The translations under genes and the position numbers were made by a program. From the NCBI GenBank assembly GCA_902763505.1, contig CACWSO010000001.1, positions 124,001 through 188,000 on the forward strand: a DNA stretch of 64,000 nucleotides. The letters run 5' to 3'. The number at the start of each line of letters is the position of its first letter. The stretch's first letter is position 1. Below, piece by piece: positions 1 through 64,000 of this stretch. The DNA is from an uncultured Eubacteriales bacterium (GTDB lineage Bacteria; Bacillota; Clostridia; Peptostreptococcales; Anaerovoracaceae). The notes under the pieces were generated by a model. That model saw only the letters and a list, made by a program, of their open reading frames with translations. It was not told the origin of the DNA and did not search any database.

Positions 1-35
1 TCATTAAAAGCAAAACAATATTTGGAGGAACATGA

Positions 36-377
36 ATGGAACCGAAAGAACTAGCAGAATTAATCGCTAAAACACTGGATGACAAGAAGGGAATAGATGT
101 GGCACTCATCGATATCGCTGAGAGAAGCTCCTTCGCAGATTATTTCGTTCTGGTAAGCGCAGGAAATGAAAGACACGCGCAGGCGCTGAGGGATGCTGTG
201 GAAGATGTGCTGGAACCGATGGAGATATTCCCGAAGAATGTAGAAGGCAAAAACAAACCAACCTGGATTCTCATGGACTACAGAGATGTCATTGTCAATA
301 TCATGACTCAGGACGCAAGAGAAAAGTACAGTCTTGAGAAAATCTGGGGCGATTGTGAAATAACACTTTGTAATTAG
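36..377 (+). CDS. rsfS: Ribosomal silencing factor RsfS
   Basis: RsfS (YbeB/Iojap family) binds ribosomal protein uL14 on the 50S subunit and blocks subunit joining when nutrients are scarce. At 113 residues the protein has the family's normal length and shows the family signature near residues 25-50 (ERSSFADYFVLVSAGNERHAQ) and a tryptophan/aspartate block near 77-85 (WILMDYRDVIVNI). The start is set by GGAGG eight bases upstream; an ATG four bases earlier is out of frame. It lies 20 bases before leuS. In B. subtilis the gene follows nadD and yqeK, which would lie just outside this window. Confidence 0.96.
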   Translation: MEPKELAELIAKTLDDKKGIDVALIDIAERSSFADYFVLVSAGNERHAQALRDAVEDVLEPMEIFPKNVEGKNKPTWILMDYRDVIVNIMTQDAREKYSLEKIWGDCEITLCN

Positions 378-397
378 TTATATAACCGGAGGAAAAA

Positions 398-2869
398 ATG
401 AAAGACAGATATAATTTCAGTGAAATTGAGAGCAAATGGCAGAAGGTCTGGGAGGAAACAAAACCATTTAAGGTCACAGAGGATCCTGATAAAGAGAAGT
501 ATTATGTCCTCGAGATGTTTCCTTATCCATCAGGAAAGCTTCACATGGGTCATGTGAGAAACTATTCGATTGGTGATGTTATTGCGCGTTTCAGAACCAT
601 GAACGGGTACAATGTACTTCACCCAATGGGTTACGATGCCTTTGGTCTGCCGGCTGAAAATGCAGCCATCCAGCACAATGTTGAACCTGCAGAGTGGACT
701 TGGGGAAATATTGCAGAGATGAACAGACAGCTGCGTCAGCTCGGACTGTCATACGATTGGGACAGAGAAGTCGCAACAGCGCATCCAAGCTACTACAAAT
801 GGATGCAGTGGATCTTTATCCAGTTCTTTAAGGCAGGGCTTGCCTATAAGAAGGAGAGTCAGGTCAACTGGTGTCCTAGCTGCCAGACAGTACTGGCCAA
901 CGAACAGGTTGTCGACGGCTGCTGCGAGAGATGCGGCTCTCTTGTAGGTAAGAAGAACCTTTCACAGTGGTACTTCAAGATTACCGATTACGCGGAAAGA
1001 CTTCTGTCAAATCTGGACAAACTGGATGGATGGCCAAACAAGGTCAAAATCATGCAGAGAAACTGGATCGGTAAATCCCACGGTGCAGAAGCTCAGTTCA
1101 AAATTCAGGATTACGATGAAACACTGACCGTATTCACCACACGTATCGACACCATTTACGGTACAACGTTCATGGTATTAGCTCCGGAATACCCGTCCGT
1201 ACCTGATATGGTCAAAGGAACAGAATACGAAGCAGACGTCATGGCTTATATCGACAGATGTGCGCACATGAGTGAAATCGACAGAACTTCCACTACGAAC
1301 GAAAAGACAGGTGTGTTCATCGGCAAGTATGCTATCAATCCGTTTACCGGAAAAACCATGCCGATATTCATTGCCGACTACGTACTCATGGGATACGGAA
1401 CCGGCGCGGTCATGGGCGTACCTGCACACGACCAGCGTGACTTTGATTTCGCGAAGAAGTTTGATTTGGAGATCATACCGGTAATTGATCCGCATGATCC
1501 GGAGGTAGATCTGAACAACCTGAAGGAAGCATGTGCTGCAGAAGGTACCGTCATCAATTCCGGCGAATTCAACGGCATGGATAATAAGGATGCGATACAG
1601 AAAATTGCTGAAGTTGCCGATGAGAGAGGAATCGGACGCAAGACGATCAACTACAGACTGCGCGACTGGCTGATTTCACGTCAGAGATACTGGGGAACAC
1701 CGATCCCGATGATCTACTGTGACGACTGCGGATGGGTTCCTGAGAAGGAAGAAAACCTTCCTGTACTTCTTCCGACAGATGTCGAGTTCACCGGAAAGGG
1801 CGAATCGCCAATCGTAACAAGCAAGACATTCGTAGATACCGTATGTCCTGTATGCGGCAAGCCTGCCAAGAGGGAAGTTGACACAATGGATACATTCCTG
1901 GATTCTTCCTGGTACGAGCTCAGATACTGCGACGCGAGAAATGATGAAGAAGTATTCAGCAAAGATAAGGTGGATTACTGGATGAACGTTGACCAGTACA
2001 TCGGCGGCGTAGAACACGCGATCATGCATCTGATGTACGCAAGATTCTTCCAGATGGCGCTTTACGATCTTGGACTCGTTAAGGACGAAGAACCATTCCA
2101 GAACTTGCTTACACAGGGAATGGTTATCAAAGATGGAGCCAAGATGAGCAAATCCCTCGGAAATATCGTGACACCTGCTGAGATTATTGAGAAGTATGGC
2201 GCAGATACAGCCAGACTGTTCATTCTCTTCGCCGCACCACCGGAAAGAGAACTCGACTGGTCTGATAAGGGAGTGGAAGGATCCTTCCGATTCCTCAACA
2301 GAATCTGGAGAATGGTCTATGAATTCCTGGAGAAGTACGAGAATATTCCTGGCAAGTATGAAATCAGAAATGAAGCTGATAAAAAGCTGGCTTACACTCT
2401 GAACTACACGATCAAGAAGGTAACAGAAGACGTTCGCGACAGGTTCAATTTCAACACTGCGATCAGTGCGATCATGGAGCTTGTCAATGAAATGTACCGC
2501 TATAAGGAAGGCGATGTCAACGAAGCTCTTTACAGCACTGCAATCAAGACGATCGTCGTTCTGCTGGCACCGTTTGTTCCTCACATTACAGAAGAGCTCT
2601 GGCAGGAACTCGGATATGAAGGATATGTATACGACCAGAAGTGGCCAACATATAATGAAGAGGAACTGAAGAAGGACGAAATCGAAATCGTTGTTCAGAT
2701 CAACGGCAAAAACAAAGAAAAAATCAACATCCCTGGCGATGCAACGAGAGAAGATATGATTCAGATCGCCAGCGAAAATGAAAAGATAAAGGGACTTACG
2801 GAAGGAAAGAATATCGTTAAGACGATTGCAGTACCTGGAAGACTGATCAATATCGTAGTCAAAGGTTAA
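398..2869 (+). CDS. leuS: Leucyl-tRNA synthetase
   Basis: Charges tRNA-Leu with leucine in the cytoplasm. The 823-residue protein is the bacterial class I enzyme: the HIGH-type motif is HMGH at residues 49-52, the KMSKS loop is at 582-586, and a zinc-binding CPSC...CERC pair sits near 159-177. The CP1 editing domain is present, with its conserved threonine-rich strand near 245-252 and the [15 protein letters not shown] block near 332-346, so mischarged tRNA can be hydrolysed. A good ribosome site (GGAGG) lies just before the ATG. No T-box leader precedes it; it appears co-transcribed with rsfS and followed 17 bases later by the RNase J gene. Confidence 0.99.
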
Positions 2870-2886
2870 GTCCCGGAAAGGACTAT

Positions 2887-4686
2887 ATGGGAGAAAAGAA
2901 AAGAGAGAGCAAGAAAAAGAAAGAAACGAAAACCAAAGAAACAAAAACAAATATAAAAACGGATACCAGGAAATCAAAATCAACGCCGAAAAAGCAGCCC
3001 AAAAAGGCAAAGAATGTTGCCAGAAAAGCAGCTTCGAAAGTCAGGATCATCCCGCTAGGCGGTCTCGGTGAAATCGGCAAGAATATGACGGCGATCGAAT
3101 ATGAGGATGAGATACTGATCGTTGACTGCGGGCTTTCCTTCCCGGATGACGATATGTTCGGTATTGATAAGGTCATCCCTGATTTTGATTATCTGATCAA
3201 CACTGAGAAGAAAATCAAAGGACTGATCATCACGCACGGTCATGAAGATCATATCGGCGCGATTCCTTATCTTCTCAAAGAGATAAATGTTCCTATATAC
3301 GGACTGCGTTTTCCTCTCGGTCTGATTGAAAGCAAACTGAGTGAATTCGGCATCAAAGGCGATTTCCACTTAATCGAACCGGGAAAAGAATTCAGGGTTG
3401 GAAAACACTTCAATGTGGAACCGATCAGAATTACACATTCCATCGCAGACTCTGTCTGCTACAGTATCAAGACACCTGCGGGCAGAATATTCCACACCGG
3501 GGACTTCAAAATTGACTATACGCCTGTAGACGGCAACCCGATCGATTTCGCCCGCCTGGCGCAAATCGGTATGGAAGGTGTGCTTCTCATGATGGCTGAC
3601 AGCACAAATGTTGTCAGACCGGGATACACCCAGTCGGAAATGGTAGTAGGAGAAACGCTGGAAGGTATCTTCAGAGGGACAAACAAGAGAATCATCATTG
3701 CGACCTTCTCTTCCAATGTTCACAGGATCCAGAAGATCATAGACATCGCCCTCAAATGCCACCGTAAGGTTGCGGTATCTGGCAGGAGCATGGTCAATGT
3801 CGTCGAACTGGCAAGAGAATTGGGCTATATCAAAATCCCGAACAGCAAACTGATCGACCTGAACAAAGCGCAGAACATTCCGGATAAAGAGATGGTGGTC
3901 ATCACCACCGGAAGTCAGGGAGAGCCGATGTCAGCCCTCGCAAGAATGGCTTCCAATGATCATAAGTCCATCAATATCAGGGCGAATGACATGGTGATTC
4001 TGTCATCCACACCTGTACCGGGAAATGAGCTTACAGTTGCGAATGTTGTCAACAAACTGGTTGAAAAGGGTGCAGAGGTGATTTATTCGGATATCGCAGA
4101 GACACATGTTTCAGGACATGCATGCTGTGAGGAACTCAAGCTGATGCATTCGCTGATCAGACCGAAGTACTTCATGCCGGTGCATGGTGAGGCGCGCCAT
4201 CTCAGGACACATGCCCAGCTGGCGCAGGAACTCGGCATGCCGAAGGAGAATATTTTTATTCTGAACAACGGAGACTGTCTGCAGATCGGCAGCAGGTCCG
4301 CTGAAAAGATAGAGAATGCGGCAAATGCAGATGCCATATTCGTGGACGGACTTGGAGTTGGGGATGTAGGCAACATCGTGCTGCGTGACAGAAGACTCCT
4401 TTCCGAATCCGGATTGATCATCGTAGTCGCTACGATCGATAAGAACGCAGGCATGATCGTATCAGGGCCTGATATCATCTCAAGAGGATTCGTCTATGTG
4501 AGGGAGAATGAAGATCTGATAGATGCTGCATGCGAGAGGGCAGAGTCGATTATCATAGACTGTCTGTCAAGAGATATGAAAGACTGGAACGGCATCAAAA
4601 CGGCTGTCAGGGAAGGTCTGAAGAAGTTTATCTACAACAAGACAAAGAGAAGTCCAATAATACTGCCGATTTTTATGGAGGTTTAA
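2887..4686 (+). CDS. rnj: Ribonuclease J
   Basis: RNase J is the metallo-beta-lactamase-fold ribonuclease that combines endonuclease and 5'-3' exonuclease activity in mRNA decay and rRNA maturation. The metal-binding HGHEDH motif is at residues 117-122; later metal ligands (HTGDFKID near 198, the HVSGH motif near 403 and the PVHGEARH block near 430) are all present, followed by the beta-CASP and C-terminal domains. The 599-residue length exceeds the usual ~555 because of an N-terminal tail of about 50 residues made almost wholly of Lys, Glu, Thr and Arg. The tail is probably disordered and may contact RNA; that is inference. Confidence 0.97.
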   Translation: MGEKKRESKKKKETKTKETKTNIKTDTRKSKSTPKKQPKKAKNVARKAASKVRIIPLGGLGEIGKNMTAIEYEDEILIVDCGLSFPDDDMFGIDKVIPDFDYLINTEKKIKGLIITHGHEDHIGAIPYLLKEINVPIYGLRFPLGLIESKLSEFGIKGDFHLIEPGKEFRVGKHFNVEPIRITHSIADSVCYSIKTPAGRIFHTGDFKIDYTPVDGNPIDFARLAQIGMEGVLLMMADSTNVVRPGYTQSEMVVGETLEGIFRGTNKRIIIATFSSNVHRIQKIIDIALKCHRKVAVSGRSMVNVVELARELGYIKIPNSKLIDLNKAQNIPDKEMVVITTGSQGEPMSALARMASNDHKSINIRANDMVILSSTPVPGNELTVANVVNKLVEKGAEVIYSDIAETHVSGHACCEELKLMHSLIRPKYFMPVHGEARHLRTHAQLAQELGMPKENIFILNNGDCLQIGSRSAEKIENAANADAIFVDGLGVGDVGNIVLRDRRLLSESGLIIVVATIDKNAGMIVSGPDIISRGFVYVRENEDLIDAACERAESIIIDCLSRDMKDWNGIKTAVREGLKKFIYNKTKRSPIILPIFMEV

Positions 4687-4687
4687 T

Positions 4688-5050
4688 ATGAACGTATATG
4701 ATCAGGCACACCAGCTTGCAACTGCAATCAAAGAATCAGAAGAGTGCAAGCAGTACACAGAAGTGAGAAAAAAACTGGAAGCCAATCCGGAACTGGATTC
4801 TGCAGTTAAGGATTTCATGAAAAAACAGTTTGAATTTCAGACAAACCAGATGATGGGGAACGAGATCGATCAGGAGGAGTTTATGAAACTCCAGCAGCTG
4901 AGTGCAGTTCTCATGCAGGATCCTCTGACCAGTGAATATTTTCAGTGTCAGATGCGTTTCAGCACAATGATGTCTGATGTTTACAAAATCGTGGGCGATG
5001 CGGCAGACTTCGGTCTGGGTCCTATGGGCGGCATCGGCGACATGATGTAG
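4688..5050 (+). CDS. YlbF-family regulator (DUF964)
   Basis: A 120-residue mostly helical protein of the YlbF/YmcA family. In B. subtilis YlbF forms part of the Y-complex with YmcA and YaaT that steers RNase Y and affects competence and biofilm. The call rests on the family pattern: two amphipathic helices, the LEANPELDSAVKDF segment near 30-43, and a glycine/methionine-rich C-terminus. It starts one base after the RNase J stop, so it is almost certainly co-translated with that ribonuclease; sharing an operon with an RNase fits the RNA-decay role. Whether this paralogue equals YlbF or YmcA cannot be decided here. Confidence 0.85.
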   Translation: MNVYDQAHQLATAIKESEECKQYTEVRKKLEANPELDSAVKDFMKKQFEFQTNQMMGNEIDQEEFMKLQQLSAVLMQDPLTSEYFQCQMRFSTMMSDVYKIVGDAADFGLGPMGGIGDMM

Positions 5051-5055
5051 AGGAC

Positions 5056-5084
5056 TTGGCAATAAAACGCGAGTTTGTTATAAT
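5056..5084 (+). promoter_or_regulatory. Sigma-A promoter of efp
   Basis: TTGGCA at 5056-5061, a 17-base spacer, and a perfect TATAAT at 5079-5084. It lies about 60 bases ahead of efp and directly after the ylbF stop, so efp-mltG start a new transcription unit. Confidence 0.85.
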
Positions 5085-5145
5085 CAACAAAACAAAATAT
5101 GTTAAATCATTATTGATCATATAACACAAGAAAGGCGAGAAACTT

Positions 5146-5706
5146 ATGATTTATGCAGGTGATTTCAGAAAAGGTATTACATTTGAAATTGATGGCGATC
5201 CGCATGTTGTAATCGATTTCCAGCATGTAAAGCCTGGTAAGGGAGCTGCGTTTGTAAGAACGAAGCACAAGAACATCCTCACAGGTGCCATCAAGGAAGA
5301 GTCCTTCAATCCGGATGCTAAATTCCCGAAGGCTCATATTGAAACCAAGACGATGCAGTACCTCTATTCAGACGGAGAACTGTATTACTTCATGGACCCG
5401 GAAACTTATGATCAGATTCCGCTTTCACAGGATCAGGTCGAGGAAGCAATGAAGTATCTGAGAGAGAATGATGAAGCAACCATCAAGTTCTACAAAGGCA
5501 ACGCATTTCTCGTTGAGGCGCCTAACTTCGTAGATCTTCTCGTTACAGATACAGAACCCGGCGTAAAGGGTGATACCGCGACGAACGTAACAAAAGACGC
5601 TACCGTAGAAACAGGCGCTGTTGTAAAAGTTCCTATCTTCATCGAAGAAGGCGAGAGAATTCAGATCGATACAAGAACAGGAGAATATTTAGGGAGATCT
5701 AAATAA
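5146..5706 (+). CDS. efp: Elongation factor P
   Basis: EF-P rescues ribosomes stalled at consecutive prolines by entering between the P and E sites. The 186-residue protein has the three beta-barrel domains of the family: KOW-like N-domain, central OB domain and the C-terminal OB domain ending in the signature [21 protein letters not shown]. The tip loop of domain I reads KPGKGAAF, with lysine 32 at the site that is modified in other bacteria; no modifying enzyme (EpmA, EarP or YmfI) was found in this window. The stop codon overlaps the mltG start by one base. Confidence 0.98.
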
Positions 5707-6773
5707 TGTCTAAACTGAAAGGTTTATTTATCGTAATCCTTATTGTTGTAGTCATTTTTTCAGGTGGTCTGTTTGCATACCTGAACGGCATTGGGGCTGT
5801 TGATCCCGGCAATGAGGAAGACGTAACCGTAGTGATACCGGAAGGCAGCGGCGCTTCTGCGATTGTGGGAATACTCGATGAAGCAGGACTCGTCAAGAAT
5901 CCAACCTTCGCAAAAGTGAATGCCAGAATCGGCGGTTATAATTCACTGCAGGCAAATACATATGTCTTCAACAAGTCTATGACGCTGCCTGAAATCATGG
6001 ATGTCATCAATACAGGTGATTTCAAATACATCTCCAAGAGTTCATTCCGCGTTGCGGAGGGCGCCAGACTGACGCAATGTGCTGATGCGCTTGCAGAAGT
6101 CGTTCCGCATACCAGTGAAGAGATTCTCGCAGTATGGGATGACGAGGCATTTGTCAAGGAGATGATTGACAAGTACTGGTTCCTGACAGACGATGTGCTT
6201 GACGAAGATATCATGCATCCGCTCGAGGGTTATCTGTTCCCGGATACCTACTTTATCATGGAAACAGACCCTTCCATCGAAAGTGTGACTGAGATGGCTC
6301 TGGACAGAATGGATGATGTGCTGAGCGAGAAGAAAGCCGAAATCGAGAAATCCAAATACTCGATTCATGAGTTCTTGACACTTGCATCCATCGTAACGAA
6401 GGAAGGGTGTGCAACGGAAGAAGATGCAGCGCATATTGCAGGCGTATTCAAAAACCGTCTGGATGAGGGTATGTCGCTGGGCAGCGATGTAACTGTCTGC
6501 TACATCTTTGACGAGGATAGAGTGGATCTCAAAGTTTCACAGCTTGATTCCGATTCCCCGTACAATGCTCGAAAGGTCTCCGGTCTGATACCTGGTCCGA
6601 TCTGCACGGTTCCGGAAATCGCAATCGATGGAGTGCTCAACTATCAGGATACTGACGATTTGTTCTTCTATGCCGGTCCTGACGGAACCATCTATTACGC
6701 CGAGACCAATGAAGAACACGACAAAAATGTCCAGGAACACCCTTGGACAGAAGAGGATCTGGCAAATCAGTAA
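5706..6773 (+). CDS. mltG: Endolytic murein transglycosylase MltG (YceG-like)
   Basis: MltG cleaves nascent glycan strands at the membrane and is thought to end peptidoglycan synthesis. The protein has a single N-terminal membrane segment (residues 6-25), a LysM-like region near 40-85 and the YceG catalytic domain from about 150 to 345, including the family block VFKNRLDEGMSLGSDVTVCY. The catalytic stretch reads LASIVTKEG: in most family members the position before K-E is also glutamate, here it is threonine. The second glutamate is kept. In B. subtilis (yrrL) the gene also precedes trmR. Confidence 0.92.
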   Translation: MSKLKGLFIVILIVVVIFSGGLFAYLNGIGAVDPGNEEDVTVVIPEGSGASAIVGILDEAGLVKNPTFAKVNARIGGYNSLQANTYVFNKSMTLPEIMDVINTGDFKYISKSSFRVAEGARLTQCADALAEVVPHTSEEILAVWDDEAFVKEMIDKYWFLTDDVLDEDIMHPLEGYLFPDTYFIMETDPSIESVTEMALDRMDDVLSEKKAEIEKSKYSIHEFLTLASIVTKEGCATEEDAAHIAGVFKNRLDEGMSLGSDVTVCYIFDEDRVDLKVSQLDSDSPYNARKVSGLIPGPICTVPEIAIDGVLNYQDTDDLFFYAGPDGTIYYAETNEEHDKNVQEHPWTEEDLANQ

Positions 6774-6806
6774 AAGTATTTGCTGATTGCTAATAACGGA
6801 CAATTC

Positions 6807-6858
6807 ATTCCACACATTTCATCTGAAAAACGGTGATCTGTGTGGAATTCATTTTTTT
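6807..6858 (+). terminator. Intrinsic terminator of efp-mltG
   Basis: A 10-bp stem ATTCCACACA/TGTGTGGAAT (6807-6816 with 6839-6848) encloses a loop that can pair further (CATC/GGTG), followed by a run of seven T at 6852-6858. The T-run flows straight into the -35 box of the next promoter. Confidence 0.8.
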
Positions 6859-6885
6859 GAAAAGAACCACGTATTGTTGTATAAT
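6857..6885 (+). promoter_or_regulatory. Sigma-A promoter of trmR
   Basis: TTGAAA at 6857-6862, a 17-base spacer and TATAAT at 6880-6885. Transcription would begin near 6892, only about four bases before the trmR ATG. Confidence 0.85.
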
Positions 6886-6895
6886 ACTTAATGCT

Positions 6896-7546
6896 ATGAA
6901 TATTACCAATGAGATAATTTCAGCGTACATTGACAACCTGTATACCAACGAAAATGAAAAGCTTGAGGAGTTGAGGACTTTTGCTGAAGAACAGCATGTT
7001 CCTATCATTCAAAAGGATACAGAAAAACTGCTCAAAGTGATACTGAAACTGAAAGAGCCTGCTGATGTGCTGGAAATCGGTACTGCAGTGGGCTATTCGT
7101 CGTGTGTGTTTGCAGATTGCTGCGGATGCAAAGTCTTAACGATTGAATCAAATGAAGACATTGCAAAGGCAGCACGCGCCAACATTGAGAATCTGGGTTT
7201 TTCGCAACTTGTGGAAGTCCGCTGCGGGGACGCCAGAGATGTGCTCAAAGAACTTGATCAGGAGCACCGATTTGACATGATATTCATCGATGCGGCGAAG
7301 AGCCACTACAGGGAATTCTGGGATTTGGCACTGCCGCTGATGTCAGAACACTGCATGGTGATCTGTGACAATGTCCTGATGAAGGGAATGACGGCTTCAG
7401 ATGAGTATGATACGAAGGGCCGTTACAAGACATCCATCAAACGTATGCGGGAATTCATAGAATACATAAACAGTTTAGATTACGCGGATACAACCGTTCT
7501 CCCTGTTGGAGACGGCGTATCGATTAGTATCATAGACAAGGACTGA
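6896..7546 (+). CDS. trmR: tRNA 5-hydroxyuridine methyltransferase TrmR
   Basis: An O-methyltransferase of the YrrM family. B. subtilis TrmR methylates 5-hydroxyuridine at tRNA wobble position 34 to 5-methoxyuridine. The 216-residue protein has the class I SAM-binding motif VLEIGTAVGYSS near residues 57-68 and the metal/catalytic strand FIDAAKSHY near 131-139. I chose the ATG at 6896 because the in-frame upstream GTG lies inside the preceding terminator and ahead of the promoter. No Shine-Dalgarno sequence precedes this ATG. The next gene is the U32 hydroxylase TrhP, which makes the substrate, so the pair is functionally linked. Confidence 0.88.
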   Translation: MNITNEIISAYIDNLYTNENEKLEELRTFAEEQHVPIIQKDTEKLLKVILKLKEPADVLEIGTAVGYSSCVFADCCGCKVLTIESNEDIAKAARANIENLGFSQLVEVRCGDARDVLKELDQEHRFDMIFIDAAKSHYREFWDLALPLMSEHCMVICDNVLMKGMTASDEYDTKGRYKTSIKRMREFIEYINSLDYADTTVLPVGDGVSISIIDKD

Positions 7547-7561
7547 ACGATTTACTAAGAC

Positions 7562-8785
7562 ATGAAAAAAGTGGAACTGCTGGCCCCTGCCGGCAATCTT
7601 GAAAAACTGAAAATAGCGGTCGAATACGGTGCTGATGCCGTGTACTTCGGCGGTGAGATGTTCTCCCTCCGTGCCGGCGCCGGCAATATGACCATTGAAG
7701 AAATCAAAGAGGGTGTAGCCTATGCCCACAACAGGGGCGTTCGCTGTCATCTTGCCCTTAATGTATATGCTCACAACGAGGATATAGAGCCTTTGCAGGC
7801 ATATCTCAAAGAAATCAAGGAGATTCCGATCGATGCCTTCATTGTTTCCGATCCCGCTGTCATGCATATTCTTAAGGAGGAGATTCCGGATGCGGAGATC
7901 CATCTTTCGACACAGGCCAATATGACGAATTATGTGACTGCTGCATTCTGGAGAGAGCAGGGAGTAAAGCGCCTTGTTATGGCGAGAGAGCTTACGCTGG
8001 ATGAAATCAAAGAAATCAGAAGTAAATTGCCGGAAGATACAGAGTTGGAAGCTTTTGTCCACGGCGCGATGTGTATTTCTTATTCCGGGAGATGTCTGCT
8101 CAGCAATTTCATGACCGGCAGAGACGCAAATCGTGGTGCCTGCGCTCATCCATGCAGGTACAAATACCGGCTGGAAGAAGAAAAGCGCCCCGGTGAATAT
8201 TGGCCGGTCGATGAAGATGACAGAGGCACATACATATTCAACAGCAAAGACCTCTGCATGCTGGAGCATCTGCCTGCACTGATCGAAGCCGGCATTGATT
8301 CCTTCAAGATAGAAGGACGTATGAAGAGTATTTTCTACATCGCCCATGTGATCAAAGCCTACAGACGTGCTCTGGATGCTTATTATCAGGATTCGGAGGG
8401 CTATGTCTATGACCCGGCCTGGGCTGAGGAAATGTGCAAAGCCAGCCACAGAGATTTCACAACTGGTTTTTACTTCAGAAAACCAACCGGAGAGGACCAG
8501 GAATACCTCAGCAGTGCCTATATCCGCGACTACAGTTTTACCGGAATCGTCAAAGAATACGACGCGAATACCGGCATCGCCGTTGTGGAACAGCGAAACA
8601 AGATGGATATTGGAGATGTCATCGAAGTCTTCGGTCCGGAAGGCGATTGTTTCACACAGATACTTGACAATATGACGGATGAAGAAGGTAACGCAATCCA
8701 GTCAGCCCCTCATCCACAGCAGATATTGAGAATCAAAATGGCTCAGCCTGTCGCTGAGATGTACATGTTGAGAAAGGAGAAATAA
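7562..8785 (+). CDS. trhP: tRNA U34 hydroxylase TrhP (U32 peptidase family)
   Basis: U32-family proteins once annotated as collagenase-like peptidases include TrhP, which hydroxylates tRNA uridine 34 to ho5U. The 407-residue protein opens with the family signature ELLAPAGNLEKLKIAVEYGADAV and has the cysteine cluster MCISYSGRC...GACAHPC (about residues 171-198), which in this family holds a 4Fe-4S cluster, followed by the C-terminal beta-barrel (about 320-400). It lies 15 bases after trmR, as yrrO follows yrrM in B. subtilis. B. subtilis has two subunits (YrrN and YrrO); only one is found here. Confidence 0.9.
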   Translation: MKKVELLAPAGNLEKLKIAVEYGADAVYFGGEMFSLRAGAGNMTIEEIKEGVAYAHNRGVRCHLALNVYAHNEDIEPLQAYLKEIKEIPIDAFIVSDPAVMHILKEEIPDAEIHLSTQANMTNYVTAAFWREQGVKRLVMARELTLDEIKEIRSKLPEDTELEAFVHGAMCISYSGRCLLSNFMTGRDANRGACAHPCRYKYRLEEEKRPGEYWPVDEDDRGTYIFNSKDLCMLEHLPALIEAGIDSFKIEGRMKSIFYIAHVIKAYRRALDAYYQDSEGYVYDPAWAEEMCKASHRDFTTGFYFRKPTGEDQEYLSSAYIRDYSFTGIVKEYDANTGIAVVEQRNKMDIGDVIEVFGPEGDCFTQILDNMTDEEGNAIQSAPHPQQILRIKMAQPVAEMYMLRKEK

Positions 8786-8789
8786 CAAG

Positions 8790-10127
8790 ATGTCAGAGGA
8801 TCCTATGATCCCCTTATGGGGCGTACTAATCGGCCTGGCCCTTATTATTATTAACGCATGGTTTTCCGCAGCGAGAAAATCAATATCGGAATCAAATAAA
8901 GTAAAACTCAGAGAGCTTGCCGAGGATGGCAACACCAGGGCCAAATCAGCTTTGCCAATCATGGAAAACGCACCTGTATTCAAACTTTCATTGAGAGTGA
9001 TGAACGTGCTCATATACATGCTTTATTGTATTGTCTGCATGATTTGTCTTGGCATGCCGCTCTATGAAAAACTGAACATGTTGTGGGAATCAGACACACT
9101 CTCCATGATTGTGGCATTTATCATTGTGCTCTTTGTATCACTGATCTTCCTGATGGCTCTTGGTGAAATGCTGCCGAGAAGAATCGCCATGCAGCATGCG
9201 GAAGGCGTCGTGATGACGACAGCCGGAAGCGTCAAAGTGCTGAATGTTCTGCTCAAACCGATTACGGTATGCATTGCCGGAATCGCAATACTGTTCCTGA
9301 AAATCTTCCGTCAGAGAGCAGACCTGAATGATAACGAGTATTCTGAAGAGGATATCGTAGAAATGCTGGAAGCAGGACAGGAGAGCGGTGAGCTGAAAGA
9401 AGAAGGCAAAAAGATGATCACCGGTGTATTTGCCTTTGATGATATTCTGGCATATGAAATCATGACGCCGAGAACAGATGTCTTTGCCATCGATATCAAT
9501 GACGATCCGCAGGAATATATCGATGAACTGATGAGCCTGAAATACTCCCGCATACCGGTTTATGAGGATGACAGTGATGACATCATCGGCATTCTGAACA
9601 TAAAAGACTATCTGATTCAGGCGAGAGAACAGGGCTTTGACAATGTGGATATACGCTCTATTCTGCGTAATCCGTACTTTGTTCCGGAGACGAAGAATAT
9701 AGACTCGCTCTTCTTTGAACTACAGAAGACGAAACAGCAGATTGCCATTCTGATCGATGAATATGGCGGCTTCTGCGGTATTGTCACCATGGAGGACATC
9801 ATTGAAGAAGTTATGGGTGATATCGATGACGAATACGATGAGGAAGAACAGGAGCTTACGAAAATCGGAGACAATCTGTATCTCATTGAAGGCAGTATGT
9901 ATCTGGACGACATCAATGAAGAACTCGGAACCAACCTGGAATCCGAGGACTCCGAAACCATTGGCGGTTTGATCATTGATATGTTTGGAGAGATCCCTGA
10001 CGATGATGATCTTGGGAAAGAAATATTCCTCGACAATCTTGTATTCACGATCAATTCTGTCAAAGACAGACGTATCGAAAAAGTCACGATGAAAATCAAT
10101 CAGGAAGAGGATAAGGAAAAAGACTGA
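8790..10127 (+). CDS. CNNM/CBS-domain membrane protein (HlyC/CorC family, UPF0053)
   Basis: Proteins of this build export magnesium or related divalent ions (CorC, MpfA). The first 150 residues hold the CNNM (DUF21) membrane domain with segments near 10-28, 70-92 and 104-127. A tandem CBS pair follows (about 200-330), opening with the block MTPRTDVFAIDI and containing the conserved VMGDIDDEYD stretch after it. The CorC/HlyC C-terminal domain is at about 350-435. Unlike many relatives the N-terminus is short. The gene overlaps the next start by one base (TGATG). Calling it a magnesium exporter is an inference from the family. Confidence 0.88.
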   Translation: MSEDPMIPLWGVLIGLALIIINAWFSAARKSISESNKVKLRELAEDGNTRAKSALPIMENAPVFKLSLRVMNVLIYMLYCIVCMICLGMPLYEKLNMLWESDTLSMIVAFIIVLFVSLIFLMALGEMLPRRIAMQHAEGVVMTTAGSVKVLNVLLKPITVCIAGIAILFLKIFRQRADLNDNEYSEEDIVEMLEAGQESGELKEEGKKMITGVFAFDDILAYEIMTPRTDVFAIDINDDPQEYIDELMSLKYSRIPVYEDDSDDIIGILNIKDYLIQAREQGFDNVDIRSILRNPYFVPETKNIDSLFFELQKTKQQIAILIDEYGGFCGIVTMEDIIEEVMGDIDDEYDEEEQELTKIGDNLYLIEGSMYLDDINEELGTNLESEDSETIGGLIIDMFGEIPDDDDLGKEIFLDNLVFTINSVKDRRIEKVTMKINQEEDKEKD

Positions 10128-10477
10128 TGGAAGACGAAAAAGACATTGTAACGGTATCTGACGACGTGCTAGCCGTATGTGCCATCAATGCGACGCTGAA
10201 GACAGAAGGCGTAGCCGAGATGGCCGGGGGTATCAAAAATACCCTCAGCAAAAGCATTCTAGGCAAGGAACATGTATCAAAAGGGGCCAAAGTAACACAA
10301 AACAATGGCCAGATTTCCATTGATCTGCATGTCATCGTTACATATGGATGCAAAATCCCTCAGGTGGCCTGGGACATACAGGACAATGTTAAGAATGAAA
10401 TACGCAGTATGACCAATCAGAAACTCAATGCGGTAAACATCCATGTGGAAGGAGTAAAGAGAAATGACCAGGAATGA
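10127..10477 (+). CDS. Asp23/Gls24 family protein (YqhY-like)
   Basis: A 116-residue Asp23-family protein. The family block GVAEMAGGI lies near residues 25-33 and the HVIVTYGCKIPQVAWDIQDNVK stretch occupies about 66-87. In Firmicutes YqhY sits between the acetyl-CoA carboxylase genes and nusB, and mutations there disturb acetyl-CoA carboxylase activity; here the nusB side of that arrangement is kept but accBC is absent from the window. The reading frame overlaps nusB by 14 bases. Confidence 0.9.
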   Translation: MEDEKDIVTVSDDVLAVCAINATLKTEGVAEMAGGIKNTLSKSILGKEHVSKGAKVTQNNGQISIDLHVIVTYGCKIPQVAWDIQDNVKNEIRSMTNQKLNAVNIHVEGVKRNDQE

Positions 10478-10868
10478 AGCCAGAGAAATCATGATGCAGA
10501 TTCTATATGAGATGGATGCCACGAAAGCGCTTGATGAGGCAAAGGCAACACAGCTTGCTTCAGAGAGACTGCCGGGCGACCATGCTGTTCGCGGCGGCAA
10601 ACTCTTGTCGCAGATTGTTCAGAATATCGACGAAATCGACAGTGACATCAACAAGTTCGCTTCCAAATGGAAGACGAGCAGAATGCCGAAAGTGGATCTG
10701 GCCATCATGCGGCTTGCATGCGGAGAAATCAGATACTGCGATGATATTCCGGAAGCTGTTACGGTCAATGAGGCGATCAATATGGCGAAGAAGTTCAGCA
10801 CAGATAACTCTGCGCGATTTATACACGGCGTGTTAGGAGCCGTCATCAAGGACAAAAAAGATGACTGA
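10464..10868 (+). CDS. nusB: Transcription antitermination factor NusB
   Basis: NusB pairs with NusE (S10) on boxA RNA during rRNA antitermination. The 134-residue all-helical protein starts with the typical TRNEAREIMMQILYEMD and ends with the family's TDNSARFIHGVLGAVIKD. The ribosome site GAAGGAG lies inside the end of the yqhY-like gene. The end overlaps the next gene's start by eight bases. Confidence 0.96.
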   Translation: MTRNEAREIMMQILYEMDATKALDEAKATQLASERLPGDHAVRGGKLLSQIVQNIDEIDSDINKFASKWKTSRMPKVDLAIMRLACGEIRYCDDIPEAVTVNEAINMAKKFSTDNSARFIHGVLGAVIKDKKDD

Positions 10869-11871
10869 GAGAAACGTTTTGGGAATCGACACCAGCAACT
10901 ACAAAACCTCACTCGCTATCGTCTGCGGACATGATATTACTGCAGATATCAGACGTTTTCTGACCGTGAAAGAAGGGGCGCGCGGACTCAGGCAATCGGA
11001 AGCACTGTTTCAACATGTACAGAACCTGCCGGAGCTGTTTGCAGAATTAAGAGATTCCTTCCATGGAAAGATCGATGCGGTTGCGTATTCAACCAGGCCA
11101 AGAGCGATAGAAGGCTCTTATATGCCGTGCTTTACTGCAGGAAGGAGTCAGGCAATCGCGCTGGCGTCTGCACTTGATGTTCCTGCTATAGGGTTTTCCC
11201 ATCAAGAAGGGCATATTGAAGCTGCGGCTGCATCATGCGGCAGACAGCCCGATGGTGATTTTATCGGATGTCATTTTTCGGGCGGCACTTGTGAAGTGCT
11301 CAGGGTTACCGTAAAAGATCATGCTCCCAGCGGAGCATCCGCATTTGTAGAACGCAATGGTGAGAACGCATTCTACGACATAACAATCATCGGCGGTACC
11401 AGAGACATCTCTTACGGTCAGGTCCTGGACAGAGCCGGTGTGCAGATGGGCATGACGTTTCCGTGTGGGCAGACGCTGGATGAAATCGCGCTGCATTCCT
11501 CTGACAGTACCAATCTGCTGACGGGCATAAAAGTCAGAGAGGGCTACCTAAACCTGTCAGGGTTCGATACACAATTCAGAAACAAACTGTCTGATACTGC
11601 TGATACGGATCACGCGTCAGATGCACTGATCAAAGAGGCCTTCATCAGGATATCAGACTCCATCATAAAGATGCTTGTACAGTGCGCTGAAAAAACAGGA
11701 ATCCATTCGGTATATCTGTCAGGAGGCGTCGCATCAAGCCGGTTCATTAGAGACAGCATCACTATGAAGCTGCAGAAGGAAGGATGTCAGGTTCACTTCG
11801 CAGCTCCGGAACTGTCTTCAGACAATGCAGTCGGAACTGCGCTGCTGGGCAGCAGGTACTTATGGGATTAA
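10861..11871 (+). CDS. TsaD/Kae1-like ASKHA protein (paralogue)
   Basis: A 336-residue protein of the TsaD/Kae1/YgjD fold. It keeps the metal-binding H-x-E-G-H pattern as SHQEGHIEAAA near residue 119 and the C-terminal nucleotide-binding block VYLSGGVASSRFIRD near 287-301. It differs from TsaD proper at the N-terminus (LGIDTSNYKTSLAIV in place of the LGIETSCDET type) and in the substrate region. A second, canonical TsaD for t6A synthesis probably exists elsewhere. The position between nusB and xseA is shared by other Clostridia; the role of this paralogue is not known to me, and O-sialoglycopeptidase labels on it should not be trusted. Confidence 0.8.
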   Translation: MTERNVLGIDTSNYKTSLAIVCGHDITADIRRFLTVKEGARGLRQSEALFQHVQNLPELFAELRDSFHGKIDAVAYSTRPRAIEGSYMPCFTAGRSQAIALASALDVPAIGFSHQEGHIEAAAASCGRQPDGDFIGCHFSGGTCEVLRVTVKDHAPSGASAFVERNGENAFYDITIIGGTRDISYGQVLDRAGVQMGMTFPCGQTLDEIALHSSDSTNLLTGIKVREGYLNLSGFDTQFRNKLSDTADTDHASDALIKEAFIRISDSIIKMLVQCAEKTGIHSVYLSGGVASSRFIRDSITMKLQKEGCQVHFAAPELSSDNAVGTALLGSRYLWD

Positions 11872-13064
11872 AGCCAATCAGAGTCGGACAATTGAATAAT
11901 TACATCGGACGTGTGCTCAAAACAGATCCGATTCTGGCCAATGTCTCCGTCATCGGTGAGATCAGCAATCTGAAGTTCCACAGTTCAGGTCATGTTTACT
12001 TCTCATTGAAAGATGAAGACAGCAAAATCAACTGTTTCCTGGCCGCATCCAATGTTGACCGGATATCCTGTCCGATCGAAGACGGCATGGAGATCATCGC
12101 GATTGGTTATATTTCCGTCTACGAACGCGGCGGATACTATTCACTTAATATTCGTGATATTGAAGTGAATGGGGAAGGGCAGTTGGCAGTACAGTTTGAG
12201 AAACTGAAAGCGAAATTCGAAAAGGAAGGTCTCTTTTCACAGGAACACAAGAAACCATTGCCTGTATTCCCATCAAAGATCGCTGTTGTGACTTCAGAGA
12301 CGGGCGCTGCTGTGAGGGATATCATCAGAACCATACAGAACAAAAACGATTACGTTGATATTCTCGTCTATCCGGTTCTTGTGCAGGGTCCTGCCGCAGC
12401 ATCTGATATCGCACAGGCAATCAATGTGTTGAATGAGCACTATCCTGATATCGATATCATTATAACGGGAAGGGGAGGCGGCTCCATGGAGGAGCTTTGG
12501 GCCTTCAACGAAGAAGCTGTTGCGAGGAGCATCTTTGCTTCCAAGATACCGGTGATTTCTGCAGTCGGACATGAAACGGACTTTACCATTGCGGACTTTG
12601 TGGCCGACTTCAGAGCTGCGACCCCAACAGCTGCGGCAGAGATGGCTGTTCCGGATACTGATGATCTGAAACAGTATCTGCTCGAAATCCTGGACACACT
12701 CGCTGAAAACCTGGTTCAGGCAATTGAAATCAGAAAAAACAAGCTTGCCGCATTGGATCCTAATGCCTTTGCAAATGGCATCAGCACCAGGATCGCCTAT
12801 GAGCAGATGAATGCTGACAGAATGATCGAGAACATGGGAGACAGTCTGAAAACAAGAATCCATTCTGCAGGGGAGCGCGTCAATCTTCTGAAACAGCTTA
12901 TCGATGCGTCCAATCCGAAATCCGTCCTCGCGAGAGGATATAGCGTGGTCACAGATGAAAAGGGACATATTATCAGCAAGGCAGAGGATATGGAAGTCGG
13001 ACAGAATGTAAACATCGAAACAGGCTCAGGCAGCGCGCTGGCTGAGATCAGGCGTATAGATTAA
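11862..13064 (+). CDS. xseA: Exodeoxyribonuclease VII large subunit
   Basis: Exonuclease VII degrades single-stranded DNA to short oligonucleotides. The 400-residue protein has an N-terminal OB-fold (about 5-100, with GEISNLKFHSSGHVYFSLKD), the nuclease domain with VVTSETGAAVRDI and RGGGSMEELWAFNEE, and a coiled-coil C-terminal region that binds XseB. The start at 11862 was preferred over an in-frame ATG 78 bases upstream because the family begins with the K-P-I-x-V-x-Q-L-N motif directly after it. The reading frame overlaps the preceding gene by ten bases. Confidence 0.96.
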   Translation: MGLKPIRVGQLNNYIGRVLKTDPILANVSVIGEISNLKFHSSGHVYFSLKDEDSKINCFLAASNVDRISCPIEDGMEIIAIGYISVYERGGYYSLNIRDIEVNGEGQLAVQFEKLKAKFEKEGLFSQEHKKPLPVFPSKIAVVTSETGAAVRDIIRTIQNKNDYVDILVYPVLVQGPAAASDIAQAINVLNEHYPDIDIIITGRGGGSMEELWAFNEEAVARSIFASKIPVISAVGHETDFTIADFVADFRAATPTAAAEMAVPDTDDLKQYLLEILDTLAENLVQAIEIRKNKLAALDPNAFANGISTRIAYEQMNADRMIENMGDSLKTRIHSAGERVNLLKQLIDASNPKSVLARGYSVVTDEKGHIISKAEDMEVGQNVNIETGSGSALAEIRRID

Positions 13065-13071
13065 GGAGGAT

Positions 13072-13266
13072 GTGAAGATGACAGAGAAGAAGCTGACCTT
13101 TGAACAATCTCTTAAAAAACTAGAAGAAGCATCAGAAAAACTGAAGTCCCAGGAGACTTCTCTTGAAGATGCGATCAAGAATTATGAAGAAGGCCTTAAA
13201 TACTATAAGGAATGCTCCAAAATACTGGAAGAAGCGGAACAGAAAGTGGAGGTGCTTACGAAATGA
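13072..13266 (+). CDS. xseB: Exodeoxyribonuclease VII small subunit
   Basis: A 64-residue helical protein with the standard XseB signature (LTFEQSLKKLEEASEKL and DAIKNYEEGLKYYKEC). Several copies wrap around each XseA subunit. It follows xseA by seven bases with its own GGAGG site, and its stop overlaps the ispA start as ATGA. Confidence 0.96.
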   Translation: MKMTEKKLTFEQSLKKLEEASEKLKSQETSLEDAIKNYEEGLKYYKECSKILEEAEQKVEVLTK

Positions 13267-14159
13267 TCGACAGAACATTTGAGGAATACAAAGCTTTATT
13301 TGATGAGCATCTATTGGATTTTATCCCTGATATCGATTCAAAGAGCATTACACTTTATGATTCCATGAAATACAGCCTTTCAGCAGGCGGGAAACGTCTG
13401 AGACCGGTTCTCCTTATGGCAGCATGTGAATTCTGCGGAGGAAAAGCGGAAGAAGCGCTTCCTTACGCGGGGGCCATAGAATATCTGCACACCTATTCAC
13501 TGATTCACGACGACATGCCATGTATGGATGATGATGATCTCCGCCGCGGTATGCCTACCAACCATATCATCTACGGTGAAGCAGTGGCAACCCTTGCCGG
13601 TGACGGACTCCAGTCTGCTGCTTATGAAGCAATGCAGCGTGATATGCTGCTCTACTTTGATAACTTCGATGCGCTCAAGAGCAGAATCAGAGCTGCCTAC
13701 GAAATCGTAAAAGGTGCCGGCGTCACAGGAATGGTTGCCGGACAGATTGCAGATGTAGAAGCAGAGAATAAAAAGTGTTCAAAAGAACTTCTGAACTACA
13801 TACATATCACAAAAACTGCAAGTATGATCAAAGCAGCAGTCAGGGCGGGGGCCAGACTCGGCGGATGCACGGATAAAGAACTGGAAGATCTGACATTGTA
13901 TGCCGAAAATCTTGGACTTGCGTTCCAGGTCTGCGATGATATCCTCGATGTGGAAGGGGACCAGGAACTTCTCGGCAAGGAAGTGGGACATGACGAAGCC
14001 AACAGCAAAGCCACATATCCCGCTTTGTACGGTCTGGAGGAATCGAAGAAGAAGTTTAGAGAATTAACGGATGCTGCGAAAGCAGCGTTGGCAGATTACT
14101 ATGACAACGCAGAGCTGTTCGTCGATCTCGCAGAAATGCTATACGCAAGAGTTTACTAA
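13263..14159 (+). CDS. ispA: Polyprenyl (farnesyl/geranylgeranyl) diphosphate synthase
   Basis: Condenses isopentenyl diphosphate with allylic diphosphates to make short-chain prenyl diphosphates. The 298-residue protein has both aspartate-rich motifs, HDDMPCMDDDDLRRG (about residues 84-98) and CDDILDVEGD (about 223-232), and the SAGGKRLRPVL block near 42. The start is the ATG in the ATGA overlap with xseB, preceded by GGAGG; a longer frame begins inside xseB and lacks a ribosome site. xseB-ispA-dxs is a common Firmicutes order, linking precursor synthesis to chain extension. Chain length (C15 or C20) cannot be read safely. Confidence 0.95.
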   Translation: MIDRTFEEYKALFDEHLLDFIPDIDSKSITLYDSMKYSLSAGGKRLRPVLLMAACEFCGGKAEEALPYAGAIEYLHTYSLIHDDMPCMDDDDLRRGMPTNHIIYGEAVATLAGDGLQSAAYEAMQRDMLLYFDNFDALKSRIRAAYEIVKGAGVTGMVAGQIADVEAENKKCSKELLNYIHITKTASMIKAAVRAGARLGGCTDKELEDLTLYAENLGLAFQVCDDILDVEGDQELLGKEVGHDEANSKATYPALYGLEESKKKFRELTDAAKAALADYYDNAELFVDLAEMLYARVY

Positions 14160-14171
14160 AGGTTTTACTGA

Positions 14172-16025
14172 ATGAGCAAATATTTAACAGAACACAATTT
14201 TCCTGAAGACCTCAGGAATATGGATTACGACCAGCTGGAGCTTCTCTCTTATGAGCTCCGGGACTTTCTGTTGGAGTCCGTTTCCAAGACGGGTGGTCAT
14301 CTTGCATCGAATCTCGGTATCGTCGAGCTTACGATAGCTTTGCACAGATGCTTTGATACTCCGCATGATAAAATCATCTGGGACGTTGGTCATCAATCCT
14401 ACATACACAAGATTCTGACGGGAAGAATGGACGCATTCGATACCCTCCGCAAATACGGAGGCATCAGTGGTTTTCCGAAAGCCTGTGAGAGTGAATACGA
14501 TGTTTTTGATACTGGGCACAGCAGTACATCCATATCCCTTGGACTTGGCCTTGCTGCTGCCAGAGATCTGAATGGCGAAGATTACAAGGTCGTTTCCGTC
14601 ATCGGCGACGGTGCTATGACCGGCGGTCTTGCCTTTGAGGCATTAAACAATGCCGGCAGTATGCAGACGAATCTCATCGTCGTCCTGAATGATAACGGTA
14701 TGTCCATATCCAAGAATATCGGCGGACTTTCGGGATCCCTTGGCCGTATCACCAGTACAGATAAGTATCTTCACTTAAAGACGAAGGTAAAGAAGGGAAT
14801 TTCCAAAGTTCCTGTGATCGGCGAAAGCATGGTTTCCGGAATCCATCACGCTAAAGAGAACATCAAGTACGCCGTCATAGACGGTATTCTCTTTGAAGAA
14901 CTTGGATTCAAATATATAGGCCCAGTGGATGGCCACGACATCAAAGAACTCTGTGAAACCCTTGAAAGTGCAAAATCCCTGAAGGGACCTGTTCTCGTAC
15001 ACGCCGTTACCTGCAAAGGCAAAGGCTATTCTCATGCCGAAAAGCGTCCGCATAAATTCCATGGAATCGGTGCCTTTGATCTGGATTCCGGTGCAGCTGT
15101 CAACAAATCATCAGGGAAGTCCTACTCCGCTGTGTTTGGTGATAAACTGACTGATATGGCCGCCGAAGATCATCGAATCATCGGTATCACCGCCGCTATG
15201 GCGGATGGCGTTGGTCTGGAAGGTTTTCAAAAGACATATCCGAAACGGTTCTTTGATGTGGGCATTGCCGAGGCTCACGGCGTTACCTTCGCGGCCGGTC
15301 TGGCAAAAGCAGGGCTGCGGCCTTATGTGGCCGTGTATTCCTCTTTTCTGCAGAGAGCCTACGATCAGATGCTTGAGGATGTTTGCTTGCAGAATCTTCC
15401 GGTCACATTCTGTATCGACAGGGCAGGTGCTGTCGGCGCCGATGGGGAGACCCACCACGGACTGTTCGATATCGCATATATGAGATCCATGCCGAATATG
15501 ACGGTATTTGCGCCGAAAGACGGCCCTGAACTGGAAGCGATGCTGGAGCTTTCTCTGAAGATCGATGGACCTTGCGCCATAAGATATCCGCGCGGAACAG
15601 CTGCAGATCTTCATGCAGCATGTGCAGATGCTCCGGGTAAGGCCGTAAGATTGAAAGAAGGAAACGGTGTCGACTTATGGGCTGTAGGCAATATGACCGA
15701 ACATGCTCTCGCAGCGGCCGAAATGCTTCAAGCAGAAGGTATTGACGCCGGCGTTGTCAATACGGCCAGCGTCAAGCCGCTCGACTTGGATATGCTTCAT
15801 GCATCGGCTTCCTCTGTTCCTCTCATCGTTACCATTGAAGACGGTATTGTATCCGGAGGAATCGGTGAAGCAATCAAAGCAGGTGTTTCACAGCAGGATA
15901 CTGAGGTGATCAACCTGGGGTGGCCGGATCAGTTCATTGAGCATGGAACTCAGAACGAGCTGTATGAGAAATATGGTCTCGATGCACGATCCATTGCTGA
16001 GACAGTAAAACAGAATATCAAATGA
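14172..16025 (+). CDS. dxs: 1-Deoxy-D-xylulose-5-phosphate synthase
   Basis: First enzyme of the methylerythritol phosphate route: joins pyruvate and glyceraldehyde 3-phosphate using thiamine diphosphate. The 617-residue protein has the ThDP motif GDGAMTGGLAFEALNNAG near residues 144-161, the transketolase central domain with GIAEAHGVTFAAGLA near 363, and DRAGAVGADGETHHG near 414, all typical of Dxs. The product feeds the polyprenyl synthase encoded just upstream. The stop overlaps the tlyA start (ATGA). Confidence 0.97.
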   Translation: MSKYLTEHNFPEDLRNMDYDQLELLSYELRDFLLESVSKTGGHLASNLGIVELTIALHRCFDTPHDKIIWDVGHQSYIHKILTGRMDAFDTLRKYGGISGFPKACESEYDVFDTGHSSTSISLGLGLAAARDLNGEDYKVVSVIGDGAMTGGLAFEALNNAGSMQTNLIVVLNDNGMSISKNIGGLSGSLGRITSTDKYLHLKTKVKKGISKVPVIGESMVSGIHHAKENIKYAVIDGILFEELGFKYIGPVDGHDIKELCETLESAKSLKGPVLVHAVTCKGKGYSHAEKRPHKFHGIGAFDLDSGAAVNKSSGKSYSAVFGDKLTDMAAEDHRIIGITAAMADGVGLEGFQKTYPKRFFDVGIAEAHGVTFAAGLAKAGLRPYVAVYSSFLQRAYDQMLEDVCLQNLPVTFCIDRAGAVGADGETHHGLFDIAYMRSMPNMTVFAPKDGPELEAMLELSLKIDGPCAIRYPRGTAADLHAACADAPGKAVRLKEGNGVDLWAVGNMTEHALAAAEMLQAEGIDAGVVNTASVKPLDLDMLHASASSVPLIVTIEDGIVSGGIGEAIKAGVSQQDTEVINLGWPDQFIEHGTQNELYEKYGLDARSIAETVKQNIK

Positions 16026-16813
16026 AAAAGAGACTCGATATATTAACAACAGAAAAAGGGCTGTTTTCCTCTAGAGAAAAGGCAAAAGCCTCTATTATGG
16101 CAGGCCTGGTCTACGTCGACGGCCAACGATGTGATAAACCGGGCACACCTGTCGATGAAACGGCTGAAATCGCCGTCAGAGAGGATTTTTGTCCCTATGT
16201 GAGCCGTGGAGGGCTGAAACTGGAAAAAGCCCTTAAAACGTGGAATTTCGCCCTAGACGGAGCAAAGGCAGTCGATATCGGAGCTTCCACAGGGGGCTTC
16301 ACAGACTGCATGCTCACACACGGCGCCAGCAAAGTCTACTGTATCGATGTCGGATACGGTCAGCTTGACTGGAAACTGAGGAACGACCCGCGTGTCGTCA
16401 ATATGGAAAAATGCAATGTCCGGTATCTTGATGTTGATGAAATCGGACGCGATGTTGACTTTATCAGCATAGATGTTTCCTTCATTTCGCTGAAACTCGT
16501 CTTTCCAGTCGCCAGCCAGCTCCTCCATGACAAAGGATGTCTGGTCTGTCTGGTCAAACCCCAGTTTGAGGCGGGAAGAGAACAGGTCGGAAAGAAAGGT
16601 ATCGTAAGAGATCCGGATGTTCACCGGCAAGTCATCGAAAACGTCATCCGCTATGGGGAAGACAATGGTCTTTATTCCTGGGGACTGACGTATTCACCTG
16701 TTACAGGAACAAAAGGAAATATTGAATATCTTCTTTTCATGAAGAAACAAAAATGCGATAATAATATAGATGTGGATCAGACAGTGGCGGATTCACACAG
16801 CAATCTGAAATAG
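16022..16813 (+). CDS. tlyA: TlyA-family rRNA 2'-O-methyltransferase (S4 + FtsJ)
   Basis: TlyA-type enzymes methylate ribose 2'-OH groups of rRNA. Residues 1-62 form an S4 RNA-binding domain (RLDILTTEKGLFSSREKAKASIMAG), and the rest an FtsJ Rossmann domain with the SAM motif VDIGASTGGFTDCML near 85-99 and the catalytic KPQFEAGREQ block near 178. It overlaps dxs by four bases, as yqxC follows dxs in B. subtilis. The usual next genes, argR and recN, are absent here; an aminotransferase gene takes their place. The last 25 residues are polar and probably unstructured. Confidence 0.92.
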   Translation: MKKRLDILTTEKGLFSSREKAKASIMAGLVYVDGQRCDKPGTPVDETAEIAVREDFCPYVSRGGLKLEKALKTWNFALDGAKAVDIGASTGGFTDCMLTHGASKVYCIDVGYGQLDWKLRNDPRVVNMEKCNVRYLDVDEIGRDVDFISIDVSFISLKLVFPVASQLLHDKGCLVCLVKPQFEAGREQVGKKGIVRDPDVHRQVIENVIRYGEDNGLYSWGLTYSPVTGTKGNIEYLLFMKKQKCDNNIDVDQTVADSHSNLK

Positions 16814-16828
16814 AGGCTTCTGCCTTTA

Positions 16829-16837
16829 TGTTATAGT
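16829..16837 (+). promoter_or_regulatory. Possible extended -10 promoter of the aminotransferase gene
   Basis: TGTTATAGT matches an extended -10 element; no convincing -35 box is placed at the right distance. It stands about 34 bases before the gene, after the tlyA stop. Confidence 0.4.
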
Positions 16838-16870
16838 CAAAAATCAATTAATACAAAGGAGACAGATGAG

Positions 16871-18070
16871 ATGGATATTTCCAAAAGAGTAGGATCGATG
16901 CAGTTTTCACCGATCAGAAGATTTAACAAGTATGGTTTCGAAGCAGAAGCGAACGGCAAGACCGTTTACCGCCTGAATATCGGACAGCCGGACGTTGAAA
17001 CGCCTGCATGCTTCAAAGAAGCGATCAACAACTTCGATAAGAAGGTCATCGCATATGCAGAATCAGGCGGCGTAACAGAACTTCTCGATGCCATGATCGA
17101 TTATATGAAGCTCTATGACATGCACTACACGAGAGACGACATCCTCATCACAAACGGTGGATCAGAAGCGCTGACACTCATTTTCACAGCTCTGCTCAAC
17201 CCTGGTGAAGAGGCTCTCATCGCAGAACCTTTCTACACAAACTACAACACATTCTGCAATCAGGTCAACGGCAAGCTCGTTCCGCTGACGACAAAGGCAG
17301 AAGACGGCTATGCTTGGGCGAAGAAAGACCTGATCGAAGCAGCAATCACACCGCAGACAAGAGCAATCTGCTGCATCAGCCCGGGCAACCCTACAGGAAG
17401 AGTTCTGACGCTCGACGAAATGAGACTGGTAGGAGAAATCGCTAAGGAACACGATCTGTGGATCATCTCCGATGAAGTATACAGAGAATTCGCATACGAT
17501 GGCAGAGAAGTCACTTCCTTCGGAATGTTAGACGACCTTGCTGACAGAGTAGTTCTCGTAGATTCCGTTTCTAAGAGATACTCCGCATGCGGCGCAAGAG
17601 TCGGTGCGGTCATCTCCAAGAATCAGGATCTCATGAGCGGAATTCTCAAACTGGCTCAGGGCAGACTCTGCTGTCCGACACTGGAGCAGATAGGCGCAGC
17701 AGCCCTCTATAGACTTGACAAGTCATATTATGACGAAGCAAGAGAAGAGTACTGCGCAAGAAGAGACGCTGCTTATGAAGAGATTTCCAAGATTCCTGGC
17801 GTCGTATGCCAGAAGCCGGGCGGTGCATTCTATCTGACTGCGAAACTTCCGGTAGATGACGTCGAAGATTTCCTGATGTTCATGCTGACAGAATTTGATG
17901 ACAATGGTGAAACAGTTATGTTCACACCGGCAGGCGGATTCTACGCTACACCGGGACTGGGCAAAGACGAAATGCGTATTGCATACGTTCTTGCGCCAGA
18001 TAAGATGAGAAGAGGAGCTGAGCTGATCAAGCTCGGCATCGAAGCATATAACAAGAAGCTGGGCAAATAA
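16871..18070 (+). CDS. Class I/II PLP-dependent aminotransferase
   Basis: A 399-residue fold-type I aminotransferase of the aspartate aminotransferase group. The PLP lysine lies in the SVSKRYSACGARVG segment near residue 237; NGGSEAL near 96 and SPGNPTGRVL near 173 bind the cofactor phosphate and the substrate carboxylate. The codon choice is narrow (many AGA, ATC and GAA codons), suggesting high expression. Its ribosome site is AAAGGAGA. The substrate cannot be read from sequence alone; a broad amino acid/2-oxo acid enzyme is most likely. Its neighbours do not suggest a dedicated pathway. Confidence 0.88.
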   Translation: MDISKRVGSMQFSPIRRFNKYGFEAEANGKTVYRLNIGQPDVETPACFKEAINNFDKKVIAYAESGGVTELLDAMIDYMKLYDMHYTRDDILITNGGSEALTLIFTALLNPGEEALIAEPFYTNYNTFCNQVNGKLVPLTTKAEDGYAWAKKDLIEAAITPQTRAICCISPGNPTGRVLTLDEMRLVGEIAKEHDLWIISDEVYREFAYDGREVTSFGMLDDLADRVVLVDSVSKRYSACGARVGAVISKNQDLMSGILKLAQGRLCCPTLEQIGAAALYRLDKSYYDEAREEYCARRDAAYEEISKIPGVVCQKPGGAFYLTAKLPVDDVEDFLMFMLTEFDDNGETVMFTPAGGFYATPGLGKDEMRIAYVLAPDKMRRGAELIKLGIEAYNKKLGK

Positions 18071-18081
18071 AGGTGGTAAAA

Positions 18082-20673
18082 GTGGCAAAATCAAAGCTTT
18101 CGCCTATGATGCAACAATATCTTGATATCAAGGAAGAGCATAAGGATGAGATCCTGTTCTTTAGACTGGGCGATTTCTATGAAATGTTCTTTGATGATGC
18201 CATAACCGCTTCCAGAGAGCTTGAGCTTACACTGACAGGTAAACAATGCGGTTTGGATGAAAGGGCTCCCATGTGCGGAGTCCCTTTCCATGCCGCGGAT
18301 ACTTACATCGCACGTCTGATCAACAAAGGCTACAAGGTAGCCATCTGTGAGCAGGTGGAAGATCCTGCCGCTGCCAAAGGTATCGTAAAACGCGAGGTCA
18401 TACAGATCGTGACACCGGGTACCGCTATGACAGGCAGTGTTCTCAATGATAAGGAAAACAATTACATCGCATCCATTCACACGGATGGAGAGGCAATCGG
18501 CCTCTCATACTGCGATGTGTCTACAGGGGAGATTTGTCTTACTTCATTCTCTGGTTCAGGCGCCAGGCAGACGTTGCTCAACGAACTGGTCAAAATCAAC
18601 GCCAGAGAGCTGATTCTGAATGAAGAGACCTCTGATATTCTCGACGCAGAAGACATGAAAACGGTTATCGATCCATACATCAACATTCTGGACGGAAGAT
18701 TCTACCGTACCGATGCCATGAGGGATACGATACGCCGTCAGTTCAGCGTCACGGCATCACACGGCCTTGGGGTTGAAGAAAACACCGCTTCAGAGACGGC
18801 ATTGGGATCGCTTCTGCTGTATCTTTATGATACCCAGAAGAGTGATCTGTCACACATCAGAAACCTCTCCGTTTACTCTGCCGGACAGCATATGTCCCTG
18901 GATAAAGCAACCATAAAGAACCTGGAATTGACCGAAACTCTTTTTGAGAAGAAACTGCAGGGTTCTCTTCTCGGCGTCCTGGACAAAACCCATACTGCCA
19001 TGGGCTCAAGAACCATGAAACACTGGCTGCGGCAGCCGCTGAATAATGCGGAAATGATCAACCGCAGGCTGGACGCGGTGGAAGCTCTGACAGATGATGT
19101 CCTGACGAGAAACAACCTCAAGGAAAACCTCAAGAAGATATATGATTTTGAACGACTTGCCGGAAGGATTGCCACCGGGAGGGCTAATGGCCATGATCTG
19201 AATGCGCTGGCGGATTCCTGCCGCGTGCTCCCTGAGATTCGTATGGATCTTTCTGCACTGGAATCTGAACTCATCTCGGAACTAAGAGAGTCAATTTACC
19301 CGCTGGATGAAATCTGTGAATTGATCGATACGGGCATCGTGGAGGAACCTCCGTTCACCATCAAAGAGGGCGGTATTATTAAGGCCGGATACTCACAGGA
19401 ACTGGATGACCTCAAGGCTTCCATTGCCGATGCCAGACACTGGATCGCATCTCTTGAGGCTACTGAAAGAGAGAGAACCGGGATCAAAAAACTTAAGGTC
19501 GGATTCAACAAAGTCTTCGGTTACTACATCGAAGTCACAAAATCCAATTATGATCTTGTTCCCGATGATTATATTAGAAAACAGACTCTCGTAAACTCCG
19601 AGAGATTCATTACGCCGCAGCTGAAAGAGACAGAGCGTCTCGTACTCAACGCGGAAGCTGAAATCAATAAGCTGGAATATGAGCTCTTTTGCAGTATTCG
19701 TGACAGGCTGAAGGATTTCATCGGTGAAATCCAAAGTACTTCCAGAGCTGTCGCTGCGCTCGATGTGCTTACTGCCTTTGCACAAGTGGCAGAGAAGAAT
19801 GATTACGTCAAACCTATTATCGATGACGGAGATGTGATTTCCATCGAGAAGGGGAGACATCCTGTCATTGAACAGACCATCCGCGACGGTGTGTTTGTTT
19901 CCAATGACACCTATCTGAATCGAAAAGACGCTGAACTGCTTATCATCACAGGGCCGAATATGTCCGGTAAATCCACCTATATGAGACAGACGGCGTTGAT
20001 TGTGCTCATGGCGCAGGCCGGATGCTTCGTACCTGCGAGAAATGCCCATATCGGTATATGTGACAGAATCTTTACACGTATCGGCGCATCGGACAATCTG
20101 GCACAGGGACAGAGTACCTTCTTCGTTGAAATGAGCGAACTCGCTTACATTCTCAACACCGCTACTACAAAGAGTCTCATCATCCTCGATGAAATCGGCA
20201 GAGGAACCAGCACTTATGACGGACTTTCCATCGCCTGGGCCACTGCGGAGTATATTTGCAAGCGGCACATCAGAACGCTGTTCGCGACCCATTATCATGA
20301 GATGACGGTGCTGGAACACACGCTGGATGGAATCCGCAATCTAAACGTAGATGTCCTGGAAGACAGCGGTAATATCGTATTCCTGCACAAGATCGTGGAA
20401 GGCTCTGCATCAAGGAGTTACGGTATCCACGTCGCGCAGCTTGCCGGAGTGCCGGATGAACTGCTCAACAGCGCCAGGGGCCATTTGGACAGCCTCGGAG
20501 GCGATATGGCAGAGAATGTGGAAGTTGTGAAGGAAAATACGTCTGAAACACAGCTTACCTTCTTCGAAACTATGCCGGATCCGGTCAAAGAGAAGCTCCA
20601 GGCATTAGATCTAATGGAGACAACGCCTTCCCAGGCGCTGAAGATACTGGAAGATCTGAAGAAGCACATTTAA
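18082..20673 (+). CDS. mutS: DNA mismatch repair protein MutS
   Basis: Recognises mismatches and starts repair with MutL. The 863-residue protein contains all five domains: the N-terminal mismatch-reading domain with FYEMFFDDA (the phenylalanine-x-glutamate wedge), connector, lever, clamp, and the ATPase with Walker A GPNMSGKSTYMRQTA near 620 and the Walker B/signature ILDEIGRGTSTYDG. The start is the GTG at 18082, placed five bases after AGGTGG; a GTG nine bases earlier overlaps that ribosome site. It lies about 30 bases ahead of mutL. Confidence 0.98.
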   Translation: MAKSKLSPMMQQYLDIKEEHKDEILFFRLGDFYEMFFDDAITASRELELTLTGKQCGLDERAPMCGVPFHAADTYIARLINKGYKVAICEQVEDPAAAKGIVKREVIQIVTPGTAMTGSVLNDKENNYIASIHTDGEAIGLSYCDVSTGEICLTSFSGSGARQTLLNELVKINARELILNEETSDILDAEDMKTVIDPYINILDGRFYRTDAMRDTIRRQFSVTASHGLGVEENTASETALGSLLLYLYDTQKSDLSHIRNLSVYSAGQHMSLDKATIKNLELTETLFEKKLQGSLLGVLDKTHTAMGSRTMKHWLRQPLNNAEMINRRLDAVEALTDDVLTRNNLKENLKKIYDFERLAGRIATGRANGHDLNALADSCRVLPEIRMDLSALESELISELRESIYPLDEICELIDTGIVEEPPFTIKEGGIIKAGYSQELDDLKASIADARHWIASLEATERERTGIKKLKVGFNKVFGYYIEVTKSNYDLVPDDYIRKQTLVNSERFITPQLKETERLVLNAEAEINKLEYELFCSIRDRLKDFIGEIQSTSRAVAALDVLTAFAQVAEKNDYVKPIIDDGDVISIEKGRHPVIEQTIRDGVFVSNDTYLNRKDAELLIITGPNMSGKSTYMRQTALIVLMAQAGCFVPARNAHIGICDRIFTRIGASDNLAQGQSTFFVEMSELAYILNTATTKSLIILDEIGRGTSTYDGLSIAWATAEYICKRHIRTLFATHYHEMTVLEHTLDGIRNLNVDVLEDSGNIVFLHKIVEGSASRSYGIHVAQLAGVPDELLNSARGHLDSLGGDMAENVEVVKENTSETQLTFFETMPDPVKEKLQALDLMETTPSQALKILEDLKKHI

Positions 20674-20702
20674 CGAACGAAGTTCATTGATCGAACATAG
20701 AT

Positions 20703-22490
20703 ATGATTAAGATTTTAGAGAAGAACATCGCAGACAAAATCGCGGCAGGCGAGGTGATAGACAGACCGGTATCCGTTGTAAAGGAGCTCGTAGAGAACGC
20801 TCTGGACGCAGGGGCTGATTCGATTACCGTCGAAATCCGCGATGGCGGCCGAACCTATATGAGAGTAACGGATAACGGATGCGGTATTGATTCCGATGAG
20901 GCTGAAATCGCATTCCGACGCCACGCCACCAGCAAAATCTCTGATGAACGGGATCTGGACCGCATTGAGACCCTAGGGTTCCGAGGAGAAGCCCTCGCCA
21001 GCATCTGCGCCGTTGCAAGGGTAGAGCTCATTACCAAGACGCCTGACGCAAAGACAGGCCGCAAGGTCATCGTAGAAAGCTCTGAAATCCTTGAGAATAC
21101 TGCAACAGGATGTCCAGACGGAACGACGGTTACCGTCAAGGACCTATTCTTTAATGTGCCTGCAAGGTATAAATTCCTCGCATCAGATGCCTCGGAAGCA
21201 AGGAAAGTCATCGATTTTGTGTCCAGAATCGCACTTTCTTATCCAGACGTCAGATTCAGCCTGATCAACGGAGGGAAAAATGTATTCACGACATCAGGCA
21301 AAGGCAATATACTGGCAAATATCATCAGCATCTATGGGGCTGATATCGGAGATGGGCTGATTCCTGTCGAACGAAGCGCAGGTGGCTTTACTCTAAAAGC
21401 GCATGTTTCATCACCGGATAAGACGCTTCCGTCCAGAAACCGTCAGATTTTCTGCGTAAACGGCAGAATCATAGCCAGTTCTGTACTGGAAAGGGCACTG
21501 GACAGAGCCTATGCAGAACGCATGTTCAAGGGAAGATTTCCGATTGCATTTCTGTTTCTAGCCATGCCGGCGGAGAAACTTGATGTAAACATACACCCAA
21601 CAAAGAAACAGATCCGATTCGATGACAACAGTGAAGTAGAGGATTTCGTCACTGAAGCGATCAAGGATGCATTAACAGGTGAAAAAGCTGTTCCTGATGT
21701 GGCGCAGACGGTGGAAGAGAGGGTGATTTCCCATCTAAAAGATGATGGATTCACATATCAGGCACCTGATTCGGCTGCAATAATACCCGATTCAGTGCCT
21801 CAGGAGCAAGTTAACATAAAATCCATATTGACAACACTCCGTGAGGAGAAAAAAACGGAAGAGATTCACAAAGAAATTCCTGATCCTGTTCCGAAGGAAG
21901 TCAACAAACCATTTGATTTCGACGAACTGTCCATGATTGGGGCTGTTTTCAACACGTATATTGTCGCTCAGGATGAACATTGTTTTTATCTGATAGATCA
22001 GCATGCTGCTCATGAGAGGATTTTCTATGAAAAGCTGCTGAAGCAGTACCGGGCAGAAGAGAAGGTTTCCCAGCAGATGCTGATGCCTTTGCAGTTCGAT
22101 GTGCCTGCGGATATTGTCTCATCGGAGGATTCCTGGATTGAGAATGTCCGTTCTATGGGCTATGATATCGAATTCTTCGGGGGAAACACCTATCTTGTCC
22201 GTGAAATCCCCGCCTTTATGGATCTTGCTGAGGCGGAGGCATTTCTCGGCGATCTGTTCGGTCAGCTAAGTGATCATCCGGATCTTACAGATTACAATAC
22301 ATTGGATAAAATCATCACCAGATCCTGCAAATCTGCTGTGAAGGGCGGAGATGTACTGGATACAGCGGAAATCCATGCGCTCATCTCGCAGCTCAAACTC
22401 TGTGATAATCCGTTTTCCTGTCCTCACGGCAGGCCGACATTCATCAAACTCACCCGTTATGAGCTAGAACGCATGTTCAAACGCGCATAG
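20703..22490 (+). CDS. mutL: DNA mismatch repair protein MutL
   Basis: Couples mismatch detection by MutS to strand incision. The 595-residue protein has the GHKL ATPase domain (KELVENALDAGADSI near 28, DNGCGI near 58, GFRGEAL near 93) and a C-terminal dimerisation domain. The latter holds the metal endonuclease motif DQHA-x2-E-x4-E (DQHAAHERIFYE near residue 430) and CPHGRPT near 578, so this MutL should nick DNA itself; no MutH is expected. The motif agrees with the Gram-positive pattern. Confidence 0.97.
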   Translation: MIKILEKNIADKIAAGEVIDRPVSVVKELVENALDAGADSITVEIRDGGRTYMRVTDNGCGIDSDEAEIAFRRHATSKISDERDLDRIETLGFRGEALASICAVARVELITKTPDAKTGRKVIVESSEILENTATGCPDGTTVTVKDLFFNVPARYKFLASDASEARKVIDFVSRIALSYPDVRFSLINGGKNVFTTSGKGNILANIISIYGADIGDGLIPVERSAGGFTLKAHVSSPDKTLPSRNRQIFCVNGRIIASSVLERALDRAYAERMFKGRFPIAFLFLAMPAEKLDVNIHPTKKQIRFDDNSEVEDFVTEAIKDALTGEKAVPDVAQTVEERVISHLKDDGFTYQAPDSAAIIPDSVPQEQVNIKSILTTLREEKKTEEIHKEIPDPVPKEVNKPFDFDELSMIGAVFNTYIVAQDEHCFYLIDQHAAHERIFYEKLLKQYRAEEKVSQQMLMPLQFDVPADIVSSEDSWIENVRSMGYDIEFFGGNTYLVREIPAFMDLAEAEAFLGDLFGQLSDHPDLTDYNTLDKIITRSCKSAVKGGDVLDTAEIHALISQLKLCDNPFSCPHGRPTFIKLTRYELERMFKRA

Positions 22491-22496
22491 ACGATC

Positions 22497-23432
22497 ATGA
22501 AAGACAGACGTATTCTCGTAATAGCCGGTCCGACGGCTGTTGGAAAAACTGAATATGCCATAGAAGCTGCAAAGGCATTCGACGGAGAAATCGTCTCCTG
22601 CGATTCCATGCAGCTCTATCAATATATGGACATCGGCAGCGCGAAACCAACAGAAGCTGAACAACAGGAAGCCGTACACCATCTGATCGATTTTCTCGAT
22701 CCGAGAGAGCCATTCTCTGTCGCACGCTATCAGCAGTTGGCAAGGGCCGCAATCGATGACATTCTGGCAAGGGGAAGACTTCCTATAATTTCCGGAGGTA
22801 CAGGATTATACCTCAATTCCATCCTCTATGATATGGATTTTGCCGGGGCAGGGGAAGACTCGGATCTGCGCAATCAGCTGAGAAAAACCGCAGATACAGA
22901 AGGCCCTGAGGCGCTTCATGAGATGCTCCGGGAACTGGATCCGGAAGCTGCGGAACGCATCCATCCCAACAACGTCAAAAAAGTGATCCGGGCCATTGAA
23001 CGCCTGAAAGCAGGGGAGGGAGAAGTCCGTCCATTCAATGGCGGAATTCGTGTGAACGAACGCTACAACCCTTTGCTGGTATGCCTTACAAGGGATAGAG
23101 AGGAACTGTATGATAGGATCAACAGACGAGTGGACGCCTTGATCGAGGCCGGACTTGTCGATGAAGTGCGGTCTCTGATGACCATGGGATTGACTGCAGA
23201 TGACATCTCCATGAAGGGGATCGGCTATAAGGAAATCATCGATTATCTCAATGGTGAAACGACATTTGAGAATGCCGTCGAAATTATTAAAAAAAATACA
23301 AGACATTATGCCAAAAGACAGTTAACATGGTTCCGCAGATATGATACAATCAATCTGTTCGATTTATCGGCATACTTGAATGAAGAAGATGCTAAAAGGG
23401 GTTTGATGACGTGGCTGAAGGAAAAACTGTAA
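22497..23432 (+). CDS. miaA: tRNA dimethylallyltransferase
   Basis: Adds a dimethylallyl group to adenosine 37 of tRNAs that read UNN codons. The 311-residue protein has the P-loop GPTAVGKTEYA near 11-21, the DSMQLYQYMDIGSAKP block near 36-51 and the tRNA-binding KKNTRHYAKRQLTWFRR near 265-281. mutS-mutL-miaA is a conserved Firmicutes order. hfq, which often follows miaA, is missing here; a tyrosine recombinase gene overlaps the end instead. Confidence 0.97.
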   Translation: MKDRRILVIAGPTAVGKTEYAIEAAKAFDGEIVSCDSMQLYQYMDIGSAKPTEAEQQEAVHHLIDFLDPREPFSVARYQQLARAAIDDILARGRLPIISGGTGLYLNSILYDMDFAGAGEDSDLRNQLRKTADTEGPEALHEMLRELDPEAAERIHPNNVKKVIRAIERLKAGEGEVRPFNGGIRVNERYNPLLVCLTRDREELYDRINRRVDALIEAGLVDEVRSLMTMGLTADDISMKGIGYKEIIDYLNGETTFENAVEIIKKNTRHYAKRQLTWFRRYDTINLFDLSAYLNEEDAKRGLMTWLKEKL

Positions 23433-24544
23433 GATTACATAACAGAAGCGAAAAGCCGGATAATATCGTACTGAAGGAACATGAGATCGTGACCAAGTGC
23501 GAGGATATACAGAAAGAGCTCCCGAGCTTCATGCGGGGGTTTTTTGCTTATCTGAAAGGCAATGTTCTGCCGATGACTCGTCTTGCGTATCTGACCGATA
23601 TCCGATTCTTCTGTCAGTACCTTGTAGATGAGACTGATTTGACCAGAGCAACCTCCACAAGAGAGATCACAAGGTCCGATTTCAATGAGATCATGGCCGT
23701 GGATGTGAATCTGTTCATCGATTACTGCCGCAGCTACAGAGTTGAGAAGGAGAATGAAATCGTTCTCTATGAAAACACAAATAAGACTCTGGCAAGAAAG
23801 AAATCTTCTGTTTCTGTTCTGTTCAAGCAGCTTTATCGCGATGGTATCATCGATAAGAACATTACGGACGGGTTTGATCCGATCCGGGTTCCGAAGGCAA
23901 GCGAACGGGAAATCAAGGCCCTGCAGGATGATGAAGTCATGATCATGCTGGATGCAGTCACCACAGGCGCCAATCTGACGCCAAAAGAGCACCAGTACTG
24001 GGAGAAGACCAAACGGAGGGATAAAGCAATTCTCATCCTCTTCATCACCTATGGTCTCAGGCTCTTTGAACTGCAGCAGCTGAATGTTTCTTCCTTCAAC
24101 TTCAGCAGAGGGGAATTCAAGATATACCGTAAGAGAGACAAAGAGGCGATCATGCCTTTGAATCAGTCTGTTACGGCTGTGCTCACAGATTACCTCGAAA
24201 ACGAGAGAGCTGATGAAGAGCGGATACAGGAAGGTCATGAGGATGCACTGTTCCTGTCACTTCAGGGGAGACGTATGACGGAACGCGCGATCCGTGATCT
24301 TGTGAAAAAATACACTTCGATCGGTATGGCGACATCCAGAAAATCCGGCTACAGCCCGCATAAACTCAGGGCAACGGCAGCGACGAGTCTCATCGGAAGG
24401 GGCAACTCGATTTTTGATGTGCAGGCACTTCTGGATCATGAGCAGGTAACGACGACGCAGCTCTATGCGAATCACAAGATGAACGTAAAAAGGGATTTGG
24501 TAAAAGACATGGAATGGGAGCTAGAACGGAAGGAGAGAGATTAA
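23411..24544 (+). CDS. Tyrosine recombinase, XerS-like
   Basis: A 377-residue site-specific recombinase of the tyrosine integrase family. An N-terminal SAM-like core-binding domain (about 35-155) is followed by the catalytic domain with all key residues: the first arginine in YGLRLFE near 217, H-x-x-R in SPHKLRATAAT near 315, the later histidine in LLDHEQ near 341 and the tyrosine in QLYANH near 350. The long linker (about 180-205, LTPKEHQYWEKTKRRDKAI) and overall length match the streptococcal XerS type rather than XerC/XerD. It begins with GTG, overlaps miaA by 22 bases and has no prophage genes nearby, so a chromosome-dimer resolution role is likelier than phage integration. Confidence 0.78.
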   Translation: MAEGKTVRLHNRSEKPDNIVLKEHEIVTKCEDIQKELPSFMRGFFAYLKGNVLPMTRLAYLTDIRFFCQYLVDETDLTRATSTREITRSDFNEIMAVDVNLFIDYCRSYRVEKENEIVLYENTNKTLARKKSSVSVLFKQLYRDGIIDKNITDGFDPIRVPKASEREIKALQDDEVMIMLDAVTTGANLTPKEHQYWEKTKRRDKAILILFITYGLRLFELQQLNVSSFNFSRGEFKIYRKRDKEAIMPLNQSVTAVLTDYLENERADEERIQEGHEDALFLSLQGRRMTERAIRDLVKKYTSIGMATSRKSGYSPHKLRATAATSLIGRGNSIFDVQALLDHEQVTTTQLYANHKMNVKRDLVKDMEWELERKERD

Positions 24545-24545
24545 G

Positions 24546-26108
24546 ATGAAATTGAGGAAAATACTGGCGCTGACTGCGCTTTCAGTGATATTTTTCGCGG
24601 GAAGCATGCTTCCTGTTTTTGCCGTAGAAACGGACGATGACGACAGTAATTACATGTATGATGACGATGGTAATTACATCGAATACGAAGAATATGATCC
24701 AAACGAGGATGTTGAAGAGGATACTTTCAATTCAACATTCAGTACATCCTGGTTCGACAATCACCGCCGCGCTGAGGTGTATACGATCACAACTGCAATT
24801 CAGCTGCAGGGTCTGGCTGATTTGGTAAACGAAGGCCGATATGATGAATATACAAACCGGGCGAACCAGTATGAGAGCTTTGAAGGCAAAACCATCAAAC
24901 TTGGACGTGATATCACCGTCAGAGACAACTTCACTCCAATCGGATGGAGTGAAGATATCTGTTTCAAAGGCGTTTTTGACGGAAATGGGCATACGATAAA
25001 AGGTCTCAAGTTCAATGAGAACGGCGGCAATGCAGGTCTGTTCGGATATCTCGACGGAACGGTCCAGAATCTCAAGCTGGAAGGAAGTATTAAATCCAGC
25101 GGTGCAGAATGCGGTGCTTTTGCCGGTTATCTGGGAAAAGACGGCCTTGTGAAAAACTGCAAATCCTATGTAACGATAACAGGAAAAGCGATGACTGGCG
25201 GTATCGTCGGCCATAACGATGGCGGAACGATTACGGACTGCATCAATCACGGCGATGTCAAAGGCACCATGAAAGTCGGCGGGATCGTTGGTGAAAACTG
25301 GGGCAAGGTCATCAAATGCGGCAACAGAGGAGAAATCAAATCATCGGAACGAGGTGCTACGACCTATGGAACTGGCGGCGTCTGTGGTCGGTCTGTCAGT
25401 GAAGATTCTGTCGTCGAACGTTGTTTTAACACAGGTCTGGTTTCTTCCGGGACAGAAGGTACTGGCGGCATCTGCGGATATATGAACGCCAAAGGTTCAA
25501 AAATCGTCAGCTGCTATAACACCGGGCACCTTAAAGTCAGAAACAACGCTGTCCTCAAGACGAATAACATCAGAGGATATGCCGGCGGTATCGTTGGCAT
25601 TGCAGGTGTGAAAGGTCTCATCATCAGCGATTGCTATAATGCAGGTGCCATCGATAACTCTGATGTTTCCGGCGGCGTTATCGGCGGATATCTGGATGAA
25701 TCAGGGCTTTCAAATGATCCCGATATCAGAAACAATTACTATCTGAATGAATCCGGCGTTAAAGGCGTCGGCAGCGATATCGCAGGAAATGCGAAAAACA
25801 TCCGGGAAGGAACAGATCGTATTTCGCAGACTACTCTGATCAGCAGCGCATCGAAACTGGGCAACGCTTATATCGAAGATTCTGAGAACCAGTTCGGAGC
25901 GAATGGCTATCCGGTTCTCAAATGGCAGAAGAAGCACGGAAAGGTGAAAAATTCGCGTCTCACATGCGTTTCTGCTGATATGCAGAAGAAATACGACCGC
26001 TTCCTCAAGAAGAACCCGGCTTCCGAACGTCCGGATTGGCCGGTCATCATATTCTTTAATCACAGTGCATTTACAAGTCAGGCAATAGGAGATTTTCATG
26101 AACAATAA
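24546..26108 (+). CDS. Exported GLUG-repeat protein of unknown function
   Basis: A 520-residue secreted protein. Residues 1-26 form a signal peptide (basic start, hydrophobic core, cleavage after VFA), followed by a very acidic linker rich in Asp and Tyr (27-60). From about residue 100 to 410 it carries about eight repeats of the GLUG type (GGIVGHNDGGTITDCINHGDV and variants with CYNTG or CFNTG), which build a right-handed beta-solenoid in relatives such as IgA-binding and adhesin proteins. There is no LPXTG motif or C-terminal anchor. The last ~20 residues read through the ribosome site of the next gene and look atypical; an old frameshift near the end is possible. It is co-transcribed with the recombinase upstream. 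Confidence 0.7.
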   Translation: MKLRKILALTALSVIFFAGSMLPVFAVETDDDDSNYMYDDDGNYIEYEEYDPNEDVEEDTFNSTFSTSWFDNHRRAEVYTITTAIQLQGLADLVNEGRYDEYTNRANQYESFEGKTIKLGRDITVRDNFTPIGWSEDICFKGVFDGNGHTIKGLKFNENGGNAGLFGYLDGTVQNLKLEGSIKSSGAECGAFAGYLGKDGLVKNCKSYVTITGKAMTGGIVGHNDGGTITDCINHGDVKGTMKVGGIVGENWGKVIKCGNRGEIKSSERGATTYGTGGVCGRSVSEDSVVERCFNTGLVSSGTEGTGGICGYMNAKGSKIVSCYNTGHLKVRNNAVLKTNNIRGYAGGIVGIAGVKGLIISDCYNAGAIDNSDVSGGVIGGYLDESGLSNDPDIRNNYYLNESGVKGVGSDIAGNAKNIREGTDRISQTTLISSASKLGNAYIEDSENQFGANGYPVLKWQKKHGKVKNSRLTCVSADMQKKYDRFLKKNPASERPDWPVIIFFNHSAFTSQAIGDFHEQ

Positions 26109-27375
26109 TACAAACAGACTATTAATTGAAGAATTCGGTATTTCAGAAAAGGTTCTCGAACTGGTAGATTCCTGCGAACAGGAAGTCAAGCCTCTGTTCG
26201 ATGAGCTGGATGACATCATGACATACAACCAGTACAAGGTGCTGGATGCGTTCCATAAGAACAATATCAGTGACCGCCACTTCGCATGGAATACAGGATA
26301 CGGCTATGATGATATGGGTCGCGAAGCGACAGAACGTTTATTTGCCGATGTATTTCACGCCGAGGCGGCCCTCGTCAGACCGATCATCGTCAATGGCACG
26401 CACGCCCTGAGCCTCGCTCTGACAGGCGTATTAAGGCCGGGAGACCATATGATCTACAGCACCGGCGGTCCTTATGATACTCTGGAAGAGACCATCGGTA
26501 TCAGAGGCAAAGGCAAAGGCACGCTGATGGATTATGGCGTGACCTATGATCAGGTGGAACTGACCCCTGATGGGTCTATTGATTTCGATGCTCTTGCAAA
26601 AGCAATTAAACCTGAGACAAGAATGGTTTGTCTCCAGCGTTCCACGGGATATGGCTGGAGAAAAGCAATCACCATCGAACAGATTGAAGAATGGGCATCA
26701 TTCGTACATGGAATCAATCCGAATCTGATCTGCATGGTGGATAACTGCTATGGAGAATTTCTCCACACCAAAGAGCCGACAGATGTAGGCGCTGATATCA
26801 TGGCCGGATCCCTGATCAAGAATCCGGGTGGCGGCCTTGCTTTAACAGGCGGATATATCGCAGGACGAGAAGATCTGATTGAAAACGTCAGCTATCGCAT
26901 GACCACACCGGGAACAGCCGGAGAATGCGGCCTGACATTCGGTCAGACCAGAACGATGCTGCAGGGTCTGTTCATCGCTCCGAAGACAGTTAACGGTGCG
27001 GTCAAAGGCGCGGTTCTCTGCGCCAAGGTGTTTGAGAAACTTGGCTATGAGGTCTGTCCTGGTCCGTCTGATAAGAGAAGTGACATCATACAGGCAATCA
27101 GGCTCGGCACTGCCGAAAAAGTGACCGCTTTCTGCAAAGGCGTTCAGGAAGCAGCGCCAATTGACGCGAATGTAACGCCGGTACCGATTCCTACAGGTGG
27201 ATATGAAGATCCGGTTATCATGGCTGCTGGAGCATTCATACAAGGTTCTTCTATTGAACTTTCCGCTGATGCGCCTATGCGTGAGCCGTATAATGTGTAT
27301 TTCCAAGGCGGACTGACCTATGAACACTCCAAATTCGGCGTGATCAAGGCCTTGGATGCTCTTGGCATTCTATAG
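26098..27375 (+). CDS. YnbB-like PLP enzyme (methionine gamma-lyase family protein)
   Basis: A 425-residue fold-type I PLP enzyme of Pfam Met_gamma_lyase (YnbB, sometimes labelled aluminium resistance protein). The PLP lysine is expected in the GSLIKNPGGGLALTGGYIAG segment near residue 241; NGTHAL near 99 and the STGGPYDTLEE block near 121 help bind the cofactor. In Bacillus ynbB lies near miaA, hfq, hflX and glnR, so its place here after miaA is conserved. The true substrate of this family has not been established to my knowledge. The ribosome site is AGGAG, inside the end of the GLUG gene. Confidence 0.85.
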   Translation: MNNNTNRLLIEEFGISEKVLELVDSCEQEVKPLFDELDDIMTYNQYKVLDAFHKNNISDRHFAWNTGYGYDDMGREATERLFADVFHAEAALVRPIIVNGTHALSLALTGVLRPGDHMIYSTGGPYDTLEETIGIRGKGKGTLMDYGVTYDQVELTPDGSIDFDALAKAIKPETRMVCLQRSTGYGWRKAITIEQIEEWASFVHGINPNLICMVDNCYGEFLHTKEPTDVGADIMAGSLIKNPGGGLALTGGYIAGREDLIENVSYRMTTPGTAGECGLTFGQTRTMLQGLFIAPKTVNGAVKGAVLCAKVFEKLGYEVCPGPSDKRSDIIQAIRLGTAEKVTAFCKGVQEAAPIDANVTPVPIPTGGYEDPVIMAAGAFIQGSSIELSADAPMREPYNVYFQGGLTYEHSKFGVIKALDALGIL

Positions 27376-27391
27376 TTACAATACATAGAAC

Positions 27392-28135
27392 ATGGATAAG
27401 CAATCTGAAAAAGCAAATCTGAATAAAGAAGAAAAACGCAAGCGGATCATGGCTGTTCTGAAGCTTTCTCTTTTGGCGCTGATTTTGATTGGCATCCCTG
27501 TTTATATCTACTTTTTCCATCATGATCTGATTGATTCTTTCTCAAATATGAAAGAACTCATTCGTGATATCAAAAGCTACCGCAAAGAAAGCATTCCGAT
27601 TTATCTGATTGCACAGGCACTGCAGGTTGTCATCTGTATCATACCCGGGCAGGCGTTGCAGTTCGCAGGCGGATATATATTCGGAATTCCGTTGGGGCTG
27701 CTTCTGTCTATCATCGGTATCGCCATCGGATCCTGCATTGCTTATTTCTTCGCCAGGATGCTGGGACGTGACGCAGTACATCTCTTCTTCGGGGAACGTA
27801 AAGTTACAGAGATGATAGACCTGATGAACAGTCCCAAAGGACTGATTGTAACGTTTATCATATTTCTGATTCCCGGAATTCCAAAAGATCTGTGCAGCTA
27901 TGCCGCCGGTCTTTCCAATATCAAAATCAGGCCTTATCTTATCGTGTCAATGATTGCGCGTATTCCTGGAATGCTCGGCTGTCTCATCATTGGAAGCCGC
28001 GTAGGGGCAGGGGGGTATGTAAGTGCCGCTATTGTCGCTGCGGTTGCTGTTGTTCTGTTGATTATAGGCATTATATTCCGCCAGAAAATCATTGACTTCA
28101 CCTATAAAGCCACTGATAAACTCCTCAATATGTAA
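27392..28135 (+). CDS. TVP38/TMEM64-type VTT-domain membrane protein
   Basis: A 247-residue membrane protein of the DedA/VTT superfamily. Membrane segments are predicted near residues 24-43, 70-100, 108-120, 150-172 and 205-232. The conserved VTT elements, including the glycine-rich GYIFGIPLGLLLSIIGIAIGSCIAYFFARMLGR block (near 92-125) and a second proline-containing stretch FLIPGIPKDLCSYAAGL (near 158-174), are both present. Relatives act as lipid scramblases or in proton/lipid transport; a role in lipid flipping is inference. The stop lies 15 bases before the first LexA-type box. Confidence 0.85.
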   Translation: MDKQSEKANLNKEEKRKRIMAVLKLSLLALILIGIPVYIYFFHHDLIDSFSNMKELIRDIKSYRKESIPIYLIAQALQVVICIIPGQALQFAGGYIFGIPLGLLLSIIGIAIGSCIAYFFARMLGRDAVHLFFGERKVTEMIDLMNSPKGLIVTFIIFLIPGIPKDLCSYAAGLSNIKIRPYLIVSMIARIPGMLGCLIIGSRVGAGGYVSAAIVAAVAVVLLIIGIIFRQKIIDFTYKATDKLLNM

Positions 28136-28150
28136 AAGATTATTAAGGAA

Positions 28151-28226
28151 CGAAAATTTGTTCGCGTTTCATATTGACAACGAACATACATTCTGTTACC
28201 ATTGAGAACGTAAAGAACAAACGTTC
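28151..28226 (+). promoter_or_regulatory. SOS promoter region with three LexA-type boxes
   Basis: Three matches to the Gram-positive SOS box CGAAC-N4-GTTCG surround a promoter. Box 1 (28151-28164, CGAAAATTTGTTCG) has one mismatch and lies upstream of the -35. Box 2 (28181-28194, CGAACATACATTCT) has two mismatches and lies in the spacer. Box 3 (28215-28226, GAACAAACGTTC) is a perfect core downstream of the start of transcription. The promoter is TTGACA (28174-28179), 17 bases, TACCAT (28197-28202). Confidence 0.72.
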
Positions 28227-28254
28227 AAAAGGGAAAGGAAAGGAGAGTTGTCAG

Positions 28255-28569
28255 ATGAAAACGAATACGAAGAAATATAGAATCAAATCAAAGTTCAGAT
28301 TTATAACATTTATTGTCATAATCCTGGGGCTTACAATCGGAACATTTGGATATATAAGCGGAAATCATATCGCAACAGCGCTTGTAAATCCGGAGGAACA
28401 GATTACTGTTGAAGTATCAGACGGTGACACATTATGGGAAATTGCTGATCATGTGAAAAGCGATGATACAGATATCAGGAAAGCCGTATATGAGATCTGC
28501 CAGGCCAATGATATCCAAGACGGATGCATCCAGTCGGGTATGATCCTGACAATTCCGGAAGATCTGTAA
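28255..28569 (+). CDS. YneA-like SOS cell-division inhibitor (LysM, single membrane span)
   Basis: A 104-residue protein with a basic N-terminus, one membrane segment (residues about 16-36, FITFIVIILGLTIGTFGYIS) and an extracellular LysM domain (about 52-104, beginning ITVEVSDGDTLWEIA). This architecture and length match YneA of B. subtilis (about 103 residues), which stops cell division during the SOS response. Three LexA-type boxes surround its promoter. The ATG was chosen because AAGGAG stands eight bases upstream; an earlier in-frame start at 28174 falls in the promoter. YneA is normally beside lexA, which is not here; recognition is therefore by architecture and regulation. Confidence 0.75.
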   Translation: MKTNTKKYRIKSKFRFITFIVIILGLTIGTFGYISGNHIATALVNPEEQITVEVSDGDTLWEIADHVKSDDTDIRKAVYEICQANDIQDGCIQSGMILTIPEDL

Positions 28570-28673
28570 TCAGGGCATTTCCTAAAACGAAACACAAGGA
28601 TATATATATCAAAAGGGGTTTAAAAAATCGCTTAAATCGAAAAATAGAGCGTCGAAATTTTGGCGAAAATAAA

Positions 28674-28695
28674 GAAAAAAAGGGTTTCAGCCCTT
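28674..28695 (-). terminator. Terminator of the larC-like/HD operon
   Basis: On the minus strand AAGGG-CTGAAA-CCCTT (stem 28680-28695) is followed by a run of T (A tract 28674-28681 on the plus strand). It lies downstream of the HD-domain gene. Confidence 0.7.
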
Positions 28696-28701
28696 GGCAC
28701 A

Positions 28702-28739
28702 AGCGGGTTTGGTAAAAATGACCATTCCCGCTGTTTTTT
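28702..28739 (+). terminator. Terminator of the YneA-like gene
   Basis: The stem AGCGGG/CCCGCT (28702-28707 with 28727-28732) contains a second pairing TGGT/ACCA and is followed by six T (28734-28739). It sits 130 bases beyond the LysM gene and prevents read-through into the convergent operon. The space between (28570-28673) is A/T-rich and holds nothing I recognise. Confidence 0.8.
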
Positions 28740-28807
28740 ATAGGGTTTTGGCTCCATCTCTTCCCAAAATTATGATTATCGGAATAGTTATCACTCTTCT
28801 CTTCCAA

Positions 28808-29683
28808 CTATTTTAAGCTGTTGATGATAATCTTCCTCTGTGTGATTTCGTACCCTGTTCTCTCTTCAACGACCTTGATACAGTAGTCAAGTGTCCTCTG
28901 CAGTTTTACTGCCAGGTTTGCGACCGCTGCGTACACTTCCGGATGCTCAGTCTTCACATCCAGTTCTATCTTCAATGGATAAATCGTCATCTTCTTTATC
29001 GCCTCGTGCTTCGCATTTTCCATTCTCTGTTTCTCAGTACTGGCCTTTTCCGGATCAAACATCAGCTTCGTATTTCTGTCTTCTGCGACATTTACCTCGT
29101 CTGCCAAACGTATGATTGCCGCTAAGTATGGCAAACAAACTGTATTCCCATTATCAAGTTCCATAACGGATGGAAACAACTGTTCGTCAAACAGGTCCGC
29201 TTTTCTATGGCCTCTTGCCACCTGCATCACTGCGAACACATGTTTTTCTGATGGAAAATCAAAGAGCTGAGCGTATTTTTTGATAAAACAAGCGGAGAAA
29301 TCGTTATGGAAAGAACGGATCACGCCTGATACTTCTGCATCCTCATGGGTTTCAAAATAGTCTCCAAAGTCGATTTCCTGACAAAATTCATGATAGTCCT
29401 TCTCGGATATGCCCATGCCTACATCATGAAGGTAGCAACCCATCAGGAGAATGTACAGCTCATCTTCGTTCATCTGATTGATGATCTCCTCCCCCATCAA
29501 ATTGTTACAGTAATCTATGAGTGCAATGGAATGGGTCTCTGCATGGTCCGTGTACTCAGGGAAATATACCAAATAATCCGACAGGAGTTTCTGCAATACA
29601 AAAAGAGACTCCTTGACCCGGTTGTGTAAGTCCGGACTCAATTGGTATAGTCTCTTTTCAATCAGATAATCGTTCCCTGCCAT
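28808..29683 (-). CDS. HD-domain protein, probable metal-dependent phosphohydrolase
   Basis: A 291-residue cytoplasmic HD-superfamily protein. The metal ligands are in TDHAETHS (near residue 47), the LLMGCYLHDVGMG motif with the HD pair near 84-85, the RGHR near 157, and the ADEVNVAEDR aspartate near 193; all are present, so catalysis is likely. This looks like the HD-CE domain found alone or fused to HSP90-type ATPases. The substrate is unknown; nucleotides are the usual targets. It is the last gene of a minus-strand operon with a YdcZ transporter and two LarC-like genes, and its ribosome site AAGGAG lies in the end of the transporter gene. Confidence 0.75.
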   Translation of the reverse strand: MAGNDYLIEKRLYQLSPDLHNRVKESLFVLQKLLSDYLVYFPEYTDHAETHSIALIDYCNNLMGEEIINQMNEDELYILLMGCYLHDVGMGISEKDYHEFCQEIDFGDYFETHEDAEVSGVIRSFHNDFSACFIKKYAQLFDFPSEKHVFAVMQVARGHRKADLFDEQLFPSVMELDNGNTVCLPYLAAIIRLADEVNVAEDRNTKLMFDPEKASTEKQRMENAKHEAIKKMTIYPLKIELDVKTEHPEVYAAVANLAVKLQRTLDYCIKVVEERTGYEITQRKIIINSLK

Positions 29684-29688
29684 TTATG

Positions 29689-30156
29689 TCAATCTCCTTT
29701 GATGGATAGCTTCACTAGCACAACTCCGGCAACAAGGAATGCAATGCCCAGTATTTTGACCCAGTTGATTGGTTCATGATCGATGCCAAACCACCCGTAA
29801 TGGGCTGTCAGCGTCGCTACGATCATTTGCACAGATACCGTGATAGATGCTGTCATAACCGGTCCGATCTTTGTGATGCAGAACACTGTAAACGCTAAAA
29901 TAATGATACCACAGATTCCGGCGAGAATATAGTATTTTGGAATCTGCATCGCTCCCCCGCCGCGCAAGGTTGCAAATCTATCGTTCAGAAAACAGATACA
30001 AAGAACAATAGAAATGGATACAGACAAGCTGCAGAGCGCTGCATACCACATACTTCCCGTAAATCTTGCTACTGTCGTGTTGAAAATCGGCTGTATTGCC
30101 AAACAAGTTCCAATTAATACTGCCAGAAAAATCGGCACTACATACTTCATTACCAT
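29689..30156 (-). CDS. DMT-superfamily transporter, YdcZ type (DUF606)
   Basis: A 155-residue protein with five hydrophobic segments (about 3-20, 35-56, 74-93, 99-120, 132-151). The opening PIFLAVLIGTCLAIQPIFN and the YYILAGICGIIILAFTVF stretch match the YdcZ family, whose members are half-size drug/metabolite transporters that probably work as dimers. The cargo is unknown. It follows the second LarC-like gene by 24 bases. No partner subunit was found, so a homodimer is likely. Confidence 0.8.
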   Translation of the reverse strand: MVMKYVVPIFLAVLIGTCLAIQPIFNTTVARFTGSMWYAALCSLSVSISIVLCICFLNDRFATLRGGGAMQIPKYYILAGICGIIILAFTVFCITKIGPVMTASITVSVQMIVATLTAHYGWFGIDHEPINWVKILGIAFLVAGVVLVKLSIKGD

Positions 30157-30179
30157 CGTCTTAATCCATTATCATCGTT

Positions 30180-30899
30180 TTAGTCTATATATAACTCTGC
30201 AATCAGTCCATGCTCTCCGGTTCTTCTTCCGCCAAACGCTTCTGATGTGCGAACAGGCATGCCTTCCGGTTTATCGCCCGTTACTGCACCGCTGCCGATT
30301 ACCATGGCCAATCCGGACGGTGTGACCATTTCTCCTTCATATTCAGTCTGCTTGTAACTGAGATCGCAGTCGTCCAGCATCGCCTTTACTGCAGGTACCG
30401 GTACATTCAGAACTCCATGGGCGCATTTCACTGTTCCGTGTCCATCACAGATGTCAGAAACGATTACAGTATCCGCATGCAGTTCATTCAGACAAACCGC
30501 AACGCCGACGACATTGGCAATCGCCTGATCACGGCCTACTTCATGGAAATGAAGCTCTTCCAGGGAATCGCCATGTACGGTTGATTCAGCCTTTGCGATC
30601 ACCGCATAGATCTGCTGCGCAGCAGCTTTTACACCGCTGCTGACGTCGATTGATTCAATGATATGCTTCACATCGCTGTAGCTGCGGTGAAAGTGTTCGT
30701 GAACGTGTTCATCATGGTTGTGAACATGATCATGATCATGTTCATGATCGTGCTGATGTTCATGGGATGCTCCAATCTGATGGCTGATTCTGTGTATTTC
30801 AGATCGAACCGCCTGAGGATCTTCGTTCAGATCGATTAGGGCATTCAGCACCATATCACCGCTGACACCGTTTTCACAATTCAAATATATTTTCTTCAT
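30180..30899 (-). CDS. LarC1-like protein with histidine-rich insert
   Basis: A 239-residue relative of LarC, the enzyme that inserts nickel into the pincer cofactor of lactate racemase. The LarC signature is complete: the opening GVSGDMVLNALIDL, the central LHFHEVGRDQAIANVVG near 118-134 and the later VTPSGLAMVIG. An insert of about 28 residues near 44-71 holds more than ten histidines in a repeated HEHDHDH pattern and should bind nickel or zinc. It corresponds only to the N-terminal half (LarC1) of LarC; the CTP-binding C-terminal LarC2 domain is missing. It follows another LarC1-like gene by 15 bases. Confidence 0.8.
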   Translation of the reverse strand: MKKIYLNCENGVSGDMVLNALIDLNEDPQAVRSEIHRISHQIGASHEHQHDHEHDHDHVHNHDEHVHEHFHRSYSDVKHIIESIDVSSGVKAAAQQIYAVIAKAESTVHGDSLEELHFHEVGRDQAIANVVGVAVCLNELHADTVIVSDICDGHGTVKCAHGVLNVPVPAVKAMLDDCDLSYKQTEYEGEMVTPSGLAMVIGSGAVTGDKPEGMPVRTSEAFGGRRTGEHGLIAELYID

Positions 30900-30914
30900 G
30901 TTATGTTTTCTCCG

Positions 30915-31682
30915 TTATTTCGTTTCAGCAAGCATCACTGTCATCGGCGGAAGCCCAGTATCACGTTTTCCGGTACCTCTGCCAATGGCGCTTTGATTTA
31001 CGTCTTTCCAGGCTTGTTCAAAAGCATCCTCCTCCAGAAAACGATCAACGACTCCTGCCAGGACGGATGCACCTGTCGGCGTCAGCAGCTCCTGCTCGAT
31101 ATCAGAACGGTAATGCGGAATCCCTGTATTTCTCAATATGGCGGCTGTCGCAGGTGCTGGTACCGGAAGTGTTCCCCATGCACACTGCACCGTTCCAAAT
31201 CCCGTAGGGACAGGTGTGGAAACCACGGTGTCTGCACTGATGTAATCTAAACATATCGCAGCTCCTACAATGTCCACGATGGAGTCCACTGCTCCCACTT
31301 CATGGAACTGCACCTCATCAACAGGCACACCATGGGCTTCTGATTCCGCAATTGCCTTGATGTCAAAGATCTGACGGCTCAAATTCTTCGCATGATCATT
31401 GAGATCAGACCGCCCAATCATCTCCTTGATTTCTCCATAGTTCCGGAATTTGCCGCTGTAGGGGTGAATCCAAGCGTTTTCTTTATTATAAAGGATCACA
31501 TCGACATCTGTTACCGGTGATCCATTGTATTCTTTTTCATTTACTGACAGCTCAAACTCATTGAGTCCAAGACTTGCCAGTCCCTTCTCCAGAACATCTA
31601 AAGGGACACCAAGAGACAGCATTGCCCCCAGTGTCATATCCCCGCTTGCTCCGGATCTGCAATCGATAAATAGCGTCTTCAT
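30915..31682 (-). CDS. LarC1-like protein
   Basis: A 255-residue LarC1-type protein without a histidine-rich insert. It contains the opening GASGDMTLGAMLSLG, the VQFHEVGAVDSIVDIVG motif near 123-139 and the TPTGASVLAGV block near 205. It too stops before the LarC2 domain. No larA, larB or larE lies in the window, so it is uncertain whether the pair serves lactate racemase or another nickel (or other metal) enzyme. It is the first gene of the operon and has no strong ribosome site (the ATG comes about 18 bases after the start of transcription). Confidence 0.8.
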   Translation of the reverse strand: MKTLFIDCRSGASGDMTLGAMLSLGVPLDVLEKGLASLGLNEFELSVNEKEYNGSPVTDVDVILYNKENAWIHPYSGKFRNYGEIKEMIGRSDLNDHAKNLSRQIFDIKAIAESEAHGVPVDEVQFHEVGAVDSIVDIVGAAICLDYISADTVVSTPVPTGFGTVQCAWGTLPVPAPATAAILRNTGIPHYRSDIEQELLTPTGASVLAGVVDRFLEEDAFEQAWKDVNQSAIGRGTGKRDTGLPPMTVMLAETK

Positions 31683-31706
31683 TATCAGTTTAATTTGGTT
31701 ATTAAT

Positions 31707-31736
31707 ATTGTAAGATTGATTGTTTTATGATGTCAA
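31707..31736 (-). promoter_or_regulatory. Sigma-A promoter of the larC-like operon
   Basis: On the minus strand a perfect TTGACA (31731-31736), an 18-base spacer and TACAAT (31707-31712). It begins directly in the T-run of the terminator described next. Confidence 0.78.
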
Positions 31737-31777
31737 GAAAAAGGGGCATAGGGAGATATGGAGCACTCCCCTGCCCC
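31735..31777 (-). terminator. Terminator of the 3-hydroxyacyl-CoA dehydrogenase gene
   Basis: On the minus strand GGGGCA-GGGGAG pairs with CTCCC-TATGCCCC (one small bulge), followed by TTTTTCTT. The T-run overlaps the -35 box of the downstream larC-like promoter. Confidence 0.8.
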
Positions 31778-31792
31778 CTTTTGCATTCATAT

Positions 31793-32734
31793 TTACAGTC
31801 TGTCCAGTGCTTTTGCAACCTTGATCAAACCTTCGGTCAGGTTCTTTCTGGATGCTGCGATTTCTTCTTCTGTCCATTCCTGGAAGCCCTTGCCCGTCTT
31901 GAATCCCAGGTCTCCCTTTTCGACCTTTTCAACAAGAAGCTTGGACGGTTCCGTTGAATTCTCAATATGTGGGAACAGATATTTGTGAATGGAATAAGTC
32001 AGATCCACGCCTGCATTGTCGATGACTTCCATTGGAGCCATCACGCCAAGACGCATACCGAATCCGTACTTGATCGCATCATCAACATCCTTCGCATCAG
32101 CGATGTCGTTTTCAACGATGGAAATTGCTTCTCTGAACAGCGCATGCTGCAGTCTGTTAGCCAGGAATCCCGGTACGTCTTTTTTGACCAGAACCGGCTT
32201 CTTTCCTGCTCCTTCAAGGAGTTCAAACATAGCCTTTTCGGTCTCTTCTGAAACGTACTTTGTACGGATCACTTCTACCAGTGGAATCAGATAAGCCGGA
32301 TTCCAATAGTGCGTTCCGATGATTCTTTCCTTATGTACTGATTTTTCAGCGATTTCCGTAATGCTGATAGCAGATGTGTTGGAAGCAAGAATCGTCGACG
32401 GCGGACACAGTTCGTCCAATGTCTTGAAGTAGTCCTGCTTTACTGCCAGATTCTCAACGATACATTCGAAGATAACATCTGCAAATTCCGCTGCTTCCTT
32501 CAGATCTTCTGTAAAGCTTACGTTATTGATTGTCTCTTCGATCTGCGCTTCATCGATGACGCCCTGATCAACCAGAACCTGTAAATTGTTGCGCATGGTC
32601 TCTACTGGTTTTGCTCTTACTTTGTCATCATAGACATAAATCAGCATAACCTTGTGGCCCTTTGATGCAAAGAGCTGAGCGATACCAGTACCCATCATAC
32701 CTGCGCCTAAAACAGCAACATTTTTCTTTGCCAT
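31793..32734 (-). CDS. 3-Hydroxyacyl-CoA dehydrogenase family protein
   Basis: A 313-residue NAD-dependent dehydrogenase of the 3-hydroxybutyryl-CoA dehydrogenase family. The NAD-binding GxGxMGxG motif is VLGAGMMGTGIAQLFASKGH near residues 7-26; the catalytic serine/asparagine are in LASNTSAIS near 118 and the catalytic histidine is in GTHYWNPAYLIPLVEVI near 140. The usual enzyme is about 282 residues and reads GTHFFNP here; the GTHYWNP variant and longer C-terminus recall the branch of carnitine and gulonate dehydrogenases, which act on free 3-hydroxy acids. The ATG at 32734 is seven bases after GGAG. A sigma-54 promoter precedes it, making it part of the activator's regulon. Confidence 0.85.
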   Translation of the reverse strand: MAKKNVAVLGAGMMGTGIAQLFASKGHKVMLIYVYDDKVRAKPVETMRNNLQVLVDQGVIDEAQIEETINNVSFTEDLKEAAEFADVIFECIVENLAVKQDYFKTLDELCPPSTILASNTSAISITEIAEKSVHKERIIGTHYWNPAYLIPLVEVIRTKYVSEETEKAMFELLEGAGKKPVLVKKDVPGFLANRLQHALFREAISIVENDIADAKDVDDAIKYGFGMRLGVMAPMEVIDNAGVDLTYSIHKYLFPHIENSTEPSKLLVEKVEKGDLGFKTGKGFQEWTEEEIAASRKNLTEGLIKVAKALDRL

Positions 32735-32807
32735 AATCAAACTCCGTTTTTCTTAATTCAATAAACTATATACGTACTTTGTTGAAAATGAATTATTAAT
32801 ATAAATA

Positions 32808-32822
32808 GCAAATGCTGTGCCA
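32808..32822 (-). promoter_or_regulatory. Sigma-54 promoter of the dehydrogenase gene
   Basis: On the minus strand the sequence TTGGCACAGCATTTGCT fits the consensus TGGCAC-N5-TTGC with exactly ten bases between GG and GC. Transcription would begin near 32797, about 63 bases before the dehydrogenase ATG. Confidence 0.88.
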
Positions 32823-32887
32823 ATTCTTCTACCTGATTATACCCTTGTTTACACAGCAAATTCATGTAATATCGTATCAAAAATGGA

Positions 32888-32921
32888 TTTGTTGCAACAA
32901 ATTGTTGCTAATGTGCAACAA
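32888..32921. promoter_or_regulatory. Operator pair for the sigma-54 activator
   Basis: A perfect 14-bp palindrome, TTTGTTGCAACAAA (32888-32901), is directly followed by TTGTTGC-N6-GCAACAA (32902-32921). The second dyad recurs exactly, spacer length included, at 41338-41357. Its centre is about 114 bases upstream of the start point of the dehydrogenase promoter, where sigma-54 activators usually bind, and it could also control the activator's own promoter. Confidence 0.8.
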
Positions 32922-32945
32922 ACAGCTTTCTTTTAACAGATTATC

Positions 32946-32954
32946 TGCTATAAT
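32946..32954 (+). promoter_or_regulatory. Extended -10 promoter of the activator gene
   Basis: TGCTATAAT is an extended -10 element; the -35 region (CTTTCT) is weak. The operators above lie just upstream, so self-control is plausible. The 261-base gap 32735-32995 thus contains two divergent promoters and the operators. Confidence 0.6.
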
Positions 32955-32995
32955 AAAAAAACTTGAATGTGAGAAAACACAATGAGGAGGACATC

Positions 32996-34531
32996 ATGGA
33001 TCAGGCACTGGCCATCAAGATAATTCAGAATAAAATCAATACCGCCTTGGAACAGAGCGATACATCAAACCCGTCCGAATGCCGTGCCCTTCTGCAGGAA
33101 ATTGCATCGGATTTGAATGTATTTCTGTCGGAAGGCATCGATTACAAACTCGTCGTGGATAACTTAGATGAGAGTATCTTCATAACCGATAAAGATGGTA
33201 AGGTTCTCTATGTCAACCCCGCCTATGAAAACAATACCGGCATACTGCGTGAAGAAGTGTTAGGCAGAACGGTTCAGGATATTCTTGAAGAAGGAAAGCT
33301 CTTTAGCGGCGGCGCAACACTTGATGTGATCAAAATGAAAAAACGCGTCTTCAGATTGTCCACCATCTTGAAAACAGAGCCCCATCACACAGGTTATGCA
33401 ATTGGCGTTCCTATCTTTGATGGGGATGGCGAACTGTCTCAGGTTGTTGTAAGCAGCCGCCCTATTTTCACGCTGCGTGAGCTGCAAAACGATTATCATC
33501 GCTTTCTTGATGAAGTAACTTTCATTAATGAGCAGAAAGAACTCGTTAAGCTTTTTGAAAATGCGGGACAGATCCCGATATCAGATAATCTGATTGGATC
33601 CTCCCCTGCCCTGCAGAAGGTATATGAACTTGTGCAGAAAGTCGCACCTACGGATGCAAGCGTTATGCTTACCGGTGAATCCGGTGTTGGTAAAGAAATC
33701 GTAGCCGATGAAATCTATAAACTGGGTCCAAGGAAAGATAAGCCGTTTGTAAAAGTCAATTGTGCATCTATTCCCTCAAATCTATTGGAATCGGAACTCT
33801 TCGGTTATGAAAAAGGTGCGTTCACTGGTGCAAATGCTTCCGGTAAACGTGGACTATTTGAAATGGCCAACCACGGCACGCTGCTTTTGGATGAGATTGG
33901 TGATATGCCGCTGGATCTGCAGGTCAAACTGTTGAGGGCCATCCAAAACAAAGAAATCACCCATGTTGGCGGTACAAAGCCGATTCCACTGGATATTCGG
34001 TTCATTTCCTCTACAAATTCAGACTTAAATAAAAAAATCGAGGAAGGCACCTTCAGGCGTGATTTATTCTACCGTCTCAGTGTCATCCCGATTCATATCC
34101 CACCGCTTCGGGATCGTACGGAAGATCTGGAAGAACTTTGCAACCACTTCATCAGTATCTTCGGCGAACACCATGGCCACAGAATTCATTTGCTTCCGGA
34201 ACATCTGAATCTGATGAAACGGTACAACTGGCCGGGCAACATCCGTGAATTGGAAAATGTCATTGAATATCTCACCATCTGCAGTTCCGGAACAGGATAT
34301 ATAGATACGGATATGCTCCAGGGTCTGCTGAATATTACAGATATCGATGAACAGAATGTGAACGACGCCTCCCTGGCGGAGTCCATGGAACAGTATGAGA
34401 TCGCGCAGATTGAGAATGCGCTGGCCAATTCACACAATCTGCGTGAAGCCGGAAAAATCCTCGGTGTCAACGCATCTACAGTATCCCGTAAAATCAAACA
34501 GTATGGAATCCCTTATCCAAAGAGCAAATAA
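32996..34531 (+). CDS. Sigma-54-dependent transcriptional activator with PAS domain
   Basis: A 511-residue enhancer-binding protein. An N-terminal helical stretch leads into a PAS sensor (about 50-165, VDNLDESIFITDKDGKVLYVNPAYEN), then the AAA+ domain with Walker A GESGVGKE near 229, the GAFTGA sigma-54 contact loop near 273 and Walker B LLLDEIGD near 293. A C-terminal helix-turn-helix follows (LREAGKILGVNASTVSRKIKQYG, about 481-503) of the TyrR/PrdR-like kind. The start is the ATG after GAGGAGGAC. Divergent from the dehydrogenase gene and next to its own operators, it is the likely regulator of all three sigma-54 units in 31.8-42.6 kb. The signal sensed by PAS is unknown. Confidence 0.93.
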   Translation: MDQALAIKIIQNKINTALEQSDTSNPSECRALLQEIASDLNVFLSEGIDYKLVVDNLDESIFITDKDGKVLYVNPAYENNTGILREEVLGRTVQDILEEGKLFSGGATLDVIKMKKRVFRLSTILKTEPHHTGYAIGVPIFDGDGELSQVVVSSRPIFTLRELQNDYHRFLDEVTFINEQKELVKLFENAGQIPISDNLIGSSPALQKVYELVQKVAPTDASVMLTGESGVGKEIVADEIYKLGPRKDKPFVKVNCASIPSNLLESELFGYEKGAFTGANASGKRGLFEMANHGTLLLDEIGDMPLDLQVKLLRAIQNKEITHVGGTKPIPLDIRFISSTNSDLNKKIEEGTFRRDLFYRLSVIPIHIPPLRDRTEDLEELCNHFISIFGEHHGHRIHLLPEHLNLMKRYNWPGNIRELENVIEYLTICSSGTGYIDTDMLQGLLNITDIDEQNVNDASLAESMEQYEIAQIENALANSHNLREAGKILGVNASTVSRKIKQYGIPYPKSK

Positions 34532-34558
34532 TCACCAATTCAAATAATCCATGACATT

Positions 34559-34601
34559 AAAAAAACCGCTGCACCGAGTTGATACTCAATGCAGCGGTTT
34601 T
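34559..34601. terminator. Bidirectional terminator between the activator and cyclase genes
   Basis: ACCGCTGCA/TGCAGCGGT (34565-34573 with 34590-34598) with an inner GAGT/ACTC pairing; flanked by seven A on one side and TTTT on the other, so it serves both convergent genes. Confidence 0.85.
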
Positions 34602-34634
34602 GCTTTTGCAATTAATGTTTACACATTATGTAGA

Positions 34635-35552
34635 TTAATATACGCCGTAAGGATATTCCTTGTCCGGAACGCTCTTGTCGATTCTGTCTGATGGAACGAA
34701 TGCAACGGCTCTTACGATGGTACCGTCTCCCATGTACCAGCGAAGTGGGAACGCACAGAACAGGAATCTCTGATTCTTAACTTTATCCAGATCGCCGCCC
34801 AGGTTCTCAATACCCATAACGTTATGAGCAAGTAAGATGTCGTGGCATGGTTCCCACTCAGGGAAATCTTCCTCGATCGGATGTCCGGCCATTTCTTCGT
34901 ACTCTTCTACAATACGAGGAACATATGGGCCAGGGCCGTGCTTGCCGCCGTAGGTGTAAAGGAAGTGGTCAATGGCCTGCATATCGAAGCCAACGCCTCT
35001 TACCTTATGCTCTACGAACCACCAGGCTCCTTCGATGGAAAGTCCAGGGCTGTATCCGAAGTAATCTTCGTTCTCACCCCAGCGTCTGTGAGTACCTGTA
35101 TTCAGCAGTACCCAGTCACCTTCTTTGATTCCGCCTGGAACCTTCTTGGCTGCTTCTTCAATCTCTTCAACTGTGATCATCTCCCACTTGCCCTTAGGGA
35201 TGTCCAGACATACAGCTTCACCAAAGTAGTTCTGGATCGGCAGTTCATGAGTGAATGGACTCTCTGGAATTACATGTGACGGAGAATCGGCATGGGTTGA
35301 GTTGTGCATGTGGAATGAATTGAAGGTCTGCAGAAGTCTGTAATGCATTGGCATATGCTGGACTCTGTCAATGTGGAAGTCTCCGTTGGACGGCCAAAGC
35401 GGATTGCCTCTTCCGAATGGGTTGGAGAGGTCCAGAAGTTCGAACTGTCCATCTTTGAACATATCGAAAATGCTGCCGTCATAAGGCTTCTTCCAGTCAT
35501 ATGTGTGCGCATAATTCTCTTCACGCGTGTGTCTCTCATAAATTTCTGACAT
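34635..35552 (-). CDS. Cyclase-family hydrolase (kynurenine formamidase-like)
   Basis: A 305-residue protein of Pfam Cyclase (PF04199), a metal-dependent family whose members hydrolyse amides, lactams or lactones (kynurenine formamidase, isatin hydrolase). The metal-binding HxxTHxDxPxH motif reads HNSTHADSPSH near residues 82-92; the family's later histidine/aspartate residues are present. At 305 it is longer than the ~210 kynurenine formamidases and like the longer bacterial cyclases. It is the last gene of the sigma-54 operon. It may open a ring or amide at the head of the pathway; the substrate cannot be read from the sequence. Confidence 0.82.
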   Translation of the reverse strand: MSEIYERHTREENYAHTYDWKKPYDGSIFDMFKDGQFELLDLSNPFGRGNPLWPSNGDFHIDRVQHMPMHYRLLQTFNSFHMHNSTHADSPSHVIPESPFTHELPIQNYFGEAVCLDIPKGKWEMITVEEIEEAAKKVPGGIKEGDWVLLNTGTHRRWGENEDYFGYSPGLSIEGAWWFVEHKVRGVGFDMQAIDHFLYTYGGKHGPGPYVPRIVEEYEEMAGHPIEEDFPEWEPCHDILLAHNVMGIENLGGDLDKVKNQRFLFCAFPLRWYMGDGTIVRAVAFVPSDRIDKSVPDKEYPYGVY

Positions 35553-35576
35553 AGTTTGTTCTCCTTTCTAACATAA

Positions 35577-36098
35577 CTATATTCTGACGATTCTTCCCTG
35601 TTTGCGCTCTGGCGCCGGTGGAAGATCGCCTTCTCTGTATCCCAGGATACAGTTTCCGATACCTACGAAGCTGTCGCCGATGCCCCATTTAGCCTTCAGC
35701 GCTTTGCCTTCTTCCGTTTCGAAGACTTCTTTGGCTCTGTGGACCCAACATGAATCCACGCCTTCAGAAAAGGCTGCCAACATCATGTTTCCAATGACAA
35801 GACTACCATCTTCGACAGGAGTGGCTGTTTCAGCTGCATCTGCAAAGACAACGACTACAGTCGGTGCTCCATAGAACGGATCGATATCCATGCCCATGAC
35901 TTTGGCGTTAAGACCGCTCATGACAGCAATGGTTTCCGGATCCTGTACAGGTACGATTACGGTTGACTGTGATCCCATTCCACTTGCGGCGTATGTGCCG
36001 GCTTCCAGAATGGCATCCAGCTGCGCATCTTTGATCTGGTCATTCTTATATGCTCTGATGCTGCGTCTTTCCTTCATGTTTTTAATTACTTCGTTCAT
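35577..36098 (-). CDS. Nitroreductase-family FMN oxidoreductase
   Basis: A 173-residue FMN-dependent protein. The N-terminal RRSIRAYKNDQIKDAQLDAILEAG block binds the FMN phosphate, and the C-terminal FVGIGNCILGYREG stretch is also typical. The ATG at 36098 follows AAAGGAT; an upstream TTG is in frame but lacks a ribosome site. Nitroreductase folds also carry out enone, flavin or thioester-related reductions; the real reaction here is unknown. It follows the BKACE gene in the operon. Confidence 0.85.
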   Translation of the reverse strand: MNEVIKNMKERRSIRAYKNDQIKDAQLDAILEAGTYAASGMGSQSTVIVPVQDPETIAVMSGLNAKVMGMDIDPFYGAPTVVVVFADAAETATPVEDGSLVIGNMMLAAFSEGVDSCWVHRAKEVFETEEGKALKAKWGIGDSFVGIGNCILGYREGDLPPAPERKQGRIVRI

Positions 36099-36125
36099 TG
36101 TTGTATCCTTTTCACCCAATGTGAT

Positions 36126-36971
36126 TTACACTCCAAGAATCTCTCTGGCTTCTTCCGGAGTAGCTGGTTCTTTGCCCATCTCTCTGGCAATACGAACTAC
36201 TCTGGCGATGAACTGTTCATTGGATTCTGCCAGAACGCCCTTGTTGTAGTAGACATTATCCTCAAGACCTACACGGACGTTGCCGCCCATGGCGATACCG
36301 GAAAGCAGGATTTCATTGGCTCCTCTGCCGATGCCGAACGTACTCCATGTACAATCTTCCGGCAGATGATTTACCAGGTAAACCAGATTCTCTGTTGTGG
36401 CTTCCATTCCTCCCGGTGCACCGAGACAAAGCTGGAAGTGAGCCGGTCCCTTGATAATACCCTTCTTCAGATAATACTTAGCAGTATTGAGCATGCCCAT
36501 ATCAAAGACTTCGATCTCCGGTTTGACATTCACTTCCTGCATGACTTCTCCGCACTTTTCGAGGAAGCCAGGCTCATTCATGAACACGACAGTATTGAGC
36601 CAGTTCATGGTACCTGCATCAAAGGATGCCATTTCCGGTTTCAGTTCCTTGAATGGTTTGATACGCTCATCCCAGCTGAATCCCTGACCGCCTGAGGAGG
36701 TCAGGTTGATGATTCCAGGGAAGTTTCCATCACGCAGCTTCGTAACGATTTCTTCAAACCGATCGAAGCGCATGCTTGCGGTATCGTCCTCGTTTCTGAC
36801 ATGAATGTGAACACAGGCAGCGCCTGCCTCATAGCATTTCCATGCAGATTCTACGATTTCGTCCGGTTGTGTCGGCAGTGCCGGGTTGTCTTTTTTTGTC
36901 GTGACAGCTCCGGTCAGAGCCGCTGAAATAATGATTTTATCTTTATGATTTGATCTTCTAGTATCGAACAT
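36126..36971 (-). CDS. Beta-keto acid cleavage enzyme (BKACE, Kce-like)
   Basis: BKACE enzymes (DUF849) condense a beta-keto acid with acetyl-CoA to give acetoacetate and a new acyl-CoA. Kce of lysine fermentation is the best known. The 281-residue protein has the opening IISAALTGAVTTKKDNPALP, the zinc-binding HIHVR near residue 47-51, LTSSGGQG near 91 and GLEDNVYYNKG near 232-242, all typical. Which beta-keto acid is used cannot be read; lysine-fermentation neighbours (kamA, kdd, kal) are absent. A thiolase gene is directly upstream in the operon, 40 bases away. Confidence 0.87.
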   Translation of the reverse strand: MFDTRRSNHKDKIIISAALTGAVTTKKDNPALPTQPDEIVESAWKCYEAGAACVHIHVRNEDDTASMRFDRFEEIVTKLRDGNFPGIINLTSSGGQGFSWDERIKPFKELKPEMASFDAGTMNWLNTVVFMNEPGFLEKCGEVMQEVNVKPEIEVFDMGMLNTAKYYLKKGIIKGPAHFQLCLGAPGGMEATTENLVYLVNHLPEDCTWSTFGIGRGANEILLSGIAMGGNVRVGLEDNVYYNKGVLAESNEQFIARVVRIAREMGKEPATPEEAREILGV

Positions 36972-37010
36972 TATGATACTTCCTTTCTTAGCGAATAAAG
37001 TGGTTCCCGT

Positions 37011-38189
37011 CTAAACCATTTCGACAAGAACTGCGACACCCATACCGCCGCCGGCGCACAGCGTCGCAATACCGTACTTCTGGTCTCTTCTCTTAAGCTC
37101 GTGAACCAGAGTGACTACCAGTCTTGCTCCTGTTGCACCTACCGGATGTCCAATGGAGATACCTCCGCCGTTGACATTCAGCTTATCGATATCGATACCT
37201 AAATCTCTCTGGCATGCCAGGCACTGTGCCGCGAAAGCTTCGTTCATCTCCCAGAGGTCGATATCATCGACTGTGAGACCGGCTTTCTTCAGAACTTTTC
37301 TCGATGCTCCAATCGGACCAAGACCCATGTAATCAGGGTCGAGACCAACAGCACCAACGGAAAGAACGCGTGCGATGATCGGAACGCCCAGTTCCTTCGC
37401 TTTGTCTTCATTCATCAGAAGTACGCCGGATGCAGCATCATTCATACCGGAAGAGTTACCGGCAGTAACCTTACCGTCTTCTTTGAATGTTGCCTTCAGC
37501 TTGCCAAGTTTCTCCAGTGAAGTATCCCTTCTCGGGAACTCATCAGTATCACAGACAGTATCGCCCTTCTTGCCTTTGATGGTAATTGGAACGATTTCGT
37601 CCTTGAACTTGCCAGCATCGATTGCTGCAACAGCACGCTGGTGGCTCTGCAGAGCATATGCGTCCATTTCTTCTCTGGTGATGCCATAACGCTCCGCTAC
37701 GTTCTCGGCTGTGATGCCCATTGCTGGACCGACGCCCAGATTCGTGAAGGAGTCCCACATGGAGTCACGAAGCTCCATGTGGCCGTACTTCTTTCCATAA
37801 CGTGCGTCGAAAACCATGTGTGGCGCAGTGCTCATACTGTCAGCACCGCCGGCCATGATGCAGTCTGCCTCTCCAGCTGCAATCTGGTAAAAACCAAACT
37901 GGATAGATGAAAGTGAAGAGGTGCAGTTCCTATGAATGGTGATACCAGGAACGCTCTCAGGCAAACCTGCCTTTACTGCGGCTACACGTGCCAGATTGTT
38001 TTCTTTGTATGTTCTCTGGTAGTTGCATCCCCAGATGACATCTTCGATGATCTCAGGATCGACGCCGGAACGCTTTATGAGTTCCTGCATAATCGGAATA
38101 GACAAATCCAACGATGTGATGGTCTTGTACATTCCGCCCAGGGCTCCGACTGCCGTTCTGCAAGCCGCTACGATTACTACGTTATTCAT
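37011..38189 (-). CDS. Thiolase (acetyl-CoA C-acyltransferase)
   Basis: A 392-residue thiolase. The nucleophilic cysteine is C89 in HRNCTSSLSS; the second cysteine is in CAGGGMG near 380 and the histidine in GHPVGATGAR near 346. The block around the first cysteine differs from the usual NKVCGSG. It can split a 3-ketoacyl-CoA with CoA, or run in reverse. In this operon it probably processes the ketoacyl-CoA derived from BKACE products; no CoA transferase or ligase is present to feed it. Confidence 0.9.
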   Translation of the reverse strand: MNNVVIVAACRTAVGALGGMYKTITSLDLSIPIMQELIKRSGVDPEIIEDVIWGCNYQRTYKENNLARVAAVKAGLPESVPGITIHRNCTSSLSSIQFGFYQIAAGEADCIMAGGADSMSTAPHMVFDARYGKKYGHMELRDSMWDSFTNLGVGPAMGITAENVAERYGITREEMDAYALQSHQRAVAAIDAGKFKDEIVPITIKGKKGDTVCDTDEFPRRDTSLEKLGKLKATFKEDGKVTAGNSSGMNDAASGVLLMNEDKAKELGVPIIARVLSVGAVGLDPDYMGLGPIGASRKVLKKAGLTVDDIDLWEMNEAFAAQCLACQRDLGIDIDKLNVNGGGISIGHPVGATGARLVVTLVHELKRRDQKYGIATLCAGGGMGVAVLVEMV

Positions 38190-38220
38190 TACGATAGTCC
38201 TTCCTATTTATTGCTTTTGC

Positions 38221-39564
38221 TTAGCCTTCAAGATGTTCGCCTGTAACTTCTTCTTCCTTCGCATAGTCCAGATTGTACTTTCTGGTGTTGAGTATGGAGA
38301 TCAGGATGAAGTTGATGATCAGCAGACCGATGAATACTACATAAGCTCCTCTCAGTGAGCCGGTAACTCTCAGTGCTGTAGCATTTACGATGTAGTTCAG
38401 CATGAGAACAACCTGCATGATTGGGAAGTAGATGGAGTATACGATATCGAAGCTGTGACGTCCGAATACGGATGCCGGCAGTGAAGTCATGAAGTTTGCT
38501 GCTGCGCCGATTGCTACACCGATCATTGCTACGCAGATGTAACCGCCTGTCATGTTGTTGAACAGTACGTTAACTGCCAGTGCAACCATGTACCAGAGCA
38601 GGAACGCTCTTACTGCAGTCTTAACGCCCAGTTTCTGGTCGATGAAACCAAATGCGAATGATCCGGCAAGACCGATCAGTGCGCATACAGTCATCAGAGC
38701 GATGGCCTTGTTCGGCTCGAATCCGAGCTCGATGTTTCTAGGAACGAGCTGTGACATTACACCTGTTGTTACCATCTGGTTGATACCGATGATCAGAGCA
38801 ACGATCCACATTTCCTTTGTCTTAAGAAGGTCTTTCACTGTCCATCTTGCAGGAGCATCATTTGACATGTCTGCATATTCTCTGTCATATACGTCCTGTG
38901 TAACGTTATCAGGCAGCTGACCCATCTCCTGAGGAGTGTTCTTGATGATGAAGATTGCGATGAACGCAATAACGATAGCTGCAATACCAGTGATTGTCAT
39001 GCCTTTGCCCATGCCGTAAGCACCGATCAGGAATGCGATGAGCGGTACATAAAGGGCTGAACCGAGGTTGTGGCCCATTGTAGTAAATCCATTAGCAAGT
39101 CCCTTCTTCTTAGGCATCCACTGAGTTACCAGGTTTCCGCCGCCCAGGTAAGCTGCTGCATTGATGAATACAGTAACCAGAGTCAGGCCTGCGAAATAAG
39201 TTCCCAGTGTTGTTGAGTGACCATAGAAGATGTAGGATAAACCAGCCAGTGCCAGACATACGACTGACAGCCACTTTGCGCCGATCTTAGTGAGGATACG
39301 GCCGATAACAAAGTATGCTACTACGCCGATGAATCCAGCCCACATTGCCAGTTCAAGCAGTTTTGCGTGGAGGAGTGTAGGATCAGTGTATCCCAGCTCC
39401 TGCCAGTGTGCATTAACAAATACGTCGATGACGATATTCTGTCCGTCGATTGAGAAACCAATCAGGAACCAGAACATGATCATGCTGTAAAAGATGATGA
39501 TCCAGCCTTTACCAAAGTTCACTTTGGTGTTTTCGGACTGGAGCTGCTGTCCATTCTGTGACAT
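38221..39564 (-). CDS. MFS transporter, oxalate/formate antiporter-like
   Basis: A 447-residue membrane protein with twelve hydrophobic segments in two groups of six separated by a polar loop (about 205-235). Its long first extracytoplasmic loop, the GRILTKIGAKW loop between segments 2 and 3, and the WMPKKKGLANGFTTMGHNLGSALY stretch near 148-171 fit the OFA family of carboxylate carriers. It probably brings in the organic acid handled by this operon; the actual substrate is unknown. Position: after the 87-residue gene and before the thiolase gene. Confidence 0.85.
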   Translation of the reverse strand: MSQNGQQLQSENTKVNFGKGWIIIFYSMIMFWFLIGFSIDGQNIVIDVFVNAHWQELGYTDPTLLHAKLLELAMWAGFIGVVAYFVIGRILTKIGAKWLSVVCLALAGLSYIFYGHSTTLGTYFAGLTLVTVFINAAAYLGGGNLVTQWMPKKKGLANGFTTMGHNLGSALYVPLIAFLIGAYGMGKGMTITGIAAIVIAFIAIFIIKNTPQEMGQLPDNVTQDVYDREYADMSNDAPARWTVKDLLKTKEMWIVALIIGINQMVTTGVMSQLVPRNIELGFEPNKAIALMTVCALIGLAGSFAFGFIDQKLGVKTAVRAFLLWYMVALAVNVLFNNMTGGYICVAMIGVAIGAAANFMTSLPASVFGRHSFDIVYSIYFPIMQVVLMLNYIVNATALRVTGSLRGAYVVFIGLLIINFILISILNTRKYNLDYAKEEEVTGEHLEG

Positions 39565-39600
39565 AATTATTTCTCCTTAAATGATTAGTAATGATAACTT

Positions 39601-39864
39601 TTATGCTCCAAAGGCTTCGTCGGTTGCTGCTTTGACCATTTCATCCCAAGTCTCATATTCAGTGCTCTCCTTGACGAAGTTGTTGAATACGGTCTGGGAA
39701 TACACGAGTCTAGGGGAATCCCATGACGCCATAACGGCGCTGGAATAGCGGAAGCCCTCGAAATTCTTAAAATTGGTATGCTTCTGCATGAACTCGTCGC
39801 TGAAGATCTTATTCAGAAGGTCTTTCAGCTCCTGTGTGTAGTTAATAGAAACATAATCGTTCAT
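39601..39864 (-). CDS. Small conserved-looking protein of unknown function
   Basis: An 87-residue soluble protein I do not recognise. It is acidic at the C-terminus (ESTEYETWDEMVKAATDEAFGA) and rich in aromatic residues (Phe, Tyr and Trp in the middle). It overlaps the DUF362 stop by one base (TAATG), so the two are translationally coupled and may form a complex. It has no signal peptide, cysteine motif or membrane segment. Nothing in the sequence suggests a specific fold. Confidence 0.7.
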   Translation of the reverse strand: MNDYVSINYTQELKDLLNKIFSDEFMQKHTNFKNFEGFRYSSAVMASWDSPRLVYSQTVFNNFVKESTEYETWDEMVKAATDEAFGA

Positions 39865-41150
39865 TATTTGCTCTCCGGATGTTCTTTGAAGTACTCTTCT
39901 GCCTTTGCAAATACGTAGTCATGCCATACCTGAGCGTCTCTTGCCATGCAAGGTCTGATGATTTCATCTTCCTGATCGCCCATTCCGTTGATGATCTCTT
40001 TTCTCTGTATTGTCAGATAAAGAGCCGGTTCGTTTGGAGGGCATCCCAGGATCCAATATGCATTTGGATGATCCTTCAGGTACTTCTTCGTGCAGTTGCC
40101 ATGGAGAACGAGTTTGTCGTCAGGAATGTCCTTAGGAATATCGTTCTGCGGTCCAATAACAACTGTCATTCCTGCATTCTTGTCATATTCGCCGACTGCC
40201 TTCAGCTCTTCCATGTTGATAGCGAGCAGTGCCTGACAACTGGAGCATCCGCCTTCGCAGCGTACATCGTACTCAGGCCATCTTGTGCTCATGTCACCGA
40301 TGTAAGGGATCCACATCTGCTTGAAGCATTCTTCTACCGTGTTTCCTACTACTTCGATGTCATCCAGATCATACTTTCCAAGACCTACTTCCTTAGCTAC
40401 GTTGAAGTAATCTACAGCAGTAGTATCGATTCCTGTTACTTCGCATGCGATTCTGTCGATTGCTACAGGGTCCTTTGATCCGAGTACCATGTTGGATTCG
40501 ATTGGAACCGGCATGTGCGGTGAGTAACCGGATGCTGCTCTCATAGCGTCCATGATGTTGAGATCAGCCTTACATACAGACCAAACGTCCATCATAGCCA
40601 TCGTCAGATTCTGCTGATGCATCTGCATATGAACCTTATCCTGTACAACGCCCTTGATGTTCTTCAGTGCGCCTGAGAATACCATGCTTGCATGTGCCTT
40701 GAGGATCGGCAGGTTGATGAGATGCTCTGCTTCCATGAGTCTCTTCGGCAGCTTAACGTGTGAGATATTGGATCTGAAGTCTCTTACAGCAACATTTACG
40801 AGATCCTTATCTCTCTTGATGTCGTAAGTTTCAACGCCTTCTTCATCGGCTACTGCCTGGATTCCGCTGACCTTGAAGCATTCAATCGTATCGCATCCGA
40901 TAGCTGCTGCTTCGGCGATAACGATTTCCTTAGGGTTAGCTTTTCTGACCTCTCTGATGACCGCTCTGACAACTTCAGGATTTGTGCAAACTGAAGTTTC
41001 TGGTGGTTCAGCGTGGCCGACATTCGGCTTGATCATAACGGTTGTGCCCGGTCTGATCACGTTTTCAACGCCGCCCAAAAGGTCAAATACTTTGGTAACG
41101 TTAGCCTGTACGTCTTCACCCTTTACGAGTGCTACTAAAGATTTTGACAT
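39864..41150 (-). CDS. DUF362-domain protein
   Basis: A 428-residue cytoplasmic protein of DUF362 (PF04015), a family with no firmly assigned reaction that I know of. The conserved core VMIKPNVGHAEPP near 37-49 and LPILKAHASMVFSGALKNIKGVVQDK near 150-175 is present. Later cysteines form a CEGGCSSCQ cluster near 293-301 plus HGNC and GCPP, possibly Fe-S ligands. It is not LarA (DUF2088). The ATG at 41150 follows AGAGGTG; a longer frame upstream would begin at the start of transcription. First gene of the sigma-54 operon, about 61 bases below its promoter. Confidence 0.85.
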   Translation of the reverse strand: MSKSLVALVKGEDVQANVTKVFDLLGGVENVIRPGTTVMIKPNVGHAEPPETSVCTNPEVVRAVIREVRKANPKEIVIAEAAAIGCDTIECFKVSGIQAVADEEGVETYDIKRDKDLVNVAVRDFRSNISHVKLPKRLMEAEHLINLPILKAHASMVFSGALKNIKGVVQDKVHMQMHQQNLTMAMMDVWSVCKADLNIMDAMRAASGYSPHMPVPIESNMVLGSKDPVAIDRIACEVTGIDTTAVDYFNVAKEVGLGKYDLDDIEVVGNTVEECFKQMWIPYIGDMSTRWPEYDVRCEGGCSSCQALLAINMEELKAVGEYDKNAGMTVVIGPQNDIPKDIPDDKLVLHGNCTKKYLKDHPNAYWILGCPPNEPALYLTIQRKEIINGMGDQEDEIIRPCMARDAQVWHDYVFAKAEEYFKEHPESK

Positions 41151-41222
41151 AAGTTCACCTCTTTGCTTTCTGGGTTTCCTTAGAAATAATTGACTGTTCA
41201 TTTTCAACATCTTTTATTAATC

Positions 41223-41237
41223 GCAATATCTATGCCA
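41223..41237 (-). promoter_or_regulatory. Sigma-54 promoter of the DUF362-cyclase operon
   Basis: On the minus strand TTTGGCATAGATATTGCGA matches TGGCAY-N5-TTGC with exactly ten bases between GG and GC. The gap 41151-41404 holds this promoter and the activator's sites and no gene. Confidence 0.88.
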
Positions 41238-41317
41238 AACGTTTTTTTCCAAGATTTCCGCAAAAACAATAAAAAATAATAAAAACAAGGGTATTATTTC
41301 CAAAATAATCACGTTTT

Positions 41318-41378
41318 TTGTTGCACAAAGCAAAAAGTTGTTGCATCTACGCAACAACCTTTTGCATCATTTATGCAA
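41318..41378. promoter_or_regulatory. Operator sites for the sigma-54 activator
   Basis: TTGTTGC-N6-GCAACAA at 41338-41357 is the same dyad as at 32902-32921. A half-site TTGTTGC lies at 41318-41324 and a weaker dyad, TTGCAT-N5-ATGCAA, at 41362-41378. The main dyad is about 136 bases upstream of the start point of the DUF362 operon. Confidence 0.8.
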
Positions 41379-41404
41379 TTTGAAATATAAAAGAGGTGTT
41401 ATGA

Positions 41405-42550
41405 TCAAAATGCCTGTTCCAGTATAGCAATGACATCTTCTTTGGTGATGCCCTGACGAGGATTGAAGCCCAGCACCGGCTCATTGAGCACGTCATGAGC
41501 GAGCATATCGAAATCCTCCTTTGAGATTCCCTGCTCTTCCAGTGTCTTGATTCCCAGTTTCTTTGTCAGATCAAGAAGCGCATCTGCAAGCAGGTATTTA
41601 TCCTTTTCAGGATCACCGCTGCCTGCAATACCGATTGCACCTGCAAGATCAGCCATCTTATCCGGACAGCTTTCAGCATTGTATCGCATAACATATGGCA
41701 AAACGCATGCGTTTGCCATGCCGTGTGCAAGACCGAAATGCGCACTGAGTGTATGGGCGATGCCGTGTACCAGCCCAAGATTTGCATTTGAGAAACTGAA
41801 GCCAGTGATAATGCAGCCCAGCATCATCTGTTCTCTGGCATCCATGTCATTCCCATCTTCACATACCTTAGGAAGGTTCTTATAGAGAATCTCCAATCCT
41901 TTCAGCGCATTGTACTCCGTCAGCGGCGTCGCCATGTTGGAGATATAACTTTCTACAGCATGCGTGATCGCATCCATACCTGTTGCTGCTGTTACGCTCT
42001 GTGGAACTGTTCTGGTCAATTCCGGGTCTGCAATCACATCTGTAGCAACGATATTGTTGTCTATGACAACATATTTGATGACCTTTTCTGTATCGATCAG
42101 AGCACTGACATTGGTGATTTCGCTTGATGTACCTGCCGTTGTTGGAATCGCAATCAGCGGAAGACAAGGATTCTTGACCATACCGATACCGCCGTACTCT
42201 CCTATCCTGCCCTCATTTGTCATCAGAACGTTTACTGCCTTTGCAAGGTCGATACTGGAACCACCGCCAACGGCAACAAATCCTTCCACGCCCGCATCTT
42301 TTGCAATGACAGCCGCTTCCTCAACCACATCGTTGGTCGGATTTGGAATGACGCCGTCAAAGATACAGTATGAAACACCGGTTTTTTCGACTTCGTTGAC
42401 CACTTTATCAGCAATCCCTGCTGCCTTCACACCACCGTCATATACAACCATGACGGAATTGAGATGATACCCCTTGATGATTTCTGATAAATCGTTCAAT
42501 GCTCCTCTGCCGAAATCGATGTTGCTCTTTACAAAAAAGTTGAAGCTCAT
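41405..42550 (-). CDS. Iron-containing alcohol dehydrogenase
   Basis: A 381-residue group III alcohol dehydrogenase. The NAD(P)-binding GGGSSIDLAKAV is near residues 95-106; the iron ligands lie in DPELT, GMDAITHAVE, LVHGIAHTL and LAHGMANA. It begins after GGAGGAA and stands 35 bases below a third sigma-54 promoter, so it is probably co-regulated with the BKACE operon. It may reduce an aldehyde or oxidise a hydroxy acid made there. Substrate not readable. Confidence 0.9.
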   Translation of the reverse strand: MSFNFFVKSNIDFGRGALNDLSEIIKGYHLNSVMVVYDGGVKAAGIADKVVNEVEKTGVSYCIFDGVIPNPTNDVVEEAAVIAKDAGVEGFVAVGGGSSIDLAKAVNVLMTNEGRIGEYGGIGMVKNPCLPLIAIPTTAGTSSEITNVSALIDTEKVIKYVVIDNNIVATDVIADPELTRTVPQSVTAATGMDAITHAVESYISNMATPLTEYNALKGLEILYKNLPKVCEDGNDMDAREQMMLGCIITGFSFSNANLGLVHGIAHTLSAHFGLAHGMANACVLPYVMRYNAESCPDKMADLAGAIGIAGSGDPEKDKYLLADALLDLTKKLGIKTLEEQGISKEDFDMLAHDVLNEPVLGFNPRQGITKEDVIAILEQAF

Positions 42551-42570
42551 AGTATTCCTCCATAAAAAAA

Positions 42571-42605
42571 GACTTTGCTTATGTATATGATAAAAAGCAA
42601 AGTCT
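42571..42605 (-). terminator. Terminator of ruvX overlapping a sigma-54 promoter
   Basis: On the minus strand AGACTTTGC pairs with GCAAAGTCT across an 18-base loop, followed by seven T. The first arm also contains the -12 element of the sigma-54 promoter of the alcohol dehydrogenase gene; transcripts from that promoter would begin inside the loop and escape the terminator. Confidence 0.78.
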
Positions 42606-42611
42606 ATGCCA
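42597..42611 (-). promoter_or_regulatory. Sigma-54 promoter of the alcohol dehydrogenase gene
   Basis: On the minus strand TTGGCATAGACTTTGC matches TGGCAY-N5-TTGC with ten bases between GG and GC. No activator dyad was found within the 200 bases upstream; the dyad at 41338 lies beyond the other end of the gene. Confidence 0.85.
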
Positions 42612-42628
42612 ACCTATTTACATGAAAT

Positions 42629-43057
42629 CTATCTCAGACTGTCTAAATAGCCCTGTAATATGATAATTGCAGCCTGACGGTCGATGATTTCTTTTCGCTT
42701 GTTTCGGCGCATATCGGCCTCAATAAGGACCTTCTCGGCCATCACAGTCGTCAGACGTTCATCGTAGAATTCAACTTTTATGTGGTTCATACCGCTTCCC
42801 TTGAGTTTATTCTCAAGTTTCTGTCTGAATTCCCTTACCTTCTCCGTCTGCGGGCTGTCCGATCCATCGAGTTTCAACGGGAGTCCGATCACCACGGTAT
42901 CACAATCATATTCCTTGATCAGATCAAGTACTTTACCGGTATCTTTCTTGATTCCGATCCGTTCTATGGTCATAACGCCCTGTGCTGTGATGTCCAGTCC
43001 ATCGCTGACAGCGACCCCTATTGTTTTGTCACCTACATCCAGTCCGATTTTACGCAC
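42629..43057 (-). CDS. ruvX: Holliday junction resolvase-like RuvX/YqgF
   Basis: A 142-residue RNase H-fold protein with the opening MRKIGLDVGDKTIGVAVSD and the conserved VIGLPLKLDGS near 57 and YDERLTT near 99, giving the catalytic Asp/Glu set. RuvX/YqgF acts in rRNA 5'-end processing and perhaps on DNA junctions. It starts with GTG after AGAGGTAAG. alaS-ireB-ruvX is the standard Firmicutes order. Confidence 0.95.
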   Translation of the reverse strand: MRKIGLDVGDKTIGVAVSDGLDITAQGVMTIERIGIKKDTGKVLDLIKEYDCDTVVIGLPLKLDGSDSPQTEKVREFRQKLENKLKGSGMNHIKVEFYDERLTTVMAEKVLIEADMRRNKRKEIIDRQAAIIILQGYLDSLR

Positions 43058-43113
43058 TGATCTTACCTCTACATAATTTAGTTATTGAAAACTACATTGA
43101 TATTCCAAAAATC

Positions 43114-43144
43114 AAAAAATAGTGGCGGACAAAAAGCCCGCCAC
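43114..43144 (-). terminator. Terminator after ireB
   Basis: On the minus strand GTGGCGG/CCGCCAC with a nine-base loop, then TATTTTTT. It lies between ireB and ruvX, so the two genes are at least partly uncoupled. Confidence 0.78.
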
Positions 43145-43159
43145 AAAAGAATGCATTGT

Positions 43160-43408
43160 TTATTTATCGAGATATGCCTTGATCAATTCTTCAACCAGGT
43201 CGTCTCTTTCGATTCTGCCGATTACATTTCTGGCGTTATTGTGACTTGTGATATAGGATGGATCTCCTGAAAGAATATAACCCACCATCTGATCGATTGC
43301 ATTGTATCCTCTTTCATCAAGAGAATCATATACGATTGTCAGTATCTCCTTGATCGTCTTCTGCTCGACTTTATCAAAGTTATCATACATCCTTGTCTGT
43401 CTATCCAT
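43160..43408 (-). CDS. ireB: IreB family regulator (UPF0297)
   Basis: An 82-residue protein of the UPF0297/DUF965 family. In Enterococcus IreB is phosphorylated by the Ser/Thr kinase IreK and lowers cephalosporin resistance. The family blocks KTIKEILTIVYDSLDERGYNAIDQMVGYILSGDPSYI are intact. Its place between alaS and ruvX is conserved. The ribosome site is GGGGAGG. Confidence 0.93.
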   Translation of the reverse strand: MDRQTRMYDNFDKVEQKTIKEILTIVYDSLDERGYNAIDQMVGYILSGDPSYITSHNNARNVIGRIERDDLVEELIKAYLDK

Positions 43409-43444
43409 TATTAAACCTCCCCAATCAGTTCACTTGGTGACTAA

Positions 43445-43474
43445 AGTATAACACCAGATTACCAATCTTTACAA
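43445..43474 (-). promoter_or_regulatory. Sigma-A promoter of ireB
   Basis: On the minus strand TTGTAA, an 18-base spacer and TATACT, about 37 bases before ireB. Confidence 0.55.
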
Positions 43475-43514
43475 GTCTTTATAAGAGAATTAAGTCTTAA
43501 ACTCTGTTAATTAT

Positions 43515-46142
43515 TTACAGTAATTCAGCTGCTTTTGCAAAGGCATCCTCGACCTTTGACGGATCCTTGGCTCCGGCCTGGGCAATATCGGCTTTGCCGC
43601 CGCCACCGCCGCCTGCTGCCTTTGCGATTTCTTTGATCATCTTGCCTGCGTGCATGCCCTTCTCCACCAGATCATCAGTGAGAGAAACGAGGAATGTTAC
43701 TTTGCCGCCTGAAACAGATGCGAATACCATGGCGACGTTTTTATTTGCAGCTTTGACGTTATCCGAGAGATTTCTAAGATCTCCGATATCATAATCATCA
43801 AATTTCTTCGTAACAAGTCTTACCCCATTGATTTCCTTTGCATCATCGAGGAATGCGTCAGCGTCCTTACTCATCTCCGCTGCCTTGAGGTCTGCAATTT
43901 CCTTTTTGAGTTCCTTGACTTCCTCTGCCAGTGCGGCAGCCTTTTCTACAAGAACATCTTTATTCGCCTTCAGAGCTACTGCAGTATCATCGATGACCTT
44001 CTGTTCTCTGATGTAATCTGCCAGTATGCTCTGACCTGTGATTGCCTCGATACGTCTGACGCCGGATGCAACACCTGATTCGCTCAGAATCTTCAGTGCA
44101 CCGATTTGTCCGGAGTTGGCGACATGTGTACCGCCGCAGAATTCTCTGGAATAGTCACCGATGGAAACGACTCTGACCTTATCCCCATACTTCTCGTCAA
44201 AGAGCGCCATAGCTCCTTCCTTCCTGGCGTCTTCAATGTCCATGACCTTTGTTGTGACAGACAGGAAGTGTTTGATTTTGTCATTGACGATTTCTTCGAC
44301 CTGTTTGATTTCCTCATCCGTCATTGCCTGATAGTGTGAAAAGTCAAATCTAAGTCCATTCTGATCCACATGGGAACCGGCCTGCTTTACATGATCGCCC
44401 AGAACGTCACGCAGTGCTCTGTGCAACAAGTGCGTTGCAGAGTGGTTTGCAGCAGTCATATTGCGGACAGGCGCAACAACCATTGCGTCTACACTGTCAC
44501 CAGTATTGAACTCACCCTGAACGATCGTAACCGAATGCAGATAGATACCATTTTGTTTTTTCACGCCGTCCACACGTGCAATGCCGCTCTTCTCATTGTA
44601 AATGAATCCGGCATCGCTGACCTGTCCGCCGCTTTCGGCGTAGAATGGTGTCTTATCAAGTATAAAGATACACTTGTCCCCTTCTGCTGCTTTTGCAAGC
44701 TCAGCAAAAGTATCATCACTGATATATGCAAGGACGGCATTCTGGCTGAGGGTTTCGTAACCGGTAAATTCAGTTTCCCCTGTAATGCTTAATTCTTTGG
44801 TATCATTCTTCCAGCCGGCGCCTTCCATTTCCGTTTCCGTTCTGGAGAGTTCCTTCTGACGCTGCATCTCTGCGGCAAATCCTTCCTCATCGACCTGGTA
44901 ACCCTTTTCTTCCATGATTTCTTTGGTCAGATCAATTGGGAACCCGTATGTATCATGCAGTTTGAACGCTTTTGCGCCATCGAGTGTCTTATTGCCTGAA
45001 ATAACCATATCAGCAATGTATTCATCGATGATGCCCATGCCTTTGTCGATGGTAGCAGCGAACTTCTCTTCTTCCGCATTGATGACCCTCTTGATCATGA
45101 TTCTGCGCTGCTCGAGAATTGGATAAGCACGTGCGGACTCGTCGATGACTCTGTCACAGAGATCTGTCAGGAACGGCCCTTTGATGCCCAGCTTGCGTCC
45201 GTGCATCGCGGCTCTTCTGATCAGTCTTCTCAGTACATAGTCTCTTCCCTCATTGCCAGGCAGGATGCCATCGCCGATCATGAATGTCATGGAACGGAGA
45301 TGGTCTGTGATGATTCTAAGGGAGATATCTGTCGGAACGGTGCCGTCTTTGTATGCAACGCCGGATACTCTTTCAACCTGGCTGAGTACGGAACGGATCG
45401 TATCAACATCAAAGATGCAGCTTGTTTCCTGCATAATGCATGCGAGTCTCTCAAGGCCAAGACCTGTATCGATGTTCGGATGAGGAAGATCCGTATAGGA
45501 TCCGTCTTCCTCTTTATTGAACTGGGTGAATACCAGGTTCCAGAATTCAACGTATCTGTCACACTCGCATCCCGGTTTGCAGTCAGGTTTACCGCATCCG
45601 TGCTCTTCCCCTCTGTCGAAGTAGATCTCTGAGCATGGTCCGCAAGGTCCGCCCGTTCCGATTTCCCAGAAGTTGTCTTCCTTTCCGAGTCTGACGATTT
45701 TATGATCCGGAAGACCAATCATGTTGTGCCACAGATCATAGGCCTCCTCATCGTTTTCATAGATGGTGACCCAAAGCTTATCTTCCGGCATCTTAAGTAC
45801 ATTGGTTGCAAAATCCCATCCCCATGTGATGGCTTCTTTTTTGAAGTAATCACCGAATGAGAAATTACCGAGCATTTCAAAGAATGTTCCGTGTCTGTCC
45901 GTATAGCCAACATTTTCGATGTCGCCTGTTCTGATGCATTTCTGACAGGTGGTCATTCTCTTTGACGGTGGTGTCTTCAGACCGGCGAAATACGGCTTCA
46001 GAGGCGCCATTCCTGCACCAATGAGGAGAAGACTCGGATCATCTTCCGGAATCAGAGAGAAACTCTCTCTTCTGTAATGCCCTTGCTCCTCGAAATAGCT
46101 CAGAAACATTTCTCTCAATGTGTTCAAACCCAGTTTTTCCAT
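43515..46142 (-). CDS. alaS: Alanyl-tRNA synthetase
   Basis: Charges tRNA-Ala. The 875-residue protein, the standard length, has the class II catalytic domain, a tRNA-binding helical domain, the editing domain with HSATHLLHRAL and CGGTHV metal motifs (near 560 and 665) and a C-terminal DHHA1 domain ending in AAGGGGGGKADIAQAGAKDPSK. The ATG at 46142 was chosen over an in-frame TTG because it has a GGAGG ribosome site 11 bases ahead and starts MEKLGLNTLREMF. No T-box is present in the 80-base leader. Confidence 0.98.
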   Translation of the reverse strand: MEKLGLNTLREMFLSYFEEQGHYRRESFSLIPEDDPSLLLIGAGMAPLKPYFAGLKTPPSKRMTTCQKCIRTGDIENVGYTDRHGTFFEMLGNFSFGDYFKKEAITWGWDFATNVLKMPEDKLWVTIYENDEEAYDLWHNMIGLPDHKIVRLGKEDNFWEIGTGGPCGPCSEIYFDRGEEHGCGKPDCKPGCECDRYVEFWNLVFTQFNKEEDGSYTDLPHPNIDTGLGLERLACIMQETSCIFDVDTIRSVLSQVERVSGVAYKDGTVPTDISLRIITDHLRSMTFMIGDGILPGNEGRDYVLRRLIRRAAMHGRKLGIKGPFLTDLCDRVIDESARAYPILEQRRIMIKRVINAEEEKFAATIDKGMGIIDEYIADMVISGNKTLDGAKAFKLHDTYGFPIDLTKEIMEEKGYQVDEEGFAAEMQRQKELSRTETEMEGAGWKNDTKELSITGETEFTGYETLSQNAVLAYISDDTFAELAKAAEGDKCIFILDKTPFYAESGGQVSDAGFIYNEKSGIARVDGVKKQNGIYLHSVTIVQGEFNTGDSVDAMVVAPVRNMTAANHSATHLLHRALRDVLGDHVKQAGSHVDQNGLRFDFSHYQAMTDEEIKQVEEIVNDKIKHFLSVTTKVMDIEDARKEGAMALFDEKYGDKVRVVSIGDYSREFCGGTHVANSGQIGALKILSESGVASGVRRIEAITGQSILADYIREQKVIDDTAVALKANKDVLVEKAAALAEEVKELKKEIADLKAAEMSKDADAFLDDAKEINGVRLVTKKFDDYDIGDLRNLSDNVKAANKNVAMVFASVSGGKVTFLVSLTDDLVEKGMHAGKMIKEIAKAAGGGGGGKADIAQAGAKDPSKVEDAFAKAAELL

Positions 46143-46192
46143 AATGTGTATATCCTCCAAGTAATTTGGTTTTCATTCATCAACAATTAATT

Positions 46193-46222
46193 ATTATACA
46201 ATACACACATCCTTTATTTCAA
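46193..46222 (-). promoter_or_regulatory. Sigma-A promoter of alaS
   Basis: On the minus strand TTGAAA (46217-46222), an 18-base spacer and a perfect TATAAT (46193-46198), about 50 bases before alaS. Confidence 0.78.
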
Positions 46223-46240
46223 CCGCTCATGCCAATTATT

Positions 46241-46271
46241 AAAAGACCCGGGAGAAAAAGTATCCCGGGTC
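46241..46271 (-). terminator. Terminator of the lpd unit
   Basis: On the minus strand GACCCGGG/CCCGGGTC with an 11-base loop, followed by TTTTAATAATT, 28 bases beyond lpd. Confidence 0.82.
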
Positions 46272-46299
46272 CTGATAACATAACAATTAGTTTCCAAGT

Positions 46300-47709
46300 C
46301 TACCGCCTTGATGGTCTCGGCGCAGTATGCAGTGACATGCCGTGCACATCTTCCAGTGCTTCGCCGATGCCTTCGCTGTAGGTCGGGTGCGACATAATGC
46401 TTCGGAGCATATCGGATACCGTAAGATCATTGACGATGGCAGTTGTGAATTCACCAATCATATCTGTTGCACGGGCGCACATCATCTGAGCACCGAGAAT
46501 CTTCTCAGTTCCTGCCTCAGCAACGACTTTGATGAAACCACGTTCTTCTTTTGTGATGAGGCTTTTGCCATTGGCGCTCATGATGAACTTGCCGGTTACA
46601 ACCTCTATGCCCTGCTCTTTTGCCTGACTTTCTGTCATACCGACAGTGGCAATCTCAGGATCCGTGTAGACACCTGCAGGAACGATGATCACATTCTGTG
46701 AATCAGAGGAGCCGCAGATGTTCTCCACCGCACGGATTCCATGAGCCGATGCGGCGTGCGCCAGCTGGATGCCGCCAATCAGGTCACCAATGGCATAGAC
46801 TCCCGGAATGCTTGTTCGGAAATTGTCATCCACTTTGACGTATCTGCCGTTCATCTCAGGCTGGACGTCATCTGCGAAGAGTCCTTCGGTAACTGGTCTT
46901 CTGCCAGCCGCAACCAGGATATAATCGCCTGAAGCAGACTGCTCCTTCCCTTTTTCCTCATAAAACGCGGTGACAGAACCGTCCTCTCTTTCTGCGAATC
47001 TGCTGACCATGGCTGATGTGTGGATATCAACGCCTCTCTTCTTCAGGATCATCTTCAGATTCTGGGAAATCTCCTTATCGAAGTTATCCAAAATCTTCGG
47101 CAATGCTTCCAGTATCGTGATTTTGCTGCCCAGATTGGAAAATACGGTAGCAAATTCAACGCCGATTACCCCGCCGCCAATGATGACAAGGTTTTCAGGC
47201 GCATGATCCAGCGCGAACAATCCGTCACTATTGATGACCTTCGGAAGCTCTGCGCCCTCCACAGGAAGAGACGCCGGTTTGGATCCGGCTGCCAGAATGA
47301 TATTGTCAGCGTAATATACGTCGTCTCCAACGCGTACTGCGTTGACACCGTTTTCAGGCTGTTGGAGAATGCCTCTGCCCTCAATCACCGTCACTTTGTT
47401 GCCTTTGAGCAGCTGCTGTACGCCGCCAACAAGGGTATCCACCGTTTCCTGCTTATAGTCGCAGATTTTGCCGTAGTCATAGGATACGCCCTCTGCGTGC
47501 AGACCAAAACGATCGCCCTCCTGCATTTCTCTATAGAGAGATGATGCGTGAATCATCGCTTTTGTCGGGATGCATCCCCTGTTCAGACAGGTGCCGCCGA
47601 CGCGATCAGCCTCAATCACAGCAACATTCAAGCCCTTTTGGGCACCTCTGATAGCTGCGACATACCCACCGGGGCCGGCGCCTATTACAATTAGATCATA
47701 TTTATCCAT
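46300..47709 (-). CDS. lpd: Dihydrolipoamide dehydrogenase (L protein)
   Basis: Reoxidises the lipoyl group of GcvH with NAD as acceptor. The 469-residue flavoprotein has the FAD motif VIGAGPGGYVAAIRGAQKGLNV near 6-27, the redox-active disulfide GGTCLNRGCIPTKA near 38-51, the NAD-binding VIIGGGVIGVEFATVF near 173, and the catalytic HPTYSEG near 448. It follows gcvPB and so belongs to the glycine cleavage set, though a hairpin separates them. The C-terminal ten residues are shorter and more basic than usual. Confidence 0.94.
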   Translation of the reverse strand: MDKYDLIVIGAGPGGYVAAIRGAQKGLNVAVIEADRVGGTCLNRGCIPTKAMIHASSLYREMQEGDRFGLHAEGVSYDYGKICDYKQETVDTLVGGVQQLLKGNKVTVIEGRGILQQPENGVNAVRVGDDVYYADNIILAAGSKPASLPVEGAELPKVINSDGLFALDHAPENLVIIGGGVIGVEFATVFSNLGSKITILEALPKILDNFDKEISQNLKMILKKRGVDIHTSAMVSRFAEREDGSVTAFYEEKGKEQSASGDYILVAAGRRPVTEGLFADDVQPEMNGRYVKVDDNFRTSIPGVYAIGDLIGGIQLAHAASAHGIRAVENICGSSDSQNVIIVPAGVYTDPEIATVGMTESQAKEQGIEVVTGKFIMSANGKSLITKEERGFIKVVAEAGTEKILGAQMMCARATDMIGEFTTAIVNDLTVSDMLRSIMSHPTYSEGIGEALEDVHGMSLHTAPRPSRR

Positions 47710-47763
47710 AACTGCCTCGCTTTTATCTATTACTGAATTCTTTGGATTAGATTTCTCATAATA

Positions 47764-47791
47764 AAGGGTCTGACAAAAGCATCAGACCCTT
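47764..47791 (-). terminator. Hairpin between gcvPB and lpd
   Basis: The stem AAGGGTCTGA/TCAGACCCTT with an eight-base loop has only a short, broken T-run afterwards on the minus strand, so it may attenuate rather than fully stop transcription. Confidence 0.55.
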
Positions 47792-47807
47792 AAACAATAC
47801 ATATTGA

Positions 47808-49247
47808 CTATTCGAACTCGTATTTGAGAACCGGATGTCTTGCAGCTCCTACCTCATCGAGACGTGTCACAGGAGTCTTCACCGGAGCCTGATGCAATTT
47901 TTCAGGATCGGAGTAGGCGATCTCATTGAGTTCCATGAACACACCAATCGCCCAGTCAAGGGTTTCCTTGGATTCTGTTTCACATGGTTCCGCCATCAAT
48001 GCTTCATGAACAGTAAGCGGGAAGTACATCGTAGGCGGATGGATTCCATTGTCCAGGAGTCCTTTAGCGATATCCATCGCCGTAACGCCTGTTTCCTTCG
48101 CCTGTCTACCGATGTCCATGACAAACTCGTGCATGCACACTTCCGGCTTAAATGCGATATCATAGACGGCTGACAGTTTCTTCATCATGTAGTTGGCGTT
48201 GAGGACTGCATTCTTACTTGCTTCCGGAATGCCCTCTTTACCGAGCATCTTGATGTAAGTCAGCGCCTTGACAGCTACCAGGAAGTTGCCGTAGAAGTTT
48301 TTCATCTCACCAAGGCTCGCTTCTGCCTTTGCAAAATCATATACTCCATCCTTCTCGACAGCGTATACGCCCGGCATGAACTTCGCCAGATGCTCCTTAC
48401 ATCCTACTGGTCCTGATCCCGGACCGCCGCCGCCGTGCGGTGTTGAGAATGTCTTGTGAAGATTGAGGTGAACACAGTCGAATCCCATATCTCCAGGTCT
48501 TGCCCAACCCATAACAGCGTTGAGGTTTGCGCCGTCATAATAGCACTGGCCTCCGCATTCATGGATGATGTCCGTGATTTCCTTGATGTTCGGATCGAAG
48601 AGACCAGCTGTATTTGGATTTGTCAGCATCAGTCCTGCGATTTCATCATTGCCTGCACAGACCTCTCTCAGCTTCTCCACATCGACAAGACCCTTCTCGT
48701 CGGAATCCACATTGATAACCTCCATTCCTGCCATCACAGCAGAAGCCGGGTTAGTACCATGTGCGGAATCCGGAACGATGATCTTGCGTCTCTGGGTATC
48801 ACCGTTTGCCAGATGATAAGCCTTGATCAACAGAAGTCCTGTGAACTCACCGTGCGCGCCTGCCGCCGGCTGAAGTGTAAAGTTGCTCATGCCGGTAATA
48901 GCAGACAATGCATCTTCGGTTTCCTTCAGAATCTGCAGACAGCCCTGTACCGTTTCTACAGGCTGAAGCGGATGAATCTGTGTGAATCCATCTAATGCAG
49001 CCATCTGCTCATTGACCTTAGGGTTGTACTTCATGGTACAGGAACCGAGCGGATAGAAACCGTCGTTGACACCATGGGCCTTTTTGGCCAGTTCTGTATA
49101 GTGTCTGCTCAGATCCACTTCCGCCATCTCAGGCAGATGCAGATCAGATTCTCTCATATCATCATCAGGAAGTGTGTACTGTTCAACGTCACAAGCAGGA
49201 ATAGCGCTGCATCCTCTTCCCGGACGGGATTTCTCAAAAATCAGCAT
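47808..49247 (-). CDS. gcvPB: Glycine dehydrogenase (decarboxylating) subunit 2
   Basis: The C-terminal half of the P protein, which decarboxylates glycine and passes the aminomethyl group to GcvH. In Clostridia the P protein is split in two. The 479-residue subunit has the PLP lysine in NLHKTFSTPHGGGGPGSGPVG near residue 266 and the SCTMKYNPK block near 68. It begins two bases after the gcvPA stop. Confidence 0.97.
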   Translation of the reverse strand: MLIFEKSRPGRGCSAIPACDVEQYTLPDDDMRESDLHLPEMAEVDLSRHYTELAKKAHGVNDGFYPLGSCTMKYNPKVNEQMAALDGFTQIHPLQPVETVQGCLQILKETEDALSAITGMSNFTLQPAAGAHGEFTGLLLIKAYHLANGDTQRRKIIVPDSAHGTNPASAVMAGMEVINVDSDEKGLVDVEKLREVCAGNDEIAGLMLTNPNTAGLFDPNIKEITDIIHECGGQCYYDGANLNAVMGWARPGDMGFDCVHLNLHKTFSTPHGGGGPGSGPVGCKEHLAKFMPGVYAVEKDGVYDFAKAEASLGEMKNFYGNFLVAVKALTYIKMLGKEGIPEASKNAVLNANYMMKKLSAVYDIAFKPEVCMHEFVMDIGRQAKETGVTAMDIAKGLLDNGIHPPTMYFPLTVHEALMAEPCETESKETLDWAIGVFMELNEIAYSDPEKLHQAPVKTPVTRLDEVGAARHPVLKYEFE

Positions 49248-49249
49248 CT

Positions 49250-50560
49250 CTACACCTCCTTTACGACAGCAACGGCTTTATCGATATCTGCCTTGCTGTT
49301 CATTTCCGTACAGCACCAGAGAATACGGTTGTCGTCGAGAGGAAGTCCTCCGAGGATGTCCACATCGTCAAGCGCTTTCAGAATATCTGATGATTTCTTA
49401 TCGGAATAGGTTACGAATTCATGGAAAAATTCTTCATTCTCGATTTCAAAGCCAATACGGCTCAGTTCCGCCGCCATATAATGGGCCTTGGAATAGCACT
49501 GACCGGCTACATTCTTCAGACCTTCACTTCCCATTGCTGAGAGGTAAACGCCAACTGCCAGCGCACAGAGCGCCTGATTGGAGCAGATGTTGCTGGACGC
49601 CTTCTCACGTCTGATGTGCTGTTCTCTCGCCTGCAGCGTGAGCACGTATCCTGTCTTGCCGTTGTGGTCCACGGTCTGACCGACGATTCTGCCCGGAAGG
49701 CTTCTCTTCATGGAATCGATGCTTGCCATGAATCCCAGATACGGTCCGCCGAATGCCAGTGACAGTCCCAGTGGCTGACCTTCGCCGATTGCAAAATCAG
49801 CACCGTACTCTCTCGGGGTCTTCATCGTTCCCAGTGTGATTGGATTCACTGACATGATATATTTGCAGTTCTTAACAGAATGCGCGATCTGACCGATTTC
49901 AGCTGCTTCCTCAAGGCTTCCGTAGTAGTTCGGATGCTGAATCAGAACGCAGGCTGTATCGTCAGTCATCAGTTCTTTCAGCGCTTCCACATCGGTCTGA
50001 TGATCCTTTTCAGGAATCACAACAAGTTCCATCTCATTGCCGAAGCAATAGGTTTCAATGACCTTCATCACAGATGGCTGGATGCAGGCTGAAACGAGGG
50101 CTCTATTGGCTTTGCGCCCTCTGCACATGGCGACTGCTTCACCAGCCGCTGTTCCTCCGTCGTAGACGGAAGCATTTGATACATCCATTCCTGTCAGATC
50201 GCATATCATGGTCTGATACTCGAAGATCGACTGCAGTACGCCCTGGCTGATTTCCGCCTGATACGGCGTGTATGCCGTCTGAAGTGTTTCATTGCCTGTT
50301 ACACTGCCTACAATTGCAGGAACATAGTGTCTGTATGCACCTGCCCCGCGGAACACTGAATCATAGATTCTGTTTTTTGCTGCGATTTTCTTAATTTCCT
50401 TCGCAGCTTCCATCTCAGACAGACCGGATGGAAGATCAAGCTCGCCTTTGAACTTCACAGCGTCAGGAATATGGGCGAAAAGGTCATCGAGCTTCTCGTA
50501 ACCAATTTCCTTCAGCATTTCCTGCTGCTGCGCTTTGGTATTAGGTACAAAAGTGCCCAT
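49250..50560 (-). CDS. gcvPA: Glycine dehydrogenase (decarboxylating) subunit 1
   Basis: N-terminal half of the split P protein, 436 residues, with the family blocks FRGAGAYRHYVPAIVGSV near 84-101, YTPYQAEISQGVLQSIFEYQ near 112-131 and ASVYDGGTAAGEA near 150. It forms the inactive-fold partner of gcvPB and shapes the active site. The gene lies between gcvH and gcvPB in the order T-H-PA-PB, all packed tightly. Confidence 0.97.
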   Translation of the reverse strand: MGTFVPNTKAQQQEMLKEIGYEKLDDLFAHIPDAVKFKGELDLPSGLSEMEAAKEIKKIAAKNRIYDSVFRGAGAYRHYVPAIVGSVTGNETLQTAYTPYQAEISQGVLQSIFEYQTMICDLTGMDVSNASVYDGGTAAGEAVAMCRGRKANRALVSACIQPSVMKVIETYCFGNEMELVVIPEKDHQTDVEALKELMTDDTACVLIQHPNYYGSLEEAAEIGQIAHSVKNCKYIMSVNPITLGTMKTPREYGADFAIGEGQPLGLSLAFGGPYLGFMASIDSMKRSLPGRIVGQTVDHNGKTGYVLTLQAREQHIRREKASSNICSNQALCALAVGVYLSAMGSEGLKNVAGQCYSKAHYMAAELSRIGFEIENEEFFHEFVTYSDKKSSDILKALDDVDILGGLPLDDNRILWCCTEMNSKADIDKAVAVVKEV

Positions 50561-50578
50561 AAATGCCGCCTTTCCTGA

Positions 50579-50959
50579 TTATTCTTCTTCAGCGCAGAAT
50601 GTCTCATAATCTTCCGGAGACATGAGTTCTTCTGCCTGTTCTGTTACGTTTTCAACCTTAATGAACCATGCATCATTTGCGTTTTCATTGATGAGCTCAG
50701 GCGCATCGAGGAGTTCTTCGTTGATTTCAGCGATCACTCCTGAAACAGGTGAATAAATGTCTGATACCGCTTTTACAGATTCGACATCGGCGAAGGTTTC
50801 ACCGGCAGTCACTTCATCACCGGGTTCCGGCAGATTTACAAAAACCAGATCCCCCAGTTCTGACTGTGCATAGTCTGAAATGCCGACTGTAGCAGTATCG
50901 CCATCGATAACAACCCATTCGTGTGATTTCATGTAGAGTGCATCATTCTTAAGTTCCAT
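50579..50959 (-). CDS. gcvH: Glycine cleavage system H protein
   Basis: A 126-residue lipoyl carrier that shuttles the aminomethyl group between P, T and L proteins. The lipoylated lysine is in [13 protein letters not shown] near residue 63. The N-terminal [20 protein letters not shown] block is typical. Its ribosome site is AAGGAG. Confidence 0.97.
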
Positions 50960-51005
50960 TTTCGTTCTCCTTTATTAAATAAACTATTAAATAATTGACT
51001 GATGA

Positions 51006-52094
51006 TTATCTCTTGTAGAACGGAAGCTCACATACTTCAGCATCGACCATACGGCCTCTGACATCCACTTGTACCTTCGTTCCGATTTCCTTGTATTCCC
51101 TTGGGATACGAGCCATTGCGATCGGATAATCGAAGAACGGGCACTTGGTTCCGGATGTCGTATATCCGACCTTTTCGCCGTTTACATAAACATCCTGATG
51201 TTCACGGGCGATTCCTCTGCCTGTGATCTTCAGGCCGACACGGACGACTGCTGGTTTGCCTGCTTCGATCATAGGTGCCTTACCAATAAAGTCTACCGGC
51301 TTCTTGAGTTTGATGGCAAACATGAGGCCTGCTTCTCTAGGTGAAATATCATCGTTCATCTCATGACCGTAGAGCGGCATTCCTGCTTCCATTCTCAATG
51401 TATCTCTGGCGCCGAGTCCGCAAGGAATCAATCCTTCATCCTTCCCTGCTTCATAGATGGCATCCCACATTTCAGGAGCCTTTGCAGCAGGCAGGTAGAT
51501 TTCTACACCATCTTCACCTGTATACCCTGTTGTGGAGCAGATGCATGGAATTCCGGCTACTTCTGCACCGAACTTGGCATAATAGTACTTCTCAGGAATG
51601 CTGCCTTCGCTGCAGATTTTCCTGATGATGTCTTTCGCCTTAGGTCCCTGCACAGCAATCTGTGCGTACTGGGAGGAAACATCCGTGAAGGTCACATCCC
51701 CGAACTGATGATCGCACATCCACTTGTAGTCTTTATCCTTATTCGCTGCATTGACAACAATGAAATACTTTTCAGGATTCATTTTGTAGACGATAAGGTC
51801 ATCAACCGTTCCGCCCTTCTCGTTGCACATTGGTGAATATCTCGCCTGTTCATCCACCATGTTCGTAAAATCATTTGTCAGAATCATGTTGAGATTGGCA
51901 AGTGCATCCGGCCCCTCACAGAGAATCTCTCCCATATGTGAGACATCGAACATTCCTGCCGCTGTTCTGACGGCCATATGCTCTTTGATGACGCCTGACG
52001 ACTTGTACTGTACCGGGAGAATATACCCGCCGAACGGTACCATTTTGCCGCCATATTCCAGATGTTTTTCATACAGTGGAGTTTTCAGTTCCAT
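51006..52094 (-). CDS. gcvT: Aminomethyltransferase (T protein)
   Basis: Transfers the methylene carbon from aminomethyl-GcvH to tetrahydrofolate, releasing ammonia. The 362-residue protein has the opening KTPLYEKHLEYGGKMVPFGGY, the DVSHMGEI near 50, and the GYTGEDGVEIYLP stretch near 190 that binds folate. It is the first gcv gene after the DUF1015 gene and has an extended -10 promoter of its own. Confidence 0.97.
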   Translation of the reverse strand: MELKTPLYEKHLEYGGKMVPFGGYILPVQYKSSGVIKEHMAVRTAAGMFDVSHMGEILCEGPDALANLNMILTNDFTNMVDEQARYSPMCNEKGGTVDDLIVYKMNPEKYFIVVNAANKDKDYKWMCDHQFGDVTFTDVSSQYAQIAVQGPKAKDIIRKICSEGSIPEKYYYAKFGAEVAGIPCICSTTGYTGEDGVEIYLPAAKAPEMWDAIYEAGKDEGLIPCGLGARDTLRMEAGMPLYGHEMNDDISPREAGLMFAIKLKKPVDFIGKAPMIEAGKPAVVRVGLKITGRGIAREHQDVYVNGEKVGYTTSGTKCPFFDYPIAMARIPREYKEIGTKVQVDVRGRMVDAEVCELPFYKR

Positions 52095-52148
52095 AATTTC
52101 TCCTTTTTTGGTTTTATCACTTTAACTATCTAAATCAACACAGACGGT

Positions 52149-52157
52149 ATTATACCA
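52149..52157 (-). promoter_or_regulatory. Possible extended -10 promoter of gcvT
   Basis: On the minus strand TGGTATAAT is a strong extended -10 element with no clear -35 box. It suggests that gcvT-lpd can be transcribed apart from the riboswitch-led DUF1015 gene. The rest of the 120-base gap has runs of T and A without a stable hairpin. Confidence 0.55.
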
Positions 52158-52214
52158 CAAAACATAGACCTTTTTTAGTCCTTTTTTGCGAAAAATACAC
52201 TACAAATTGGGGAA

Positions 52215-53438
52215 TTATTTGATCTTTCTGGCTTCGATGTAGTATCTCTTGTCTTCCGCGTGACCCATTGAGAATGTTTTTCTTGGAAGTGCGCCGTCAT
52301 TGATAACGGATCTGAACAGGTCGCCCTTATCCATCGCCGGCAGGAGAAATGCCATACAGCCAGGCTTCTGACCCAGTTCAATGGTGATTTCATCACCGTG
52401 AACGTAGTCGATCCCGATGCCATGTTCCTTGATGTATTTGTCAAGGAAGGACTGCAGTGTTCCTACTTCCAGCTGTGCCTTAGGCTCGGTCACTGTGAGA
52501 TACTCGTCAACGCCTTCATACGCGTAACGAATGACATGACCTTCCCCTTTGCCGTCTACTGTAGATGGGTATTCTTCCTTAAAGGCCTTCAAAAGCGCTT
52601 CCGCATCAACATCGAACAGAACTCGATGAATCGGTTCAAATTCCAGTGCTTCATCGTAAAGATTTACGATTTCAACAAGCGCGTATCTTGATGGGAGCGT
52701 GTTCTCGCTGCCCGGTCCGAATTTCGCCTTTTCCTCTTCATAGAGCGCTTTGGCGGAAGCTAGTGAATGGTTACCGTCGCCTACCGCGAACAGAAGCGGC
52801 TGAGCGTCTGCCAGAGCTTCCAGGGCCTTGCATGCGCCCTCTTTCAATTCTTCCGGAACAAGCCAGGCCTTCGCGTGGCCGCCGCCTTCCATGAGGTCGA
52901 AATCGTAAATGACATCTTCACAGGCTGCGAGAGGCCCAATGACTGAATTTTGTACGTCGTCAATCAGGAGCATGACATGAGGAAGTTCGATTGCCGCATC
53001 CCTTCTGACTGCCTGTCTCGGCGGGATTCTTTCGAGCACCGTACCTTCCGTCGCTCTGACGAGGGATGTGCTGCCTTTGGAGTAATCATATTCTTCAAGG
53101 TCGATCTTACCGATCAGACCTCTTCTGATCTTACCGTCGCTCTGGACTCTCTCCAGATAAATCATGGAGTCAGGGTACTCCTGGAATACGCCTGTTTCCA
53201 GATATTCTTTCATGGTTGCATTGATTTTATCGATGTGTTCTTCCGTATGACCGTCGGAAAGCTGTGCTTCCGGCAGAATGATGCGGAATGTTGAAGGATT
53301 ATCTCCAACTGTTTTCTCCACTCTTTCCCAGTATTCCGGCTGTGAAGTGAACTGGTCGCATGCTACGACTGCCCATGTTTCATAGTTGCCCTTTGCCGGC
53401 AGAAGAATATCTGCAGCAGAAAAACCTGTTTTACTCAT
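52215..53438 (-). CDS. DUF1015 family protein under a glycine riboswitch
   Basis: A 407-residue protein of DUF1015 (PF06245), which I cannot assign a reaction. The signature GDGNHSLASAKALYEEEKAK near 194-213 and the DQFTSQPEYWERVE stretch near 29-42 are intact. The ATG at 53438 follows AAAGGATGG; an in-frame GTG 18 bases earlier lies upstream of this site. It is the first gene below a glycine riboswitch and precedes the gcv operon on the same strand, so it is probably involved in glycine or one-carbon/serine metabolism. That link is inference from the regulation. Confidence 0.85.
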   Translation of the reverse strand: MSKTGFSAADILLPAKGNYETWAVVACDQFTSQPEYWERVEKTVGDNPSTFRIILPEAQLSDGHTEEHIDKINATMKEYLETGVFQEYPDSMIYLERVQSDGKIRRGLIGKIDLEEYDYSKGSTSLVRATEGTVLERIPPRQAVRRDAAIELPHVMLLIDDVQNSVIGPLAACEDVIYDFDLMEGGGHAKAWLVPEELKEGACKALEALADAQPLLFAVGDGNHSLASAKALYEEEKAKFGPGSENTLPSRYALVEIVNLYDEALEFEPIHRVLFDVDAEALLKAFKEEYPSTVDGKGEGHVIRYAYEGVDEYLTVTEPKAQLEVGTLQSFLDKYIKEHGIGIDYVHGDEITIELGQKPGCMAFLLPAMDKGDLFRSVINDGALPRKTFSMGHAEDKRYYIEARKIK

Positions 53439-53474
53439 TACGTTCCATCCTTTCACATCTATCTCTTGGATTCT

Positions 53475-53512
53475 AATAAAAAACAGAGGAAAAACATAAC
53501 CTTTCCCTCTGT
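53475..53512 (-). terminator. Expression-platform terminator of the glycine riboswitch
   Basis: On the minus strand ACAGAGG-GAAA pairs with TTTT-CCTCTGT, followed by six T (A tract 53475-53483). Placed between aptamer and gene, it can switch with a competing pairing to the aptamer's 3' side. Confidence 0.8.
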
Positions 53513-53520
53513 CAAAAACA

Positions 53521-53665
53521 TCTTCAGAGTCCCGTCCGAATCTGATCCCTGGTACCTGAGAGTTTCAACGGTATTCCTGCCGTTTTGCCCCTTCGGTGCT
53601 TCGGCTTCCAGCCTGATAGAGCTGCAGCTAAGTCTCTCACAGATTCTTCATCCGGGCTGCTATTT
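53521..53665 (-). promoter_or_regulatory. Glycine riboswitch (single aptamer)
   Basis: Read on the minus strand, the leader contains the glycine-riboswitch core in the right order: GTGAGAGA, CACCGAAGGGGCAAAA, a short hairpin (ACGGCAGGAATACCGT), CTCTCAGGTACC and TCGGACGGGACTCTG. Only one such core is visible, so this is a singlet rather than the usual tandem. The CAGATTC segment near its 3' end can pair with GAATCTG near the 5' end to form P1. It should turn on DUF1015 and possibly gcv when glycine is high, by known behaviour of the class. Confidence 0.9.
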
Positions 53666-53677
53666 ACTTACAAGAAG

Positions 53678-53706
53678 ATAATAGCATAATCTGATAGCTG
53701 AAACAA
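53678..53706 (-). promoter_or_regulatory. Sigma-A promoter of the riboswitch leader
   Basis: On the minus strand TTGTTT, a 17-base spacer and TATTAT (with TGC just before it). It lies within 20 bases of the preceding gene's stop, and no terminator separates them. Confidence 0.72.
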
Positions 53707-53723
53707 CCGTTTATCATGCAAAA

Positions 53724-54695
53724 TCACCACATAATGATGGCTCGAACCGGGCATACCGGCGCGCAGTATCCACAGGTTAAGCAGACATCATAATTGACAT
53801 CGGCCAAGCCTGCATCATTGATGTAAATGGCCTTGTTCGGGCATCTCTCAACGCAGGAATAACAGGCTTCGCAGTCGCCCTGGTCGATGTGGATCTTCTT
53901 GCCTTTGGTCTCCGGCTGGTAATCATCCGGAAGTTCTCCTTCCGCGTATTTGATGATGTCGTCAACTTCAGATTTCTTTCCCATGCCGATCATGATCGAA
54001 TGGCATCCCAGATCACGGACATAATTCAGGGACTTCATGTAGGTGTTTGTCAGATTTCCGCCGCCGAATGCTTTCATGGCGAAAACACCTTTCCCTGCAT
54101 CCAAACATTTTCTGATGGCCGCTGCCATCTCTTCTGCCGTTCCCGGGCCATCGCCCTTTCTGATTCCCAGACCGGCGTAATTGATCAGCGGGAAAACGAT
54201 GTCGCATTCAGGGATGTCCGCCATCATTTCCGTGATGTCCACATGATGGGTCGACACACCGATGGCGCCGACGATGCCTTTCTTTTTGTAATCGATCAGG
54301 CACTGCCAAGCTCCTGCCCTATCGGACCAATCCGGTTCCTGCCTGACTTCGTGCATTTTGAAGATATCGATGTGATCGATTCCCAGAGCATCGAGGCACT
54401 CCTGAATCGCGGCTTCCATCTCCTCATAAGAATGGTCCAGGCTCTTGCTGGCTATGATCGGACGATCCGGGTTATTCGAACTCAAATCAATATCTTTGAA
54501 GGCCTCCTTGATATACGGATAGGTCTCATAGTACTGCGCCGTATCAAAGAGCCGGATGCCTTTCTCATAGGCGTACTTGACGATCTTCGCGCCCTCTTCC
54601 AAAGGCAAATCAAGCTGGGTATAGCCGATAGTCAGCACACCCAGCCCGATTGGTGTTACAAATATATCTGTGTTTCCGAGTTTGTTCTTCTTCAT
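53724..54695 (-). CDS. Aldo/keto reductase fused to a C-terminal 2[4Fe-4S] ferredoxin domain
   Basis: A 323-residue protein. Residues 1-250 form an aldo-keto reductase barrel with the catalytic set in FDTAQYYET (Asp, Tyr), ASKSL (Lys) and KMHEV (His). Residues about 265-315 carry two CxxCxxCxxxC clusters (CEACYSCVERCP and CLTCGYCAPVCP), as in bacterial ferredoxins. Such fusions are common in anaerobes; electrons probably flow between an Fe-S carrier and a carbonyl, though the substrate is unknown. It is last in the run from murI. Confidence 0.88.
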   Translation of the reverse strand: MKKNKLGNTDIFVTPIGLGVLTIGYTQLDLPLEEGAKIVKYAYEKGIRLFDTAQYYETYPYIKEAFKDIDLSSNNPDRPIIASKSLDHSYEEMEAAIQECLDALGIDHIDIFKMHEVRQEPDWSDRAGAWQCLIDYKKKGIVGAIGVSTHHVDITEMMADIPECDIVFPLINYAGLGIRKGDGPGTAEEMAAAIRKCLDAGKGVFAMKAFGGGNLTNTYMKSLNYVRDLGCHSIMIGMGKKSEVDDIIKYAEGELPDDYQPETKGKKIHIDQGDCEACYSCVERCPNKAIYINDAGLADVNYDVCLTCGYCAPVCPVRAIIMW

Positions 54696-54698
54696 AGA

Positions 54699-55154
54699 TT
54701 ACTCTTCTACCTGACAGCCGTGTTCGTGGGCGTCAGGATCTGTTTCAGGAACGTATCCTTCCAGTCCTTTGTAGGTCTTTCCGTTCTTTTCGGCATAATC
54801 ATAGATTGCGTTTTTGATTGCATGCTCCGCCAGAACAGAACAGTGGATTTTGATTGCAGGCAGTCCGCCCAGTTCTTCCACGATTTTTTTGTTGCTGACT
54901 TCGAGTGCTTCATCGATGGTCATGCCTTTGATCATATCCGTCGCCATACTGGAAGAAGCGATCGCACTGCCGCAGCCATAGGTCTTGAACTTAGCGTCAG
55001 TGATGACGTCGTTGTCATCGACATTGATTGTGACCAGCATCATATCGCCGCAGACCGGGCTTCCGTAGATGCCCTTGCCATCAGGGTTCTCAATCTCACC
55101 CACATTATGAGGGTTCATGAAATGTTCCATTACTGTATCATTATATAAAGCCAT
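54699..55154 (-). CDS. iscU: Iron-sulfur scaffold protein IscU/NifU-like
   Basis: Scaffold on which IscS-derived sulfur and iron are assembled into clusters. The 151-residue protein has the three cluster cysteines in SPVCGDMM (near 34), YGCGSAIASSSMATD (near 58) and IHCSVLAEHAIKNAI (near 105), plus a C-terminal histidine/cysteine tail. The ATG at 55154 starts MALYNDTVMEHF one base after the iscS stop, preceded by GGAUGG; a longer frame starts inside iscS. Confidence 0.95.
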   Translation of the reverse strand: MALYNDTVMEHFMNPHNVGEIENPDGKGIYGSPVCGDMMLVTINVDDNDVITDAKFKTYGCGSAIASSSMATDMIKGMTIDEALEVSNKKIVEELGGLPAIKIHCSVLAEHAIKNAIYDYAEKNGKTYKGLEGYVPETDPDAHEHGCQVEE

Positions 55155-55155
55155 T

Positions 55156-56334
55156 TTATTTCCATCCTTCCATACCGTTGACCGGTGATAATTCTCTAAG
55201 TTTAGCAACTATTTCTTTCAGTTTTTCCACGACGTAATCGATGTCCTCTTCTGTCGTGAAATCACCGACTGTAAAACGCACTGCACCGTTCGCCTTTTCA
55301 GGAGGAACATTGAGTGCATTCAGAACATGGGAAGTATCCAGTGATTCTGAGGAGCACGCTGATCCTGTGCTCACACTGATGCCGTTGGCATCAAGCAGAA
55401 GAAGAATGGATTCTCCCTCTACGAAGTCAAAGGAAATATTCAGATTTCCAGGATGTCTCTTCGTGAAATCCTTTGGACCATTGAGTGTGATATTCGGAAT
55501 CTCAGCCTCGATCTTTTCCCAGAGCAATCTTCTCAGTTTATCGGAATGAGCAGCGTGTTCATAGAGATCACGCTTTGCCAGTTCTGCAGCCTTGCCGAAT
55601 CCGACGATTCCCGCCGTATTCTCTGTACCTGCTCTCTTTTTCTTTTCCTGTGCTCCGCCGTGAACAAAGCTTGGAATGTTGATGCCAGCTCTCTTATATA
55701 AAGCGCCGATTCCCTTCGGCCCGTAGATTTTATGAGCGGACATGGAGATGAAGTCAACCCCTAATTCTTTGACATCGATCGGAATGTTACCGATGGCCTG
55801 TACTGTATCTGTATGGAAGAGAACATCATGGGCTTTTGCAATCGCAGCGAGTTCCTTGATCGGCTGTATCGTTCCCACTTCATTGTTTACCATCATAATG
55901 CTCACGAGGATCGTGGTGTCTTTGATCGCAGCTTCCAGATCAGCCGGAGAAACGAATCCCTCGCTGTCCACATCGAGGTATGTCACTTCCACACCATGCT
56001 TTTCAAGATACTGGCAAGTATGAAGTATGGCGTGATGCTCAATCTTCGTTGTGATGATGTGATTGCCCTTGTTTTTGCGTGCGTCAGCGACTCCTTCGAT
56101 AACCCAGTTGTCAGCCTCCGTGCCGCAGGATGTAAAGAAGATTTCCCTTTCTTCTGCGTTGATCAGATCCGCAACCTGCTGTCTGGCCTTCGTCAGGCCG
56201 TCTTTTGCTTCCAGTCCGGGCGCATAAAGACTCGATGGATTACCGAACTTTTCTGTAAAGTACGGAATCATTTCCTTCACAACTTCTTCCTTAACAGGAG
56301 TCGTTGCCGAATAGTCCATATAGACGTTTCTCAT
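55156..56334 (-). CDS. iscS: Cysteine desulfurase IscS/NifS
   Basis: A PLP enzyme that takes sulfur from cysteine for cluster assembly and thio-modification. The 392-residue protein begins MRNVYMDYSATTPVKEEV; the PLP lysine is in SAHKIYGPKGIGALY near 203 and the persulfide cysteine in GSACSSESLDTSHV near 326. The gene is co-transcribed with iscU. No iscR lies beside it. Confidence 0.96.
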   Translation of the reverse strand: MRNVYMDYSATTPVKEEVVKEMIPYFTEKFGNPSSLYAPGLEAKDGLTKARQQVADLINAEEREIFFTSCGTEADNWVIEGVADARKNKGNHIITTKIEHHAILHTCQYLEKHGVEVTYLDVDSEGFVSPADLEAAIKDTTILVSIMMVNNEVGTIQPIKELAAIAKAHDVLFHTDTVQAIGNIPIDVKELGVDFISMSAHKIYGPKGIGALYKRAGINIPSFVHGGAQEKKKRAGTENTAGIVGFGKAAELAKRDLYEHAAHSDKLRRLLWEKIEAEIPNITLNGPKDFTKRHPGNLNISFDFVEGESILLLLDANGISVSTGSACSSESLDTSHVLNALNVPPEKANGAVRFTVGDFTTEEDIDYVVEKLKEIVAKLRELSPVNGMEGWK

Positions 56335-56381
56335 GTACTGTATCTCCTTAGTTTAATCTATACTCATTAGGTCTAGATAAT

Positions 56382-56387
56382 ATTATA
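56382..56387 (-). promoter_or_regulatory. Possible -10 element ahead of iscS
   Basis: TATAAT on the minus strand, overlapping the last codons of the DUF896 gene, with no good -35. It may give iscS-iscU extra expression. Weak evidence. Confidence 0.35.
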
Positions 56388-56610
56388 CCTTTTTAGTCCT
56401 ATTTGCAAGCTCTTCTTTTAATTCTTCTTCTGAAAGATCTTCCACGAATCTGACATTGTCCAGCTGGGCTTTCATACTGCCCCGGATCGCTGCCAGATAG
56501 TCCTTGTAAAGTGCCTTCTGCTCTGCCTGTTCCTCTGCTGTCAGACCTTCGGCTTTCTTCTTTGCTGCCAGTTCGTTGATTCGATCGATCATTTCCTTTG
56601 TTACTGCCAT
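56383..56610 (-). CDS. DUF896 family protein (YnzC-like)
   Basis: A 75-residue helical protein: the family block MIDRINELAAKKKAEGLTAEEQAEQ is intact. In B. subtilis ynzC belongs to the SOS operon with yneA. Here it is uncoupled from the YneA-like gene and no LexA box is visible. The ATG follows GGAGGTC, and the start overlaps nadE by ten bases. Function unknown. Confidence 0.88.
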   Translation of the reverse strand: MAVTKEMIDRINELAAKKKAEGLTAEEQAEQKALYKDYLAAIRGSMKAQLDNVRFVEDLSEEELKEELANRTKKV

Positions 56611-57359
56611 AATGACCTCCACTGTTCAACTTCGTATTCAAACTTCGGCATGGTGCGCATCTTGAACAGATTCATCGTATGCTTCTTGTCGATGCGTTCC
56701 TTTGCTACAGAATCCTCGCATACGCCTTCTCTGATGTATCTGTCGAGAACCGCATACGTGAATCCAAGATTGTCTTCATCTGTTTTCCCCTGCAGCCCGT
56801 CAATTGGAACTTTGTCCACGAACATGGATGGAAGATTTAGTGCCCTGCCTACCGCTTTGACCTCCTGCACTGTCAGCATGCTGAGCGGACTGAAATCACC
56901 GGCGTTATCGCCGTATATGGTGTTGTAACCGACATAGTCTTCTGACAGGTTGCAGGTATTTGCAACGCGGCCGTTGACTGTCTGAGATGTTGCATAGAGC
57001 ATGGTCATCCTGACTCTCGGCGGGATATTTGTCTTCGTCTGTACAGAGACCTCTCCAAATGCTGCCTCAACCTGTTTCTCGACGGCGTCACAGGCCTCTC
57101 CTACATTCACTTCGATTCCTCTGATGCCAAGATGGTCGATCAGCGCTCTGGCAACATCGATATCAAACTGATATCCTCTCGGCATCATTACGCCGACTAC
57201 ACGGTCTTTTCCAAGGGCTTCCGTGCAAAGAGCAGCCACAACGGAGCTGTCCTTTCCGCCGGAGATCCCGATGACGGCGTTGCAGCCTTTGCCGTTGATC
57301 TCGAACCATTCTCTGATCCATGCGATGATATCATTTTTGACTTTTTCTGCATCAAACAT
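56601..57359 (-). CDS. nadE: NAD+ synthase (ammonia-dependent type)
   Basis: Makes NAD from nicotinic acid adenine dinucleotide. The 252-residue protein has the ATP pyrophosphatase P-loop SGGKDSSVVAAL near 34-45 and the later GDNAGDFSPLSMLT block near 155-168. No glutaminase domain is present, so ammonia is the nitrogen source. Another NAD-pathway gene, nadK, lies in this window on the other strand. Confidence 0.95.
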   Translation of the reverse strand: MFDAEKVKNDIIAWIREWFEINGKGCNAVIGISGGKDSSVVAALCTEALGKDRVVGVMMPRGYQFDIDVARALIDHLGIRGIEVNVGEACDAVEKQVEAAFGEVSVQTKTNIPPRVRMTMLYATSQTVNGRVANTCNLSEDYVGYNTIYGDNAGDFSPLSMLTVQEVKAVGRALNLPSMFVDKVPIDGLQGKTDEDNLGFTYAVLDRYIREGVCEDSVAKERIDKKHTMNLFKMRTMPKFEYEVEQWRSLWQ

Positions 57360-57373
57360 CTTATTTCTCCTAT

Positions 57374-58348
57374 CTATTTTCCTTCTTCCACTGCTCTGAT
57401 CAGAGCTTTCAATATATGTCCGGAATTGATTCTAAAAGCCTCATAAGGCTGTTCGGACTCTTTAAGCGGCGTCCAGTATCTCACGAGATAATTCGCCAGC
57501 ATCTCATCCTGGGAAAGACCACGGCGCATCATTTCATCGACATAATCGATTTTGCTTTGACACTCTTTCCGGAACAGAGCGAAATACTCTTTGTTCATCT
57601 CCTGCGGAATCATGCCAAAGTGCGAAAGACATATGTACACCGGATGCAGACTTTCACATTTATAGCTCGATGCAACAGAGTCCAAAAAACTCTTCAAACA
57701 CGGCGTATGGACATAATCGTCACCCTCCAGAATCCCTGTGCTTTCACTCGTGAACAAAAGCCCCGGAGGATCCAGATAATAGCTTAAGGAGCAATCCGTA
57801 TGCCCTTTTGTTTCATACGCAATAATCGTTTCTTTACCGAGAGACAGTGTGTCGCCGTCCCCCATGACGACATCGACCTTAAGCGGATCCATCTTCAGCG
57901 GCGTATTGTTACCGGGCGTATAGAGCGCCCTTGCTTCTTCTCCCAGTTCCCGAATGAGCTTTCTGGCGTTTTCACGGCTCAACACATTCTGGCATTTCTC
58001 GCTTCCGAAGACAACAGCCTCCGGAAAACGCTCCAGAATATAAGGCAGTCCTCCGATATGATCATAATGAGAGTGACTAAGGAGAATATAATCCAACTTA
58101 ATGCTGTCAATTCTCCCCTGCGCTTTCAGCTGCTTGAGCACTTCAGCGATGTTGTCAGCCGTTTGTTCTCCGCAATATGCCATGCCGCAGTCATACAGTG
58201 CTATCTTCTCACTTCCAATGATGAGCAGCGCTTCACCGCCGCGTCCGGATGTGACCTTGAAAATGTCCGCGGGGAAGCGGAACCGGTCAAAGTCCTCTCC
58301 GAATCGTTCGTATAATGCAATATCTATATTGGTTTCTGTTGTCCTCAT
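57374..58348 (-). CDS. Metallo-beta-lactamase-fold hydrolase
   Basis: A 324-residue metallo-hydrolase. The zinc motif LSHSHYDHIGGLPYIL lies near residues 95-110; further ligands are in the ETKGHTDCSLSYYLD near 190 and the LSHFGMI near 268. It looks like a glyoxalase II-type or related family with an added helical C-terminal part (about 240-324). The start is the ATG overlapping the rarD stop as ATGA. Substrate unknown. The 98 residues predicted upstream of this ATG run antiparallel to nothing but overlap rarD and were rejected. Confidence 0.85.
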   Translation of the reverse strand: MRTTETNIDIALYERFGEDFDRFRFPADIFKVTSGRGGEALLIIGSEKIALYDCGMAYCGEQTADNIAEVLKQLKAQGRIDSIKLDYILLSHSHYDHIGGLPYILERFPEAVVFGSEKCQNVLSRENARKLIRELGEEARALYTPGNNTPLKMDPLKVDVVMGDGDTLSLGKETIIAYETKGHTDCSLSYYLDPPGLLFTSESTGILEGDDYVHTPCLKSFLDSVASSYKCESLHPVYICLSHFGMIPQEMNKEYFALFRKECQSKIDYVDEMMRRGLSQDEMLANYLVRYWTPLKESEQPYEAFRINSGHILKALIRAVEEGK

Positions 58349-59265
58349 TCTAGTCTGTTTTCCTTTGTATTTTTGAATTCTCCATAGGTGAAGAATGCAA
58401 GCCCTACCCAAACGATTGCAAAGGCAATAAACTGCACCAGGTCGAATGGTTCTCTCATGAAGAAGATGCCAATTACCAGAGATATAGATGGTGACAGGTA
58501 CTCCAGCAGTCCGACCATAATGAGCGGAATCTTCGTTGCCGCATCTGCGAAGAATGACAACGGAGCTGCCGTAAGAATACCGCAGCACAGAAGAAGCAGG
58601 TACTTCCCCGGTGTCGCAACGCCCAATGCGCCGTTGCCAGTGCATTCGAGCCAGATGACCACCGCCAGCGCTGCCGGCATCAGAAAGAGTGTTTCCAAAA
58701 ATACGGACATGATCGCAGGCAGGTCGAAATGCTTCTTCAAAGCTGCATAAGTAGCAAATGTAAGAGCCAGACCCAGTGCAATGCCCGGTATCTGTCTGAA
58801 GTGCACGAGAAGTACAACCAATCCAGCCAACGCAAACAGGAAAGCAACTAATTTGAAACCTGTCAGTCTTTCACGGAAAAATACAATTCCCAGAACGCAG
58901 ACCATAAGCGGCTCGATATAGTACCCGACACAGGTCTGAATGACATGATCTGCATTGACCGCCCAGATGTAGATGCTCCAGTTAGCAGTAATCAGAAGTC
59001 CTGCCAACGGAAATCTGAGTGCACTGTTCATGATGCCTGGGCCTTTGGGTCTGAGCTGCTCTTTTACAGGCTCCAGTCCGTAAATTTTCAGCGTAGCGAT
59101 ACCTGACACAAACCCGACGAGAAAAATCCTGTAAAAAATGATGACCCAGGAGTCTATGGGCCGCAAAGCCTGCCAGTAAATCGGCAGAAAACCCCAGAGC
59201 ACATCGCAGCTGAGCATGGAAATCACGCCGGTTATATACGTTTTATCGTGTTTCCTCTCCATCAT
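58345..59265 (-). CDS. rarD: EamA/RarD-type transporter
   Basis: A 306-residue DMT-superfamily carrier of the RarD type. Ten hydrophobic segments are visible; the opening GVISMLSCDVLWGFLPIYWQAL and the SWVIIFYRIFL stretch are RarD hallmarks, as is ANWSIYIWAVNADHVIQTC near residues 98-116. RarD is assumed to export small molecules; substrate unclear. It overlaps the next gene by four bases. Confidence 0.9.
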   Translation of the reverse strand: MMERKHDKTYITGVISMLSCDVLWGFLPIYWQALRPIDSWVIIFYRIFLVGFVSGIATLKIYGLEPVKEQLRPKGPGIMNSALRFPLAGLLITANWSIYIWAVNADHVIQTCVGYYIEPLMVCVLGIVFFRERLTGFKLVAFLFALAGLVVLLVHFRQIPGIALGLALTFATYAALKKHFDLPAIMSVFLETLFLMPAALAVVIWLECTGNGALGVATPGKYLLLLCCGILTAAPLSFFADAATKIPLIMVGLLEYLSPSISLVIGIFFMREPFDLVQFIAFAIVWVGLAFFTYGEFKNTKENRLE

Positions 59266-59268
59266 CCT

Positions 59269-59841
59269 CTAATTCAGGTCTTCATCCTGATCGACTGAGC
59301 TGATCAGGTCGGAGAATGACATTTCGTAGTAATCGATATCATAATCCAGTGCCATGGAAAAATCGAAGGCGTATTCCTCACCGTTGAGCCTTCCGGCTCT
59401 GGCTGTTGCGATGGCATCTCTGACGCTCTGTTCATACTCACGGCCAAAGATACCTGCCTCCTCCTCTTCTTTGACAAGTACGGATACGACTGAGTCGTAA
59501 ACATACCAGTTTCTGAAGCGGTAGAATCTGTCTGTGAAATTGCGGAATGTCTCAGGATCATCATCGGAGATGCTTCTGATGACACCCGTCAGTTCCATTC
59601 TGATCTGCTCCAGCAGAGAGAACAATTCGCTGTAATCCTCAGGAATCCCATCGGTAATATCATTGAAGTACTCGTCCAGCAGTTCAGCAACCGCATTCCG
59701 ATCGACTTCTTCAAACAACTTAAGCAGCGCATCGTAATCGATGTGCTCATCACTTTCAATCAGGTCAGCTATCTCTTCAAAATATCGAAGCTCAGCGCCG
59801 TTTTCGATATCAAGGTATTCAATCAAATCCTTGTAGTTCAT
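59269..59841 (-). CDS. Acidic protein of unknown function
   Basis: A 190-residue soluble protein that I do not recognise. It is very acidic throughout, with many Asp, Glu and Tyr residues and helical stretches (IEYLDIENGAELRYFEEIADLIE). It has no membrane segment, cysteine or known motif. It starts with ATG four bases before the murI stop (overlap ATGA-type) and precedes rarD, so it is probably co-translated with murI. A regulatory or chaperone-like role is only possible. Confidence 0.7.
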   Translation of the reverse strand: MNYKDLIEYLDIENGAELRYFEEIADLIESDEHIDYDALLKLFEEVDRNAVAELLDEYFNDITDGIPEDYSELFSLLEQIRMELTGVIRSISDDDPETFRNFTDRFYRFRNWYVYDSVVSVLVKEEEEAGIFGREYEQSVRDAIATARAGRLNGEEYAFDFSMALDYDIDYYEMSFSDLISSVDQDEDLN

Positions 59842-60662
59842 CTGGTGATCTCCTTTTCGAGGTCAAAATTGAGAAATTTGACCTTTGTCTCTTCTTCTTT
59901 GAATATTTTATCGATCATGTTGATGAAGTTTTCGCTCAGGTCGCTTGCGTAGAACACGTTTGTAAAATCGGACCCTGACGCAAATCCATCTCTGTCATCC
60001 AGTACCTCTCTGATTCTTCCAACGACAATATCCGACGGATTGATGATGTCCAGGTTCGGATAGAGCCGTTCGATGTTCTTTTTGATGAGCGGGTAATGGG
60101 TGCAGCCAAGCACGATTGCATCCAGATTATTGTCGTTGACAAAGGAATCCATATAGTATTTGATCGTGAGGTCCATAATCTCATTGTCAATGATGCCCTC
60201 TTCAATCAGTGGCACAAAGGCAGGACAAGGAGTCTCAACGATGTCGAGTTTCTCGTTGTACATGTGAATCATGTTTTTGTATGCATGTGAAGTGATTGTG
60301 ACCTTTGTCCCGATCACACCGACTTTATCCTTGACTCCCCGGTAAGTACCGACGTATCTTGCAGTCGGTTCAATGATGCCGATAATCGGCGTCTGCGGGA
60401 ATCTCTGCTGCAGATCATAGACGCAGGTTGCGCTGACCGTATTGCAGGCGATGACGATCATCTTCACATCTGACTTCACCAGAAAGTCAGCGATTTCCAT
60501 GCTGAAACTGCGTATGGTTCTGGTTGCCTTTGAACCGTACGGCGTTCTGGCTGTATCGCCGAAGTATATGATTTTCTCCTCAGGCAGCTCCCTCATGAGA
60601 TAAGGGATGCATGTCAGCCCGCCGAGTCCTGAATCAAAGAAGCCGATAGGCCTATTGTCCAT
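59838..60662 (-). CDS. murI: Glutamate racemase
   Basis: Makes D-glutamate for peptidoglycan. The 274-residue protein has both catalytic cysteines, IACNTVSA near 73 and LGCTHYPLIKKNIE near 184, and the FFDSGLGGLTCI opening near 8-19. It heads the long minus-strand run with its own promoter. Confidence 0.96.
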   Translation of the reverse strand: MDNRPIGFFDSGLGGLTCIPYLMRELPEEKIIYFGDTARTPYGSKATRTIRSFSMEIADFLVKSDVKMIVIACNTVSATCVYDLQQRFPQTPIIGIIEPTARYVGTYRGVKDKVGVIGTKVTITSHAYKNMIHMYNEKLDIVETPCPAFVPLIEEGIIDNEIMDLTIKYYMDSFVNDNNLDAIVLGCTHYPLIKKNIERLYPNLDIINPSDIVVGRIREVLDDRDGFASGSDFTNVFYASDLSENFINMIDKIFKEEETKVKFLNFDLEKEITR

Positions 60663-60684
60663 ATTTTACGTATCCTCTCTGTTA

Positions 60685-60713
60685 TTGAATAATCAACTCA
60701 AGTATTATACAAT
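60685..60713 (+). promoter_or_regulatory. Sigma-A promoter of pepF
   Basis: TTGAAT (60685-60690), a 17-base spacer and TACAAT (60708-60713). It overlaps the promoter that drives murI in the other direction. Confidence 0.72.
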
Positions 60714-60732
60714 ATGACAGGATTAAAGTAAA
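60704..60732 (-). promoter_or_regulatory. Sigma-A promoter of murI
   Basis: On the minus strand TTTACT (60727-60732), a 17-base spacer and TATAAT (60704-60709). The two -10 boxes overlap, so polymerase at one should hinder the other. Confidence 0.72.
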
Positions 60733-60750
60733 ACAATTGCGGAGGGAAAA

Positions 60751-62556
60751 ATGGGCTCAAAAAAACTGAAGACAAGAGATAAAATCGACCCGAAGTACAA
60801 GTGGAACATCGAAGCCATGATCAGCGATGAAAGCACCATCGATCCGGATCTTGAAAAGATCAGGAAACAGGCTGATCAATACGCCGCGAAATTCGCAGGT
60901 CACCTAGGAGACAGCGCTGACATGCTTTACGATGCTTTTGCATCCATGGACAAACTGATGCGTAAGCTTGAGAAAATCTATGTCTATGCGCATATGAGAC
61001 GCGATGAAGACAATTCCAACAGTCTCTATCAGGGAATGACAGACAAGACCAAGGCAGTAATCGCCTATGTTTCTGCACGGGTGTCCTTCTTCACGCCGGA
61101 ACTCCTATCCATCAAGAAGAAGACTCTTCTTGGGTTCATCGAGGAGAATCCGAAGCTAAAGACTTATGAATTCGCGATTCTTGACTCGCTCCGCCGCAAG
61201 CAGCATGTCCTTGGACGCAAGGAGGAAACGGTACTCGCTCAAATCGGCGAGATCACAGGAGCAACCAATGACATCTTCACCATGCTGAACAATGCTGACA
61301 TCAAATTCAAGGACGCCGTTGACAGCAAGGGAAAAAACCACCCTCTTTCCCACGGGACATATATCAAGTACATGGAATCCAAGGACCGCGAACTGCGCAA
61401 GTCCGCCTATAACTCCATGTACGATTCCTTTAAGAATCTTATCAACACCATATCCGCCGCGTATAGCTACAACACCAGAACAGATGTTGTAACAGCTCGC
61501 ATACGCAACTACGGTTCTTCCAGAGAAGCTGCCCTCTCCGGTGACAATATCCCGGGCGAGGTATATGACAATCTCGTTAGCGTTGTAAACGAGAACTTGC
61601 CGTCCATGCATAGATACGTGCAGCTCAGAAAGGAACTGCTCGGCGTGGATAAAATGTACATGTACGACATGTATGTTCCGCTCATCAAGGTGCCTGACTG
61701 GAAGGTATCATTCGAAGAAGGTCTGGACATCATGCGTGAAGCCTTACAGCCATTAGGCAAAGACTATATCAACAAGATGAACAAAGGCATAGAGCAAGGC
61801 TGGATCGATGTATATGAGAATCAGGGTAAAACCAGCGGAGCCTACAGCTTCGGCTGCTATGACAGCTACCCTTACATTCTGCTCAATTACACAGATACGC
61901 TGAAGGATGTCTTCACTATCATCCATGAGATGGGTCACTCCATGCACTCCAGATACACAAGAGCCGCGCAGCCGTACATCTACGGCAGTCACTCCATCTT
62001 CACGGCAGAAACGGCTTCTACTGTGAACGAAGCGCTTCTCATGAACTATCTGCTGGGTAAGGAAACAGATAAGCGCATGCGAAAGTATCTGCTGAATATG
62101 TATCTTGAAGAGTTCCGCACGACGCTCTTTAGGCAGACCATGTTCGCGGAGTTTGAAGATATTACCCACAAAGCAATTGAAGCGGGTCAGGTTCTTACCG
62201 GCGATTGGATGTGCGAAGAGTATCAGGCGCTTAACGACAAGTACTATGGCCCTGCTGTTGAACGTGATGATACCATCAGATATGAGTGGGCCCGTATTCC
62301 GCATTTCTACAATGCGTTCTACGTATATAAATATGCTACCGGCTACTCCGCAGCAACGGCCATCAGCTCCGATATCCTCAGCGAAGGCAAACCGGCTGCG
62401 AAGAGATATATTGAATTCCTCAAGACGGGTGAATCTGATTACCCTATTGAGCTCCTGAAAATAGCAGGCGTGGATATGTCCAGCCCTGAACCGATCAGAA
62501 AAGCGATGGATAAATTTAATGAACTGCTTGATGAATTTGAAGGATTGGTAAAATAA
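60751..62556 (+). CDS. pepF: Oligoendopeptidase F
   Basis: A zinc M3 peptidase that cuts peptides of roughly 7-17 residues in the cytoplasm. The 601-residue protein has the HEMGH zinc motif at residues 392-396 and a downstream glutamate (about 420) in the SIFTAETASTVNEALL stretch. It is preceded by CGGAGGG and directly abuts nadK. The domain order matches family M3B. Confidence 0.95.
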   Translation: MGSKKLKTRDKIDPKYKWNIEAMISDESTIDPDLEKIRKQADQYAAKFAGHLGDSADMLYDAFASMDKLMRKLEKIYVYAHMRRDEDNSNSLYQGMTDKTKAVIAYVSARVSFFTPELLSIKKKTLLGFIEENPKLKTYEFAILDSLRRKQHVLGRKEETVLAQIGEITGATNDIFTMLNNADIKFKDAVDSKGKNHPLSHGTYIKYMESKDRELRKSAYNSMYDSFKNLINTISAAYSYNTRTDVVTARIRNYGSSREAALSGDNIPGEVYDNLVSVVNENLPSMHRYVQLRKELLGVDKMYMYDMYVPLIKVPDWKVSFEEGLDIMREALQPLGKDYINKMNKGIEQGWIDVYENQGKTSGAYSFGCYDSYPYILLNYTDTLKDVFTIIHEMGHSMHSRYTRAAQPYIYGSHSIFTAETASTVNEALLMNYLLGKETDKRMRKYLLNMYLEEFRTTLFRQTMFAEFEDITHKAIEAGQVLTGDWMCEEYQALNDKYYGPAVERDDTIRYEWARIPHFYNAFYVYKYATGYSAATAISSDILSEGKPAAKRYIEFLKTGESDYPIELLKIAGVDMSSPEPIRKAMDKFNELLDEFEGLVK

Positions 62557-63360
62557 ATGAAGACTGGAATTATTTCACTGTTTACAAATGAGACAGAGCG
62601 TTCAACCGGCGTTGAAAACGAACTGCAGAAAAAACTCACCGCCCGCGGCTATGAAGTCGTGGAAGGTTTTCATGAAGATGCGGAACTGCTGATTTGCATC
62701 GGCGGTGACGGCGCCTTCCTGAGAACCATGCACCGCTGCGGGATTCCTGAGACACCTATCGTCGGAATCAACACCGGTCATCTTGGTTTCTTCCAGGAAG
62801 TATGGCCGGAAGATTTCGATGTTTTTCTCGAGGATTATGAACTTGGGAATTATACGATACAAAAACTCGGAACGGTTATGGGCATCGCTACGACTGCAGA
62901 TGGAAAGAAGGACACGCATATCGGTCTGAATGAGCTGGCTGTCACAGGCAGCAAATCCTATTCCATCCATCTGGATCTTTCTATAGGCGGCAAACCGATC
63001 GAGAAGTTCAGCGGCGACGGTATTCTCGTTGCCACATCAGCAGGCAGTACTGCTTACAACTACTCTCTGGGCGGTTCCATCGTCGATCCAAGACTCAACG
63101 CCCTTCAGGTGACCCCTCTTGCGCCGATGAACACAACCGCTTTCAGATCCTTCACATCCAGCATCATGCTCCCATCGGATCTGACGCTGGGCATCGTTCC
63201 TGAGGAATCAGACAAGGTCATTTACATCCATAATGACGGTATTGAAACAGCCTATTCGAACCTCAAGGAAATCGAGGTCCGCACCTCTGAAAAATGTGTC
63301 AATCTGATACGATTCAGCGACTATGACTTCTGGAGTAAAGTAAAAGACAAGTTCCTCTAA
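62557..63360 (+). CDS. nadK: NAD kinase
   Basis: Phosphorylates NAD to NADP. The 267-residue protein has the GGDGAFLRTM motif near 50-59, the VGINTGHLGFFQEVWPED block and the GDGILVATSAGSTAYNYSLGGSIVDP stretch near 151-176. It begins directly after the pepF stop and overlaps the RluA-type gene by one base. Confidence 0.95.
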   Translation: MKTGIISLFTNETERSTGVENELQKKLTARGYEVVEGFHEDAELLICIGGDGAFLRTMHRCGIPETPIVGINTGHLGFFQEVWPEDFDVFLEDYELGNYTIQKLGTVMGIATTADGKKDTHIGLNELAVTGSKSYSIHLDLSIGGKPIEKFSGDGILVATSAGSTAYNYSLGGSIVDPRLNALQVTPLAPMNTTAFRSFTSSIMLPSDLTLGIVPEESDKVIYIHNDGIETAYSNLKEIEVRTSEKCVNLIRFSDYDFWSKVKDKFL

Positions 63361-64000
63361 TGACTCAATTTCGCCACATTGTGACAAGTGAAGACGAAGG
63401 CAAGGAAGTACGCCAGATCACGCGGGAGTACTTCGATTTTTCGGCGCGCCTGCGCAACCGGATCAAGCGTGAGAAACTCACCATGAGAAACGGTGCTCCC
63501 ACAGAAGGATGGCACAAAGTCAACGCAGGCGATGAAATCAGCATTACACTCCCTGATGAGCACAGCAACTTCCCGCCGGAAGACATCCCTCTCGACATCG
63601 TATTTGAAGATGATGATCTCATGATCATTAACAAACAGCCTGGCATCGTCGTGCATCCAACGAAAGGTCATCCCTCAGGAACATGCGCCAATGGTCTGGC
63701 GAACTATATGGAGAAAACCGGAAATGTCTTTAAGATTCGTTTTGTGAACAGACTGGACAGAGATACTTCAGGACTCCTGATTGTAGCGAAAAACGCCTAC
63801 TGCCAGAACCATATTACAGATCAGATGAGAAAAAATCTCATTCATAAGAAGTACATTGCCATCGTCAAAGGCGAACTGGCCGCTGAGTCCGGCACGATCG
63901 ATCTTCCAATCGGAAGACCCGACCCGGAAGACGTAAAAAGAGGCGTCACATCAGACGGCGCCCCTTCTGTTACTCTTTATGAAGTGGTACAGCACCTCAA
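63360..64000 (+). CDS. RluA-family pseudouridine synthase (cut by window edge)
   Basis: The first 213 residues of an RNA pseudouridine synthase. The active-site motif RFVNRLDRDTSGLLIVAKN with its catalytic aspartate lies near residues 126-144, after the IINKQPGIVVHPTKGHPSGT block near 93. The N-terminus has a short S4-like region. It lies after nadK with a one-base overlap. The 3' end is outside the window, so the member (RluD/YjbO type) is not settled. Confidence 0.88.
   Translation, partial: MTQFRHIVTSEDEGKEVRQITREYFDFSARLRNRIKREKLTMRNGAPTEGWHKVNAGDEISITLPDEHSNFPPEDIPLDIVFEDDDLMIINKQPGIVVHPTKGHPSGTCANGLANYMEKTGNVFKIRFVNRLDRDTSGLLIVAKNAYCQNHITDQMRKNLIHKKYIAIVKGELAAESGTIDLPIGRPDPEDVKRGVTSDGAPSVTLYEVVQHL

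Follow-up and report, generated by a model that had tools for sequence, protein, structure and literature searches.

A sigma-54 regulon of gut Clostridia that may join a DUF362 protein and nickel-pincer cofactor genes to the fermentation of a ring compound

INTRODUCTION

A stretch of 64,000 nucleotides from an uncultured Eubacteriales bacterium (contig CACWSO010000001.1, positions 124,001 to 188,000; here called the window) carries sigma-54 promoters, an activator gene and a set of catabolic genes that includes one for a DUF362 protein. Which compound does this locus serve, and what does the DUF362 protein do in it? Our main reading, to which we give a probability of about 0.5, is a substrate-induced sigma-54 regulon with which gut Clostridia would ferment a six-membered or similar ring compound. 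It would be a paralogue of the phloroglucinol pathway, in which the DUF362 protein and an 87-aa partner may perform the first conversion with the nickel-pincer cofactor (NPN).

RESULTS

Promoters and activator

The regulatory features of the window are the following.

32808..32822, minus strand: sigma-54 -24/-12 promoter of the 3HCDH-like gene, exact TGGCACAGCATTTGC, one of the 12 strict sites of the genome
41223..41237, minus strand: sigma-54 promoter of the operon running from DUF362 to the cyclase, exact TGGCATAGATATTGC
42597..42611, minus strand: sigma-54 promoter of the Fe-ADH gene, exact TGGCATAGACTTTGC, overlapping a terminator-like hairpin, upstream palindrome absent
32963..34531, plus strand: PAS/AAA+ sigma-54 activator with GAFTGA (PF00158, 233 bits; nearest named model PrdR, under its cut-off)
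32904..32919, no strand: putative activator site (UAS) GTTGC-N6-GCAAC, a pattern present three times in the genome and recurring in many relatives
32887-32902: second palindrome, ATTTGTTG/CAACAAAT, adjoining the first putative UAS
41340..41355, no strand: putative activator site (UAS) GTTGC-N6-GCAAC, from the genome pattern scan, recurring in relatives
34562..34601, minus strand: strong terminator of the long operon, 18-pair stem and T run

TGGCAY-N5-TTGC matches three times in the window, at the three minus-strand promoters and nowhere else. Each lies exactly where the initial annotation had placed it, with the reported ten bases between GG and GC. Genome-wide, the strict pattern has 12 matches, of which this locus holds 3; its reversed form matches 3 times. 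A looser scan allowing three mismatches found 401 sites against 449 expected, which is chance level, and information lies in the strict match alone. RpoN, whose presence the initial annotation had left to be checked, is encoded in the window genome (profile score 211.7 bits), and profile searches agree with it on the GAFTGA-bearing PAS/AAA+ activator and the gene families. With RpoN, this activator and -24/-12 sites, the locus has the signals of a sigma-54 regulon.

A 16-bp palindrome, GTTGC-N6-GCAAC, stands about 100 bp upstream of two of the three window promoters; it occurs at three places in the genome (two at the locus, one elsewhere) and its reversed control at one. The Fe-ADH promoter has no such palindrome, so the shared putative activator site belongs to two promoters and not to all three, and this promoter overlaps a hairpin (arms 42570-42580/42595-42605) with a T run. 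The Fe-ADH promoter site is also present in relatives, again without the palindrome. Counting relatives and window, 5 of 6 Fe-ADH genes of the window type have the strict sigma-54 site and none has the palindrome, which is likewise absent (0/5 and 0/9) from Fe-ADH genes with a sigma-54 site across the loci. The earlier idea of one sigma-54 regulon is supported, but control of Fe-ADH by the activator of the other two promoters is doubtful.

Genes of the locus

The families present are 3HCDH, PAS/AAA+ activator, cyclase, nitroreductase, BKACE, thiolase, MFS, an orphan of 87 aa, DUF362 and Fe-ADH. Two larC genes (30180-31682) follow the 3HCDH gene, outside the interval of the initial annotation, and have their own sigma-70-like promoter, a point against the main reading.

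30180..30899, minus strand: LarC-type protein 2, His-rich, N-terminal part only (TIGR00299, 141.2 > 90)
30915..31682, minus strand: LarC-type protein 1 (NPN nickel insertion), N-terminal part only (TIGR00299, 174.3 > 90)
31793..32740, minus strand: 3HCDH-like dehydrogenase, predicted to use a free 3-hydroxy acid, TfD-like (PF02737/PF00725; TfD catalytic residues present, CoA-binding residues gone)
34635..35552, minus strand: cyclase-family hydrolase, predicted ring-opening (PF04199; 34% to E. ramulus DPGC; tree)
35577..36119, minus strand: nitroreductase-family protein, accessory (PF00881; in 8/48 loci)
36126..36971, minus strand: BKACE, predicted to convert beta-keto acid + acetyl-CoA to acyl-CoA + acetoacetate (PF05853, 347 bits)
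37011..38189, minus strand: acetyl-CoA C-acyltransferase, thiolase (TIGR01930, 478.7 > 240.6)
38221..39564, minus strand: MFS carrier, OFA/monocarboxylate-like (PF07690; lactate/oxalate carrier models matched weakly, under cut-off)
39601..39864, minus strand: 87-aa partner of DUF362 (no match in Pfam/NCBIfam; in 45/48 DUF362 loci)
39864..41210, minus strand: DUF362 protein, LarA fold, candidate NPN enzyme (PF04015; predicted fold; H173, K183, H198)
41405..42550, minus strand: iron-containing alcohol dehydrogenase, Fe-ADH (PF00465/PF25137)

The 87-aa protein gave a confident structure model (pLDDT 94.7) that matched nothing in the PDB at E <= 0.001, which does not in itself demonstrate a new fold.

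Recurrence in relatives

The genes travel together, as the initial annotation had expected: the DUF362 gene set is found again at 48 loci, many of which share its regulatory signals. Carriers include MAGs from the guts of goat and roe deer as well as named isolates such as E. ramulus, Catenibacillus scindens and Hornefia butyriciproducens. The set varies. BKACE is absent from 26 of the 48 loci and the cyclase from 15, which speaks against the main reading; Fe-ADH of either of two kinds is found in at most 27 (21 + 6). AbfD (4-hydroxybutyryl-CoA dehydratase) is found in 13 loci, the L033 copy scoring 803.9 bits to 1u8v and the others being called by similarity to that copy; its presence may point to a C4 product with a hydroxyl group, from which no single ring compound could be derived. 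A few loci contain NCS2 permeases, which might hint at nucleobase-like substrates.

At least one gene for NPN synthesis (larB, larC or larE) lies in 28 of the 48 loci, and some of these genes share the promoter signals. Against the main reading, 20 loci have no Lar gene within the stretch fetched, and the divergent DUF362 loci have one in only 3 of 11, several of these being short contigs. This link between DUF362 and nickel-pincer cofactor genes was missed in the initial annotation.

DUF362 and the nickel-pincer cofactor

The predicted structure of the DUF362 protein has the fold of LarA (lactate racemase), and the available text of PMC11770544 places both in Pfam clan CL0471. The window protein has no match to Lar_N (PF09861), DUF362 being its sole Pfam match at E <= 0.001; hhalign aligns its profile with that of LarA only weakly (E 0.037, probability 1.4), and no solved structure was matched meaningfully in a sequence search (best E 0.017). 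In that weak alignment K183 and H198, invariant in 20/20, fall on the NPN-tethering Lys and the Ni-ligand His of LarA, and H173 on its second catalytic His, a trio also present in 2 of the 3 ordinary DUF362 paralogues examined. Their spacing is 10 and 15 residues, compared with 10 and 16 for the NPN ligands; around K183 the model has pLDDT < 50. For tethered NPN, PMC11851776 reports a mass increase of 450.5 Da, and it names Lactococcus lactis as an expression system for LarA. The His of the LarA GSHR motif, presumed to be the first catalytic His, aligns with the invariant Asp107 of DUF362. Some LarA homologues also lack one catalytic His, but it is the second one, according to the part of PMC12393405 available. 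The NPN-contacting Asp and Arg of LarA have no clear counterpart; their assignment to N63 and H66 was discarded, as hhalign puts them opposite G65 and E68 with a gap adjoining.

Distribution of the Lar proteins bears on the same question. LarB and LarE, and with them LarC, are encoded in all 12 genomes checked, in 11 of which LarA is absent or under cut-off; the window genome is one that has LarA (C5). LarA was not found within the 48 loci. In several genomes Lar genes have the cluster's own promoter signals, and G030 and G033 have extra Lar genes inside the cluster. LarC is found in 34 of 36 genomes with this DUF362 and in 214 of 313 without it (Fisher P 0.0007, which ignores relatedness; the 36 include G202 and G208, with only broken DUF362 pieces). 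Other reasons for NPN genes must exist: LarC was found in 248 genomes and a Lar_N match in 130, so that at least 118 genomes with LarC lack one, and many relatives have LarC but not this DUF362. The case for NPN is the weaker for it. With its high background, its neglect of relatedness and the G202/G208 pieces, LarC presence was set aside as proof of NPN use, and we rely on neighbourhood and shared promoters instead.

DUF362 might instead work without NPN. Its four invariant Cys (C322-x2-C325, C373 and C390) would then hold an iron-sulfur cluster, and the nearby Lar genes would serve LarA or another protein. The available parts of PMC5742341 and PMC7955657 note the DUF362 domain in iron-sulfur proteins, and the wide occurrence of LarC without this DUF362, together with LarA in the window genome, fits. 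Against it stand the general lack of LarA in the genomes checked and in the loci, the promoter signals and in-cluster positions of the Lar genes, and conservation of the NPN-ligand residues. We consider this reading somewhat unlikely; a cluster and NPN could also coexist in the protein.

We propose that the DUF362 protein and its 87-aa partner may form an NPN enzyme. The available texts of PMC11770544, PMC5742341, PMC7955657 and PMC10892978 treat DUF362 as an outgroup, an iron-sulfur-protein domain or a chance match and give it no function there, and in the texts available to us every NPN enzyme with a known activity belongs to the LarA superfamily and has a 2-hydroxy acid as substrate. In the literature searched, thin in subscription papers, no report was found of a link between DUF362 and the nickel-pincer cofactor. 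More tentatively, the pair could be a second family of NPN enzymes that would work by hidden hydride transfer and take a ring polyol or a ketone derived from a phenol, not a 2-hydroxy acid, as substrate; it would then be the entry step of a cofactor-making sigma-54 regulon in a second ring-opening fermentation parallel to phloroglucinol degradation.

A paralogue of phloroglucinol degradation

The initial annotation left the pathway unidentified in kind, a view that does not wholly hold. According to the available text of PMC10470551, cyclase, 3HCDH-like, BKACE, thiolase and MFS genes are likewise grouped in the phloroglucinol cluster of Clostridium scatologenes, which has phloroglucinol reductase (PGR), DPGC, TfD and TAL. 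Identity to the counterparts in PGR clusters is 34-49% for the window cyclase, 3HCDH and BKACE. In trees whose labels were set by best BLAST match, so that they test separation with labels that are not independent, the cyclase is a sister clade of dihydrophloroglucinol cyclohydrolase (DPGC; 100/100) and BKACE a clade separate from the phloroglucinol-pathway enzyme TAL (100/99). The 3HCDH tree gave no clean separation (4 label changes), in part owing to the short pieces and Hbd-like rows in it. In alignments, Trp20 of DPGC is kept and Tyr22 is Ser; Trp16 of TAL, in place of Glu14 of Kce, is Val. The 3HCDH-like protein keeps the catalytic His/Ser/Asn of TfD and has lost the CoA-binding Lys56 and Asn221, whose positions in the reference Hbd we assigned by numbering that we presume to be correct. 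The TfD residue numbers are those in the available text of PMC10470551.

E. ramulus, C. scindens and C. thailandense each have both kinds of cyclase in one genome. Since the clades are separate as well, the locus looks like a paralogous pathway for another ring compound. Identity with the phloroglucinol pathway was dropped, as these three species and G033 hold PGR besides the DUF362 system.

One might still suppose plain phloroglucinol degradation (intermediates dihydrophloroglucinol, 3-hydroxy-5-oxohexanoate and triacetate) in which the part of PGR is played by DUF362 with the 87-aa protein, by Fe-ADH or by nitroreductase. PGR was not found in the window genome (best match 31% identity), and searches of it, Hornefia and G122 gave best matches of 28-31%, while four other genomes reached 60-100%. 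The downstream families are identical, the catalytic residues of TfD are present, and E. ramulus has a gene of the DAPG/phloretin-hydrolase family close to its second cluster. However, PGR and the DUF362 gene would be redundant where they occur together (G001, G003, G004 and G033), E. ramulus retains two distinct cyclases, and the separate clades and the Ser and Val substitutions also speak against this replacement, which we judge improbable.

Action of BKACE on an amino- or acylamino-beta-keto acid of lysine or beta-lysine type is very improbable: Kce is its nearest named model (316.6 bits, below the cut-off of 382) and L029 has a lysine 5,6-aminomutase upstream of the cluster, but the residue that contacts the amino group in Kce according to the available text of PMC10470551, Glu14, is Val here, no aminomutase was recognised by eye among the ORFs at 26000-48000, and an aminomutase query matched only 1 of the 48 loci. 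The initial annotation had likewise set the locus apart from the Kce lysine pathway. Its suggestion of carnitine derivatives or lactams found no support: with carnitine dehydrogenase models, whose cut-offs are 592 and 414, the 3HCDH-like protein reaches 147.5 and 130.2 bits, and there was no other pointer.

DISCUSSION

In the paralogous pathway that we favour, the MFS carrier would take up the ring compound, and the PAS/AAA+ activator would bind GTTGC-N6-GCAAC and open sigma-54 promoters. DUF362 and its partner, with NPN, may make the first conversion by moving a hydride within the substrate (hidden redox), Fe-ADH and, in the window lineage, nitroreductase being putative accessory redox enzymes. 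The cyclase-family enzyme would open the ring by hydrolytic C-C cleavage to a free 3-hydroxy acid, and the 3HCDH-like enzyme would oxidise this to a beta-keto acid. BKACE would then form acetoacetate and an acyl-CoA with acetyl-CoA, followed by thiolysis. Ring opening, oxidation, cleavage and thiolysis, already put forward in the initial annotation, are still the best reading of these enzymes. The route probably ends in short-chain fatty acids.

A regulon tying DUF362 to larB, larC and larE would give the DUF362 family a testable function; if this member is an NPN enzyme, there may be many others in the family at large. The locus would also define a second route of ring opening among gut bacteria that degrade flavonoids. 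As several carriers are named isolates, its substrate can be sought by growth and RNA-seq.

Comparison with known systems

The regulon resembles prd in what we take to be shared traits, namely a PAS-AAA+ activator adjoining its target operons, -24/-12 promoters and upstream palindromes. It differs in its target genes, in an activator scoring 395.9 against the PrdR cut-off of 795, and in the linkage of rpoN itself to the gene set in several genomes. With Kce lysine fermentation it has in common a BKACE family enzyme and acetoacetate as product; here the equivalog cut-off is not reached, the amino-binding Glu is absent and no aminomutases were recognised adjoining in the window. Compared with LarA, DUF362 has the additional four-Cys motif and the 87-aa partner.

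Of the known pathways, the nearest is anaerobic phloroglucinol degradation rather than the catabolism of carnitine or lactams. As far as the available text of PMC10470551 describes the C. scatologenes cluster, both systems bring together cyclase-family, 3HCDH-like, BKACE, thiolase, MFS and regulator genes, and both oxidise, or here would oxidise, a free 3-hydroxy acid before BKACE cleavage with acetyl-CoA. The two pathways occur partly in the same flavonoid-degrading bacteria. Unlike the phloroglucinol cluster, the present set has DUF362, the 87-aa protein, larB/C/E, Fe-ADH, AbfD and sigma-54 control.

The sigma-54 regulon

The initial annotation had read window 31793..42611 as a sigma-54 regulon for a beta-keto acid pathway, and its observation is confirmed. 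All ten genes it listed were found in the window, in the families stated (ORF calls and family profile search); the genome (2.29 Mb, 39 contigs) shares its family with Hornefia butyriciproducens, Hornefia belonging to Anaerovoracaceae in the NCBI taxonomy. RpoN is encoded in this genome, which has six activator-type genes above 140 bits, and GAFTGA is present in the activator encoded between the units. The three window promoters match the strict pattern TGGCAY-N5-TTGC exactly. Since the whole genome holds 12 such sites versus 3 for the reversed control pattern, three within 10 kb, all on the correct strand and each 5′ of a cluster gene, are far beyond chance. A palindrome, GTTGC-N6-GCAAC, the putative activator site, is centred ~90-110 bases 5′ of both the DUF362 and 3HCDH promoters and occurs at one other place in the genome (reversed control, one place). 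At 42570-42611 the sigma-54 site of the iron alcohol dehydrogenase (Fe-ADH) shares bases with a hairpin (arms at 42570-42580 and 42595-42605), and a T run comes after the hairpin; the arrangement looks like a fusion of the promoter with an upstream terminator.

Conservation in relatives

Loci were sampled starting from DUF362 alone, the first gene of the long operon (28 loci from a contig search and 28 stretches from a family search), and two more stretches, the window itself and L070 from E. ramulus, were included manually. Removal of five near-identical loci and of five without an above-threshold DUF362 match (L051, L052, L070, L110, L112) left 48 DUF362 loci including the window, with L092 and L093 from one genome.

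Gene families at the 48 DUF362 loci (number of loci)
87-aa gene, partner of DUF362: 45
Thiolase: 40
Activator: 36
MFS: 33
Cyclase: 33
3HCDH: 32
LarC: 24
BKACE: 22
Fe-ADH, not of the window's type: 21
AbfD-like: 13
LarB: 10
Nitroreductase: 8
LarE: 6
Fe-ADH of the window's type: 6

The gene set extends to DUF362 proteins only ~50% identical to that of the window, and the complete cluster in the window's exact form is found at L025, L027 and L031. The regulon is conserved as well: the pair of strict site and palindrome recurs, and 53 non-redundant loci (905,606 bases) contain 118 strict sites versus 4 of the reversed pattern, together with 55 palindromes. A strict site lies within ~300 bases of 28 of 49 DUF362 genes, 20 of them with the palindrome too, these counts per gene being rough because gene starts were derived from alignments. 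Fe-ADH genes also have sigma-54 sites (5/6 of the window's kind, 9/21 of the other), none with the palindrome, so they are sigma-54-linked yet perhaps respond differently. An rpoN-like gene adjoins the cluster in L041, L044, L045, L046 and L051 (in L044 its score is 426, the cut-off being 277). In L112 (genome G208) a site and palindrome are kept near 10316 with a LarC gene next; DUF362 is only a broken piece, 79% identical, and the cluster appears lost.

Nickel-pincer nucleotide genes

At least one of larB/C/E, the genes for nickel-pincer nucleotide (NPN) synthesis, is present in 28 of the 48 loci, and the LarB, LarC and LarE examples tested all exceed their NCBIfam cut-offs. Sigma-54 sites were found at 8 of 28 LarC and 4 of 10 LarB genes (rough, with starts from alignments), accompanied by the palindrome at the L037 LarB and the L097 LarC. 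Genome G033 carries two sets of larB/C/E, one at 1.99-2.00 Mb and the other, at 2.887-2.896 Mb, within its DUF362 cluster. In G030, LarB, LarC and the sole LarE of the genome lie at 25-31 kb inside the cluster, with another LarB and LarC elsewhere. The E. ramulus gene order is DUF362 and two activator genes, then LarB, a metal-sensing repressor and LarC; its second cyclase is preceded by a nickel-type ABC transporter (NikA-like, 365.8 bits, below the cut-off of 600). Lactate racemase, LarA, was not found in the loci with five queries (E <= 1e-5); LarB and LarE occur in 12 of 12 genomes tested, where, among the matches listed, none bar the window's own had Lar_N above cut-off. As a small control, three phloroglucinol-cluster stretches (L072-L074) had no ORF with a Lar protein as best match.

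The window has two tandem LarC proteins (30180-31682), both matching the N-terminal (LarC1) part only, which we take as the two PF01969 matches in its genome (best 2.0e-69); the family list contains further genomes with a pair of short LarC matches.

Against a link to DUF362, LarC is present in 214 of the 313 family genomes that lack this DUF362, and many LarC genomes have no Lar_N match, so NPN has other users in the family. Moreover, in 20 of 48 loci the stretch fetched contains no Lar gene, and a sigma-70-like promoter of their own may drive the two larC genes of the window. Weighing gene context against these points, we give about even odds that DUF362 uses NPN. This putative link is the part likely to surprise specialists, and is directly testable.

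Proposed pathway

Ring opening would give a free 3-hydroxy acid, to be oxidized to a beta-keto acid and cleaved to acetoacetate and an acyl-CoA. AbfD-like genes (4-hydroxybutyryl-CoA dehydratase), present in 13 loci and with a sigma-54 site at 8, suggest that a terminal hydroxyl can be present on the acyl-CoA. NCS2-type (nucleobase-like) permeases, a possible hint to the substrate, are in or beside the operon in L103, L105, L106, L071 and, by eye, L043. Lysine 5,6-aminomutase alpha (L029:3963-5519; 908.7 bits, cut-off 600) is encoded a few kb upstream of one DUF362 cluster.

Relation to phloroglucinol degradation

The C. scatologenes phloroglucinol cluster is described as containing PGR, DPGC (a cyclase-family C-C hydrolase), TfD (3HCDH-like, a dehydrogenase acting on a free hydroxy acid), TAL (a BKACE-family lyase), thiolase, MFS and a regulator (PMC10470551). 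The window has all the same families except PGR, which a search also found absent from the genomes of the window, Hornefia and G122; PGR occurs alongside a DUF362 gene in G001, G003, G004 and G033. E. ramulus has its PGR cluster (L072) apart from a second cluster (L070), whose cyclase is 90% identical to the window's, versus 34% for the E. ramulus DPGC; C. scindens and C. thailandense likewise have one cyclase of each kind. Near the E. ramulus second cyclase cluster lies a DAPG/phloretin-hydrolase-family gene (L070:13706-14503). In trees, the second cyclases (100/100) and second BKACEs (100/99) form their own clades, and the 3HCDH tree gave no clean separation. We read the window pathway as paralogous to, and parallel with, phloroglucinol degradation. 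Its BKACE has Val in place of TAL Trp16 or Kce Glu14 and its cyclase Ser in place of DPGC Tyr22, whereas its 3HCDH, like TfD, retains the catalytic residues and has lost those for CoA binding.
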